Assembly: GCA_002862205.1 (NCBI GenBank)
Contig: PKCN01000131.1
Span: 1 to 51,452, forward strand
Origin: Planctomycetaceae bacterium
GTDB lineage: Bacteria; Planctomycetota; Planctomycetia; Pirellulales; Pirellulaceae
Length of the DNA: 51,452 bases
Direction of reading: 5' to 3'
Shown one piece after another: positions 1-51,452 of the stretch; within the stretch, counting starts at the first letter, position 1, and each line of letters opens with the position of its first letter. Made by a program: the position numbers and the translations under genes. Under the pieces are notes generated by a model. The model was not told the DNA's origin, ran no database searches, and was given only the letters and a program-made list of their open reading frames with translations.

Positions 1-65
1 TCTAATCATTTTCGCAAATGCAGCTGTTTCAGGCAGATCCTTGATCGCGACTCTAGATCCGACCC

Positions 66-1499
66 TCAGCGGAACTTTTTGCCCACCCCATCGGAATTGG
101 GCCACCACAGAAGGCGAGAATAAGTCACGACGACCTTTTTGTTCGGGTCTGTTTCATAACCTGGCAACGGTTCAGCACGATCCCACTGCTTTGTCTGCTG
201 ATTGAGCTTGCTGGGTGGGTAGTTCTCGACTTTATCGTAGTAGCCGACGTCGAAGGTTTCGGAATACTCAGGTCCGGGGAATTCGAACATGCAATAAACG
301 TGGTCGCCTGCATCTCTGTCCACCGGCATGATGTGTCGTCCACCAACGGCATGGACGCTAAGTGGATGGACTTTTTTACCATCGTTTCTCAAGGAACTGA
401 GGAAGATACTGACGGCATCCAGTTGGTGGCTACCGAGTTCGGCCATCAGTCCTGCACCGGTTCGTTCGAACAGTCTCCAGCGGTGTAATTCATCCATTGC
501 GGAAAACACTTTATCGCCAGAAGTGAAGTCTTCGTAGCCGAAGTCTTTGGGATTCACGTTTTTGTCGGCATCCCATGCCTGCAGTTGTGCGAGTTCTGCC
601 TGTAGACGTACGATGTCATCAGGACTGGTCGCAGCTTTCAGCTTTGCCATGCGATTCTTGATGTCGCCTGCAATTTTGTCGATGGGCTTCCCGCTTGCGT
701 CTTTACCTTCACCGCCTGGAATTGGCATTTTCCAGCTATCACCACCGGGCAGGTTGCCGCGGTGCCATTGGGCTCGAATGTGATGAAGTTGTCCGAGCAG
801 TCCCCACCGGATCAGGTTGATCGCATTGTCGTACTTGACGTTGTAGTGCCGCTGGTGTCCAGTTGCGAGATGGATCGGATTCCCTGACTGGTCTTTCATT
901 TCGGCTGCCATTCGCGACATGACTTTGCATTGTGCGACGTTGTGAGCCATCAGTTTTTCGGTCAGGACATGCAGATTGCGTTCCATTGCCAAGGCGGCTA
1001 CCGAGGCGTGCAGCCAAAGAGGTAATGCGATGATCACTGCCTCGATATCTGGATCATCCAGGCAGGCCATGATGCCACCATTGCTGCCATCGTAGACTTT
1101 GACATTCCGTCGTGCTTCGGCCTCGTCTTTATAGCCCGCCACGCTGATCAAACCCGGACGTCGCACGAGTGCAGACGGACTGGACCAGTCACCGTGGAAC
1201 GCGCGGTGCTGCCCGAACGGACGAATGTCGCAGATTGCTTTGACGTCCACGTACTCGGGATTGCACCCCCCAATCAGTACGTTGCCTTCATCGCCAGTGC
1301 CGATGACGGCGACGCGGACAGGATCTTTGACTTTGCCATAACCGAAGTAGGCTGCACCGAGTCCCGCGCCACTGACTGCTCCCGCAGCCACAATGCCACG
1401 CAGAAAGTCGCGCCGGTTGACATCGTAATAGCTGCCAATCGCGGAATAGTAGTTATGTTCGCCGACATCACGTTGATCAGCTGATAATTTATCGACCAT
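66..1499 (-). CDS. Tat-exported Gfo/Idh/MocA family oxidoreductase
   Basis: NAD(P)-dependent dehydrogenase-like protein of 477 aa. A twin-arginine signal (NRRDFLRG, about residues 28-35) is followed by a hydrophobic Ala/Gly stretch, so export by Tat as a folded protein is expected. The Rossmann fold starts near residue 62 with GTGDEG (67-72). The family's EKP motif is replaced by EKLMAHN near residue 182. The second half (about 250-477) is the alpha/beta substrate domain and carries a polar insertion near residues 265-315. Exported members are common in Planctomycetes and usually act on sugars, but the substrate cannot be read here. It lies 64 nt downstream of the DoxX gene on the same strand, so they are probably co-transcribed. 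The 28 residues before the Tat motif are long, but no later Met precedes the signal. Confidence 0.85.
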   Translation of the reverse strand: MVDKLSADQRDVGEHNYYSAIGSYYDVNRRDFLRGIVAAGAVSGAGLGAAYFGYGKVKDPVRVAVIGTGDEGNVLIGGCNPEYVDVKAICDIRPFGQHRAFHGDWSSPSALVRRPGLISVAGYKDEAEARRNVKVYDGSNGGIMACLDDPDIEAVIIALPLWLHASVAALAMERNLHVLTEKLMAHNVAQCKVMSRMAAEMKDQSGNPIHLATGHQRHYNVKYDNAINLIRWGLLGQLHHIRAQWHRGNLPGGDSWKMPIPGGEGKDASGKPIDKIAGDIKNRMAKLKAATSPDDIVRLQAELAQLQAWDADKNVNPKDFGYEDFTSGDKVFSAMDELHRWRLFERTGAGLMAELGSHQLDAVSIFLSSLRNDGKKVHPLSVHAVGGRHIMPVDRDAGDHVYCMFEFPGPEYSETFDVGYYDKVENYPPSKLNQQTKQWDRAEPLPGYETDPNKKVVVTYSRLLWWPNSDGVGKKFR

Positions 1500-1563
1500 G
1501 AAAAAAATCCTCTATTTCGAGTGAGCTGTGTTTTGTTTTGGTTGAGAGGGTGAATTTGAAGGA

Positions 1564-2526
1564 TCAGCTTTGCGGTGCCTGACCGCCCCAGACTTTGCGA
1601 ACGATCAGGTGCAGGAAGTAATCGAGTCCAGCGAGGCGTCCCGATCCTGTGGCGGCCAGCACCAAACAGGCCATGCACTCGATCAGTTGGTAATTACTCG
1701 AAGTGGGACCCGTCGCAGGCGGGTATTGGCTCAACACTACTGAACCGAGAAAACCCGCCGCAGCCAACGCTGCTACGGGGGTGAAGAACCCCAGAAGCAG
1801 GCATAGTCCGATGGCAATATCAAAGTAGGGGACGAATCGATCAATCACACTGGTGTCAATTCGCTCAGTCCGCGGCTTGATTAAGCGATAATAAGGGCTG
1901 GTCTGGCCTTGTTCTGCTGTTGCCAGCGCGTTTTGGTCGACTTCATAATTTGCCCAAATCGCATCAATTTCTGCCAGAGTGGGGGCCGCTTTCTGTTTCC
2001 ACTCGCGGCGGATTGTATCTCTTTGCCCGCCAAGGCTGGCAACGCCATCGCGGACTGATTTTTCCTGTCCATCTGTTTCCAGTTTCGCGATACGTTCGCG
2101 GCCCAACGCGTATTCTTCGAGATCACTTGCATTTTCCGCCAAAATCCAGTCGTACTGCTCGACTGCCTTGGCGTAGTTGGCTTGGGCCTGAGCTTTTTGG
2201 GCCTCAGTGAACCCGTAGTGGTTGGCGACACCCTCACGGAAGACAGCCCAATTTTGCATGGCGGCGGCACGATTGAGACGGAATTCTCCGTCTGCATCCC
2301 AGACCAACTGCCTGAAATCGCTTGCCATCGGGCCTTTGGCGTTGGCAAAGAACGGAGCGGCGGTCCAGTCTCCAGCAGCCTTCTTGTCGATCCCTTCGCT
2401 ATAGAAATGCCAGCCCACGGTGATCCGCAGCAGAACCAGCATGACGGCCCCGGTCAGGCCCAAAATCCGAGGTGAAAGGCTCCAGCCGACACAGAGCCGG
2501 AGTGGTGAGAGTACGAACTTAAGCAC
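1564..2526 (-). CDS. DoxX-family membrane protein with large extracytoplasmic insert
   Basis: Integral membrane protein of 320 aa. One hydrophobic helix lies near residues 20-45. Next comes a soluble, charged, largely helical stretch of about 185 residues (45-230, rich in Ala/Glu/Gln/Lys). Then come hydrophobic segments near 233-268 and 277-305. The C-terminal part has the DoxX look (DIAIGLCLLLGFFTPVAALA). Typical DoxX proteins are about 130-150 aa with four closely spaced helices, so the length reflects an insertion between helix 1 and the rest. DoxX proteins are linked to quinone or thiol redox processes at the membrane; the role here is unknown. It is first in a probable two-gene operon with the Tat oxidoreductase. 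Confidence 0.75.
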   Translation of the reverse strand: MLKFVLSPLRLCVGWSLSPRILGLTGAVMLVLLRITVGWHFYSEGIDKKAAGDWTAAPFFANAKGPMASDFRQLVWDADGEFRLNRAAAMQNWAVFREGVANHYGFTEAQKAQAQANYAKAVEQYDWILAENASDLEEYALGRERIAKLETDGQEKSVRDGVASLGGQRDTIRREWKQKAAPTLAEIDAIWANYEVDQNALATAEQGQTSPYYRLIKPRTERIDTSVIDRFVPYFDIAIGLCLLLGFFTPVAALAAAGFLGSVVLSQYPPATGPTSSNYQLIECMACLVLAATGSGRLAGLDYFLHLIVRKVWGGQAPQS

Positions 2527-2848
2527 GAAACAGGCGATCCGTTGGCGGGAAAGTTGGCGGGAAATCCTCGGCCCGCGTGTCGCGCAGGATACAAGGTCAA
2601 CGTAAGCCCCTTAGCTTACACCAATCGACGCAGATTACGCCACTATCCCCCTAAAAACGAGGGTTTGCACCCAGAGCATTGGTAACAGTCACGGTTACGT
2701 AAGCTCCACAGCTTCAGTTCTCTGCCCGGCCGACAGTCGCCAGACATGGTGTCGCAGGAATACCTCTGCGAGTGGTTAGCAGTCGGTATTTGCACGCGAT
2801 TAACGAAAAATACGGTTTTCCGAACTGTTCTACATTCGATTGGGAGAT

Positions 2849-2883
2849 CGATATGCGTGATCGCGGAGCGATCTAACGCATCG
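2849..2883. promoter_or_regulatory. Long hairpin in the dnaE leader
   Basis: CGA (2849-2851) pairs with TCG (2881-2883), TGCGT (2854-2858) with ACGCA (2876-2880), and GATCGC (2859-2864) with GCGATC (2868-2873), around a GGA loop. TA dinucleotides are unpaired on both sides. The 14 base pairs lie about 250 nt before the dnaE ATG. No T-tract follows, so it is not an intrinsic terminator. It could be an operator or mRNA leader structure; the function is inference. Confidence 0.35.
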
Positions 2884-3034
2884 AAACTGGAATCTTCAGA
2901 AATTGGGTGCTCAGCAGCATGACGGTCGCGGATACGGCATGATTGCCAACCGGTTTCTGTTCGCTACCTTAGACACATCGAAAGCTGGTGGGCAGCTCGA
3001 GGTCGCCGGAACGCCATGCGGTAGCCGGTTCAGC

Positions 3035-3082
3035 TTTTCCAGCCTTCAAGATTGCCAGTTTTCCAGCCTTCAAGATTGCCAG
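3035..3082. repeat. Perfect 24-bp tandem duplication
   Basis: Positions 3035-3058 are repeated exactly at 3059-3082, immediately upstream of the dnaE ribosome-binding region. Because the unit is a multiple of three it keeps the upstream frame open, which explains why the dnaE frame can be extended to 2903. Confidence 0.9.
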
Positions 3083-3136
3083 CCTCCTCAACCGTTTCGT
3101 GATGCCACCGCATTGCATAGTCAGGAAGAAACGAAG

Positions 3137-6100
3137 ATGAACCAGATTGTGACGGACACGACCACTCCGGCTCGCCCTTTTACCCATCTGCACTGCCACA
3201 GCCATTACAGCTTGTTGGATGGTGCCGGTGATATCGGCAAACTGGTCAACCGTTGTGTCGAGCATGGAATGAACTCGTTGGCCTTGACCGACCACGGCAA
3301 TCTGCACGGTGCGTTGGAATTTTACCGGAAGTCCAAGTCGGCCGGAATCAATCCCATCATTGGCTACGAGGCGTACATTGCACCCGGAAGTCGCTTTGAT
3401 AAAGGCGGTGCCAGTAGTAGCAAGGCAGCCAGTTATCATCTGACTCTTTTGGCGAAGAACCGGACCGGGTTTCGTAATCTGATCAAGCTCGCCAGCGCAG
3501 CTTCGCTGGAAGGTTTCTATTTCAAGCCGCGCATCGATAAGGAAATCCTCGAGAAGTACAACGAGGGGATTGTCTGCCTCTCCGGATGTGTCAGCAGTGA
3601 ATTTAGCCGTGCTGTGATCAAGGGAATCGATACCGCAGAGGTTGAAAAAGAAGCGAGAGAAATTGCCGGTTGGTTTCATAACGTTTTTGATGATCGATAC
3701 TTCATCGAAATCATGAACAACGAGGTTGATATTCAGAAGGCACAGCTTGAGAACGCGGTTGAAATTGCTAAGCGAATGGGCCTGCCGTTGGTGGCGACCA
3801 GCGATTGCCATTACGTCGATCGTGGGGACGCAGAAGCACAGGACATCATGCTATGCATCAACACGGGGCGTTATCGAACAGACACGTCACGAATGAAAAT
3901 GGAGAACGATGAGTTCTTTCTACGCAGTCCTGATCAAATGTATGAGAAGTTTCCGGGGTTGGAGCATGCGGTAGCTCGCAGTCAGGAAATCGCAGATTCC
4001 GTCGACATCGATTTGGAGCTTGGAAAGTATTATTTTCCATCTTTCGAGTGTCCCGATCAGAAACAACCGATCGACTATCTGCGTGAACTGTGCATCAAGG
4101 GTCTGAGGGAACGGTACGCAGATGAACCGGAACGCTTCAAGGGTGACGATTTAAGTGACGAGGTGATGGCTCGTCTGGATCGCGAACTCAACGTGATCGA
4201 AAAACTCGGCTATCCCACTTATTTCCTGATCGTGTGGGACTTTGTGCTACATGCACGAAGCAAGGGGATTTCAGCAACTGCCCGTGGTAGTGGTGTTGGT
4301 GCGATCGTCTGTTATGCCTTGTACATGTCGCATGTGTGCCCCCTGCGGTACGACCTTCTGTTCGAGCGTTTCCTTGATGAAAGTCGAACAGAACCGCCGG
4401 ATATCGATATCGATTTTGAAAAAGAACGGCGTGGCGAGGTCATTGATTATGTAAAAGAGCGTTACGGCAGTGAAATGGTCTGTCAGATCGGGACGTTTGG
4501 CACGCTGGCTGCCAGGGCAGCGATCAAAGACACTGGGCGGGCACTTGGTGTGCCGCTGGCACGTGTCAACCAAATCACTGAGATGGTGCCGGATGAGCTG
4601 AAAATTACGCTCGACAAAGCACTCTCCAAAAGTGCTGATCTGAAGATGGCCTACGATGGCGATCCGGAAATACGGGAACTGCTTGATCTGGCGATGAAGA
4701 TTGAAGGATTAGCCCGCAATGTCGGTACCCACGCTGCCGCAGTGGTGATCGCTGATAAGCCGTTGACTGAGTATGTGCCTCTGGGGCGTGTGCCCGGAAA
4801 GCAGGATGTCATCACGCAGTGGCCGATGGGAGATGTGGAAGCATCGGGGCTGCTGAAAATGGACTTCCTTGGACTTCGGAATCTCACGATTCTCAGTCGT
4901 ACAGTCCAACTGATCGAGCAGACTACCGGGAAAGCCGTCGACCCATTGAAGTTTCCACTCGACGACAAAGCTTCCTACTCGCTGCTGCAACGTGGCGAAA
5001 CCAAAGGGGTTTTCCAGTTGGAGTCCGGTGGCATTCGTGACTTGTTGTTGAGGATGAAGCCCGACCATTTTACAGACATCATCGCAACCGCGGCCCTTTA
5101 TCGACCTGGGCCGCTTGAGGGTGGCATGGTGGATGATTACGTCAATATCAAGCACGGTCGGCAGGAGCCCGAATACAAACACCCCGTTCTCAAGGAAATT
5201 CTGGAAGAGACCAATTCGATCATGGTCTATCAGGAACAGGTGATGAGAATCCTCAATCGCCTTGGGAAAATTCCGTTGGCGAATGCATACACCTGTATCA
5301 AAGCGATTAGCAAGAAAAAAGAATCGTTAATCAACGAGAATCACGATGCATTCATCACAGGGTCCGTGGAAAATGGACTCGCGGAGAAGGATGCTAATGA
5401 TATTTGGAACCTGATCGTCAAGTTTGCTGGATACGGATTCAATAAAAGCCATTCAACCGCTTATGCCTTATTGGCCTACCAAACCGCTTACCTCAAAGCG
5501 CATTACCCGGTCGAGTTCATGGCGGCGTTGTTGTCGAGTGATATCTCGGGACGCAACTTTAAACGCAAAGACGCATTGGTTGAGCATATGGAAGATTGCG
5601 ATCGTATGAAGATTGAAGTGGTACCACCTTCTGTCAATCACAGCGATGCTGACTTTTCGGTTGCAGAGGGAAATATTCACTTCGCGCTTTCCGCAATCAA
5701 AGGCTGTGGCGGATCCACCGCAATCAGCATTGCAACTGAACGAAAAAAGAATGGGCCGTTTAAGGATATCTTCGATTTCTGCGAACGCGTGGATCCGGCC
5801 GCGTGCAATAAAAGTGCCATTGAAACACTGATCAAAGCAGGAGCGATGGATGAATTCAATGCCCACCGCAGTCAATTGACTGCGGTGATTGAAAGGGCTG
5901 TTCAGGCTGGGGCAGCCGTTCAAGCGGATAAAAAGAGTGGGCAAGCCAGCCTGTTTGGTGCTTTTGAGGAGGAGGAGGCTGGTGGTGGGGAAACAGTTGC
6001 AGCACCTCTGCCTGAAATGCAAGAGTGGCCTGAACGTGAAAAATTAATCGCTGAAAAAGAGGTGCTCGGCTACTATCTGGCAAGCCATCCACTGGCTGAG

Positions 6101-6694
6101 TATGAGAAAAAACTGGCGACGTTTCGGACTCACACGACAGATAAACTTGGCGACGTCAAAGACCGTGGCGAGGTTGTCCTGGGAGGCATGATCAGTTCGA
6201 TCAAGTTTGCGCACACCAAAAATGCCAAGGTAGGGGCACCGTCGAAATATGCCAACTTCGACCTCGAAGATATGCAAGGTGCGATCAGGTGTATCGTCTG
6301 GCCAAAAGGTTTTGTCGATGTCGGAGAGCGAATCCAGCCCGATGCGGTCGTCTTGGCGCGAGGCAAAGTCGATCGCCGAGGTGGCGATGAGGCTAACCTG
6401 ATCATCGATGAACTGACGCCTCTGGATGATCTGGATAAACGCTACACACACGGCATGAGGCTGCGGTTGGACGAGAAAGAGCATGACCGCGAGACGATCA
6501 GTCGCCTTCGAGAAATTGTGCGTGGCTACCCAGGGTCACAGGAACTGCTGTTCAGCATGCGGTTGCGGGAAGGCGAAACCGTTCATTTGAAGAGTGACAA
6601 GTATCGAGTCGAAATCACGATGGAGTTACGAGATCGAATCGATGATCTGCTAGGAACCGGGCACTACAAATTGTTGATGAGCAAACCGCGTTAG
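3137..6694 (+). CDS. dnaE: DNA polymerase III subunit alpha (DnaE)
   Basis: Catalytic subunit of the replicative polymerase. With the ATG at 3137 it is 1185 aa, normal for DnaE1. An AGGAAGAAACGAAG purine-rich stretch precedes this start, and the PHP domain begins directly after it (HLHCHSHYS, residues 17-25). The polymerase acidic residues are visible in PDIDIDF (D422, D424) and MDFLGL (D576). GYGFNKSHSTAYALLAYQTA is the typical fingers-region signature. QASLF (936-940) fits the QxxLF beta-clamp binding motif. The C-terminal OB domain (GGMISSIKFAHTKNAK onward) is followed by a tail of about 100 residues. An upstream TTG at 2903 would add 78 residues with no family similarity. It stands alone, with no obvious operon partner. 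Confidence 0.97.
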   Translation: MNQIVTDTTTPARPFTHLHCHSHYSLLDGAGDIGKLVNRCVEHGMNSLALTDHGNLHGALEFYRKSKSAGINPIIGYEAYIAPGSRFDKGGASSSKAASYHLTLLAKNRTGFRNLIKLASAASLEGFYFKPRIDKEILEKYNEGIVCLSGCVSSEFSRAVIKGIDTAEVEKEAREIAGWFHNVFDDRYFIEIMNNEVDIQKAQLENAVEIAKRMGLPLVATSDCHYVDRGDAEAQDIMLCINTGRYRTDTSRMKMENDEFFLRSPDQMYEKFPGLEHAVARSQEIADSVDIDLELGKYYFPSFECPDQKQPIDYLRELCIKGLRERYADEPERFKGDDLSDEVMARLDRELNVIEKLGYPTYFLIVWDFVLHARSKGISATARGSGVGAIVCYALYMSHVCPLRYDLLFERFLDESRTEPPDIDIDFEKERRGEVIDYVKERYGSEMVCQIGTFGTLAARAAIKDTGRALGVPLARVNQITEMVPDELKITLDKALSKSADLKMAYDGDPEIRELLDLAMKIEGLARNVGTHAAAVVIADKPLTEYVPLGRVPGKQDVITQWPMGDVEASGLLKMDFLGLRNLTILSRTVQLIEQTTGKAVDPLKFPLDDKASYSLLQRGETKGVFQLESGGIRDLLLRMKPDHFTDIIATAALYRPGPLEGGMVDDYVNIKHGRQEPEYKHPVLKEILEETNSIMVYQEQVMRILNRLGKIPLANAYTCIKAISKKKESLINENHDAFITGSVENGLAEKDANDIWNLIVKFAGYGFNKSHSTAYALLAYQTAYLKAHYPVEFMAALLSSDISGRNFKRKDALVEHMEDCDRMKIEVVPPSVNHSDADFSVAEGNIHFALSAIKGCGGSTAISIATERKKNGPFKDIFDFCERVDPAACNKSAIETLIKAGAMDEFNAHRSQLTAVIERAVQAGAAVQADKKSGQASLFGAFEEEEAGGGETVAAPLPEMQEWPEREKLIAEKEVLGYYLASHPLAEYEKKLATFRTHTTDKLGDVKDRGEVVLGGMISSIKFAHTKNAKVGAPSKYANFDLEDMQGAIRCIVWPKGFVDVGERIQPDAVVLARGKVDRRGGDEANLIIDELTPLDDLDKRYTHGMRLRLDEKEHDRETISRLREIVRGYPGSQELLFSMRLREGETVHLKSDKYRVEITMELRDRIDDLLGTGHYKLLMSKPR

Positions 6695-7207
6695 GGGCAG
6701 AAATGGGCGGTCAGGGCGACTTGCTTCCGCAGTTGGTTACACGCTGTGGGTCAAAGTATTAGAGGTCCAACTGTCAGGTGCGGCCGCAAATACCTCGGTT
6801 TTCTGGATTTTACGGGCTGGACCGTGCCGTCGAGCTGGCTTCACCGATTGCTCGCTGCAATTGAGATGACCGCGTCTTGTTGCCCTGCTAAACTGTTAAA
6901 GAGACAGTCGGTCATCCACGGTGTCAGGCTTGCATCCAAATCCCGGTCCCTGTGCCGAGACTGCTGGCTGCGAGTCACGGTGGTGATGAGACTGAAAGAA
7001 GGAAAAATGCTGCTGTCCAACCCGACGAGGCCAGTCCCCCGAATCAACTGTTTTGTTGTGCTGTCCCTCTCTCCGCCTCACATCTCTCCGCCTCACATCT
7101 CTCCGCCTCACATCGCAATTTCAGCCGTTAAGTGATTCCTCGCCCACTTGCGATTTGAAAATGCGGTTCGCCAATGTCCCTTGTGTAATTTTAAAATGAG
7201 AAGCTGG
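6695..7207. other. Intergenic region with 15-bp triplet repeat
   Basis: About 510 bases between dnaE and the first DUF1552 gene. The only structure I see is the 3-copy tandem repeat at 7069-7113. No credible small gene, terminator or RNA was recognised; open frames here have unusual composition and no RBS. Confidence 0.5.
7069..7113. repeat. Three perfect 15-bp tandem repeats
   Basis: The unit CTCTCCGCCTCACAT occurs at 7069-7083, 7084-7098 and 7099-7113 without mismatch, about 95 nt before the first HXXSHH gene. Confidence 0.95.
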
Positions 7208-8494
7208 ATGAATCGTTCACGGCGTCATTTCCTACGAAGCAGCACTGGTCTTATTGCGTTACCTGCTCTTGAGTCTCTCACGCGAAACCATTCCGCGAGT
7301 GCAGCGCCGGTGGATCGCCCTGCCAAGCGAATGGTGTTCTTGAGTTTCGGATGGGGTGTTACTCGAGATGACTGGTTCCCCGATAAGTCGATCAGCGGAA
7401 CTGGTTATGAGTTGCCTGCTGGCCTGAAACCGCTTTTGCGTCATAAGAACGACATCACGGTTTTGCAGAATCTGAGCAACCAGTTCAGCAGTGAAGCACA
7501 CTGGGGAAGTACTTTTTATCTGACGGGTGCCAATCGCTACGCAGAACCTGGTAAAAGTTTTCACAACACCATTTCGGCAGATCAGGTAGCTGCGGAAAAG
7601 TTGGGTCTGGCAACACGATTTACATCCCTTCAACTTGGTTGCAAGAATGCTGAGAATTCGGGACATGGGCCTGGTTTGTCGTTGGCTTGGAATCGCCAAG
7701 GCAAGCCTGTGGCGGGATCGGATAACCCGGTTGCTGCCTATCACAAGCTATTCTCTGACGGCAAAACACCTCTTGCTCAACGTCAGTTGATGCTGCAGAA
7801 ACAACGCAGCATTCTGGATGCAGTTATGGAAGATGCAAAGGATGTGGGCCGGGGACTTGGCCGTAATGATGCTGACAAGTTGGGGGAGTATCTGCAGTCG
7901 GTTCGCGATATTGAAACGCGACTTTCGAAAGAAGAACAATGGTTGGATGTTCCGAAGTCCCGTCCCGCGACATTGTCGGAGGAGCCACAGGGGGCAGTGG
8001 CCGGATATGAAGAAATCAAGGTCATGTATGATCTGATGATAGCTGCCATGCAGGTTGATGCGACGCGAGTATTCACCTACCGGCAACCTGTGGAAAGCTT
8101 GTTGAAAAGTTTTGGGGCTACGATCACGGGTCACAACATGAGCCACTACACCAATGGCGATCGGAAATCTGTTTCCCAGACCCGCGATCAGAAACAGTCT
8201 GAATTGCTGGCCTATTTTATCGATCGCCTCAAAGCCACCCGGGAAACCGATGGTAGTCGCTTGTTCGATCATGTGTCTGTCAGCTATGGAAGTAACATCA
8301 ACTCGATCCACTATTTAACCAACTGTCCGACAATCATCACGGGCGGTGGTGCTGGAATTGAACTGGGTCAGCACTTGGTGCTTGGCCCAAACACGCCCTT
8401 GGCGAATCTGTGGCTCAGCCTGTTGCGGGGTGTGGGAATGGATGTCGCGTCTCATGGTGACAGTTCGGGCGTAATCAAGGAATTGTTCGCATGA
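7208..8494 (+). CDS. DUF1552 (HXXSHH) family Tat-exported protein, cluster A copy 1
   Basis: Planctomycete-type DUF1552 protein of 428 aa from the ATG at 7208, chosen because it gives a compact Tat signal (MNRSRRHFLRS). In-frame ATG 7196 and TTG 7148 are alternatives (432 and 448 aa). GAGAAG before 7208 may be the RBS. The family is named for an HXXSHH motif; here it reads HNMSHY (about 309-314), so the last His is replaced. The C-terminus has the family's glycine-rich GGGAGIELGQHL followed by NTPLANLWLSLLRGVG. The family belongs with alkaline-phosphatase/sulfatase-like folds but has no established activity as far as I know. Its stop overlaps the start of the next gene by 4 nt (ATGA), implying translational coupling. 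Confidence 0.88.
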   Translation: MNRSRRHFLRSSTGLIALPALESLTRNHSASAAPVDRPAKRMVFLSFGWGVTRDDWFPDKSISGTGYELPAGLKPLLRHKNDITVLQNLSNQFSSEAHWGSTFYLTGANRYAEPGKSFHNTISADQVAAEKLGLATRFTSLQLGCKNAENSGHGPGLSLAWNRQGKPVAGSDNPVAAYHKLFSDGKTPLAQRQLMLQKQRSILDAVMEDAKDVGRGLGRNDADKLGEYLQSVRDIETRLSKEEQWLDVPKSRPATLSEEPQGAVAGYEEIKVMYDLMIAAMQVDATRVFTYRQPVESLLKSFGATITGHNMSHYTNGDRKSVSQTRDQKQSELLAYFIDRLKATRETDGSRLFDHVSVSYGSNINSIHYLTNCPTIITGGGAGIELGQHLVLGPNTPLANLWLSLLRGVGMDVASHGDSSGVIKELFA

Positions 8495-10659
8495 CGTGTC
8501 GGTCTTTTGGGCGAGTTCAACACATGATACGACTTGGGTCGATGACGCTGTTGCTGCTTCTGATTCCGTCCCTGGGACAAAAATATGGGGTTGTCCTGGC
8601 GGCAGACGGGGTGGATGCCGCAGCGAAGGCGGGACCTGTCGCAGCCCAAGAGGAAATCGCGGTGGTCTTGCGCGATCGATGTGTGCATTGTCACGGTGAA
8701 TCGGACGAGGTGATGGGTGAAGTCGATCTGGTCGAGTTTCTGAAACGTCCAGCCGGTACAGCCGAACCTGAATTGCTTCAGGATCTGATTCGTGTCGTCG
8801 ATCTCGGAGAGATGCCTCCCGAAGACGAAGGGGAGCTGATGCCGGCGGAGCAGGCAAAGCTTGTCAGCGCGTTGAAAAAGCGATTCGAAATGGCGGTCGC
8901 CAGGGAATCAAAGCCTGAGCTTGCTGAGATTCGAAGGATGAATCGGTTTCAGTACAACAATGCCGTCAAAGATCTGTTCCGACTCAAGTCGATTGTCTTT
9001 ACCTTGCCCGAACGAATGATGCGGCAACACAGCAAATACTTTGATCCTGCCAGCGGAAAAATGCCTGACGCCGTTCGGGTCGGTAGTCGACCGCTCGGGA
9101 AATCGCAAATGATCGAAAAGCGACTTGCCGGCGTCGCTGCTTTTCCTCAGGATCTGCGAGCGGAACATGGGTTTGATAATCGGGGTGATCAGCTTTCGCT
9201 ATCGCCGCTGCTGATGGAGGCCTTTCTCAGTCTGAGTCAGTCCATTGTCGGCAGCCCTGACTTTACACCAGCCAACGTTGGCATCTGGAAGGAATTCTTC
9301 GCGGAACCTGCGGCAAGCGTCTCTCAGCCTGATCAAGCAAGGCTCCGTCTGAGGCCTTTTTTGACACGGGCTTTTCGACGGCCCGTCAGTGAAGAGTCGT
9401 TGGCGAGATATGCCGACTATGCGAAACGCCAGCTTGAAAGTGGAGTCGGCTTCACCGAGGTCATGAAACGTGTGTCGAGTGCTGTGCTTGCCTCACCTCG
9501 CTTCCTGTACCTCTATTCCACTCCCGGTATGAGTGATTCAGCTAGCGACGCCAAACAACCCGACTTACCCGCAGCGACACGTCAGGAAGACATTGACTTG
9601 GCATCTCGCTTGTCCTTTTTTCTTTGGGGCAGTATCCCGGATCAGGAATTGATTGATCTGGCATCGACCGGACAGTTGAGGGACCCTGATGTGTTGCAAG
9701 CTCAGTTTCGCCGTCTGATGCACGATCCCAAGCTCAAACGCTTTTGCGACAGTTTCCCTTCCCAGTGGCTACAACTGGAACGGATCATCTCCTCGGTACC
9801 CAACCGTGAAAAGTTTCCAGGGTTTTACATGTCAAAGTATCGCCACAGCATGCACATGATGTTGGAGCCTTTGTTGCTGTTTGAGGCGGTGTTGATTGAG
9901 AATATGTCGCTGACGCAATTGATCGATTCCGATTTTACGTATCGATCACCGTTGTTGCAGCGTGTTTACGGAGGGGCTGCAGGCAACAAGAATGGAGGGG
10001 GCGTCACTGCGCTGAACTTCACACGTCAGCCGGTGACCGATCGACGTCAGGGCGGGGTGATCACTAGTCCTGCGACTTTGACAATGACGTCGGGAACTGA
10101 ACGCACCAAACCGATCACTCGGGGAGCCTGGGTGTCCAGCGTGATCTTTAACCTTCCGCCCGAACCACCGCCAGCGGATGTGCCGCCGCTAGAGGAACAA
10201 CCGTCGGATGTTGAGAAAAATTTGACGTTGCGTGAACGTTTGGCACTGCACCGCGAACGAGCCGATTGTGCGGGTTGCCACGAGAAAATTGATCCGTTGG
10301 GATTCGCTCTCGAGAATTTTGATGCGATTGGAAAGTGGCGTGAGTCGTACGAGAATGGACGCGAAATTGACTCGTCTGGAACACTGTTTCGTCGCCATGA
10401 GTTTTCTGACATCGCCGGATTCAAAGATGCGATTCTTGCCGAAAAAGATCGTTTTGTCCGCGGTTTCGCAGGCCACCTGCTGTCGTTTGCGTTAGCACGT
10501 GAGCTAGGGACCCAGGATCAGAGTGAATTGGATCGCATTGCAGCAGCAACCATTGCTGATGGTTATCGAATACAGACTCTCTTTCGGGAGGTTGTTTTCA
10601 GCAAACCTTTTCTTAGTGGTGTCGAATTGTCTGACCAGCGTTTGACCACAAGTCCCTGA
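8491..10659 (+). CDS. PSD/PSCyt diheme-type protein (DUF1587-1595-1592-1588-1585)
   Basis: Exported protein of 722 aa with a signal-like hydrophobic segment near residues 12-38. A cytochrome-like heme motif CVHCH (64-68) follows. Then come DUF1587 (RRMNRFQYNNAVKDLF, about 147), DUF1595 (LTRAFRRPVSEESL), DUF1592 (DLASRLSFFLWGSIPD), DUF1588 with a second heme motif CAGCH (593-597) inside ERADCAGCHEKIDPLGFALE, and DUF1585 at the C-terminus. These modules are characteristic of Planctomycetes, and the function is not established. Two CxxCH motifs imply covalent heme and an electron-transfer role outside the cytoplasm (inference). It overlaps the preceding DUF1552 gene by 4 nt and lies 20 nt before another, so the three form one operon. 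Confidence 0.9.
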   Translation: MTCRSFGRVQHMIRLGSMTLLLLLIPSLGQKYGVVLAADGVDAAAKAGPVAAQEEIAVVLRDRCVHCHGESDEVMGEVDLVEFLKRPAGTAEPELLQDLIRVVDLGEMPPEDEGELMPAEQAKLVSALKKRFEMAVARESKPELAEIRRMNRFQYNNAVKDLFRLKSIVFTLPERMMRQHSKYFDPASGKMPDAVRVGSRPLGKSQMIEKRLAGVAAFPQDLRAEHGFDNRGDQLSLSPLLMEAFLSLSQSIVGSPDFTPANVGIWKEFFAEPAASVSQPDQARLRLRPFLTRAFRRPVSEESLARYADYAKRQLESGVGFTEVMKRVSSAVLASPRFLYLYSTPGMSDSASDAKQPDLPAATRQEDIDLASRLSFFLWGSIPDQELIDLASTGQLRDPDVLQAQFRRLMHDPKLKRFCDSFPSQWLQLERIISSVPNREKFPGFYMSKYRHSMHMMLEPLLLFEAVLIENMSLTQLIDSDFTYRSPLLQRVYGGAAGNKNGGGVTALNFTRQPVTDRRQGGVITSPATLTMTSGTERTKPITRGAWVSSVIFNLPPEPPPADVPPLEEQPSDVEKNLTLRERLALHRERADCAGCHEKIDPLGFALENFDAIGKWRESYENGREIDSSGTLFRRHEFSDIAGFKDAILAEKDRFVRGFAGHLLSFALARELGTQDQSELDRIAAATIADGYRIQTLFREVVFSKPFLSGVELSDQRLTTSP

Positions 10660-10679
10660 TATTTCATGAGATTTTGTCG

Positions 10680-12026
10680 ATGAAATCAACTTCAAGAAGA
10701 AATTTTCTGCAAAGCGTGGGTGGTGCCATGGTCGCGCTGCCGTGGCTTGAAAGTGTCGCAAATGCAGACGCTGGTGCATCCGTTGCCAAGCGGATGGTGC
10801 ACTATTATGTCCCCATTGGCGTGGTGCGGCGGGGCTTCTTTCCCGGCGAGGCGGATCACGTGATCCCCAAAGGGAATCTGGGGAATTTCTTTCGCTCTCT
10901 GGGAGAACAGGATCCAGATTTCAGCGTCAAGCCGCTTGAGCATCTTACGCCAACGCTTGCACCATTGATGCCGTTGATCGAGAAGATCAATCTGATCACT
11001 GGGATGGATCGCACTTTCCAGCAGGGCACCGATGTGCACGCGCAGTGCGCGTCCTGTTACCTCAGTAGCGCCAAACCTTATACCGTCAAAGGTTCCGCCT
11101 GGCCCATTCAACGGACGCTTGATCATGTTGTTGCTGACCATGTGGGGAAAGAAACGCCATTCAGTACTCTGGAGTTCAGTTGCAACAGCCATCGCGATAA
11201 TAAAGAGTCGATTCATTTCGACAATATTTCGTGGTTCGGCACAGGCCACCTTGCTCCATCGATTCGTGACCCGGGGAAAATGTACGATCGCTTGTTCGGT
11301 ACCAGCCAAGCCGCGCGTTCAAGTGATGTAACCGATCTCGTGCTCGAAGACGCGAAGTCGCTTCAACGGGAACTCAGCTATGCCGATGGGCAGAAATTTA
11401 CTGAGTATTTTGATGCGTTGCGAACGATCGAAACGCAGATGAAGCGACTGCAGGACATGAAAAAGGAATTGGCAACCGTTGATTTTCCTGAACCTCCCGA
11501 AACCTATCTTCCCAGAGGTGAGTATATCCGCTTGATGGGAGACTTGATGGTAGTCGCGTTGCAGACGGGGTTGACCAATGTGGCAACCTTCATGATCGGA
11601 CCCGAGCGATGGGATACTCCTTTCATGTTTGACAGCCTGTTCGACAAGCCACGAAGTCATCATCAGATGTCACACAATCAGACCAAGTTCATTGATGATT
11701 TGTTGCGAGTTGATCGTTTTCATATGGAACAGTATTTCCACATTCTGAATCGCTTGGACACGATTCAGGAAGCTGATGGTTCTACGCTGCTGGACAATGC
11801 GCTGGTGACCTACGGTTCGGGACTCGGTGATGGAGCAACGCATCAATACAATGACTTGCCAATCATCGTGGCTGGTGGTGGTAAACAGGTGAAAGCTGGC
11901 CAACACATCAATATGCGTGAGGGAACACCCCTGGCTAACCTGTGGTTGACTCAGGCTCAGTTGATGGGGCTGGAAGTAGATGAGTTTGCTGATAGCAAGG
12001 GCGTCATCGATTCGCTGATTGCCTGA
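10680..12026 (+). CDS. DUF1552 (HXXSHH) family Tat-exported protein, cluster A copy 2
   Basis: Second DUF1552 protein of cluster A, 448 aa from ATG 10680 (an in-frame TTG at 10674 adds two residues). The N-terminus MKSTSRRNFLQSVGGAM is a Tat signal. The motif at the HXXSHH position is HQMSHN (328-333), preceded by another His. The C-terminal half has LLDNALVTYGSGLGDG, IIVAGGGKQVKAGQHI and GTPLANLWLTQ, all typical of the family. Having DUF1552 genes on both sides of one PSD gene is unlike the simple pairs in clusters B and C. The last codons and stop lie inside a 20-bp tandem duplication. Confidence 0.88.
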   Translation: MKSTSRRNFLQSVGGAMVALPWLESVANADAGASVAKRMVHYYVPIGVVRRGFFPGEADHVIPKGNLGNFFRSLGEQDPDFSVKPLEHLTPTLAPLMPLIEKINLITGMDRTFQQGTDVHAQCASCYLSSAKPYTVKGSAWPIQRTLDHVVADHVGKETPFSTLEFSCNSHRDNKESIHFDNISWFGTGHLAPSIRDPGKMYDRLFGTSQAARSSDVTDLVLEDAKSLQRELSYADGQKFTEYFDALRTIETQMKRLQDMKKELATVDFPEPPETYLPRGEYIRLMGDLMVVALQTGLTNVATFMIGPERWDTPFMFDSLFDKPRSHHQMSHNQTKFIDDLLRVDRFHMEQYFHILNRLDTIQEADGSTLLDNALVTYGSGLGDGATHQYNDLPIIVAGGGKQVKAGQHINMREGTPLANLWLTQAQLMGLEVDEFADSKGVIDSLIA

Positions 12027-12053
12027 AGTGGTCGCTGATTGCCTGAAGTGGTC
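12014..12053. repeat. 20-bp tandem duplication across a stop codon
   Basis: Positions 12014-12033 are repeated exactly at 12034-12053. The first copy contains the last codons and TGA stop of the DUF1552 gene, so the duplication duplicated the gene's 3' end without altering its product. Confidence 0.95.
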
Positions 12054-12187
12054 GCTGGTGGGATGGGGGCTGTTCCGCTTGTGCGAATGTGGCCATTTTC
12101 AAGCATTCGTGTTCCAGGCAAAAGTGGGCCGGGGCGAGAAGAGGAGTATGAATTGTCTCTGAAGTTTCTTATTGGGAGGGAAATGTT

Positions 12188-13390
12188 ATGCGGTCGCGTC
12201 TGATTCTTGTGTTCCTGTTTCTTGGCTCGTGTGGGATCGTCGTGGCACAGGAGGCGTCTGAGGATTCCAAACCACTCGTTCAAAAAGAAACGGGTGACAC
12301 GGACAAGCCACGGACCGGGAGAGGCTCGGGAAAACAACAACGTGGTGAGAATGCAAACGAGGCCATGGTTCAGCAGTGGCTGCGTCAAATGGACAAGAAC
12401 AAGGATCAACGGATCGCATTGAATGAATCAAGCGGTTTGATGCAGAAAAACTTTGCACGGGTCGACAGTAACTCGGACGGATTTGTGGAAATCAAGGAGT
12501 TGGCTGCGCTTGCCCAGCGTTTGATGCAAAACCGGGAGAATCGAATTCAGGGGAATCCAAGGCAGGGAGGTAACGCAGACAAGGAAGTGACTGACGAACA
12601 GATCAAGCGAAGGGCCGGCGATCAAATTGTCTGTGAGTTGAACGTGTCTTATCGCGAGGGTCACGAGCGTTGGAAACTGGATTTGTTCAGGCCAGTTGGT
12701 GAGGTTGATGGGTTGAGGCCGGCGTTGGTGTTCGTTCATGGTGGTGGCTGGGTCCGTGGCGATAAACGCAAAGTATTGTTGCTTGAGCAGGCCATTGATT
12801 TTGTTCGCAGAGGATATGTTTGTATCACGGTCAACTATCGACTTGATGCTTCGAGATTGCCTTGTGTCAAAGACGTGAAGTGCGCGGTGCGGTGGCTGAG
12901 GGCTCACGCAGATGAATATCAAATTGATCCCAAGCGAATCGGAGCTTACGGGAATTCCGCAGGAGCTCATCTTGTCAGCATGCTGGGTGTTTCATCGAGC
13001 AACCGGGAGCTTGAGGGAGACGGGCCGTTTCAAGACTATTCCAGCCAGATTCAAGCTGTCGCTGCTTCGGCCACGCCGACTCTCCCCATGAGGCGGGGCG
13101 AAGCCAAACCCGCCCTCGCTGCTGTCTCGCCGATCACTTACGTGACCAAGGGTGCGCCCCCCTTCCTTTTGTTTCACGAAGTTTCGGACCGTCTGGTGGA
13201 TATCGGCCATTCCGATGATTTTGTCAAAGCGTTGAAGGCGGCAGGAGCAACGGATGTGACCTACCGGCGTATGACCGATGGTTCCGGGCACGCTGTTTTC
13301 CAGACGCACAGGAATGCCTTTCAGGATGATTTGGTCAGCTTTTTCGCTCGCACGCTGCAGGGAAAAGAGGTGGCGAAACCTGCAGAATGA
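12188..13390 (+). CDS. Exported alpha/beta hydrolase (esterase-like) with N-terminal EF-hands
   Basis: 400 aa, start ATG 12188 preceded by a good Shine-Dalgarno (GGGAGGG). Signal peptide at residues 1-20. Two EF-hand loops follow, DKNKDQRIALNE (69-80) and DSNSDGFVEIKE (93-104); these should bind calcium. A linker leads to a carbohydrate-esterase-type alpha/beta hydrolase: oxyanion motif HGGGW (184-188), nucleophile GNSAG (255-259, Ser257), and a C-terminal His in SGHAVFQ. The fold resembles acetyl-xylan or feruloyl esterases and lipases of the BD-FAE group; the substrate is unknown. It follows the cluster A genes on the same strand after 161 nt and converges with the next gene 34 nt away. Confidence 0.85.
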   Translation: MRSRLILVFLFLGSCGIVVAQEASEDSKPLVQKETGDTDKPRTGRGSGKQQRGENANEAMVQQWLRQMDKNKDQRIALNESSGLMQKNFARVDSNSDGFVEIKELAALAQRLMQNRENRIQGNPRQGGNADKEVTDEQIKRRAGDQIVCELNVSYREGHERWKLDLFRPVGEVDGLRPALVFVHGGGWVRGDKRKVLLLEQAIDFVRRGYVCITVNYRLDASRLPCVKDVKCAVRWLRAHADEYQIDPKRIGAYGNSAGAHLVSMLGVSSSNRELEGDGPFQDYSSQIQAVAASATPTLPMRRGEAKPALAAVSPITYVTKGAPPFLLFHEVSDRLVDIGHSDDFVKALKAAGATDVTYRRMTDGSGHAVFQTHRNAFQDDLVSFFARTLQGKEVAKPAE

Positions 13391-13424
13391 TTGCTACGGC
13401 TGGAAATTCGCCCGCCAGAATCAT

Positions 13425-14801
13425 TCAGTCCAATGAGAGTGGCGAATCACTGTCAGCAAATCGTTTCAGTGGAACCCCGGTGGCCCGCAGTAGCGTCAGA
13501 TGCAGGTCAGACATAGAAAGGTCGCGCCGTCCACTGACCAGGCGCCCCGGACGAATTGCTCCGCCACCTCGGCCTGCCAACAACAGTGGCAAATTCTTTT
13601 CTTCGTGTTCGTGACCATCACCCAGGCTGGAACCATACACGATGGTACTGTGATCGAGCAGTGTTCCGTCAGCTTCTTGGATTTCGTTGAGGCGACTAAT
13701 CAGATAGGCCACCTGTTGGGTGTGCCATGCGGTAACGCGATTGTACATGTCACGTTTTTCGTCGCGGGTCTTCCATGAGGTGACCCCATCATCATCCTCT
13801 GTTTTTCCGCTGATGTCTTTCCAGTGTGAAAGTGCATGCCATGTTCCCGTCACACCATCAATGAAGTTGAAGTACCGGTTGCTTTGGCCGTGGTCCATCA
13901 TGCACGTAGCAACACGAGTTGCATCAGCCCAGAATGCCAGCACGATCATGTCCATCATCACGCGAACGTATTCACCGTGTGCTTCTGGTATCTCGGCAGC
14001 AGGGCGGATCATTGCTTTGCCGAGTCCAGACGCGAGATCAGATCGCTGTTTCTGACGTTCGGAAAAGGCGATTTTGCGTTCGATCGCGCGAATCGATTCC
14101 AGATATTCATCAATTTTCTGACGATCCTGCACGCTGGCTGAATTTTTCATGCGGCGGGCGTCGGCAATCACCATATCGAGTACCGAACGTTGCGCCATCT
14201 GGCTCTCACCGGCGCGGAACATGCGGTCGAAAATGGCGCGAGGCTCGATCTCACGCGGCACCGGTGTCTGGGCGTCTGACCATGAAATGGAGTTGCGCGA
14301 TAGGCTGCTGCTGAAATAGCCTTCTCCCCGCATTGCCATTTCCAGAGATGGCAGCAACGTTGCGGATCGAAAATGTTTGGCGGCGACTTGGTCGGCTGAC
14401 GGTCCACCCACGTTGATGTTCTCGTGGTTGAAACCGCCTCCGGTCAGCCATGTTGCTGTACCTGCGCTGTGCCCATTGCCGCGTGGCGTCCAGATGTTTT
14501 TGAACAGCGTCAATTCACTCGCGAACGGCTGCAGCGATTTCATCCAGGGATTCAGTTTCCTGAGTTCGCCGTCTGGACCTGCTTCCTCCGGTAACCATGC
14601 TCCGTCAGCAACACCGTTGGGAATGTACAGATAGGCGAGACGTGTGGTCTTGTTGGACACAGGTTCGACTGCTGATGCGGGAGAATCCATCACCTCAAGC
14701 AGGGGAAGCGAAATGGCGGTGCCCATGCCTTGTAGCATCGTTCGTCGTGAAATTCGCCATGCACCAGAAGTGCGGGTTTGATTCAATGTCTGTTTTGCCA
14801 T
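13425..14801 (-). CDS. DUF1552 (HXXSHH) family Tat-exported protein, cluster B
   Basis: 458 aa. The Tat motif SRRTMLQGMGTAISLPLLEV sits near residues 18-37 after a longer than usual polar N-terminus. The HXXSHH position reads HALSHW (322-327). DLTYRSPS-like features are absent, but the family C-terminus is clear (LLDHSTIVYGSSLGDG, GRGGGAIRPGRLV). It lies downstream of the cluster B PSD gene on the minus strand, separated by 149 nt that carry a 14-bp minisatellite, so co-transcription is likely but coupling is looser than in cluster A. Confidence 0.87.
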   Translation of the reverse strand: MAKQTLNQTRTSGAWRISRRTMLQGMGTAISLPLLEVMDSPASAVEPVSNKTTRLAYLYIPNGVADGAWLPEEAGPDGELRKLNPWMKSLQPFASELTLFKNIWTPRGNGHSAGTATWLTGGGFNHENINVGGPSADQVAAKHFRSATLLPSLEMAMRGEGYFSSSLSRNSISWSDAQTPVPREIEPRAIFDRMFRAGESQMAQRSVLDMVIADARRMKNSASVQDRQKIDEYLESIRAIERKIAFSERQKQRSDLASGLGKAMIRPAAEIPEAHGEYVRVMMDMIVLAFWADATRVATCMMDHGQSNRYFNFIDGVTGTWHALSHWKDISGKTEDDDGVTSWKTRDEKRDMYNRVTAWHTQQVAYLISRLNEIQEADGTLLDHSTIVYGSSLGDGHEHEEKNLPLLLAGRGGGAIRPGRLVSGRRDLSMSDLHLTLLRATGVPLKRFADSDSPLSLD

Positions 14802-14847
14802 AAGGCCACTCGTGCCGTCTTTGTCGGATGCCGCAGTTTACCAGTCA

Positions 14848-14931
14848 GTTGAGTACTTACAGTTCAGTATCTACAGCTCAGTATTTTCAATTCAGTATCT
14901 TCAATTCAGTATCTACAGTTCATTACTCAGT
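14848..14931. repeat. 14-bp minisatellite, about six degenerate copies
   Basis: Units start at 14848, 14862, 14876, 14890, 14904 and 14918, with consensus ATTCAGTATCTACA. Copies differ at one to four positions, so this array is older or more diverged than others in the window. It fills most of the gap between the cluster B PSD gene and its DUF1552 partner. Confidence 0.9.
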
Positions 14932-14950
14932 TTGCCAGCCAGTTCCCTGC

Positions 14951-17677
14951 TCAGGGACCAAGCTGCTTCATTTGAAACGTTTCGCTGTTGACGATGGCTT
15001 GAATCAGCGTTTGCAGACGCCTGTTGTCAGCATCGACTTGACCAATGATCTCACGAATGACCGGTTCATCGAAATATTCAAGTTGACGGCCCAAAGCGTA
15101 AGTCATCATCTTTCGCGTGATTTGTTCGACCAGTTGGTCACGCCGTTCGGCCACCAAGGCAGTTTGCAGACCTGTCAAACCACGAAACTCGGTGCCCCCG
15201 GGCAGGGTGCCGCGAATGTCGGGCTGACGGCCGCGACGTGATTCGGTAAATCGACCAAACCAGTCGTATTGCTCCAATGCGAAACCAAGTGGATCGATCT
15301 GTGCATGGCAGGCGTAACAGTTCGGATTGTTACGGTGAAGTTCCAGCTTTTGTCGTTGGGTGAGATTACGACGCTCGGAAACCCGATCATCAAATTCGCT
15401 GACATTCGGTGGCGGTGGCGGTGGCGGTGTCCCCAGTAACTCAGTCAGAATCCAGTTACCACGCACCACCGGGCTGGTTCGATTCGGGAACGATGTGATA
15501 GCCAGAATACTGCCTTGACCCAAAATCCCGCTGCGGGGAGTCGATTCCAGTGAGACTCGTCTCATGTCTGGTCCCCGCACTTGCTCAAGGTCGTAATGCC
15601 GAGCCAATTCTTCGTTAACGAATGTATATTTGGCATCAATGAGACGCTCGATCGGCTGGTTTTCATTGACCAGGGATGAGAAAAAGAGAGCCGATTCCTG
15701 CTGCATCGCATCGACCAGCGAGTCGGTTGCCCAGGGATTGTCAATCGGATCACGCGGGGCGTGTGGCAAGGCACTGAAGCCAAGCCACTGGGAAGCGAAA
15801 ATTTCTCCCAGTGTTTTTGATTTCGGGTCAGCCAGCATGCGTTTCACTTCGGCGGCAAGCACGCGGGGTTCGCGCAGGATGCCCTCGTCTGCCGCTTTGC
15901 TCAGTTGAGCATCAGGCATGCTTGCCCACAGGAAATACGAAAGTCGGCTGGCAAGCTCGTGGTCAGTGATTGTGAACGCCTGTCCGGTTTGTTCGCTTTG
16001 GTTGCTTTCGCTGCGGAACAGGAAACTGGGCGAAGCGAGAATCACCTCGAATACCTGACCAAGAGCCAGGTAGGAAATGTCTTCATTACTGGTGGATTCT
16101 GCTTTTTGTCCCGTAAGTTCTGTGTAGTAGTTCAGCAGTGGCATCAATTCCTGTTCACTTACAGGTCGACGAAAGGCGCGTCGTGCAAAATTTGCGATCG
16201 CCTCATAGGCCGACCTCGAACCAACTAACAAGTTGCGTGTTCTCTGCAATTCTGCCGTGTCAGCCTGGTCAGGCATCGCAGCCTCGATGACCTGCTCTGC
16301 AGCACCCAGATAACGCTCCAGAATGATCGGTTGCAAAAAGAGACTGTTCGCACTGTTGGCGAATCCACTGGACGCGGTCAATTCACGGGGGAATCGATCC
16401 GCAGGACGCAAGTCGATGCCAAACAAGTCCCGGATGGTGTGATTGTATTCTTCATTCGTCAGTCGGCGGGCAGGCTCGTAGCCAGGTTGCCGCACGGTTT
16501 CATAGTCAAAATCATCAATCCTGTGCTGCAAAAAACCGGCGATGATCAACCGATCTGCGTCAGGCATTGGTTCAGCGTCAGGCGGAGGCATGGTTCGCAT
16601 TCTGATTTGTTGGCTGATGTTTTTCCAGCTGCTCCGGTTGATGACCCATGGTTTCTTTTCAGCTAAGGACAGCAGATCCAGATCACCAGAGGCCGACTCA
16701 TCTGAATGGCATTCATGGCAATGTCGCTTCAGAAGCGGTTCAATGTGTTGCAGATAGTTCCAGTTCGCCGCCGCCGCGACGGTGGCCGCATCAACCGACA
16801 CGGGCTTGGGCATGTTACTGCCAAGAGGTTTGCTGTCGCCTTCTGTCTCCTCGGGTTTTTCTCCGCGATTACCCTCGGGTTCAAGCTCACGTGCAAGCTC
16901 TCGAAGCTCAAGTTTCAATTCCTCAATCAACTCCTCCTCTCCCTCTTCCTCTGCATAGTGCAGTTCAAGTTTCAGGTGGAGTAATTCGTTGCGTATTTCG
17001 TACTCGTGCTCAAGTTCTCCCAGCCGGATTTCAATCTGTTCAGTCCGCCTGTCGTCGCCCTTTTCAACACTTTCAAAGAACTGCTTTATGAGCTTGCCCG
17101 CTTCAGCAAAGGTGGCATCCATCTTTTGAAAATCGCGATCCCCAGAATCAACCTCTTCTTCCGAAAATGTTTGCCGCAGTTCCGACAATTCAAAACGTTT
17201 GTCAAGCAGTTCCAGACTGATCGAAATTCTCTCTGACTCAAGCTCGATGAGATCCCATTGCTCTTCCAGTTCATCCCCGGGCTCCACATCACGTTCTTCA
17301 GCATCCTCGATCTGTTGTTCAAGCTTGAGCCGGTTTCTTTCTAGCAGCTGTCGCTGTTTGAGCAGATCAAGACGCTTATCGAGAAATCCAAGTCGCTCCC
17401 GAAGAAGTTTGCGAGCTTCTTCCGTTTCGCGCACTTCGAGCGAGAATTCATCGAGTTCCTCCGGATCTTCTCTGTCGGAGTCTCCCGAGGCAACGTCGTC
17501 CGCTTGCTCGTTGGCTTCCTGTGTCTTGCTGTCGCCGTTTTCCGCAGCAGATTCTTGAGCAGAAGCAGGTCGTGCGAGTGTTGGTGGCAGGCAGGAGAGC
17601 AGCAGGAGGATCAAAAGTAGATTGACAGATTTACTCATGCGTTGCCTGTAGGGGGCGCGATCGGGGGTAGATTTCAT
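14951..17677 (-). CDS. PSD/PSCyt diheme-type protein with long acidic coiled-coil N-terminus
   Basis: 908 aa, the longest of the three paralogues. A signal peptide (MSKSVNLLLILLLLSCLPPT) begins at an internal Met at 17638, which may be the real start; the frame is open to ATG 17677. Residues about 45-290 are a Glu/Arg/Leu-rich helical segment predicted by eye to be coiled coil. Then come cytochrome-like CHECH (320-324), DUF1587 (RRLTNEEYNHTIRDLFGID), DUF1595 (FARRAFRRPVSEQEL), DUF1592 (ELASRLSYFLWASMPDAQL), DUF1588 with CYACH (787-791), and DUF1585. The coiled coil is absent from the other two copies and could serve in oligomerisation or spanning the envelope (inference). It is transcribed before the DUF1552 gene of cluster B. 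Confidence 0.88.
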   Translation of the reverse strand: MKSTPDRAPYRQRMSKSVNLLLILLLLSCLPPTLARPASAQESAAENGDSKTQEANEQADDVASGDSDREDPEELDEFSLEVRETEEARKLLRERLGFLDKRLDLLKQRQLLERNRLKLEQQIEDAEERDVEPGDELEEQWDLIELESERISISLELLDKRFELSELRQTFSEEEVDSGDRDFQKMDATFAEAGKLIKQFFESVEKGDDRRTEQIEIRLGELEHEYEIRNELLHLKLELHYAEEEGEEELIEELKLELRELARELEPEGNRGEKPEETEGDSKPLGSNMPKPVSVDAATVAAAANWNYLQHIEPLLKRHCHECHSDESASGDLDLLSLAEKKPWVINRSSWKNISQQIRMRTMPPPDAEPMPDADRLIIAGFLQHRIDDFDYETVRQPGYEPARRLTNEEYNHTIRDLFGIDLRPADRFPRELTASSGFANSANSLFLQPIILERYLGAAEQVIEAAMPDQADTAELQRTRNLLVGSRSAYEAIANFARRAFRRPVSEQELMPLLNYYTELTGQKAESTSNEDISYLALGQVFEVILASPSFLFRSESNQSEQTGQAFTITDHELASRLSYFLWASMPDAQLSKAADEGILREPRVLAAEVKRMLADPKSKTLGEIFASQWLGFSALPHAPRDPIDNPWATDSLVDAMQQESALFFSSLVNENQPIERLIDAKYTFVNEELARHYDLEQVRGPDMRRVSLESTPRSGILGQGSILAITSFPNRTSPVVRGNWILTELLGTPPPPPPPNVSEFDDRVSERRNLTQRQKLELHRNNPNCYACHAQIDPLGFALEQYDWFGRFTESRRGRQPDIRGTLPGGTEFRGLTGLQTALVAERRDQLVEQITRKMMTYALGRQLEYFDEPVIREIIGQVDADNRRLQTLIQAIVNSETFQMKQLGP

Positions 17678-18071
17678 TCGAGCCTACGTATTGCACGGTG
17701 TTTGGTCAAGTTAAACCGTAGTGGGGGGGCTGACGCCACTGAGAACATTTTTCGAAAATAAAGTCACGGTTTGTCTCCTCGCCCCCCTTGTCTGATGCGT
17801 GGGGCCTTCTTGCTCACACAAGACTCAGGAAAAGTTTTGATGATACGGGTGCTCTTACCTGGGTTTCGTTTTTCATACTGGAACTACCCGTTCATTGGTG
17901 TTTGCCTGCCGGCGAGCCACCTTCATCCATCAGCGATGCCATTGAAGATGAGGCACTCAGGAGTGGCTAGCGACTGATTCAACGACTCGAGCCAGCCGGG
18001 CAGCAAATCCGATCTGCTCGAACTGACACCATCAACCGGATGGAGGATTGAGTTCTCCGCAGAACCTCTTT
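17678..18071. other. Intergenic region between clusters B and C
   Basis: 394 bases between the start of the cluster B PSD gene and the end of the cluster C DUF1552 gene. I see no convincing gene, hairpin terminator or repeat in it. It should contain the promoter for the cluster B operon. Confidence 0.4.
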
Positions 18072-19655
18072 TTATCCGTTGGCGGATCCCGGTTTTTTTC
18101 CGAATAGGGAATCCAGTTTCTGCACCTTGGTGATCACAGACTGTCCATTTTTTTCGGTCACCGTGCCTGAGATTTTGACAGCTGTGCCACAATGGTAGGC
18201 GAGGTTGAAATCATGGAAGTCTCTGAAGGCGACATCGATTCGCACGGATGGCTGTCCCTGCACATCAATCAGGAAAATTCGTGCTTCATCGAGATTTTCA
18301 GACAGTCGAAGTCGTCCTTGTACAGTGATGGTTCCGTCACCTTTTTTGACCCAGCTTTCAAATGGTTGTTCGCTGTAGGGGGTGAAGGCGGAGTCATTGA
18401 GACCGGGTAATGCGCTGGTTGAATAGGCGAAGGAATCCTGATCGGCATCAAACATTTTCAGTAGGGCAAGGTGCAATCTGCCGAGTTGCTGGTTCTCGGC
18501 GTAACGTACATAACGCCCCGTCTTTAATAGTCCTCCGCCCTGCCCTGCCAGAATGATTGGGATTCGAGTCGCCGTGTGATTGTCGCTGTGTCCCATGCCT
18601 GACCCGTAGAGCACAACGCTGTGATCGAGAAGGCTGCCATGATGATCCCGGTAGGATTTCATTCGAGTCAAAAGATAGTCAAATTTTTCCATATGCCACA
18701 AACTGATTTTCAGAAGTGCATCAAGGTTCTGGCGTGAAAAGTTCCGGAAGAAGTGGGATAGATAGTGGTGCTGCTCCTGGATGCCCAGAAAATCAAAAAT
18801 CATTCGACTGTTGCTGTTGCCAAGCATGTAGGTGACGCATCGCGTTGAATCAGTCCACAAGGCGAGTGAGATCAGGTCAAGCATCGATTCCACCTGCTCG
18901 TTGAGGTTGGCAGGCGCCAGCGGACGTTCCATCGTTGCTTTGGGAATGTCGTTGGACGAGGCAGCGATGTTGTCGATCCTTTTCTCTGTCGAGCGAACCA
19001 CCGACAAATATTGATCCAGCGTCTGTTTGTCTTCTGCACCCGCTGTGCGTGAAAGTGATTTTGCGTCCTCGGATACACGATCCAATACGCTTTTCATTTC
19101 ACGACGCTTGGCCTGATTTCGCAGCGGGCTGCGGAAGAGTCGATCGAAGATCAGTTGCGGATCACTCTCACGCGGAATGGGATCGCCATTGGAATCGTAA
19201 GAGATGTAACTGCAGCCAATCTGATTCGGGAACAGTCCTTCTGTGGTCAATTCTAGCGAACGATGTGGCGTTCCTTTTCCAATTCTGCTGGCGATCAACT
19301 GGTCGACGGATGCGGATTTGGTGTTTCTGTGGTGTCCGCTCAGGAATCGACGTGTGGAGTTGGCATGGGATGAGAACCCAAAGTCACCCATGTTGTCCAG
19401 GATCAGCAGATCCTGTTTGTGTTTCGCAAATGGCTGCATGAGAGGCGACATCCGGAAATCAAATTCGGTGCCACCATTGATGCTCCAACTGGGCGGGTGT
19501 ACCCCGTTGGGTTTGAACAGGGTCATGAATCGAATGGGAGGGCCATCGGATGCCGCGCCTGATGCCTTACGTTCCATCAGGTTCAGGAACGGCAAAGGCA
19601 GAAGTGGGCCGGCAGCACCACGCAGGAATCGACGTCGATCTAATTGCCAGGACAT
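18072..19655 (-). CDS. DUF1552 (HXXSHH) family Tat-exported protein with C-terminal extension, cluster C
   Basis: 527 aa from ATG 19655; an in-frame TTG at 19673 would add six residues and overlap the upstream stop. The Tat motif is DRRRFLRGAAGPLLPLPFL. The HXXSHH position reads HYLSHF (297-302), preceded by another His. The usual family end (GQGGGLLKTGRYV, LGRLHLALLKMF) is followed by about 100 extra residues. The last 80 or so look like a small beta-rich OB-like domain (TITVQGRLRLSENLDEARIF through SGTVTEKNGQSVITKVQKLD). The other three copies lack this. It follows the cluster C PSD gene by 14 nt, so the two are surely co-transcribed. Confidence 0.87.
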   Translation of the reverse strand: MSWQLDRRRFLRGAAGPLLPLPFLNLMERKASGAASDGPPIRFMTLFKPNGVHPPSWSINGGTEFDFRMSPLMQPFAKHKQDLLILDNMGDFGFSSHANSTRRFLSGHHRNTKSASVDQLIASRIGKGTPHRSLELTTEGLFPNQIGCSYISYDSNGDPIPRESDPQLIFDRLFRSPLRNQAKRREMKSVLDRVSEDAKSLSRTAGAEDKQTLDQYLSVVRSTEKRIDNIAASSNDIPKATMERPLAPANLNEQVESMLDLISLALWTDSTRCVTYMLGNSNSRMIFDFLGIQEQHHYLSHFFRNFSRQNLDALLKISLWHMEKFDYLLTRMKSYRDHHGSLLDHSVVLYGSGMGHSDNHTATRIPIILAGQGGGLLKTGRYVRYAENQQLGRLHLALLKMFDADQDSFAYSTSALPGLNDSAFTPYSEQPFESWVKKGDGTITVQGRLRLSENLDEARIFLIDVQGQPSVRIDVAFRDFHDFNLAYHCGTAVKISGTVTEKNGQSVITKVQKLDSLFGKKPGSANG

Positions 19656-19669
19656 GTGTTTTTCTTTCT

Positions 19670-21802
19670 TCAATCGTGCTTGATGTGCTGTGGCTGTGCG
19701 TGTGTGAACGGCAAACTATTGGCTACCAGATGAATCAAATCGTGGTAGGTTCCTTCTTGCACGTCCAGGTTTCCGTGCTGGTCAAGTTCACTGCAGATGG
19801 TATCAACCGTCGGCATGTCGTTGACATTGAGTTCACGTGCCAGTGCATAGGAAAGGGTGCGTTTGACAATGTTCTCGATCACAGTGCGACGCTGGGACTT
19901 GACGAGGATTTGCCGTAATCCGAGGTAGTCGTCAAAGCTTTCTCCGCTTGGAAGCTGACCGCTGGTGTCCAATGGTTTCGAAGCTTCAGGAGTGTTTTGA
20001 TCTTGCGTCTGCCTGTTGTCTTTCTGCTTGCGTTTTTTGTTGCCATTCGAGTTGGTCGAAGCAGCGGGTTTGTAGTTGCCGCCAGCGTCGTATGACTGCA
20101 TGGCGAATCCCAACGGATCGATTTTGTTGTGACAAATCGCACAAGTCGTGTTGCTGCGGTGCAATTCAAAACGCTCGCGAAAACTCAGGTTCTCACCTCG
20201 CTGATTGGGTTTCACTTGCCCAACGTTCGCAGGTGGATCAGGCAGGTGTTCACCCATCACCCTTTCCAGTATCCAGGTTCCGCGAATCACCGGACCTTTG
20301 TTCATGGCCAGAACGCCGGGCATCGTCAGTAGACCTCCACGCTCGGGAGTGTTGCTCAATTCCAGTCGTTGGTTGGGAACAGCTTCGACCTCAATCCCCC
20401 GCTGTTTCCTGTACGCAGTCATGCGTTTCCGGTCACCGGGGTAATATTTGGCCGTGTGTGGATTTATAAAGGCTACTTTGGAATCGATCAGTTCCAGAAG
20501 TGGTCGGCCTTCTGTGAACAGATAGTTCAGGAAATCAATCGGTTGCTGACGCAAAGCATGGGAGACAGGCGGGTTGTTCGAGACTTTGGATATTTCGTTC
20601 AGTGAGAACCATTCCACTCCAAAGTTGTGCGCGAGGTTCAGGGATTTCGGGTCCGCCAGCATGCGGTCGATTTGATTCGCATAAATGTCTGGATCACGCA
20701 ATTCACCCTGAGCGGCCAACTGCATCAGGTGATCATCAGGCATGTCACCCCACAAAAAATAGCTGAGCCGCTCAGCGAGTTCATGGTCATCGACGCGACC
20801 GTACAGCACTGGTTTACCCACCTGGCCCGCGTTACCCACCTGGTTGCTGCTCTTGGGATCGTCAACCTTTGCAAGCAGGCTGCGGTAAATGAACGGAGGT
20901 GACATCAGCACTGATTTCAGTTCAATGCGAAGTGCTGATTCCAATTCTGCTCCCCGCTTTCCATCAATGGTCGCACGCGATGCGGCAACAGTGTCGGCAT
21001 CAGGAGGACGGCGGTAGGCGCGACGCAACATCCATCGCAGAATCTGGTTTGCCTGCTTCGGCGTCATGTGCTCACCCATGATTGGTCCTGTGACCACTTC
21101 AAGGTGTTCTCTTGGTCCGGGAGCAAGCCACTGTTCCAGAGCATCATCGATCAGGAACGAATACTGATCCCACACATTGGTGGTCAATGGGTTGGCTGAT
21201 GTATCATTTTTAAAGCCGCTTGGGCCCGGTGGGTCCACGGGCAACAGTTTCATCACCAACGATTTTTCAACGATGGTCTGCTCGGCTTCCACAATCGAGA
21301 CTTCCAGTTCGAATCCAAACAGGGATCGCAGTGTTTGCCGATATTCGTGCGCTGACAGGCGGCGTGGTCGAAGGACATCCGGCAGTGGCTGGATCGTGTC
21401 TACCAATGCCTTTTGATACCACGATTTGAATTGTGCAATTTCAGCTGAAGTTAGCCGCGGCTGGCTTTCGGGTGGCATCGTGTCAGAATCAATGACCTCG
21501 AGTACATCGGACCAGAGTTCAAAGGCCGCTTTGATTTGCTGTTCAGTCTCCAGTTCCCGCAAGTTGACTTCACCGTGGACTTCGTCGCCATCACCGTGGC
21601 ATTGAAAGCAGTGTTTGCTCAGTAGCGGTCGGATCGTTGTCTGGTAATGCAGCGTTGGATCTTTTACGGAATGAGCTGGATTTACCGAGTTCGTTTTGTC
21701 CTGCTCGTTATCTGCGGAAAGCCTCGGTAGAGGCAGGGTGATGCCCAGCCCAATGAAGATCCATAGCAATGACAGACGGTGCGACAACAGACGGTGCGGC
21801 AA
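19670..21802 (-). CDS. PSD/PSCyt diheme-type protein, cluster C
   Basis: 710 aa. A hydrophobic signal segment lies near residues 11-30, then heme motif CFQCH (65-69). DUF1587 (RRLSAHEYRQTLRSLFGFE), DUF1595 (RRAYRRPPDADTV), DUF1592 (ELAERLSYFLWGDMPDDHL), DUF1588 with CAICH (554-558) and DUF1585 follow. Between DUF1588 and DUF1585 (about 575-615) there is a polar, low-complexity Asn/Lys/Gln insertion (NKKRKQKDNRQTQDQ). The first codons lie in a 15-bp tandem duplication, giving the repeated N-terminus PHRLLSHRL. It is upstream of, and nearly touching, the cluster C DUF1552 gene. Confidence 0.88.
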   Translation of the reverse strand: MPHRLLSHRLSLLWIFIGLGITLPLPRLSADNEQDKTNSVNPAHSVKDPTLHYQTTIRPLLSKHCFQCHGDGDEVHGEVNLRELETEQQIKAAFELWSDVLEVIDSDTMPPESQPRLTSAEIAQFKSWYQKALVDTIQPLPDVLRPRRLSAHEYRQTLRSLFGFELEVSIVEAEQTIVEKSLVMKLLPVDPPGPSGFKNDTSANPLTTNVWDQYSFLIDDALEQWLAPGPREHLEVVTGPIMGEHMTPKQANQILRWMLRRAYRRPPDADTVAASRATIDGKRGAELESALRIELKSVLMSPPFIYRSLLAKVDDPKSSNQVGNAGQVGKPVLYGRVDDHELAERLSYFLWGDMPDDHLMQLAAQGELRDPDIYANQIDRMLADPKSLNLAHNFGVEWFSLNEISKVSNNPPVSHALRQQPIDFLNYLFTEGRPLLELIDSKVAFINPHTAKYYPGDRKRMTAYRKQRGIEVEAVPNQRLELSNTPERGGLLTMPGVLAMNKGPVIRGTWILERVMGEHLPDPPANVGQVKPNQRGENLSFRERFELHRSNTTCAICHNKIDPLGFAMQSYDAGGNYKPAASTNSNGNKKRKQKDNRQTQDQNTPEASKPLDTSGQLPSGESFDDYLGLRQILVKSQRRTVIENIVKRTLSYALARELNVNDMPTVDTICSELDQHGNLDVQEGTYHDLIHLVANSLPFTHAQPQHIKHD
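21772..21801. repeat. 15-bp tandem duplication at a gene start
   Basis: 21772-21786 and 21787-21801 differ at one base (consensus ACAGACGGTGCGACA). The repeat encodes the first residues of the cluster C PSD protein, so it is one of the few repeats here that is coding. Confidence 0.85.
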
Positions 21803-21905
21803 CGGGCGGGCTCGTTGGAATGGCGTGCAGGCAGGATCGCCAGGTGGGTAAATTCAGGTCGCCTCCATTTTAATCACAGCAACCGCCTCGTTGATAGATT
21901 ATTTC

Positions 21906-23483
21906 CTATTGCGAATCGGTCCAGTGATCGGTCCTGAACGGCGAGGCTGGCAGGCCAATGCTGTTGGTGAGATTGCCTAACGGGTTTGCCGCCCATGAGT
22001 AGCGAACGGCAACCGGATTCGGTACTTGCGGCGACCCGACTGACACATGGTCGCCCGTTGCTGTGGCCTCGGCCCAGTGAAAAACGCGATCCTCGCCGGC
22101 TACCGCAAACCCCTGTAGCGGACCGTTTGAGGATTTCAGGCCTGTTCCAATTTGCGAGAAAGTCAAATTGATTCGGCCTTCCGCTGGCTGTGATGACTTC
22201 AGCAACGGTCCCATCGCCACATCGCCTCCGGGCAACTTGTTGCCCCGGTTGTAGACATCGACAAGAGCCCATCTTGCCAGTCGTGCTCCCACGGCCTGTT
22301 TGTTTTTAGGGTGGATGTTCTGTGCATCGCCGACATCAACGGTGATTGCCATCCCGGTTTGAGGAATGCTCAAGGCACGAAGCATGCCTGCGCGGACGTT
22401 GACCCACCCACTGGGTTCAGAAGGTTCGGTTTGCAGTGCCCGGAAATTGGGGAGCTGCACCCAAGCAAACGGAAGTTCTGGTGCACTCCAGCGTTGCCGC
22501 CAGTCGGTAACCAGCGTTTCGAGCTGTTTGTCGTACAGGTCAGAGAACTTTCCGTTCGAGTTACGTTCACCCTGATACCAGATCACCCCGCGAACTGCGT
22601 AACCGATCAACGGATGTATTTTGCCATTGAACAGATTGCTTGGATAGTTTTTGTCGGCCGATGGTTTTGATGGCAACGATGGTCGTCGCGGTAAGCGTTT
22701 TCTCTCTCCTTTGTCTTTGATACTTGCATTGTCCGCCTTTGCTTTTTCCCAACGCGCCAACGCTTTTTGGTAACGTTGCTTGGCTGCTTCTGCATCGAAT
22801 TCTTTATCCTGACTAGCGAGGTCGAGCATCATCGGCTTGAGGACCTTGTTCGATGTCTGAGCAGGCATGCTTGTCCAAGCTTCGATCGCAGTTCCACCAA
22901 CAGAAGAATTGATGAGCCCCACAGGGACATTGAGTTCCTGTTGCAGTTTGCGTCCAAAAAAGTAAGCGGTGGCAGAAAAACTGCTAACGGTTTCAGGGCT
23001 GCATACTTGCCATGCACCTTTGCAACGGTCTTGTGGCTCAGTGGCATGGGATGATGATTCAGTGAACATCCGAATCGCAGGGTGGTTGGCGGTTGATATC
23101 TCTGTCTGCGCGTCAACCACACCACCGACTTTCATTGCCATGTTTGACTGTCCGGAGCACAACCAGACTTCGCCCATGTAGATGTCATTGATGGTGATGG
23201 ATTCTTCGTTTGTTTGAATCTTCAATTCGTGGGGGCCGCCCGCCGGGAATTCCTTGAATTGCAAGGACCACTTACCGTCAGCAGATGCTTTGGTCTCTGA
23301 AGTTTGACTGGCTAAGGTACAGGTGATGTTATCTCCCGGCTTGGACCAACCCCAGACTTTGATGTTTTCGTTCCGCTGCATGACCATGTGATCACTGAAA
23401 ATCGTCGGTACCTCCAGTTGCGCATCCGCAGTGTTGCAACAGAGAATCAAAGCAATGATGGGCAAGGTGATAGGTTTCAACAT
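21906..23483 (-). CDS. Sialate O-acetylesterase-like SGNH hydrolase
   Basis: 525 aa from the ATG at 23483, which gives a clean signal peptide (MLKPITLPIIALILCCNTAD); the frame is open to 23561. SGNH esterase motifs are GEVWLCSGQSNMAM (catalytic Ser) and GVIWYQGERNSNG. The His of the triad is probably in DAQNIHPKNK. An N-terminal beta-domain precedes the catalytic core, as in the sialate O-acetylesterase family. In Planctomycetes such proteins probably remove acetyl groups from polysaccharides rather than sialic acid (inference). It lies 84 nt after a sulfatase gene on the same strand, so a desulfation plus deacetylation pair is likely. Confidence 0.88.
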   Translation of the reverse strand: MLKPITLPIIALILCCNTADAQLEVPTIFSDHMVMQRNENIKVWGWSKPGDNITCTLASQTSETKASADGKWSLQFKEFPAGGPHELKIQTNEESITINDIYMGEVWLCSGQSNMAMKVGGVVDAQTEISTANHPAIRMFTESSSHATEPQDRCKGAWQVCSPETVSSFSATAYFFGRKLQQELNVPVGLINSSVGGTAIEAWTSMPAQTSNKVLKPMMLDLASQDKEFDAEAAKQRYQKALARWEKAKADNASIKDKGERKRLPRRPSLPSKPSADKNYPSNLFNGKIHPLIGYAVRGVIWYQGERNSNGKFSDLYDKQLETLVTDWRQRWSAPELPFAWVQLPNFRALQTEPSEPSGWVNVRAGMLRALSIPQTGMAITVDVGDAQNIHPKNKQAVGARLARWALVDVYNRGNKLPGGDVAMGPLLKSSQPAEGRINLTFSQIGTGLKSSNGPLQGFAVAGEDRVFHWAEATATGDHVSVGSPQVPNPVAVRYSWAANPLGNLTNSIGLPASPFRTDHWTDSQ

Positions 23484-23567
23484 GTTGGGTTTACTGAAGT
23501 GACAAGGATTGGCGGATTCGTCAAAACGAGAAAAGTGCGTTTGGGTTGTGCCCCTGCACATGATGAT

Positions 23568-25016
23568 TTATTTCGAGCTGATTGGATTTGCAGGCTTCAC
23601 GCTGCTGTACCAGTCCTGATGTGATTTTAGCAGGCGTTTGACCAATTCAGGTTTGTCTTTTGCATGATTGACCGTTTCAGGTCTCTCGTCGTCCAGGCTG
23701 ACAAGCTGATAGTTTTGCTTGCCATCGGCCCCCATGAGTTTCCAGTTGCCGTCTCGCACAGCCCACGTCGAACCCCAGTGGAAGTGAAGGACGTCTTTGT
23801 GGGGTGAGGGGGCGTTTGCAGAATTGCAGATTGGCAGCACGCTGAATCCATCAATGGCAGGAGAAGATGGGGCGGGTTTGACGTTGCAAAGTTCCAGTAT
23901 CGTCGGATACCAATCCATGGCTGTCACGATCTGGTTGCGGACCTCGCCCGAGGGAATTTTCGATGGATAACTCAAAATGGCAGGGACACGTATTCCGCCT
24001 TCAAGAAATTTACCCTTGTGCCCAATCCAGTGTCCCGTGTTACCGCCACCGCTGGCCCCGTAGAAATGACCTTCGGGAAAACCCGATGGGTGCTCTTTGC
24101 CGCGAATGCGATAAGTCGTTTCATTGGAATGTCCATTGTCACTCATGTAGACAATGATGGTGTTGTCCATGATCTTTGCTGCTTCGAGAGCTTTGAGGAC
24201 GCGGCCAATGTAGTGGTCCGTCGTCGTGATCATTGCAGCATAGGTGCGGCGAGCCGGGTCCTTGATACCGCGATATCGCTCTTGGTGCATGGCCAGTGAT
24301 TGTTCCGGGTAGTGCGGGATATTGAACGGCACATACAAAAAGAATGGTTGGTGCTGATTGCGATCAATGAATTCAACGGCACGATCGGTCATCATTTCAG
24401 GAAAATATTTTCCATCGGCCTCCACTCGATCTGTACCTTCGTAAAGATCGTGGAATCCGTTTCGGTGCAGAAAGAAATGGTTGTAGTTATCGATGAAACC
24501 GTCGCGGATGCCAAAGAATTCATCGAAACCCTGTTTCTTGGGGCCGTAGTCGCGGTGGGCACCCAAGTGCCATTTTCCAAACAGCGCTGTTCGATAACCA
24601 GCTTTCTTCAGCGTCTCGGCCAGCGTTACTTCCTCCAGGAACATGTTGATTCCCTTGGGGCCATTCATGTTTCCCTGGGTCCAATGCCGCACGCCTCCCC
24701 GTTGTGGGTGACGACCTGTGAGCAACGCTGCACGCGAGGGGCAACAAACCGTGTGCGCATACGCCTGGGTGAAACGGATGCCCCGTTCCGCCAATGCATC
24801 AATGTTGGGTGTATGGAGATCCGAGGATCCAAAGCAATTGGCATCAAGTGTTCCCTGATCGTCAGTGAAAAGAATCACCACGTTGGGACGTTCAGAACCT
24901 CTGTCGGCAAAGCAGATCGTTGACGTTGACAGGGATACCAGGCAAGCTCCGAGCAGGAGGCTCAAGCAATGATTCATCCTGAATTTGTTTTGATCGTGTG
25001 GGTGGTTCGGAATCAT
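23568..25016 (-). CDS. Exported type I sulfatase
   Basis: 482 aa. Signal peptide: a second Met at 24977 gives MNHCLSLLLGACLVSLSTST directly and may be the real start. Metal ligands are in the early TDDQG (51-55). The sulfatase signature CCPSRAALLTG begins at C91 in C-x-P-S-R, the cysteine converted to formylglycine, so a maturase encoded elsewhere is needed. GKWHLG and SDNGH motifs follow. The preference for a sulfated glycan is inferred from neighbours (SGNH esterase downstream, GH71/99-like protein divergent). Confidence 0.92.
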   Translation of the reverse strand: MIPNHPHDQNKFRMNHCLSLLLGACLVSLSTSTICFADRGSERPNVVILFTDDQGTLDANCFGSSDLHTPNIDALAERGIRFTQAYAHTVCCPSRAALLTGRHPQRGGVRHWTQGNMNGPKGINMFLEEVTLAETLKKAGYRTALFGKWHLGAHRDYGPKKQGFDEFFGIRDGFIDNYNHFFLHRNGFHDLYEGTDRVEADGKYFPEMMTDRAVEFIDRNQHQPFFLYVPFNIPHYPEQSLAMHQERYRGIKDPARRTYAAMITTTDHYIGRVLKALEAAKIMDNTIIVYMSDNGHSNETTYRIRGKEHPSGFPEGHFYGASGGGNTGHWIGHKGKFLEGGIRVPAILSYPSKIPSGEVRNQIVTAMDWYPTILELCNVKPAPSSPAIDGFSVLPICNSANAPSPHKDVLHFHWGSTWAVRDGNWKLMGADGKQNYQLVSLDDERPETVNHAKDKPELVKRLLKSHQDWYSSVKPANPISSK

Positions 25017-25169
25017 GGCGTTTGTCTTTCCCGTTCAAGGCAGGTTGCCGGTAACATCAATACCCCCAACAATTTACTGGAAAAATCGATGTCGCGTTGG
25101 CTGGGCTGTTTGTCGCAAGGTCATCCGGGTTTCGTGTTTATTTGTTGATTGAGGGCTTAGGAGACGTAA

Positions 25170-26474
25170 ATGGTTGGCCAGCGATGTCAAAAACTGAAGT
25201 GTTTTGTGTTGATTACCTGTCTGTTGCTGATTTCAGGGCAGGTAGGTTTGGGGCAGCAGGCGGACCGGGCGGTGGATTCACGAACACCTGATGCAGTGGT
25301 CGATTCCAGCACACTGACGGGAAAGGTGATGTGTGGCTATCAAGGTTGGTTCAGTTGTCCTGACGACGGTGATCAACTGGGATGGACCCACTGGGCCCGC
25401 ACGAATCGTCGACCATTGGGGCCGGGAAATGTCACCGTCGATTTGTGGCCTGATGTGCGTGAGTTGAGTCCGCAGGAACGATTCCAGACCGGATTCAATC
25501 ACTCAGATGGTCGTCCCGCCGAGGTTTACAGCAGCGCAAATGAAAAGACGATTGGTCGTCACTTTCGTTGGATGCGTGACTATGGCATTGATGGGGTTTT
25601 TATGCAGCGGTTTGCCAATGGGCTGGATTCGCCGCGTCTCAAAGCCCAGAAAGACAAGGTGCTTTTCCATGCTCACGATTCAGCATCGAAGACAGGGAGA
25701 GTGTTGGCTGTGATGTACGATTTGTCCGGCCTGCGAAAGGGGCAGGTTGCTCGTGTGAGTGATGATTGGAAGCAGTTGAAACGTGATGGCATCACTGGGG
25801 GCGGCAGGTATCTTCAACACAAGGGTAAGCCGCTGGTGGCCGTTTGGGGCGTCGGCTTTAGCGGGGATCGTAAGTACAGTTTGGCCGAGTGTGCTGATCT
25901 GATTGATGTGTTGAAGGCAGATGGGTGCGCTGTGATGCTGGGAGTACCATCGTGGTGGAGAGATCAGAAACGCGATGCCGTTGCTGATGCGTCACTGCAT
26001 GAAATTCTCAAAAAAGCTGACGTGTTGAGCCCTTGGACCATAGGACGCTATCGATCGCCAAGTGAGGCAAAGTCGCATGCCAACCGCGTTTGGAAGCCTG
26101 ATTTGGCTTGGTGTGCAAAGCAGAAACTCGAATTTTTGCCCGTTGTGTTTCCAGGTTTCAGTTGGAAAAATCTGCACGGTGGAAAACTTGATGACATTCC
26201 GAGGTTGAAAGGTGAGTTCCTGTGGACGCAGATAACTGCGGCAAAGCAAGTTGGGGCAAAGATGATTTACGTTGCCATGTTTGATGAAGTTGATGAAGGA
26301 ACTGCAATATTTAAATGCAGCAATGATCCGCCGGTCGGTGAAAATGTTGCTTTTCTAACCTACGATGGATTGCCCTCCGATTACTACCTGAGAGTGACTG
26401 GACAAGCAGGCAGAATGCTGAGAGGGCAGATTCCGGACGATAGTCCATTGCCGCCAGTTGTTCGTGATCGTTAG
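25170..26474 (+). CDS. Exported GH71/99-like glycoside hydrolase
   Basis: 434 aa, ATG 25170 with Shine-Dalgarno AGGAGA 6 nt upstream. Signal peptide at residues about 8-30. The body matches the GH71/GH99-like group: VMCGYQGWFSCPDDGD, HFRWMRDYGIDGVFMQRF, VLAVMYDLSG, and FPGFSWKNLH. Members act on alpha-mannan-like or alpha-glucan substrates, and some are annotated as xylosidase/arabinosidase; the substrate here is not determined. It is divergent from the sulfatase gene across 153 nt, which suggests a shared control region. Confidence 0.8.
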   Translation: MVGQRCQKLKCFVLITCLLLISGQVGLGQQADRAVDSRTPDAVVDSSTLTGKVMCGYQGWFSCPDDGDQLGWTHWARTNRRPLGPGNVTVDLWPDVRELSPQERFQTGFNHSDGRPAEVYSSANEKTIGRHFRWMRDYGIDGVFMQRFANGLDSPRLKAQKDKVLFHAHDSASKTGRVLAVMYDLSGLRKGQVARVSDDWKQLKRDGITGGGRYLQHKGKPLVAVWGVGFSGDRKYSLAECADLIDVLKADGCAVMLGVPSWWRDQKRDAVADASLHEILKKADVLSPWTIGRYRSPSEAKSHANRVWKPDLAWCAKQKLEFLPVVFPGFSWKNLHGGKLDDIPRLKGEFLWTQITAAKQVGAKMIYVAMFDEVDEGTAIFKCSNDPPVGENVAFLTYDGLPSDYYLRVTGQAGRMLRGQIPDDSPLPPVVRDR

Positions 26475-26608
26475 CGAGTGCGTTATTACAAGCATGTCGC
26501 AAAGGTGGGGCTTTCGTGAGTTTTTTGCGTCATTCACTGCCAACCTTTGCGGTGAATGCACACTGACTGCGACAAGTCAGAGAACCAAATTGAAAGATTG
26601 AGATACAC

Positions 26609-27607
26609 ATGAAAGCAATGACACTTGTCGGCAAGAAGCTACCTCTTGAACTGCAGCAACGGGAAGATCTGACCCCAGATGCGGGACAGGTTGTCGTTAG
26701 GCTCAGCACTGCAGCACTGAATCGTCGCGATTACTGGATAACCGTGGGTTTGTACCCGGGAATCAAGCCTCCTGTTGTGTTGGGATCTGATGGCGCGGGT
26801 GTCGTTCTTGCTTGCGGTGACGGTGTCGATCGTGGTTGGGAAGGACAGGATGTCATTTTGAATCCGGGTATTGGTTGGGGAAATGATCCGGCGGTGCAGA
26901 GCGAACAGTTTCATATCCTTGGGTTGCCTGAAGACGGTACCTTTGCATCCGAGGTCGTTGTGCCTGTGGAACAACTGCATCGCAAGCCGGAGTGTTTGAC
27001 ATGGGAAGAATCAGCCGCCATTCCCTTGGCCGGCACAACAGCCTATCGAGCGTTGTTCGCACAAGGCAACGCAAAGCCTGATGACAGGATTCTGATCACT
27101 GGCATTGGGGGAGGAGTGGCTACATTTGCACTCCAATTCGCCACTGCGATCGGAGCAGAAGTATGGGTGACTTCGTCGTCGACAGCAAAAATTGATCGGG
27201 CAATCAGTCTGGGAGCCAAAGGCGGATTTGATTATCGCGAGGAGGGATGGGAAAAACGTTTTGTCGCAAAGGTCGGGGCACCCGATTTGATCATCGATAG
27301 TGCTGGTGGCCCTGGCTACGGTGGTTTGATGGGACTTGCTGCACCCGGTGGTCGTATCATCAATTATGGGGCGACAGCCGGCGCTCCGGAATCGATTGAC
27401 ATGTTCAAGCTGTTTTGGAAGCAACTGCGTCTGCAAGGATCAACCATGGGGTCGCCTGACGACTTTAGTGGCATGGTGGACTTGGTTGAGAAGTATCAGA
27501 TCAAGCCAGTGATCGACGCAGTCTATTCGCTGGAAGATACCAACCGGGCGATTGATCAAATGCGTTCATCACCGCAGTTTGGTAAGTACGTGCTCAAGAT
27601 TGCCTGA
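26609..27607 (+). CDS. MDR-family NAD(P)H oxidoreductase (quinone reductase-like)
   Basis: 332 aa, medium-chain dehydrogenase/reductase. A GroES-like N-terminal domain (VVVRLSTAALNRRDYW, VLGSDGAGVV) is followed by a Rossmann domain with ITGIGGGVATFALQFA. The Cys that would bind catalytic zinc is not at its usual place (LNRRDYW instead of a Cys-containing loop), so it is more likely a zinc-free quinone or enone reductase. It is cytoplasmic with no signal peptide. It converges with matB, with 23 nt between stops, so a functional link to malonate is only positional. Confidence 0.85.
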   Translation: MKAMTLVGKKLPLELQQREDLTPDAGQVVVRLSTAALNRRDYWITVGLYPGIKPPVVLGSDGAGVVLACGDGVDRGWEGQDVILNPGIGWGNDPAVQSEQFHILGLPEDGTFASEVVVPVEQLHRKPECLTWEESAAIPLAGTTAYRALFAQGNAKPDDRILITGIGGGVATFALQFATAIGAEVWVTSSSTAKIDRAISLGAKGGFDYREEGWEKRFVAKVGAPDLIIDSAGGPGYGGLMGLAAPGGRIINYGATAGAPESIDMFKLFWKQLRLQGSTMGSPDDFSGMVDLVEKYQIKPVIDAVYSLEDTNRAIDQMRSSPQFGKYVLKIA

Positions 27608-27630
27608 TTCCGCCTGCCGACAGGTGTAGG

Positions 27631-29124
27631 TCAGCCTTGATCTTCAGAAAACATGCGGGTGACGGCGGGTTTCTGAATCTTGCCCATGGCGTTGCGTGGC
27701 AGCTGTTCCACGATTTTCAATTGCTTGGGAATCTTGTAGGTGGACATGCAGGTCCGGCACCAGGTTTTGAGTTCTTTCAGATCCAGTTCCGAGTCTGGTT
27801 GCAGAACACAGGCGACCGCGACTGCTTCACCCCAGGTATCGTCTGCGACGCCCACAACCGCACACTGCTCGATGGACTCATGGTCCAACAATACGGATTC
27901 AATCTCCAGAGCTGAGAGTTTGTAGCCGCCACTTTTGATGATGTCGACTGACTGACGACCCATGATGCGAAAGTAACCTGATTCGATGACTGCGATATCT
28001 CCTGTGCGAAACCAGCCATCGTCAAACGAGTCTGCCGTTGCTTCCGGCTTGTTCCAGTATTCAAGAAATACACAGGGGCCCTGAACCTGGATCTCACCGG
28101 CAGTGCCTTCTGTCTGAATGATTTCCCCTGCTTCACTTTTTAATTGAATTTTCACATTCGGAAGCGGTTGTCCGACAGCGCCCGGTCTCCGTTCTCCGGT
28201 GTGCGGGTTGGACAAGGCCATGCCAATTTCTGTCATGCCGTATCGTTCAAGCAGGGCTTGTCCGGTCAGGTTGGTCCACTCGTGATGAACACTTGCCGGA
28301 AGCGCAGCAGAGCCCGATACCATCAGACGCATTTCCGCAAACCCCTGCACGATTTGTTGGCGTTGTTGATCCGGCGTTGTTTGCAACAGTTGAATCAACT
28401 TGACGTAAATGGTTGGCACCGCCATGAAAACGGAATACCGATTCTTTGCCACTTGATCGAGAATTGCGTCAGCATCGAAGTGGCTGAAGGTGTCAACCGT
28501 GGCACCTGACCACAACGCACATGAAAGCACGTTGATGATGCCATGGATGTGATGAAGCGGCAGGAAAAGCGGAATCACATCACTGTCTTGCCACTGCCAC
28601 GCGGTCACCAGAGCTTCGATTTGTGATTCAACACTAGCGTGCGTCGAGACCACGCCCTTGGGCTTGTTCGTGGTTCCACTTGTGTACAGGATCATCGCTC
28701 GACGATCAGACTGGATCATGGGCAATGGTTGGGGATCACCATCGGATATTTCATCGACCACGGTCAGTGGGATTCCCAGTCGTTGACACAGGGGGGCAAG
28801 TTTTGTGCTCAGTTCGGTGTTGGTAATCACGCGCTGTGCATCGGAATCAGTGATCGTATATTCAAGTTCAGGTTCTGTTGCAGACAGACTGAGCGGCACA
28901 GCAACGCCGCCTGCTCGCCAAATTCCCCACTGGACCGTCACGTAGTCGAATCCGGCAGGAACCAGATAGGCAACTCGTGATTCCTGCAGATCGTTGGCAT
29001 TACCTAAGATGGATGATGCAACCACTGCCGAGTGGTGCAGCAATTGCTGGTAAGTGTATTCCGTCTGTCCGTGAAAAATCGCGACGGAATCGCCGTGAGC
29101 TTTGGCGAGTGAAATCAGTTTCAT
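27631..29124 (-). CDS. matB: Malonyl-CoA synthetase-like acyl-CoA ligase (MatB)
   Basis: 497 aa member of the AMP-forming acyl-CoA synthetase family. The adenylate-forming P-loop is MILYTSGTTNKPKGVV, and the C-terminal hinge/A8 region FRIMGRQSVDIIKSGGYKLS has the pattern seen in MatB malonyl/methylmalonyl-CoA ligases. The final lysine region is RNAMGKIQKP. The assignment to malonate is strengthened by the adjacent upstream madL and madM genes: uptake followed by ATP-dependent CoA activation. It could still be a general short-chain acyl-CoA ligase. The 93-nt gap to madM holds a 25-bp tandem duplication. Confidence 0.85.
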   Translation of the reverse strand: MKLISLAKAHGDSVAIFHGQTEYTYQQLLHHSAVVASSILGNANDLQESRVAYLVPAGFDYVTVQWGIWRAGGVAVPLSLSATEPELEYTITDSDAQRVITNTELSTKLAPLCQRLGIPLTVVDEISDGDPQPLPMIQSDRRAMILYTSGTTNKPKGVVSTHASVESQIEALVTAWQWQDSDVIPLFLPLHHIHGIINVLSCALWSGATVDTFSHFDADAILDQVAKNRYSVFMAVPTIYVKLIQLLQTTPDQQRQQIVQGFAEMRLMVSGSAALPASVHHEWTNLTGQALLERYGMTEIGMALSNPHTGERRPGAVGQPLPNVKIQLKSEAGEIIQTEGTAGEIQVQGPCVFLEYWNKPEATADSFDDGWFRTGDIAVIESGYFRIMGRQSVDIIKSGGYKLSALEIESVLLDHESIEQCAVVGVADDTWGEAVAVACVLQPDSELDLKELKTWCRTCMSTYKIPKQLKIVEQLPRNAMGKIQKPAVTRMFSEDQG

Positions 29125-29168
29125 TGATATTCGCGTTTTCTATGTTTTGTATCGAGAGTGATAGAACG

Positions 29169-29218
29169 CTGAGGTCATAACGTAGGCAAGGGACTGAGGT
29201 CATAACGTAGGCAAGGGT
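29169..29218. repeat. 25-bp tandem duplication between madM and matB
   Basis: 29169-29193 repeats at 29194-29218 with a difference only at the last base. It abuts the madM stop codon (TCA on this strand at 29218-29220). Confidence 0.92.
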
Positions 29219-30015
29219 CAGGTGAACAATTTAACGATCATGAAGATCAAGGACGGACCGAGCAGACATCCTAGTCCTGTGTAAAAGGTTGCTGTCATGG
29301 CACCGTAGGGAACAAGCTTTTCATCGGTCGCCGCCAGACCAGCCGCGACTCCACTGGTTGTTCCCATCAAGCCTCCGAAAATCAATGCCGAACGCGGATT
29401 GTCCAAGCCAATTCTCGACGCAACAAAGGGCGTCAGGATCATGACTAGAATCGACTTGACCAAACCAGCGGCGACACTCAAGGCAATGACTTCGCTGCTT
29501 GCGTTCAAGGCTGTTCCGGTCACTGGCCCAACAATGTAGGTCGCCGCACCTGCTCCGATGGTGGTAATGCTCTCAGCGTCGCGATATCCGAACGCATACG
29601 CCACCAGTCCCCCGATCAGAAAAGAGACGAAGATTCCCAGAGTGAGTGCAATGATTCCGCTGAGACCGGTAGCGATGAATTCCTGCAAGCGTACTCCGAA
29701 TGCAGTGGCCACAATCGCGAGGTCGCGGAACATGCTGCCACCAAGAAGTCCGATGCCCGCAAGCAACGGCACATCAGCAAGTCCTTTCTCGCCACCGGTC
29801 ATCATTCCACCCAGATAGGCCAAGGCCAGACCCATGAAAATCGCGATCGCGGAGGCGTGGATTCTTCCACTGGTCAGTTTGCGCGATATGAAACTGGAAA
29901 CCCACAGGATTGCACCCACCATGAACAAGGCAGTGATCAGCGAGTTCTTTTCCAGCAGTACGACCAGCGAATGCTTGCTCAAAAGCATGAATTGCCAGTC
30001 CGGTAGACAGTTCAT
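29218..30015 (-). CDS. madM: Malonate transporter subunit MadM
   Basis: 265 aa from ATG 30015, which overlaps the madL stop by 4 nt; the frame is open further upstream (to 30135) but that part is only the madL gene in another frame. Eight or so hydrophobic segments. Typical features are GEKGLADVPLLAGIGLLGGSM (written here in part), AGAATYIVGPVTGTA and IFGGLMGTTSGVAAGLAATD, which fit the MadM subunit of the two-component MadLM malonate:sodium symporter. It forms the channel-like partner of MadL. Confidence 0.88.
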   Translation of the reverse strand: MNCLPDWQFMLLSKHSLVVLLEKNSLITALFMVGAILWVSSFISRKLTSGRIHASAIAIFMGLALAYLGGMMTGGEKGLADVPLLAGIGLLGGSMFRDLAIVATAFGVRLQEFIATGLSGIIALTLGIFVSFLIGGLVAYAFGYRDAESITTIGAGAATYIVGPVTGTALNASSEVIALSVAAGLVKSILVMILTPFVASRIGLDNPRSALIFGGLMGTTSGVAAGLAATDEKLVPYGAMTATFYTGLGCLLGPSLIFMIVKLFT

Positions 30016-30413
30016 GGTTTGTCTCCCGGGGGTGAATCCTGTGGTTCCGCAACGTTGCTGCCGAATCGACTTAGCACGGGTACCAATGCCAGACACGCTA
30101 GCACCGTGGTTACTCCTGCAACCAGTGCCAACCAACCACCGCTCGCAGCTTTGACCACGTTTTGGCTGGCCGCCATCGCAACCACGATGGGAATGTAAAT
30201 GGAGCTCCAGAACAGAACGCCCTGTCGCGTGGGCACTGGCAGGCGATCACGACGGCGGAGCCAGTCCGATAGCACGATCAACAGCAGCATGGCAATTCCC
30301 ACACCACCCACGTTCTTGCCGACTCCCAACGCGATGCCGAGCATTTGTCCAATGACCAGGCCGACCAGCATGCAGAATGCCAGTAACGCGGTTCCGTAGA
30401 TCACCATCATCAA
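30012..30413 (-). CDS. madL: Malonate transporter subunit MadL
   Basis: 133 aa small membrane protein with four hydrophobic segments, GTALLAFCMLVGLVIGQMLG near the start and GKNVGGVGIAMLLLIVLSDW next, matching MadL. The start is TTG 30413 or the in-frame ATGs at 30410 and 30407. The gene starts 2 nt after the stop of the upstream esterase and its stop overlaps madM by 4 nt. The tight packing implies esterase, madL, madM and matB are one transcript. Confidence 0.87.
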   Translation of the reverse strand: MMMVIYGTALLAFCMLVGLVIGQMLGIALGVGKNVGGVGIAMLLLIVLSDWLRRRDRLPVPTRQGVLFWSSIYIPIVVAMAASQNVVKAASGGWLALVAGVTTVLACLALVPVLSRFGSNVAEPQDSPPGDKP

Positions 30414-30415
30414 AC

Positions 30416-31474
30416 CTATTGCTGTTGATTTTTTTCGCAGTCATTGTCGGCAGGCACGGGTTTACCCACGATGTCAACTGGATGCGTGTAAAGGTAACGC
30501 CAGACTGGTTCATGCATGAACTGACCGTCCTTGCCTTTGAAAGCGCGACTGCCTGGTTGCACGCTGCTATGTGCGATTTTTTCGTTGCCACGAACATCAA
30601 AATCCGTGATCAGCCTTCGTGTGTTCTGATACGGTGGTTTGGTTTGGTCGACATTGACGATCGGCCCAAACTGGTTCATTCCAAGCAGTTCCCAGCTGCG
30701 GCAATAGTGATCTGCTTTCCAGCCACCATCGAGAACGTGAGAAAATCCGAAATAGCGATTTGCGGGTGTTGCCGACGGTAGAGCCTGCCAAGCCTGATAT
30801 TGATCACGCGGACCACACAATGCGACGACACGACTGACTTTGACATATTTTGCAAAGCGGGCAGCGGTGGTTGAACCATGGGAACTGCCTGACACGATAA
30901 CTTTTTCCCAGTTGAGACCGCTGCGATCGGCATTGAAAAATTGTCCCCAGTCTCCTTCGGGATTGCTGCGTTCCAACCACTTCACAAATTGGTAGGCGCG
31001 TTCCATCATTCCATCGGGTTTTGGAATAGTGACCTCGTCACTGAAATCCTGTCCGGTGGCTGCCTCCAGGCGAATGTTGCCGCGGCAGTGCGGGCCAACG
31101 GGTTTGTCCTGACAACAGATTGAGAACCATGATCGGGCATACTGCACTTGGATGGCGTGCAGGCCATAGTCCGCCAATCGATCAAACAGATTCCGATTGT
31201 GGCTCATCAACCAGATCACAAGCTTGCCACGTTGAGGTACCGAAGTATCGACAATCGCGTTTTGAACGTCAGCAGGCCTGCCACTTGCTGTTTCAAGCAA
31301 AAAGTTGATTTTCGGATGCGACTTGACCCGCGGGTCGATTTCGCTCGCCCTCGCACTCAGTTCGTAACGCTTTTGCTTCGTCGCACTCGTTTGCGCCGAT
31401 GCGATGTTCAGGCTCATGCAAAGCGACATGAGCCCGATCATGGTGGTCGCTGAGAGGTGAATCTTTGAAATCAT
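30416..31474 (-). CDS. Exported alpha/beta hydrolase-like protein (BPSS1187-like)
   Basis: 352 aa from ATG 31474, which starts a signal peptide (MISKIHLSATTMIGLMSLCM) ending near AQTS (27-30); the frame is open to 31744 but the extra 90 residues look non-coding. The nucleophile elbow is GSSHGS with Ser198, preceded by the strand KVIVS. Conserved VALCGPRDQYQAWQ and a DGGWKADHYCRSW-like stretch follow. The overall pattern recalls the BPSS1187 family; the family name is from memory and uncertain. It sits immediately upstream of madL and could release a substrate for uptake (inference). Confidence 0.65.
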   Translation of the reverse strand: MISKIHLSATTMIGLMSLCMSLNIASAQTSATKQKRYELSARASEIDPRVKSHPKINFLLETASGRPADVQNAIVDTSVPQRGKLVIWLMSHNRNLFDRLADYGLHAIQVQYARSWFSICCQDKPVGPHCRGNIRLEAATGQDFSDEVTIPKPDGMMERAYQFVKWLERSNPEGDWGQFFNADRSGLNWEKVIVSGSSHGSTTAARFAKYVKVSRVVALCGPRDQYQAWQALPSATPANRYFGFSHVLDGGWKADHYCRSWELLGMNQFGPIVNVDQTKPPYQNTRRLITDFDVRGNEKIAHSSVQPGSRAFKGKDGQFMHEPVWRYLYTHPVDIVGKPVPADNDCEKNQQQ

Positions 31475-31769
31475 CTTCTTGGTGTTCTCTTCAGATTTTG
31501 TTCGGAGAAATGCCATGTCAGGGCAAAGTTGCAAGTGCAGGGTCTGCAGGGCATTGCCAGAGTACAATACAGCAGACCGGTACTGCAAAGCGGCATTGTA
31601 GCGTAGCACGGTAGATTCGTGATCTACCTCCGGTAACCGATGATTGGCATGAGTTTGTATCCCCACTTGCCCAGAGAGATTCGTTATTCTGCGTGACTCA
31701 AAGTGTTTTTTCGGAAGCCCGTTTCGGCATTTTCCGTTCCCCATCGCATCATCTGCAGGAATTGAATTG

Positions 31770-32882
31770 ATGACTCATGTGCAGCGCAAGCACCACTTCA
31801 AGTGTGGATTCGTCAATCTCCTGCTCATGATTTCCCTGATCGGTCTGATGAAATCCAGATGCGAGGCTCAGGATCCCGATGCCAAGGGGGCGAGATTACC
31901 TGAAGTTCGTGTGACGAATGTGCGCCGCGTATTTCACAATGGAGAGCACAATGCCTTTACCGATTTGATTCGCTTTCAAGGTCGCTATTTTTTGACTTTT
32001 CGCAGTTGTCCTGATGGGCACATGGTGCACCCCACTGCATCAATCATCATTCTTTCCAGCAAGGATTTGAAAAAGTGGGAGCAGGTGCATCAGTTTTCGG
32101 TGCCGATGCGTGATACACGAGATCCACACTTTCTGGATTTCAAAGGTCAATTGTTTGTTTACACAGGTACCTGGTACAGCGGAGAAACAACCCTGCCACC
32201 CAGCGAGTATGACCTGAACAAGCATCTTGGCTACGCCGCCTGGTCCGGGGACGGCAAGCAATGGCACAGCCCCGTCATGTTGGAGGGGACATTTGGGCAT
32301 TACATCTGGAAAGCAGCCGAGTACGACGGCAAAGCCTACCTTTGTGGTCGACGCAAACACCAATTTGATGTTCGACCGCGCGGCGAGGGACCCGAGGTCG
32401 AGTCCGCCATGTTGGTAAGCGAGGACGGTCTGGTTTGGAAAACAGCAGCTTTGTTTCAGGAACAGCGCGGCGATGAAACGGTGTTCCAGTTTCAAGCTGA
32501 TGGCAGTGTGCTGGCGATCGGGCGACGGGGTAGCGACAAGGCGCAGATATTACGCTCAAAGCCACCGTACCAGGAATGGCAACGCAAAGAACTGGATCGC
32601 TACATCGGTGGGCCAATGTTAGTGCGTTGGGGAAATCGTTGGGTTGTGGGGGGGCGACGAAATACCGATCGAGGCCCCAAGACCTCACTGTGCTGGCTTG
32701 TGGGAGATGAGTTGCACGAATTCGCAGAGTTGCCGAGTGGTGGAGATAATTCCTACCCTGCTCTGTTGCCACTCTCTTCCACTCGGGCTGTCATGTCCTG
32801 GTATTCAACTCACGAGAAAGATCCGAAGGGCAAACTTATAACCGCGATTTACATGGCGGACCTCGAAGTCATCAATCCGTGA
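31770..32882 (+). CDS. Exported beta-propeller protein (exo-alpha-sialidase/BNR-like)
   Basis: 370 aa from ATG 31770 (AGGA about 9 nt upstream; an in-frame TTG lies one codon earlier). Signal peptide at residues about 12-32. The rest is Trp/Gly-rich with propeller-like repeats: SIIILSSKDLKKWEQVHQF, AAWSGDGKQWHSPVML, MLVSEDGLVWKTAALF, each resembling the SxDxGxxW Asp-box. This is the pattern of sialidase-like or glycosidase-like propellers in planctomycetes. No catalytic residues can be assigned. It is divergent from the esterase gene. Confidence 0.7.
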   Translation: MTHVQRKHHFKCGFVNLLLMISLIGLMKSRCEAQDPDAKGARLPEVRVTNVRRVFHNGEHNAFTDLIRFQGRYFLTFRSCPDGHMVHPTASIIILSSKDLKKWEQVHQFSVPMRDTRDPHFLDFKGQLFVYTGTWYSGETTLPPSEYDLNKHLGYAAWSGDGKQWHSPVMLEGTFGHYIWKAAEYDGKAYLCGRRKHQFDVRPRGEGPEVESAMLVSEDGLVWKTAALFQEQRGDETVFQFQADGSVLAIGRRGSDKAQILRSKPPYQEWQRKELDRYIGGPMLVRWGNRWVVGGRRNTDRGPKTSLCWLVGDELHEFAELPSGGDNSYPALLPLSSTRAVMSWYSTHEKDPKGKLITAIYMADLEVINP

Positions 32883-32984
32883 AATTGCAATCTAGCTTGG
32901 ATTCGTTATCTTGCTGGGCCATCAGATGTTGATTGGCTTGTGGCTGATCCCATCAACGCTGGTTCTGAGTGATGATCGAGCCGC

Positions 32985-33731
32985 TCAGGCATCACGTAAG
33001 CGTTCCAAGCCGGTTCTGGCTGCTCCCGCGTCAGAACCGACTGCCAGAAAGCGGAAACCCTGCTCCAGATGTTGTTGGGCCTTGGCCTCGTTGCTCAGGA
33101 TTCCGACTGCTGTTCCCCGTTGTTGGCAGGCACTCACGATCTTCTCAAGAGCAGCCAGTAAATCAGGATGCTCAAATTGCTTGGGGCAGCCGAGGTTGTA
33201 ACTCAGGTCCAGTGGTCCCACAAACACGACATCGACGCCGTCAACAGCCGCGATCTGGTCAACGTTGCTGACACCTTCGGCGGTTTCAATCTGGACGATG
33301 ACCGTGGTGCGTTCCTGCACCCTGGCGTGGTACTCGTCCATCGAGAGACCAAAATCGGTGGCGATCGTGGAACTGGCCACTCCACGACAACCGTGGGGAG
33401 GATAACGGGTGTAGGCCACCGCTTGGGTGGCTTCCTGAGCCGTACTGACGTACGGCACCATGACGCCGGCTGCACCCAAATCCAACGCTCGTTTGATGCA
33501 GTCTTGATCATTCGAGACCACTCGCACAATCGGGACACAGGGTGTGCCCTCGACAGCCAACAGCATGGATTGGAGCCCCGCCTCACTGCAGGCACCATGT
33601 TCCAGGTCTATCAGGACCCAGTCAAAACCGAGCTGTGCGGCCATGCGAGCCAGTAAAGGCGAACCGAGACTGAGGAATGTGCCACGCAGTGGCGTTTGTA
33701 ACCTCGTTTTTTCAATCCAGTTAAAACTCAT
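32985..33731 (-). CDS. HpcH/HpaI family 2-keto-acid aldolase
   Basis: 248 aa class II aldolase of the HpcH/HpaI/citrate lyase beta family. Motif FDWVLIDLEHGACSE includes the catalytic His (H45); metal and substrate residues lie in VQIETAEGVSNVDQI and VDVVFVGPLDLSYNLG. Such enzymes cleave 4-hydroxy-2-ketoacids to pyruvate plus an aldehyde, as in uronate or aromatic degradation. Cytoplasmic. It starts 22 nt after the sulfatase-hydrolase fusion gene ends, so both are probably one operon, perhaps desulfation outside and aldol cleavage inside (inference). Confidence 0.88.
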   Translation of the reverse strand: MSFNWIEKTRLQTPLRGTFLSLGSPLLARMAAQLGFDWVLIDLEHGACSEAGLQSMLLAVEGTPCVPIVRVVSNDQDCIKRALDLGAAGVMVPYVSTAQEATQAVAYTRYPPHGCRGVASSTIATDFGLSMDEYHARVQERTTVIVQIETAEGVSNVDQIAAVDGVDVVFVGPLDLSYNLGCPKQFEHPDLLAALEKIVSACQQRGTAVGILSNEAKAQQHLEQGFRFLAVGSDAGAARTGLERLRDA

Positions 33732-33753
33732 TTGTTACCGGCTGGGTAGGAGT

Positions 33754-36264
33754 TCACTTTGCGTTTTCAATCAGAAAATCCACCAGCTCCTGGCACTGGA
33801 AAAAACCGGGCCAGAAGTTGTGTCCCTGTCCGTCGATCTTGATCACTTCGATCAGATCACCCACATCATTGGCTTGGTAGACTTTTTCGAGTGCGGCCGA
33901 ATTCTCAGCCAGCGGCACGACTTGGTCGTCTTTGCCATGGATGATCAGCACGGGTATGCGTGCCTTAGCAAGTTTGTCTGCTCGCTGGATCGGATTGAAT
34001 TGTGCCTGCTGCGTCTGAAGTTGCTCAGCTGAAATGCCGTAGGCAGATGCGGCACGTTTGATTCCCGGGTAGGTGGTGTAGTCGTAGACCGGGTAGATCC
34101 CCCCGATGGCCGCAACCCGATCGGGGTGATCGACCGCCCAACTGCTGACCCAAAGTCCACCGCGACTGCGTCCCAGCAGGGCTGGTTTTTTCGAGTAACC
34201 GCGGTTGGCCATTTCCTTGTATAACGCTTCGAAAAAGGGAAACGCTTTGGGGCTGCCGTAGGCTTCACCAACATCGATTCCTGCGACTGCAATCCCGGCG
34301 TCAAGAAACTTCTGGTGCATCCAGCTTTCTGCTTTGTCAGGATAGGCAGAAAGTGTGGGGGCATAGAATATCCATGGTTTGTCAACTTTGTTGTCAGCAG
34401 ATTCATGGTTTGACGGTGTTTCAGGTTCCATGATGAAGGCGTGACGATCCTTCAGGCGAAACGTGTTTCCATTGAGCAGTACCTGTCTGCGTTTGGGCAT
34501 GGCCTTCTGCTGGGCAGCGTTGACCCTCGGTTTGCCTTGTCCGGGATTCGACTTGTTGGCCGGGTTTTGCGGGATGTCTGCGGTTGCCAGTTTTACAAAG
34601 GAATCAAGTTGTTGATGCCATTGGCTGATCAATGAATCCAGTTTGCCAGCTGCCGGGACCGCCAGGTCGGTCGATTCATCACGATCGTTAGCGAGGTTGT
34701 AGAGTTCCCACGGTTCGCCAATAGGAGCGACCGCTTTCCAGTCGCCAACACGAATTGCCTTGTGACCATCATGGAACCACCAAAGTGAATCATGTTTGAG
34801 TTGACCTTCTTTTTTGAAGGTGGCAACCAGACTTTTTCCAGGTGGTTGCGGTGCCGAATCTGGTGTTGAGGCGCCACTGACTTCGAGCAGCGTTGGGACG
34901 ATGTCAATCACATGACCCACATCACTGCGGACGTCACCTTTCGCGTCGATGCCATCAGGCCACGACACGATCAATGGGGTCGACGTGCCTCCCTCATGGG
35001 TCCATGTTTTGTGTCTGCGAAAAGGGGTGTTGCAGGTGTTGGACCATCCGGGGCCAAGGCAAAGATAGGTTCCGGCAGATCCGGCGGGTAGCTTGGGATC
35101 GTGACCGTCGTCACGGACCATGATTTCTGCGCTGGCGCCGTTGTCCGACAGGAAAATGACCAGCGTGTTTTTCCATTGACCCATGTTTCGGATCTGGTCA
35201 AACACTCTGCCAATCTCAATGTCCATTCGATGGATCATGGCAGCGTGAATTGCCATCTTTTTCGCCTGAAAGCGTTGCTGTTCCTGAGACAGACTTTTCC
35301 AGAGTAAGGGACGATTGACTTCATTCTTGCCGAGTGTCGCAAGAGCATCGGGGAAATGATAGGGAGGCCCGAGATCACGCTCGACTCGCGAGAGTTCAGG
35401 GACGGAGTGGCTGTCGAGAATCTGTAGTTGTTTCAAACGCTTCCAGCGTTGGCCCCGAATCACATCCCAACCTTGAACGTATCGGTCCTGATAGACGGCG
35501 ATGTCCTGTGGCAAAGCATGTAACGGAAAGTGAGGTGCCGCAAATGCGAGGTAGTGAAAGAACGGCTGGTCTGCGTGATTTGTGGCATGTTCCTGCAGCA
35601 CTTCGATGGCATGGTCGGCCAACGCTGTCGTGGCGTAAAAGCCGGTTCCCTTTTTTACCGGGGGCAGTTGCACATCGTCCCGCCAGTGGCGAACCGGATT
35701 GAAAAACCGTCCTTGATCTTTGAGCAGATAGGAGCGATCAAACCCGTTCTCGATCGGCATGCCGTCGATGTGCCATTTTCCCGTGTGATAAGACCGGTAT
35801 CCGATGGTATGCAGCATCTTGGGTAACAGCACCGCCCACGGCTGCCGTTTTCCCCGGTTGCCTCCACCCGAGGGAACGTTGGGCAAGGTATCGCGGCGAA
35901 CCTGCTGTGCATAATATCCCGTCAGCAGGGACGCCCGAGTCGGCCAGCATCTTGCGGTGTTGTAAAATTGGCTGTAGCGAATGCCATTTTCAGACAAGGC
36001 GTCCAAATTCGGAGTCGCAATTTCGCTGCCGTAGCAACCAAGATCAGAAAATCCAAGGTCGTCGGCCATGATCAACAGAATATTGGGTCTTGATGCCGTG
36101 TCAGACTCGCGAGCAGCAGTCGCGGAAGCTTCCGCTTGGACCTTGTTTTCAATGCAGAATTGGCTCGACAGCAGATAACAGGCAAGCAGTAGGGCAACCA
36201 GGATGGAACGTGGCATGGAGAGAAACCAACACTCAGAAATTTGCGTAAAGGAAAATGGAAGCAT
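33754..36264 (-). CDS. Sulfatase fused to a C-terminal alpha/beta hydrolase
   Basis: 836 aa. Met17 (36216) starts the likely signal peptide MPRSILVALLLACYLLSSQ; the frame is open to 36264. Residues about 58-570 are an arylsulfatase: metal site MADDLG (D68, D69), formylglycine motif CWPTRASLLTG (C106 in C-x-P-x-R), HTGKWH and FLSDNGAS. Residues about 600-836 form an alpha/beta hydrolase with GRSRGG (nucleophile Ser700), acid in HGKDDQVVP and His in GQGHNFWP, so the triad looks intact. The linker is Lys/Gln/Asn-rich. The fusion suggests combined desulfation and ester removal on one glycan. It is the upstream partner of the HpaI aldolase. Confidence 0.85.
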   Translation of the reverse strand: MLPFSFTQISECWFLSMPRSILVALLLACYLLSSQFCIENKVQAEASATAARESDTASRPNILLIMADDLGFSDLGCYGSEIATPNLDALSENGIRYSQFYNTARCWPTRASLLTGYYAQQVRRDTLPNVPSGGGNRGKRQPWAVLLPKMLHTIGYRSYHTGKWHIDGMPIENGFDRSYLLKDQGRFFNPVRHWRDDVQLPPVKKGTGFYATTALADHAIEVLQEHATNHADQPFFHYLAFAAPHFPLHALPQDIAVYQDRYVQGWDVIRGQRWKRLKQLQILDSHSVPELSRVERDLGPPYHFPDALATLGKNEVNRPLLWKSLSQEQQRFQAKKMAIHAAMIHRMDIEIGRVFDQIRNMGQWKNTLVIFLSDNGASAEIMVRDDGHDPKLPAGSAGTYLCLGPGWSNTCNTPFRRHKTWTHEGGTSTPLIVSWPDGIDAKGDVRSDVGHVIDIVPTLLEVSGASTPDSAPQPPGKSLVATFKKEGQLKHDSLWWFHDGHKAIRVGDWKAVAPIGEPWELYNLANDRDESTDLAVPAAGKLDSLISQWHQQLDSFVKLATADIPQNPANKSNPGQGKPRVNAAQQKAMPKRRQVLLNGNTFRLKDRHAFIMEPETPSNHESADNKVDKPWIFYAPTLSAYPDKAESWMHQKFLDAGIAVAGIDVGEAYGSPKAFPFFEALYKEMANRGYSKKPALLGRSRGGLWVSSWAVDHPDRVAAIGGIYPVYDYTTYPGIKRAASAYGISAEQLQTQQAQFNPIQRADKLAKARIPVLIIHGKDDQVVPLAENSAALEKVYQANDVGDLIEVIKIDGQGHNFWPGFFQCQELVDFLIENAK

Positions 36265-36442
36265 CAGCTTTGCTTAAACGTCATTGAGTGTTCACCGACG
36301 TTAGGTAGACAGCTCAGTTCGCGACAAGAAGCTTTGCACCAGTTTAGTCGTTTTTACGTGATCATGCTTTTGGTGGCGGAAATCTCGGCGAAGAAGGCAG
36401 GGCAAGTGCCATGGATTTCAAGTGCAAACCTTGGAAGCGAGC

Positions 36443-37768
36443 TTAGTTCGTGTTTGTAGATCTTTCGACTTTGCGAAATTCCGGTTTTGTGTCGCGCAGG
36501 ATTTCAAGCATGGCTTTTCGTGTCTCTGACGACAAGTGTTGATACGCTTCACGGGTATCCTTGCCGGTCAGCACGGCGACGAGTTTTTGAAGAATCTTGG
36601 TGCGGACCAGCGTTGGCAGTCCATCAAACGCATCGGAATGAATCAGATAACTGCATGGGTAACGGAACAAGCGGGTCTGCAGATCAAAGTCACGCAGTGA
36701 TCGTCCACGCTGATCCCGCTTGCCAATCTTTTCAAAGTACGCGGTGAATTGTGATGAGCCGATGATTCGGTCGGTGAGCTTGAATTCGTCACACATTAAA
36801 AGATGCTGCAGCACTCGCTCAGCAGCCGTGTTGATCCGGCGCCGCGCTGTTTCACTCAGGTGATCAGGGGCACGTTCAAGCAGTTCATTCATCTGCTTTG
36901 CCTGATGAACTGCCTGCCGTGTTTCGTAGTTTGCCGCGGCGATCGCATTGTGCATCTGGCTTTGATGCTGCAAAACCATCAGGGCAACAATGTCGCTGTG
37001 TGGACTCAGGAATTGACCCGTTTCGATGAATCGATCCAGAGCATTGCAGTTGGCGCCAGTTTCCCGGTCAAAGGCAGTCGTGTCATCGTTGCACGTGCTG
37101 TTGCCCATGTGACGCATGTTGCCATGCGTGCCCGTGACGTACCAGCCTCCCCAGCGTTCCTGGAAAGGGCTCGTTGAATCAGTCAGATGCGTGCCACGGC
37201 CATATCTGGGTTGACCCCGTTCGTCCGGAAAAACACTACGCATTAGATAACCGGGGACATTTTGTGTGCGGCCAGTCGCGTGGCAGGCCAAGCAGTTTCC
37301 TCGATCCCTGATGAACGCTGGCTGTTCCTGTTTCTGCTGGGACATCGTGTAGAACGTGGCTCCCTGCTGGGGACCCGTCGCTGCCAGTTCCAGAACGTCA
37401 CCCTCCTGACAAAATCCAATGTAGACATCGTCGCTGAAATAAAGTGCCCGGGGAGTGCGTGGTGAGATTCGTTGCAGTTGCAGGCTGGTTTTCGAAAAAA
37501 CAAGAGTCTGTGAACTGAGCGGAACATCGAGAGCCTTCAACAGCGATCTCAAATAGCCAAAGTCTTTTTCGTGTTGTAATTCGACGTCACCCGTTTGAAC
37601 TTTGACGGCGAGTTGCGAGATGGGATCCAGTGTCTCCGCATTGTGATAGTCGATCGGAGGACGTTCAAAACTTGGGTTTTGAGAAAACGTTTTTGAGCTT
37701 GCACTCAGGGCGACCAGCATCAAACTGATGTGAGCGAAAATCATCGGCACGGATTGAGTTTTGCTCAT
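36443..37768 (-). CDS. Exported CxxCH (monoheme cytochrome-like) protein
   Basis: 441 aa with an N-terminal signal (residues 9-30, SVPMIFAHISLMLVALSASS). A single heme-binding motif CLACH (159-163) is followed by RTQNVPGYLMRSVFPDERGQ and a segment with GGWYVTGTHGNMRHMGN, conserved-looking and possibly supplying a distal Met or His ligand. The C-terminal third is helical and charged. I recognise the general type of planctomycete cytochrome-like exported protein but cannot name a family. No redox partner is adjacent. Confidence 0.65.
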   Translation of the reverse strand: MSKTQSVPMIFAHISLMLVALSASSKTFSQNPSFERPPIDYHNAETLDPISQLAVKVQTGDVELQHEKDFGYLRSLLKALDVPLSSQTLVFSKTSLQLQRISPRTPRALYFSDDVYIGFCQEGDVLELAATGPQQGATFYTMSQQKQEQPAFIRDRGNCLACHATGRTQNVPGYLMRSVFPDERGQPRYGRGTHLTDSTSPFQERWGGWYVTGTHGNMRHMGNSTCNDDTTAFDRETGANCNALDRFIETGQFLSPHSDIVALMVLQHQSQMHNAIAAANYETRQAVHQAKQMNELLERAPDHLSETARRRINTAAERVLQHLLMCDEFKLTDRIIGSSQFTAYFEKIGKRDQRGRSLRDFDLQTRLFRYPCSYLIHSDAFDGLPTLVRTKILQKLVAVLTGKDTREAYQHLSSETRKAMLEILRDTKPEFRKVERSTNTN

Positions 37769-38190
37769 GCTTGTTTCGCAATGTAGCCAGAATGAAAGGC
37801 CTGCACTGCCTGATGGATTGCGTGTCCAAAAGGCATCAATGCGTCGACGGAGGGCACTGACGCTCTTTCAACCCTAACTTCTTTTGGTGACCGGCGTCTC
37901 GGGATTAATCGTGAAAAAAGTCGGTTTGGTCAATTTGCCTCCGTGTGCAGTAGTTGCGAGGGAATCGCGTGTGCAATAGCTTCGGGTCTGGTTTCTCGTC
38001 TTGGGGCGGCAGGCGTTTCTCGCCGTGGATCGGATTCTTGGATCGGATTCTTGGATCGGATTCGATTCATTGACTCGTGCTTGACAATCACGCGGCGATG
38101 GAAAAATTGCCTGAAGTTGGATGGTTAATATTGGCGTTTTGTGTTGCCGTCAACGGTTTGCCTGTCCTGTTGCTGTGAAAGTAATGATCT
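37769..38190. other. Divergent intergenic region
   Basis: 422 bases between the CxxCH protein gene and the TrmK-like gene. It contains a 13-bp repeat at 38026-38063 and otherwise nothing I can name. It must hold promoters in both directions. Confidence 0.4.
38026..38063. repeat. 13-bp tandem repeat, nearly three copies
   Basis: TGGATCGGATTCT at 38026-38038 and 38039-38051, then 12 of 13 bases at 38052-38063. Confidence 0.9.
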
Positions 38191-38853
38191 GTGCCGCATC
38201 TTGATGAACGATTGAAAAAGGTTGCTCAGCAAATCCGTGTGAAAACTCATGCGGATATCGGTTCTGATCATGCCCACTTGCTTGTGGCTCTGCTGCGTAG
38301 TGGACGGATCACCAAGGGGATCGCGATTGAAAACAAACAGCAACCGCTGCTTCATTCCCAGAGTGCTCTGCGTGATCTGAATGCGGAGTCGCGTCTTGCC
38401 GATGGGCTTGACGGTCTCGCGGTGGGGGAAGTGGATAGCCTGAGCATTTGTGGGATGGGTGCGGAAAGTATCGTGTCGATTCTTGACAGTCGTCCTGAGC
38501 GAATTCCGGACCTGGTTGTCCTGCAACCCAATCGCCGTGCTGACCTGATTCGAAAATGGGGAATTCGCAGCGGGTATCATCTTGTTGACGAACAGATTGC
38601 CTTTGGGCATTGGCCGTATGTGATTTTGACCTATCGAACATCAGCTCAGGATGTGGATCCCGTCTACCAGCACATTGATCATCAGGCAGATCTGCTGCTG
38701 GGGCCGTGGCTGTTAAAGCGTCGTCAAGCTGAGTTCGTCGACTTGTTGCGTGAGGAGCAGCGTTATTGGCAACAGTTCAAACAGATCAGTGAGGCAAGTC
38801 TTGAACGTCGCAATGCGGTTCAACGTGTTCTGGAACGCTGGGACTTGTTGTGA
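38191..38853 (+). CDS. trmK: TrmK-like tRNA (adenine-N1)-methyltransferase
   Basis: 220 aa starting at GTG 38191; no in-frame ATG lies near. The SAM-binding segment is ADIGSDHAHL (21-30), then IAIENKQQP, SICGMGAESIVSIL and the VVLQPN motif, which together match the TrmK/YqfN family that methylates A22 of tRNA in Firmicutes. The tRNA target in Planctomycetes is unproven. It converges with the DUF3859 gene. Confidence 0.82.
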   Translation: MPHLDERLKKVAQQIRVKTHADIGSDHAHLLVALLRSGRITKGIAIENKQQPLLHSQSALRDLNAESRLADGLDGLAVGEVDSLSICGMGAESIVSILDSRPERIPDLVVLQPNRRADLIRKWGIRSGYHLVDEQIAFGHWPYVILTYRTSAQDVDPVYQHIDHQADLLLGPWLLKRRQAEFVDLLREEQRYWQQFKQISEASLERRNAVQRVLERWDLL

Positions 38854-38925
38854 GTGGTGGCGATTCTGAAGCATTGCTGTGAAAATGTCAGACGTGTTCT
38901 TCCGTTTTCACATTTGCGTTTGGGG

Positions 38926-39321
38926 TCAGGCTTTGGCAGCCAGGAGTTCGAACGTTTTGTCTGCGACGACTTTGCCATCCAATTCCAAAGTCATTTGCCA
39001 GTTTCCCAGTTTGTCGTTGATGGGTTCCCAGATGGTGTCACCGAGATAAAAATCCCAGTCGTTTGTTTTGATGTAGACCGTTCCGTCAAAGGGTGGCCGC
39101 CGTTTGCCTTGGTCATCAAGAATTCCGGGATGATCGATGCAATAATACATCTCCTGATTCTTGCCACCAGTAACGTTGACAATGAATCCGAATTCGACAT
39201 CCACCACGGCCGTAACCTTGGTTGTCACCTCAGAAATTTTTGGCAGTGTACGTGCTGCGGATTCCCACTTCGTGTAGATGCCAAACGTTCGCATGCGTAT
39301 TTCGGGTTTGCGTTTTGCCAT
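38926..39321 (-). CDS. DUF3859-like protein
   Basis: 131 aa from ATG 39321 (MAKRKPEIRMRTFGIYTKWE); the frame is open to 39399 but the extra 26 residues are weak. Small beta-rich protein without signal peptide. FGFIVNVTGGKNQ, HPGILDDQGKRRPPFDG and LGNWQMTLELDGKVVADKTF give an immunoglobulin-like pattern that fits DUF3859 from memory. Function unknown. It is downstream of nothing obvious and ends 72 nt from the convergent trmK. Confidence 0.65.
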   Translation of the reverse strand: MAKRKPEIRMRTFGIYTKWESAARTLPKISEVTTKVTAVVDVEFGFIVNVTGGKNQEMYYCIDHPGILDDQGKRRPPFDGTVYIKTNDWDFYLGDTIWEPINDKLGNWQMTLELDGKVVADKTFELLAAKA

Positions 39322-39420
39322 GAGTTCAGTTTGGTGTTCGGATTGCCACGCATCCATCGGGTTACACAGGATGGTGGCTGACGAAGGGTGTTGAGTCAAT
39401 TTGCGTGAACGCAGTTGAAA

Positions 39421-40713
39421 CTAGTCTTGGATTTGAGGATTGCTTTGAGGGTTTCTGTCAACGCCGAGGGCGTTCTGCCGCTCGCGGCGATACTCGGTCG
39501 GGGTCAGGCCTGTCACACGCCTGAATACGGAAGTCATGTACTCCCCGTGTTCATAGCCCGAACGCTCCGCGATCGCAGCAATGGAAAGCTCCGTTTCAGA
39601 CAGCAGGCGTTTGACGCTGTTGAGCCGTACCCGCTGGATTTCTTCGTGAGGTGTGCGGCCGATCAGTTTTTTGAATCGATGCTCGAGCGAGCGGCGTGAT
39701 AGAGAGAGTGGTTTGAGGACATCGCAGACACGGATGTTGGCGTGGGCATGCCGGCGTATGTATTGTAGAGCCTGCGATATTTCGTGGTCATCGATGGCCA
39801 GGGTATCGGTTGATTCACGAACCATGATTCCCAATGGCTTGGTGAGCAGCGGTGGATCCATCGGAACGCCAGACTCGGAAAACAGTGCCCCGCTCAGGCG
39901 GTTTTCTTCGGGCAGTTTGAGCTGGTTGGTTGAACGCTGGTTGTTGGTTGAGGTTGGCAGTTGGGAATCCATCATTTCATCGAGCAAGCGAGCGGCTTCA
40001 TAGCCGGTGCCATGGGTGTCCTGCACGATGCTACTGAGCGATGGCTCAGCGAGTTCGCAAATCAGATGATCGTTGTCGACTCCGAGAACTGCCACTGCTT
40101 CTGGGACAGCGATTCGTGACTGACGACAGGCATCGAGAACCTGCTGTGCCTGAAAGTCATAGCACGCCATGATGGCGACGGGGCGAGGCAGCGTTTGCAG
40201 CCAATGGCCCAAGCGTGTTTTTTCCTGCTCCCAATCAAACTGAGGGTCGTATCGGTGGGTCGATTGGTACTCAAAAAACTTCCGCTCGGCAGCCAGAGTC
40301 AGTTCGCGATATCGGTCGCGGCGTAAATTGGACCATGCAAAGCCAGGGTCTCCACAGTAAGCGAGATTGTGAAATCCTCTTTCCATGAAATGCTGGACCG
40401 CCAACGCAGCGATTGCCGTGTCGTCGGTGCTGGTCCAGGGAATTCCCTTGACGTGTCGCGTGGCGCTCAAGTCGACAATGGGAACATGCAAATCCCGGAG
40501 TTGGTCGGCGATATCATCGGTTTCGATGCGGGCGATGATCCCGTCACCTCGCCAATTTTTGAGCCAATTGGGGGGAACCGCCCCTCGCTCCTGTTCGGTC
40601 AGAAATACAGACCAGTCGGCTGATTCCTTCACGTAGGCCACCACACCATCGAGCAGGCCACGGCCATGTCCATTGGAGGTTTCGATCAACAAGGCGACGG
40701 AGCGGCGCGGCAT
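39421..40713 (-). CDS. xylR: XylR-type xylose regulator (LacI-like sensor plus AraC DNA-binding domain)
   Basis: 430 aa. The N-terminal 280 residues are a periplasmic-binding-protein-like sensor (SVALLIETSNGHGRGLLDGV, VLGVDNDHLICELAEPSLSS). The C-terminal 110 residues are an AraC-type double helix-turn-helix (NIRVCDVLKPLSLSRRSLEH, IAAIAERSGYEHGEYMTSVF, GLTPTEYRRER). This is the E. coli XylR architecture (392 aa); the extra length is partly a Ser/Thr/Asn/Gln insertion near residues 252-270. It is divergent from xylA across 172 nt, so it most likely activates xylA on xylose binding. Confidence 0.92.
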   Translation of the reverse strand: MPRRSVALLIETSNGHGRGLLDGVVAYVKESADWSVFLTEQERGAVPPNWLKNWRGDGIIARIETDDIADQLRDLHVPIVDLSATRHVKGIPWTSTDDTAIAALAVQHFMERGFHNLAYCGDPGFAWSNLRRDRYRELTLAAERKFFEYQSTHRYDPQFDWEQEKTRLGHWLQTLPRPVAIMACYDFQAQQVLDACRQSRIAVPEAVAVLGVDNDHLICELAEPSLSSIVQDTHGTGYEAARLLDEMMDSQLPTSTNNQRSTNQLKLPEENRLSGALFSESGVPMDPPLLTKPLGIMVRESTDTLAIDDHEISQALQYIRRHAHANIRVCDVLKPLSLSRRSLEHRFKKLIGRTPHEEIQRVRLNSVKRLLSETELSIAAIAERSGYEHGEYMTSVFRRVTGLTPTEYRRERQNALGVDRNPQSNPQIQD

Positions 40714-40885
40714 GAGCTTGCAGGATTTGTTAAATTTCTACGATAGATTGCGCATTCTCTCATGGATTTGGGCTTCAAATCGGCAAGAATGCTGCCTCAC
40801 ATCATTTTACATGGTTGTGGCGGCAAGCTGCAATCGTGCGCAAATCCTCCGAATTCCAACTCCTTGATGGTGGCAGGCAACACTC
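40714..40885. promoter_or_regulatory. xylR/xylA divergent control region
   Basis: 172 bases containing a possible imperfect inverted repeat, GATTGCGCA (40746-40754) and TGCGCAAATC (about 40837-40847), whose arms are about 82 nt apart. These are candidate AraC-type half-sites by position only; the E. coli XylR consensus is not clearly present. Confidence 0.3.
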
Positions 40886-42202
40886 ATGACTGCGTTTCCC
40901 GAAATATCCAAGATCTGTTACGAAGGCCCCGACAGCGACAATCCCCTCGCTTTTCGTTGGTACAACCCTGATGAGGTTGTTGGCGGCAAGACGATGAAAG
41001 AACACCTGCGGTTCACGGTCGTCTATTGGCATACTTTTCGAGGAACAGGTGCTGATCCCTTCGGAAGTCCCACCATGTTGAGGCCTTGGGATGATGGCAC
41101 CGAGTCTGTTGAGAACGCTTGCAATCGAGCTCGGGCAGCATTCGAGTTCTTTGAGAAATTGGACGCACCTTATTATGCCTTTCATGATCGTGATGTCGCC
41201 CCCGAAGGCGCGTCTCTGGCCGAAAGCAATGCCAACTTTGATGCCGTTGCTGCGGTCCTGAAAGAAGAGCAACAGCGGACTGGAGTCAAGCTGTTGTGGG
41301 GCACCGCCAACATGTTCAGTAATCCCCGCTTCATGCATGGTGCAGCGACAACCTGTAATGTTGAGGTTTATGCCTACGCCGCAGCCCAAGTCAAAAAGGC
41401 TTTGGAGGTCACGAATGACCTGGGCGGTGAAAATTACGTGTTCTGGGGTGGGCGTGAAGGTTATCAATGCCTCTACAACACCGATATGAAGCGTGAACTG
41501 GATCATCTCGGACGCTTCTTTCATATGGCTGTCGACTACGCCAGAGAGATCGGCTTCACAGGGCAATTCCTGATCGAGCCGAAGCCAAAAGAACCTACCA
41601 AGCATCAATATGATTCTGATGCCGCTGCCTGTTTGAATTTTCTTCGCGCCTACGATTTGACCGATCACTTCAAACTGAATATCGAAACCAATCATGCGAC
41701 ACTCGCGGGGCATGAGATGATGCACGAGTTGGAGTATGCCGGAATGCAAGGCGCGCTTGGCAGCATCGATGCCAATACGGGTGACCTGTTGCTCGGCTGG
41801 GATACGGACCAGTTCGCAACCGACTATTATCTGACCACGCAAATCATGCTGGTGTTGCTCAAGTACGGGTTGGCACCCGGAGGAGTCAATTTTGACGCCA
41901 AGGTGCGGCGTGAGAGTTTTGAGCCAGTGGATCTTTTTCACGCACACATCGGTAGCATGGATGCGTTTGCCAAGGGGTTGCGCGTCGCCGCAGCCATTGA
42001 GGCCGACAACGCGTTGAGCGATCCGTTGAGTGCTCGCTATGCCAGCTGGGATGGAGAGTTGGGCAAGAAAATCGAGGCCGGTGAAGCTTCTTTTGCTGAG
42101 CTTGAGTCCATCATGCTCGAAAAAGGCGAGGCAGCTGCGAACCAGAGTGGGCGGCAGGAAATGCTGCTGAATGTCTTGAATCGTTACTTGGACCGAGGCT
42201 GA
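40886..42202 (+). CDS. xylA: Xylose isomerase
   Basis: 438 aa, the length of the E. coli-type class II enzyme. It converts D-xylose to D-xylulose in the cytoplasm. Catalytic His/Asp pair in FHDRD (H100, D103). Metal-site segments are [15 protein letters not shown] (about 230), [23 protein letters not shown] and [23 protein letters not shown] and FWGGREGYQ are also typical. No xylB (xylulokinase) is adjacent, so the kinase must be elsewhere. The long open frame on the opposite strand is a codon-usage artefact. Confidence 0.97.
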
Positions 42203-42407
42203 CACGGAAGCATGCCAGACGGTACCGGATAGCTGAAATTCAGCCGCCGGTGCGTCCTTTGTCCCAATTGCCAAGATTCCGCCGAGTGAGTGGAAAATGG
42301 CAGAAGATGGAGCGATTTTCGATAAGATGGAGGTGCCCTGTGGATCATTGCCGCAGGGCTGCGTTTATGGTGAGGGGGCTCGTTTGCCCCATTCAATGCT
42401 GGTTTTA

Positions 42408-42483
42408 CAGAGTGATTTGGCAGAGTGATTTGGCAGAGTGATTTGGCAGAGTGATTTGGCAGAGTGATTTGGCAGAGTGATTT
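42408..42483. repeat. 13-bp minisatellite, nearly six copies
   Basis: The unit CAGAGTGATTTGG is perfect at 42408, 42421, 42434, 42447 and 42460, with an 11-base sixth copy at 42473-42483. The array ends at the purine-rich RBS (AAAAGGG, 42484-42490) of the in-frame-TGA gene, 15 nt before its ATG. It therefore lies in the promoter or 5' leader. The rest of the 296-bp gap after xylA holds nothing recognised. Confidence 0.97.
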
Positions 42484-42498
42484 AAAAGGGTTTCGTTC

Positions 42499-43587
42499 AT
42501 GATCAGGCGTTTTGCACTCGTTTTCTGTCTCGCAGCACTCAGTGGCTGTGTGATGGCTCAAGGGCCTCGTCCCAGCAACCTTGGTGCCTCCAATCTCGAT
42601 CTGGGTGAATCCGGGATCCAGTGGTACACCACTTGGGAATCTGCCGAAACTGAGGCAAAACGTAGTGGTCGCGCGATCATGTTCGTGGCGGCGGCAACGC
42701 AGTGCCATGGTGTCTCGGGTGTGTTCTGACCGGGCTACACCGCTACGCAGAACGGTCTGTTCGCGTCCCCAGATTTTATTGATGCTTCCCGTGACTTTGT
42801 TTGTGTCCGATTGGAGTCTTACGAGAGTCCTGAGCACCAGCAGTATGTTCGTACCTTCCTTAATGGAAGATTTGAAAATAGCGTCTTCTGCATGCTCGCT
42901 CCGGACGGACAGGAATGGCTGAGTCGTGCCAGTCGTGGTCCACAGCAGGTCTTGGGGCGAAGTGGTGCAACCCAAGCCTTGAGCCGATACGCGTTGATGT
43001 ATCCCGCAAAAGCTGACACCAAAGATGCCCTCGTGCAGGATTTTCATAGCTTTCGTCAGGCGTTGAATGTGGCCTCGGCCGACCAACGAGTCCTTGTCCT
43101 CATCAACGCTCCGGCTAATCAGGAGTCGAAGCTCCGCGAGTCGTTGCGGTCTGTGGCCAACGCAGAAGCCGTGATTGGACGCTTTCACTTCGATTTCGAG
43201 CAGGGGACGCAGTGGAAATCAAAGATCACGGGAACCCGCAACGAGCCAGGAATCGTCTTGATTCATCCAGGCGAATTTGGCTTGAAGGGAAAGGTCTTGA
43301 AGCAACTGCCTCTGACTGCAGGTAGTGAACAGATCATCGCTACCATGCAGCAAGCAAACGCTCAGTTTGCGGCTACAACGGAAAAGAAGGTCTATTCACA
43401 GCATGTGGCCAAAGGGAGCCGCGAGGGAATTTATTTCGAGGGAGCGGTGCCCTATGGCGAAGATCGTGATGGCGACGGTGAAATTGACCGTCGTGGTGGA
43501 GACCGCGGGCGAGGTGGTTTTGGTGGAAGAGGGGCCGGTGGAAGAGACGCCGGTGGAAGAGGGGCAGGTCCGCGTCCAACTCCCTAA
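42499..43587 (+). CDS. Candidate exported selenoprotein, thioredoxin-like, with in-frame TGA at codon 77
   Basis: One frame of 362 residues if TGA 42727-42729 is decoded as selenocysteine. RBS AAAAGGG precedes ATG 42499. A signal peptide (residues 1-20) has a Cys at 17 (LSGC, possible lipobox). A thioredoxin-fold-like start follows: WESAETEAKRSGRAIMFVAA, then C69, then VF-Sec77-PGY. After the TGA the frame stays open with domain-like sequence (FVCVRLESYESPEHQQY, ENSVFCMLAPDG) to TAA 43585. A second domain spans about 175-310. The C-terminus has an EF-hand-like acidic loop (DRDGDGEID) and an Arg/Gly-rich tail. A SECIS-like hairpin lies 3' of the TGA. The alternative is a nonsense mutation of a Cys or Trp codon, but no other lesion is present. 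selA, selB and selD are not in the window. Confidence 0.65.
42745..42766 (+). promoter_or_regulatory. Candidate bacterial SECIS element
   Basis: ACGC (42745-42748) pairs with GCGT (42763-42766) and GAAC (42750-42753) with GTTC (42759-42762). A single A (42749) is bulged on the 5' side, and a 5-nt apical loop reads GGTCT (42754-42758). The loop starts 24 nt after the TGA. Known bacterial SECIS elements sit directly 3' of the UGA, with a G-containing apical loop (GGUC in E. coli fdhF) roughly 16-37 nt away, and this matches. It is coding, so both roles overlap. Confidence 0.6.
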
Positions 43588-43606
43588 TCCCCGCTGTGAG
43601 AGTGAG

Positions 43607-43714
43607 CCAGTACCTCGCAGTAAGCCAGTACCCAGCAGTAAGCCAGTACCCCGCAGTAAGCCAGTACCCCGCAGTAAGCCAGTACCTCGCAGTAAGTCAG
43701 TACCCCGCAGTAGG
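43607..43714. repeat. 18-bp minisatellite, six copies
   Basis: Units CCAGTACCCCGCAGTAAG start at 43607, 43625, 43643, 43661, 43679 and 43697, with one or two substitutions in some copies and a partial seventh. It begins 20 nt after the stop of the TGA-containing gene. In one other frame it would encode a PVPRSK repeat, but no start or RBS supports translation. Confidence 0.95.
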
Positions 43715-44496
43715 CCAGTGCGGATCTATGCTTGGACTCGGCGGCCTTTAGCCTGCCTCAGGCACTCCTCTGGTTTGTGTTGGTGACTACAAGCAGAGTG
43801 TGGCCGAGGATCGATCGTGAGTCGGTTCAGCTGGCTGATTCGAAATGGGATACCGTGGGAGCATCGATTCCCATGCGACAGTCTTGCCCTTCCTCGTCAT
43901 GCGGTCACGCAGGCAGACGTCACGATCAGTCCTGAATTGCCCGTTTTGCTTTGTGAACGGAAGTACCGCTCGGCTACTGCTCCTTGTGGGAAAGGTGCGA
44001 TCGAGGCAAGTGAAAGGAAGGGGGGGCAGTATGCCCCTCACTTGAGATCTTCGCTTTTGGCTTGAAATGCCTCGCCGTAGCCCAGCAGATTTGATCCGCG
44101 AAGAGTATCGAATCGTGTTTCTGTGGGAGGCTTAGGCAACTGCTTTGCTCGAGCAACTGGGGTCAAAGGCCTGCCATGATTGAAAAATTGACATCTTTGG
44201 TGGCGTTACCCGTTGGGATTACGGTTAACCGCTGACCTCGTGTTAGACGGAGAAAAAGGTGGGCGCAGGGTGGTTGTACGAGTAATGTCGTTGGCAGGGA
44301 TTATTTGGGTTGTGGGTACCTCGGGCCGTTCGGTGCGTTTTCGAAGAAGAATCAGGGTGTGTCCAAGCCCTGCGAGGCGGAAAAGTAGGCGAAGGGATTC
44401 GTTTGCCAACTACGGTAATTTCAGGCCTTTAGGTTAACGGGAGGGATGAATTAAACCCATCATCAAATTCCTTAATGGAAACTACATGGAAAATGC
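43715..44496. other. Long stretch without recognised genes
   Basis: About 780 bases after the 18-bp array and before the promoter at 44497. Short frames on both strands lack RBS and family features. I see no tRNA-like cloverleaf, terminator or repeats. An unannotated small RNA cannot be excluded. Confidence 0.4.
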
Positions 44497-44525
44497 TTGA
44501 CGGGCTTGGATCAGTGACCTATACC
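44497..44525 (+). promoter_or_regulatory. Sigma70-type promoter for the lipoprotein-DUF1559 unit
   Basis: TTGACG (44497-44502), a 17-bp spacer and TATACC (44520-44525) are close to the bacterial consensus with ideal spacing. Transcription would start near 44532, giving a leader of about 90 nt that contains a small hairpin (GGGACC 44555-44560 with GGTCCC 44565-44570). Confidence 0.55.
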
Positions 44526-44624
44526 AGCTAATTAATTATTTTTACCCCCTTTTCGGGACCGCACGGTCCCCTTCCCAGTCGTGATCCATGCACGACACCG
44601 ACTACACCTGAAGGATTTTTTTTA

Positions 44625-44840
44625 ATGCTTGATTCCAAATTCGTGCGTCGTCTTGTTTTGTCTCTGAGCTTGGTTTCAGCAGCTTTTCTGACGAGTGGGT
44701 GTGGTGGTAATGAGGAAAATTCCGTCGTGGGTGGCCAACTCACCCCCGAGCAGGAGGCAGATGCAAACAACGTCGCCATGCCTACTGCTCCAGGCGAAGC
44801 TGGTGGGACTGCTCCGGCGGCACCAGCGCCACCAAAGTAG
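44625..44840 (+). CDS. Small lipoprotein
   Basis: 71 aa. Basic N-terminus, hydrophobic stretch, and lipobox LTSGC with acylated Cys26, so lipid-anchored and mature at about 46 residues. The mature part is short, acidic then Pro/Ala-rich (PAAPAPPK end), and looks disordered. GAAGGA lies about 10 nt upstream of the ATG. Small lipoproteins of this kind commonly precede DUF1559 genes in Planctomycetes. It may help anchor or assemble the pseudopilin (inference). Confidence 0.8.
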   Translation: MLDSKFVRRLVLSLSLVSAAFLTSGCGGNEENSVVGGQLTPEQEADANNVAMPTAPGEAGGTAPAAPAPPK

Positions 44841-44850
44841 ATATCCTTTG

Positions 44851-44873
44851 TCGGCATCCGTTTGCCGATTTTT
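44851..44873 (+). terminator. Weak intrinsic terminator or attenuator
   Basis: TCGGCA (44851-44856) pairs with TGCCGA (44863-44868) around a TCCGTT loop, followed by T5. It lies between the lipoprotein and DUF1559 genes, so it may reduce expression of the second gene or end a short transcript. Confidence 0.45.
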
Positions 44874-44910
44874 GTTTTCGTTTTTGTTTCATTATTAATG
44901 AGGATTTAGT

Positions 44911-46149
44911 ATGAGAAAGTTTTCTCGTTCCGGCTTCACGCTGGTTGAGCTCCTCGTGGTCATTGCGATCATTGGGGTCTTGGTCGGCCTGTTGTTGCCT
45001 GCCGTGCAGGCTGCTCGGGAAGCAGCTCGTCGCATGAGCTGTAGTAACAATTTCAAGCAGATCGGTCTTGCGATCCACAACTATCACTCCACTTACAAGC
45101 AGTTGCCTACGCAGGGTGCTGGAACTGGTGAGTTGATCGTTCCTGGTCACTACGCCCACAACAGCTCGGTTCGCAACAACCAGTCGCTCAGTTTCATCGT
45201 TGGCATTCTGCCTTTCATGGAGCAGCAAGCTCTGTGGGAAGAAATTTCCAACCCCAGCATTTTTGACCTCAACGATCCTAATACGCCGTTTGCGGGTATG
45301 AATGGTGGTCCTTGGCCAGCCATGGGACCGACACCAAGTCTCTACCGAACGGGTGGAAATCCTGACTCGATCGAGAACCGACGCTATCGTCCTTGGATGA
45401 CGGAAATTCCAACGCTTCGCTGTCCAAGCGATCCAGGTGTTGGTTTGCCTGCTGGTGGTCGAACAAACTATGCTGCGTGCATGGGTGACTCCCACAACTG
45501 GAGCCACACCGGTGTTCCTCACTACAACCTGAACCCTCGTCCGAGTGCTTTCAAGGTGAACTACAGCCGCGCTGCTGAGCGTGGAATGTTCGTGCATCGT
45601 TCGGTAATGAAGTTCCGAGACGTCTTGGACGGACTTGCCAATACGGTTGCTGCTGGTGAGATCGCAACTGACCTTGGTGACCGTGATATTCGTACCATCG
45701 GTGCGGATGACGATTACTACGGAATCGCTGACAATCCTTCCCTCTGCCGTGACAATGGCAAAATGGACCTCGAGTACCCAACCAAATGGGCACAAGGCGT
45801 TGCCGTCGGTCCTTCCTTTGCCGGTCGTGGTTTCATGTGGGCAAACAGTTTCCCACTCAACTCCCAGATGAACACCATTCTGCCTCCCAACAAAGAGGTT
45901 TGCATGTGGTGGACTTGGGGCGGTGAGGGAACCATGCCTGCGAGTAGTCGCCACCAAGGTGGTGCTCACGTCCTGATGGGCGACGGTGCTGTCATCTTCA
46001 TCACCGATTCCATCGAAGCGGGTGACGCGCATGCTCAGTCCGTTTACTACTGGGGTGCTCGTGTTGGCTCCAAGAGTCCATACGGTCTCTGGGGTGCAAT
46101 GGGTACCAGAGCCAGCAAAGAAGTTATCGAAGAACAGCTGAACCAGTAA
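44911..46149 (+). CDS. DUF1559 pseudopilin-like protein with H-X9-DG C-terminus
   Basis: 412 aa. The prepilin leader SRSGFTLVELLVVIAIIGVL has the cleavage site after Gly8 and Phe9 as first mature residue, so it is processed by a prepilin peptidase and assembles like a type II/IV pseudopilin. AREAARRMSCSNNFKQIGLA follows, standard for DUF1559. The C-terminal motif is H348-X9-D358-G359 (HQGGAHVLMGDG). These proteins are hugely expanded in Planctomycetes; the role is unknown, possibly surface fibres. GAGG lies 7-10 nt upstream of the ATG. Confidence 0.95.
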   Translation: MRKFSRSGFTLVELLVVIAIIGVLVGLLLPAVQAAREAARRMSCSNNFKQIGLAIHNYHSTYKQLPTQGAGTGELIVPGHYAHNSSVRNNQSLSFIVGILPFMEQQALWEEISNPSIFDLNDPNTPFAGMNGGPWPAMGPTPSLYRTGGNPDSIENRRYRPWMTEIPTLRCPSDPGVGLPAGGRTNYAACMGDSHNWSHTGVPHYNLNPRPSAFKVNYSRAAERGMFVHRSVMKFRDVLDGLANTVAAGEIATDLGDRDIRTIGADDDYYGIADNPSLCRDNGKMDLEYPTKWAQGVAVGPSFAGRGFMWANSFPLNSQMNTILPPNKEVCMWWTWGGEGTMPASSRHQGGAHVLMGDGAVIFITDSIEAGDAHAQSVYYWGARVGSKSPYGLWGAMGTRASKEVIEEQLNQ

Positions 46150-46179
46150 TTCTTTGATTCAACTGTCGGAATAACATCA

Positions 46180-46213
46180 AACGGCGTCGCCTGAAAGCGA
46201 CGCCGTTTTTTTT
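46180..46213 (+). terminator. Strong rho-independent terminator
   Basis: An 11-bp perfect GC-rich stem (46180-46190 with 46197-46207) with loop CTGAAA is followed by an uninterrupted T-tract to 46213. It ends the lipoprotein-DUF1559 unit and is the clearest terminator in the window. Confidence 0.93.
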
Positions 46214-46617
46214 ATGCAATGACAGGACACAAGCTCCACCGCCGTAAGACGGATACGCAATTGTCGATGGTTGGTCCTGAGAGGATCTGAAGGGATTGTT
46301 TTCCAGAGCGGAGGATCTGCGTTGCCCAGTTGAGTAACCAAGGGCTCGTGTGGCACCGGTGTAAATGCGTCCGGGACTTCGGTGGCTTTGCATGCGTCGT
46401 CCTCGCAGACCAGCCTCGTGAAATAATCCCCTTGAACCTGAAGTCCGGGATGACTCGAACCTGTCCTTGGGTTTGCTGAGTTGTGTCGATTCTGGATCGT
46501 CAAGCAACTTGACCGAACTTGTCGTTAGAGGAGATCTGACGTAATGTGTCATGTCGTTTCGATGCCGGTTGAAGCCACTGTCAAGGTGATCATTTCACCC
46601 AGGAAAATCGCAGCTCA
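46214..46617. other. Intergenic region after the terminator
   Basis: 404 bases. A minus-strand frame of 108 codons spans the terminator, has no visible RBS and no family features, and I do not call it a gene. Nothing else recognised. Confidence 0.4.
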
Positions 46618-47487
46618 ATGAAGTACGCCCAACAGCTTGTTCGTGATCTGCTCTGGTCAGTCAACAGTCCATCTCTTCTGCAGTCCACATGTGGTCACCG
46701 GTGTCACTCGAAAACGTGGGTGCTTCTCGAGCAGGATATTGAGGTGGCACATCTTGTCAACTTCATGGGCAAGAAAGAGATTCACTCCTTGGGCAAGTAC
46801 TTTGAGCGATTGATTTCCTATTGGCTGCATCATTTGCGGCAGGTTGAGGTGTTGCGTGAATCATTCACGATTCGAGAACAGAAGAGAACGGTGGGAGAGA
46901 TTGACTTTATTTTCATCGATGAACATTACCGAATGACGCATTGGGAAATTGCTGTCAAGTTTTATCTGTTCAGCCTCGAAACACATGATCTGGGCAGTCA
47001 CTATCTGGGGCCCAATGCGGTCGACACACTTGATCGTAAAGTTGAACGTCTGTTTGAACATCAGTTACCCCGAAGCGAAAATTTCTTTCCAGATGTGGAA
47101 TTGCGGGAAGTGTTCGTGAAGGGGCGGATTTTCTATCCAACCTTGCCACAGGTTGAATTAAAAAATCATGTCAGTCTGTCCTCTTCCCACCTGAGTGGCT
47201 TGTGGCTTCGTCATGCCCAGCTTGGGTTGCTTGAGAATGACATGGATTGGGGGCATCAAGATGTTCGTTACTTGGTGTTGACGAAACCACATTGGTTGGC
47301 GGAGATCACGGCTTCCACCACCACCGATGGATTGATGTCATTCTGCGAATTTACAGATTCAATGGATCAGCACTTTTCGGGAAGCCAGCGTTGTCCGTTG
47401 GTAGTGCAATTGAATTTGGACGGGGAGCGGTATGTCGAGGCTCGGCGCCTGTTTGTCGTGCCGGATCGTTGGCCACTGATGGCGTGA
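46618..47487 (+). CDS. DUF1853 family protein
   Basis: 289 aa. LGKYFERLISYWLHHL, REQKRTVGEIDFIFID and THWEIAVKFYLF are the DUF1853 pattern; the G-E-I-D-F plus E-x-A-V-K arrangement resembles a PD-(D/E)XK nuclease-like core. No signal peptide, so cytoplasmic. Function unknown. It is alone, so its partner cannot be inferred; nuclease activity is speculation from the motif layout. Confidence 0.78.
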   Translation: MKYAQQLVRDLLWSVNSPSLLQSTCGHRCHSKTWVLLEQDIEVAHLVNFMGKKEIHSLGKYFERLISYWLHHLRQVEVLRESFTIREQKRTVGEIDFIFIDEHYRMTHWEIAVKFYLFSLETHDLGSHYLGPNAVDTLDRKVERLFEHQLPRSENFFPDVELREVFVKGRIFYPTLPQVELKNHVSLSSSHLSGLWLRHAQLGLLENDMDWGHQDVRYLVLTKPHWLAEITASTTTDGLMSFCEFTDSMDQHFSGSQRCPLVVQLNLDGERYVEARRLFVVPDRWPLMA

Positions 47488-47651
47488 TGTGCCTGTCGAA
47501 TTCGATCGACAGTAGTAATTCAGAGCAAGCTGGAAAGCAAAGCTCAGGCATGAGCCAGAGTGACCTGCGTGTTGGATACCCTTGGTAGATATTCCAACAG
47601 TACAATGACTGCGAATGAATCTCCCATCCGGCATTGAACCCAAGGTACCTC

Positions 47652-48560
47652 ATGTCTTTTTTGCATCGTCACATTTCCTGCCTGGCAATCACGAGCTTTT
47701 GTCTTTCGTTCTGTTCATTTGCAATGGCAGAAGATCATGCCGAGTTGGAGATCTGGCCAGGTGAATTGCCTGCAGGGTCGGTGGCGATGGCTCCGAATGT
47801 GATTTCCAAGTTGAAATCCGAACTTACCCAGGAGCGTATTCGGTTTGTTGATCGGGCCACTTTGACGGTTTACGAAGCACCGAAAGCCATTGCGAATGGT
47901 TGTGCTGTGATCATCTGTCCGGGTGGAGGCTACAATATTCTTGCGTGGCCCAAGGAAGGGTTGGAGGTAGCCGAGTGGTTCAATTCCATTGGTGTTACCG
48001 CATTTGTTCTGAAGTACCGTGTTCCACGACGAATTCCAGACAGGATTCATTGGGAGCCAATGCAGGATGTTCAACGCGCCATTCGGTTTGTCCGTCATCG
48101 AGCCGACCAATGGAATATCGATCCGGAGCGAATTGGGACGCTTGGTTTTTCAGCGGGCGGGCATCTCACCGTGATGTCGGGTGTGCAGTACAACACAAAG
48201 TGCTACGAGCGTGTGGACGAAGCAGACGATGTCAGTTGTCGCCCCGACTTTATCTGTCCGATCTACGCAGCCTACCTTGGTGATAAATACAACGATCGAG
48301 TTGCCGAGCTTGGGCCCTTGGTCGCCGTTACCAAAGATACACCGCCAACGTTCATGGCGGTGACTTGGGATGACTCGATGCGAGGTGCTCAGTCCGCGTT
48401 ATTATTTGCCCGCCTGCGTGAGCATGGAGTACCGGCCGAGTTGCATGCTTATGCCAAGGGTGGGCACGGTTACGGTATGCGTCCCTCTGAATATCCTGTT
48501 TCAAAGTGGAATGAGCATCTTCATGCCTGGCTGAAGACCAGTGGTTTTTTAAACAAGTGA
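47652..48560 (+). CDS. Exported alpha/beta hydrolase (acetyl-xylan esterase-like)
   Basis: 302 aa from ATG 47652 (AAGG 8 nt upstream; the frame extends to TTG 47634). Signal peptide at residues about 5-26. The oxyanion segment is CPGGGYNILAW, the nucleophile GFSAGGH, the acid probably in TWDDSMRG, and the His in KGGHGYGM. The type often acts as carbohydrate esterase on acetylated xylan-like polymers. It converges with the SGNH hydrolase gene 163 nt away. Confidence 0.85.
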   Translation: MSFLHRHISCLAITSFCLSFCSFAMAEDHAELEIWPGELPAGSVAMAPNVISKLKSELTQERIRFVDRATLTVYEAPKAIANGCAVIICPGGGYNILAWPKEGLEVAEWFNSIGVTAFVLKYRVPRRIPDRIHWEPMQDVQRAIRFVRHRADQWNIDPERIGTLGFSAGGHLTVMSGVQYNTKCYERVDEADDVSCRPDFICPIYAAYLGDKYNDRVAELGPLVAVTKDTPPTFMAVTWDDSMRGAQSALLFARLREHGVPAELHAYAKGGHGYGMRPSEYPVSKWNEHLHAWLKTSGFLNK

Positions 48561-48723
48561 GATCACAGGCACCAAGCTCGTTGTGGTTGTCTGTGGCATT
48601 GTTGCTGGAAAGTTTTTTGCAGCACGGGCGGCAGCGTCTGCAACCCGATGCGATTGTGGTGACGCAGGGGATTTACTCTCCTGCGTTGTGTGGCTGTGGG
48701 GATTCTGGATGCGTCGGTAGCAA

Positions 48724-49458
48724 TTAAACGCCAACGACTTCCCGCCATGTCTTGGCCATCAATGCATGGCCATCTTGGGTAGGATGCACGCCATCTCCAG
48801 CCAATGCAGATGGTTTTGTTCCCGAAGCCACTGCTTGATCAAACATGCTTTGGAACGGAACCCAGGTTGCGCCCGCTTTATCTGAAACCTGTTTGGCATA
48901 CTCCCGACGAGTGTCGAACTCGGGAAACCACTTGGCTTTGTTCTGTTTGACGGTTCCGCTCATTAAAACAAACGGCTCGCAGATCACGATCGTCACCGAG
49001 GGTAGTGATTTTCGGGTGCGCTCAAGTAATGCAGTGAATCCGTCGCGATAGGTTTCCGCGGTCCCATCATAGCGTCCGTTCAATTGATGCCAGATGTCGT
49101 TGACGCCAATCAGAATGCTCAGGATGTCAGGTTGTAGATCGATGCAATCTTTTTGCCAACGCCGATCAAGGTCTGGCACTTTGTTACCGGAGATGCCGCG
49201 ATTATGAATCTGCAGGTCGAGTTCCGGATGAGCTTCGTGCAACAGCTTGGCAGCATGGTTGGGATAACCGCGTCCAAGTTTTTCATTCGCAACAGGATTC
49301 TTTTTGTTTCTTCCAGCGTCAGTGATGGAATCACCTTGAAATAGAATGGTTGCCCCCTTTTTCAGCTCTGTTTTCTCGGCAGCAAAAAGCGGGTGGTGGT
49401 TCAGGCAGACGGCGGTCCCAAGGGTGGCGCTGGTCGTCAGGAATGAGCGTCTTCTCAT
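48724..49458 (-). CDS. Tat-exported SGNH/GDSL hydrolase
   Basis: 244 aa. MRRRSFLTTSATLGTAVCL is a Tat-like signal. SGNH blocks: GDSITDAG (Ser), GISGNKVPDL (Gly), GVNDIW (Asn) and GDGVHPTQDGH (Asp/His). Compact single-domain esterase, likely for acyl or acetyl groups on glycans. Confidence 0.9.
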   Translation of the reverse strand: MRRRSFLTTSATLGTAVCLNHHPLFAAEKTELKKGATILFQGDSITDAGRNKKNPVANEKLGRGYPNHAAKLLHEAHPELDLQIHNRGISGNKVPDLDRRWQKDCIDLQPDILSILIGVNDIWHQLNGRYDGTAETYRDGFTALLERTRKSLPSVTIVICEPFVLMSGTVKQNKAKWFPEFDTRREYAKQVSDKAGATWVPFQSMFDQAVASGTKPSALAGDGVHPTQDGHALMAKTWREVVGV

Positions 49459-49918
49459 GATGTGTGATTCGCAAGGAGGAATGAATGGGGAAGGCTAGAG
49501 TGCCTCTGGTATGGTGGCACCACGTCTATGGTTTGAAGCGTCCATGTTTTGAAGCGTCCATGTTTTGAAGCATCCTTGTTTTGAAGCCACTTTGAGAATG
49601 CAGTTTATCCGAAAATAGCGAACTTTGTGGGAATGCGTGTTTTTCGATGGAGACGAAGGCGCATTCAGATGAATTTTTTTCCTTTTTCGCGGCCGAGACG
49701 TTGAGCTGAGTTATGGCGGAGAGGATGCTGTTGCCCGCTGGCGTTGCGGGTAGACTGGAGAAACGCAAAAAGAGAACCAGCAATTGCAAACTGATTCGCG
49801 GGCACACTTGCCTGCGTTGAGGCGCGTTTGCTTCCGGTGACGTACGCTTGCTCTTGGTGTTGACCGTCGCCTCTGGAATTCAGGATCCGTAACCTCCTCA
49901 AAGCTTTGTGAGTGCAGT
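49459..49918. other. Divergent intergenic region with 16-bp repeats
   Basis: 460 bases between the SGNH hydrolase and MFS genes. Apart from the repeat at 49532-49587 nothing is recognised. Confidence 0.4.
49532..49587. repeat. 16-bp minisatellite, about 3.5 copies
   Basis: Period 16 with core TTTGAAGCGTCCATGT; copies start near 49532, 49548, 49564 and 49580, the last partial and the third with two substitutions. Confidence 0.92.
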
Positions 49919-51247
49919 TTGAATGCAGACAGTCTGAATGCTGACCGTGTCGAAAGTGATGCGTACACGGACGCTCAGGAAGCACGCACTGGTTTTCAAC
50001 CTTGGCTATTCTTTTTTGTTGCCTCAGCGTTTTACTTCTATGAGTTTTTTGCCCGTGTCGCTCCCGGGGTGCTCAAGAGTGACATTCGTAGTGTGACCGG
50101 TGCCAGTGAAGGTGAGTTTGGGCTTGCGATGGGAATGTACTTTCTTGCTTACGCGCCGGCACAACTGGTCGTCGGGCGAATGTTGGATCGTTTTGGAACG
50201 CGTGTCGTTGTCGCGCCTGCTGCCATCGTTGTCGCGTTGGGGTGTTTGTTGCTTGCTTCGACTGACAGCATTGCCTTGATGGGCGTCGGGCGCTTTCTGC
50301 AAGGACTTGGAAGCTCGGTGGGCTATCTTGGAGTCGTGTATTTGGCATTGGTCTGGTTCCCACCCCATCGCCATGGCATCATTCCCGGGATTACTGTGGC
50401 AATGGGAACACTTGGTGGCTGCACCGCGCAGTATCCATTGGCAATTGCATCGCAGGAGTGGGGATGGCATGTGCCACTGTTTCTTTGCACAGCGGTTGGG
50501 ATCGCGATTGCCATGTTCTTGTGGTGTCTGTTACCACGTCGTCCTGACTGGTTCATTCGCTTGATGAAGGAGGATGGGTACGAACCTGAGCTTCCTGAGC
50601 CGATGATTCCGATGGTCCTGCGTATCGCCAGCAATCGTCAGTTGTGGCTGATTTCACTTGCTGCTGCTGGGCTTTACCTGCCAATTTCCGTGATTGGTGA
50701 TCTCTGGGGGGTCACGTTTTTGGAGGTTGAAACGGGACTCGCGACCAAATGGGCCAGTCTTGCAACGACGCTTGTATTTGTGGGGTTCGCAGTGGGTGGG
50801 GTGGGTGTCGGCCATCTTGCTGACCGCTGGGGTTGCCGCAAGATTCTGTTCGTCGGTTGTGGCATGGCTTCGTGTTGCATTGCCGCAATGCTCATGCTGG
50901 CGGGTGTCGAACCGACCTGGTTCACTATCGTTCTGTTGGCTTTGCTCGGCTTTACCGTTGGTGGCCAGTCACTTGCCTTTGTGATGACGGCGGACTTCGC
51001 TGCACGGCATACGCGAGGGATTCAGTTGGCGTTTGTCAACTTCATTGTGATGATGCTACCAGTGGTGGTTCAGCCAGGCGTGGGTTATTTGGCAGGTTTG
51101 GGTGTGCCCGAAAATGGTACGCCTGATGCGACACAAGAGCTTCGTGGTTACGCGCTGGTGGTTGGTCTGATGGTGGTCGGGACATTGATTGCCTGTTTTG
51201 TCAAAGAAACGACTCCCCGAGGTGACGTCGATTCGCAGCAGGCTTGA
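49919..51247 (+). CDS. MFS transporter
   Basis: 442 aa with about 12 hydrophobic segments in two halves. The loop 2-3 motif is GRMLDRFGTRVVV, the MFS A-like motif, repeated in the second half as GHLADRWGCRKILF. The start appears to be TTG 49919; no in-frame ATG lies before the first transmembrane segment, which begins near residue 28. An N-terminal charged tail precedes it. The substrate is unknown, but organic acids or sugars are usual for such planctomycete transporters. Confidence 0.85.
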   Translation: MNADSLNADRVESDAYTDAQEARTGFQPWLFFFVASAFYFYEFFARVAPGVLKSDIRSVTGASEGEFGLAMGMYFLAYAPAQLVVGRMLDRFGTRVVVAPAAIVVALGCLLLASTDSIALMGVGRFLQGLGSSVGYLGVVYLALVWFPPHRHGIIPGITVAMGTLGGCTAQYPLAIASQEWGWHVPLFLCTAVGIAIAMFLWCLLPRRPDWFIRLMKEDGYEPELPEPMIPMVLRIASNRQLWLISLAAAGLYLPISVIGDLWGVTFLEVETGLATKWASLATTLVFVGFAVGGVGVGHLADRWGCRKILFVGCGMASCCIAAMLMLAGVEPTWFTIVLLALLGFTVGGQSLAFVMTADFAARHTRGIQLAFVNFIVMMLPVVVQPGVGYLAGLGVPENGTPDATQELRGYALVVGLMVVGTLIACFVKETTPRGDVDSQQA

Positions 51248-51281
51248 AATCAACTTCGATTCTGCAAGTCAGTGGTCGCCT

Positions 51282-51327
51282 TGAACCACTGCCACCGCAT
51301 GAACCACTGCCACCGCATGAACCACTG
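51282..51327. repeat. 18-bp tandem repeat, 2.6 copies
   Basis: TGAACCACTGCCACCGCA at 51282-51299 and 51300-51317, then 10 bases more. It lies 35 nt after the MFS stop. The rest of the window to 51452 holds no recognised gene. Confidence 0.92.
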
Positions 51328-51452
51328 AGACCGGACGCAAACACATTACCACGCCAGAGAACCACTGCTCTGACCAAAGGAATCCGATTCGCAGCCGGCG
51401 TGATTGAGAAGCGTCACAAACAGATTGCTGAGTGGGGTTCCCTGTTCGCAGC

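Follow-up and report, generated by a model that had tools for sequence, protein, structure and literature searches.

Several described systems offer points of comparison for the gene studied here. NF041199 (Trx7/PDZ) likewise has a Thioredoxin_7-type domain near the N-terminus with selenocysteine (Sec) in the active-site region, and it also has a member in Planctomycetota (L099, 388.8 bits). It differs from our family in having a PDZ part and a CxxU motif, as given in the part of a 2026 catalogue compared here (PMC13188914); our family has the sequence U-P-G-K/Y and a second thioredoxin-like domain. The proteins of NF041382/NF041383 (VPGUxxT, OS_HP5) are likewise thioredoxin-like and contain Sec, but their Sec follows P-G (VPGU), whereas in our family it precedes P-G (UPG). 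DsbD gamma, DsbH and ERp18/TXNDC12 rank among the solved structures most similar to the first domain of our protein; they are Cys proteins with a two-Cys CxxC and no Sec, and their identity to that domain is 14-16%. At the RNA level, the E. coli fdhF SECIS element likewise forms a hairpin directly downstream of the UGA, and SelB recognises its small, G-containing loop; fdhF belongs to another protein family.

The gene is located on a stretch of 51,452 nucleotides of a Planctomycetaceae bacterium (the window). An earlier note on this DNA had described a frame open from ATG 42499, save for one TGA, and continuing to a TAA. These coordinates were confirmed: the TAA is at 43585-43587 and the sole in-frame TGA, at 42727-42729, is codon 77 (Table 1). 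TGAs with at least 75 open codons before them and at least 285 after them numbered 4 of 2205 in the window. The upstream neighbour is a xylose isomerase gene (706 bits to TIGR02630), itself ending in TGA, and the next gene on the 3' side encodes a DUF1559 pilin-like protein; the candidate selenoprotein gene seems to stand alone. Comparison of the gene neighbourhood at 21 loci found no neighbour family that was generally shared, and a family that we take to be sulfatase-like adjoined 8 of the 21. Scans of the window returned no Rfam matches and no tRNAs. Two tandem repeats flank the gene, a perfect 13-bp repeat CAGAGTGATTTGG (42408-42483, 5.8 copies) that ends 15 bp before the start codon and an 18-bp repeat AGTAAGCCAGTACCCCGC (43601-43719, 6.6 copies) that begins 13 bp past the stop codon.

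Table 1. Features of the candidate selenoprotein gene, in positions of the window.
Feature	Position	Strand	Details
Putative selenoprotein gene	42499..43587	+	362 codons, UGA 77 read as Sec, stop TAA; homologues
Likely export signal peptide	42499..42558	+	residues 1-20, probable cleavage before Q21 of AQGPRP
First thioredoxin-like domain (predicted)	42610..43032	+	residues 38-178, Thioredoxin_7 / DsbD-gamma / DsbH / ERp18 type, carries Sec
Cys69, likely partner of Sec77	42703..42705	+	Cys in 62/63 aligned loci; presumed role
In-frame UGA, putative Sec77	42727..42729	+	TGA at this column in 63/63 loci read
Putative bacterial SECIS hairpin	42745..42766	+	arms ACGC 42745-42748, bulged A 42749, GAAC 42750-42753 / GTTC 42759-42762, GCGT 42763-42766; loop GGTCT 42754-42758 (GGUCU)
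Second thioredoxin-like domain (predicted)	43048..43428	+	residues about 184-310, no invariant cysteine; AF2 model, Foldseek, alignment
C-terminal Gly/Arg-rich tail	43459..43584	+	from about residue 321; low confidence, acidic DRDGDGEID nearby

A search of related genomes used a query with Cys as residue 77 and was therefore not biased towards TGA; matches were obtained in 24 of 147 genomes and the site was present in 23, the family-positive genomes below, which leave out G113 as its single match is without the site. A profile (A1), built from 27 members, matched 118 of 392 phylum genomes at E up to 0.001, often only weakly and partially and in thioredoxin-like sequence. Above 200 bits there were 56 matches in 51 of the 392 genomes, of which 54 hold the TGA and the other two begin downstream of the site; the site itself was retrieved and inspected for 30 of the 56. 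The scope beyond Planctomycetota was one scan reaching close relatives only. The loci read number 63, comprising L009, six from the close-relative scan, 26 from the related genomes and 30 from the phylum search, and two weak or partial matches without the site (L038 and L043) stand outside this set. Several of the 63 repeat one organism: the proteins of L016-L020 are identical to those of L013, L010, L011, L014 and L015, L012 is nearly the same as L011, and L044 is the window locus again. The loci contain 54 distinct 57-nt stretches, and our 54-row alignment leaves out the nine repeats of identical 57 nt. Identity to the window protein ranged from 27.5 to 87.4%.

The aligned codon was TGA at all 63 loci, with no instance of Cys, TAA or TAG. 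Position 77 was thus neither Trp nor variable across homologues, and the TGA, being common to every locus read, was not strain-specific. The earlier note had expected that homologues would have Cys at position 77, and this expectation was not borne out: no Cys form was found among the 63 loci, and Cys at the Sec column was seen in remote Thioredoxin_7/DsbH-type matches only. Across 17 weak-match regions the Sec column held TGA in L084-L088 and L090, Cys in L089, L091-L093, L095 and L096, and Tyr in L094, with no residue in L097-L100. Since no Cys version was found, the usual argument from Sec/Cys pairs, customary for discovery though not obligatory, falls away. One TGA-bearing member (L022) comes from a single-contig genome (G075). 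Extra stops in five members (L029, L035, L045, L066 and L068) lie 2-6 residues before the end of the match and look like normal gene ends.

A hairpin 15 nt past the TGA, with paired arms ACGC/GCGT and GAAC/GTTC, a bulged A and a GGTCT loop, had also been proposed, and each of these elements was present as described. A 29-nt cut around it folds into this hairpin. The bSECIS model, in the part of the 2026 catalogue compared here, specifies a loop of 3-9 nt with a G in the first two loop positions, a spacing of 16-37 nt and an energy of at most -7.5 kcal/mol (PMC13188914). The window hairpin obeys these rules (loop GGUCU, starting 24 nt after the TGA, -7.9 kcal/mol). As a measure of chance, 870 of 2200 TGAs on both strands of the window passed the loop and spacing geometry alone and 119 passed the geometry together with the energy limit, so the window hairpin by itself is weak evidence and the comparison among homologues decides. 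Folded alone, the 60 nt from the TGA on were not unusually stable (z -0.47), and the minimum-energy fold of this isolated stretch differs from the described hairpin; it involves bases of the UGA and of the codon after it, a region presumably hidden by a ribosome positioned on the UGA.

Among the homologues, 60 of the 63 loci conformed to the bSECIS loop and spacing rules and 55 also to the energy limit. The geometry failed in L022, L036 and L037, and the energy limit was missed by L024-L027 and L034; in L022 the same stem is present with one mismatched pair, and the 29-nt cut folds differently. The stretch reads ACGCAGAAC-GGTCT-GTTCGCGT in the window group and resembles GGACAGG-AGTTT-CCTGTCC in most other members, the loop occupying identical columns in both. 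Over the seven named pairs, 86.2% of the cells were paired, whereas shuffling gave 68.3% and slid controls gave no more than 55.0%. The cells changed on both sides numbered 61 against 19.5 in shuffles, and the covariation score was 0.516 against 0.206 (shuffled) and at most 0.186 (slid). The remaining two of the five covariation measures add little: there were 7 pairs with two-sided change versus 5.4 in shuffles, 30 of 500 of which did as well, and 13 further pair types versus 12.6, a number equalled in 268 of the 500. The three basal pairs were unformed in 12-19 of the 54 rows, partly because the basal stem of the window group is shifted by a bulge. RNAalifold, which was given no structure, predicted the apical four pairs, each with two-sided changes.

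A comparison of silent sites in eight close members, taken at conserved residues, gave codon differences of 0.083 in the hairpin versus 0.548 at 161 other codons, and the 8 lowest of the 96 windows scored for codon differences all overlapped the hairpin. In addition, pairing of the stem is kept in some members even though the encoded amino acids differ, as in ATG-GAC-AGG-AGT-TTC-CTG-TCC versus ATG-GAC-CAG-AGT-CTC-TGG-TCC. Conservation among homologues places the TGA and the putative SECIS hairpin far beyond chance.

Estimates of dN/dS upstream of the TGA were 0.008-0.069 in six pairs of members. Downstream they were 0.024-0.063, computable in the four of six pairs with unsaturated silent sites, and these low values indicate that the part after the TGA is selected as protein. 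Neutral decay in this part, which the earlier note had set beforehand as speaking against its own reading, was absent. A search of the source genome for selA, selB, selC and selD found all four. The tRNA-Sec, with anticodon TCA, is on contig C282 (70.3 bits), and selA (431 bits), selB (303 bits, two joined stretches) and selD (271 bits) lie within about 5.4 kb on contig C86.

A tRNA-Sec hit of at least 60 bits was found in 21 of the 23 family-positive genomes versus 56 of the 124 family-negative genomes (Fisher p 2.3e-5), where 60 bits is our own threshold, placed in the empty interval from 59 to 62 bits; the hits below it are probably tRNA-Ser. At the Rfam cut-off of 47 bits, which 107 of the 147 genomes pass, the counts were 21 of 23 versus 86 of 124 (p 0.02), and the association is thus dependent on the threshold because the contrast weakens at this cut-off. 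The two family-positive genomes without a strong tRNA-Sec hit are G026, which has a 450-bit SelA, and G007, whose 77% complete assembly yielded no strong tRNA-Sec and no full SelA; its SelA match is partial (66 bits), like that of G003.

The assignment of a signal peptide was based on the hydrophobic N-terminus and a helix at residues 2-20 of the AF2 model, and the sequence AQ-GPRP around the probable cleavage site is common to most close relatives. AF2 modeled the whole protein as two domains (pLDDT 85.4, pTM 0.80), and the first domain modeled alone had a pLDDT of 84.6. In these models residue 77 comes after the loop that follows strand 60-65 and directly before helix 78-85. A thioredoxin-like fold, as proposed in the earlier note, is predicted by AF2, and Foldseek agrees. 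In Foldseek the first domain came closest to ERp18 (1sen), a domain from Methanosarcina mazei (3ira) and DsbD gamma, and further down the list were DsbH-type proteins; these matches were remote, with 8-17% identity among the 50 listed. The whole protein matched the tandem-thioredoxin proteins PDI, ERp44 and QSOX1, with TM-scores that, normalised by query length, were no better than 0.18-0.26, which we think reflects a different placement of the two domains. The viral structure library gave no hit at E 0.001, and the best match in a PDB sequence search had an E of 0.45. Thioredoxin_7 (PF13899) matched the window protein with 13.1 bits versus a gathering score of 27; at E up to 1 it matched 25 of the 27 members, the lowest E being 4.3e-7. 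The pLDDT of the C-terminal tail was below 50 at residues 321-325 and from 327 on, and the tail differs between subfamilies. The tail of the window group contains, besides Gly/Arg repeats, the sequence DRDGDGEID, which presumably resembles a calcium-binding loop and had no Pfam hit; the acidic stretch is absent from distant A1 members.

The site motif is W/F-U-P-G-K/Y and lacks the usual second Cys of CxxC, the place of which is occupied, over the 63 loci, by K (36 loci), Y (24), F (2) or M (1). A profile alignment pairs W-U-P-G-K with W-C-G-A-C of ERp18 (E 1.3), and the attacking Cys falls in the Sec77 column. On the predicted fold, Sec77 takes the position of the nucleophilic N-terminal Cys of a thioredoxin-like CxxC site. 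Eight residues, U77, P78, G79, C102, R104, E109, N127 and R146, were invariant in all 63 loci, and Asn127 probably lies near the cis-proline position of thioredoxins. Cys69 lies eight residues before the Sec; the single exception is Ser, apparently in L026, where a Cys occupies the preceding position.

Together, these data make it very probable that the gene encodes an exported selenoprotein with Sec at UGA 77 and two predicted thioredoxin-like domains. The insertion of Sec at UGA 77 is, judged from the comparison of sequences, almost certain, and redox chemistry of Sec77, to which the fold and the motif point, is likely. In our working model, SelB carrying Sec-tRNA-Sec would bind the hairpin downstream of UGA 77 and selenocysteine would go in there in place of termination. 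The product would leave the cytoplasm via its predicted signal peptide and fold into the two predicted thioredoxin-like domains, forming a periplasmic selenol oxidoreductase. Sec77 would attack an oxidised substrate (a disulfide, peroxide or sulfoxide), and Cys69 or an external thiol would resolve Sec77 via a selenenylsulfide.

The selenoprotein could instead be a peroxidase, or an enzyme of sulfoxide or organic hydroperoxide repair, rather than a disulfide oxidoreductase. Thioredoxin-like folds serve both peroxidase and disulfide chemistry, and the absence of the second CxxC Cys, with K, Y, F or M after U-P-G, is as in one-Sec peroxidatic sites. However, the nearest solved folds include the disulfide reductases or isomerases DsbD gamma, DsbH and ERp18, and Cys69 could resolve the Sec. 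We consider a peroxidase possible but rather unlikely.

We also considered whether the protein with Sec at UGA 77 is a divergent member of a family already described, namely NF041199, NF041382/NF041383 or TsoB (NF045694). All 27 A1 members were scanned singly against NCBIfam release 20, and no model accepted any of them. The Thioredoxin_7 superfamily is common to these proteins, and weak matches at E up to 1 were obtained with NF041199 in 19 of the 27 members (best E 0.0021), with NF041382 in 5 (best E 0.0013) and with NF045694 in 2 (best E 0.11). The scores, however, were 10.7-17.1 bits versus a cut-off of 300 for NF041199 and at most 18.1 bits versus 350 for NF041382, and the window protein itself had no match to either model at E up to 1. 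In addition, the motif differs, and the true NF041199 member, L099, scores 388.8 bits. With scores this far below the cut-offs we rejected membership in NF041199, NF041382 or TsoB, and a divergent relationship of this kind is very improbable.

No fitting entry was seen in the part of the 2026 catalogue of 119 families compared here, some entries of which are without a motif, and the sole UPG motif in its Table 1 is that of PrdC (PMC13188914). The selenoprotein section of a 2016 study of planctomycetes names fdhA and fmdB and refers the full list to supplementary table S9 (PMC4807772). Literature searches found no published account of the family, with that table and PMC12013261 outside the comparison. 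The novelty of the family, which the earlier note did not recognise as a described selenoprotein, therefore holds against NCBIfam and the compared part of the catalogue. Measured against these two sources, the proteins are, as far as their sequences indicate, a new family of a kind already known; its active site is unusual, and the searches found no Cys form.

Reading of the UGA by a near-cognate tRNA, Trp or other, would make the hairpin a read-through stimulator rather than a SECIS element, and conservation would likewise be expected of a stem-loop that makes a UGA leaky. A strong tRNA-Sec hit is also missing in two of the 23 family-positive genomes. Against this, selA, selB, selC and selD are complete in the source genome, the family is associated with tRNA-Sec (more weakly at the Rfam cut-off), the spacing and the loop G match the bSECIS model, and Thioredoxin_7-type relatives have the attacking Cys or a TGA in the aligned position; we regard such read-through as scarcely credible. 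It is similarly hard to credit that the TGA is a plain stop (the commonest kind, ending 15 of 25 ORFs picked from the window), leaving either a pseudogene or a 76-residue exported peptide and a protein from the possible internal start at TTG 42811, when all 63 loci have TGA and never TAA or TAG, homology runs across the site with purifying selection on both sides, and the hairpin covaries with its silent sites nearly frozen. An alternative genetic code was ruled out, as the xylose isomerase gene and the same 15 of 25 ORFs end in TGA, and an assembly error was ruled out by the many assemblies and the one single-contig genome.

We tentatively speculate, as something that may well prove otherwise, that the selenoproteins with U-P-G are an old, phylum-wide Planctomycetota family in which Sec is seemingly irreplaceable, and that they form a branch of an exported Thioredoxin_7 selenoproteome (UxxC, UPPC, CTUNNG and others) and of a periplasmic redox system that helps to keep the Sec trait. 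We read Sec as irreplaceable because no Cys form was found and because the stem is kept paired despite amino-acid changes. If this speculation is correct, a periplasmic selenium redox system would be missed by screens that need Sec/Cys pairs. The discovery of many bacterial selenoproteins relied on matching a TGA to Cys in homologues, according to the part of the catalogue compared (PMC13188914), and a family without Cys forms escapes discovery of this kind. Families in which Sec is never swapped for Cys help in testing why Sec is needed, and a strictly conserved U-P-G site without a second Cys is a defined redox question.

Other candidate selenoproteins were noticed. Two are in the same genome as the window gene (G000), and both are Thioredoxin_7 proteins with an in-frame TGA at the active site. 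L127 (C15:4491-4742) reads ATWUGWCKVL (UxxC) and has a lipoprotein-like N-terminus and GAGG-AGTT-CCTC after the TGA; L129 (C183:1870-2115) reads ETUPPCVALL. The source genome may therefore hold at least three exported Thioredoxin_7-type selenoproteins. L084 and L085 encode a 401-residue, apparently exported thioredoxin-like protein with an in-frame TGA in GCTUNNGV and a hairpin-like stretch, CCAGACGGTCYGTCTGG, after the TGA. L084 had no NCBIfam match at E 0.01, and the two are possibly another unlisted selenoprotein family. Five further loci (L086-L090) have Thioredoxin_7-type frames in which a TGA falls on or close to the Sec column, and all of them score far under the cut-offs set for NCBIfam selenoprotein models. 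Their motifs were UIGC in L086, UGGC and UPGC in a pair of adjacent paralogues of L087, UGVRC in L089, UPPC in L090, and UPAC in L088, where the frame lies alongside cytochrome-c-like matches.
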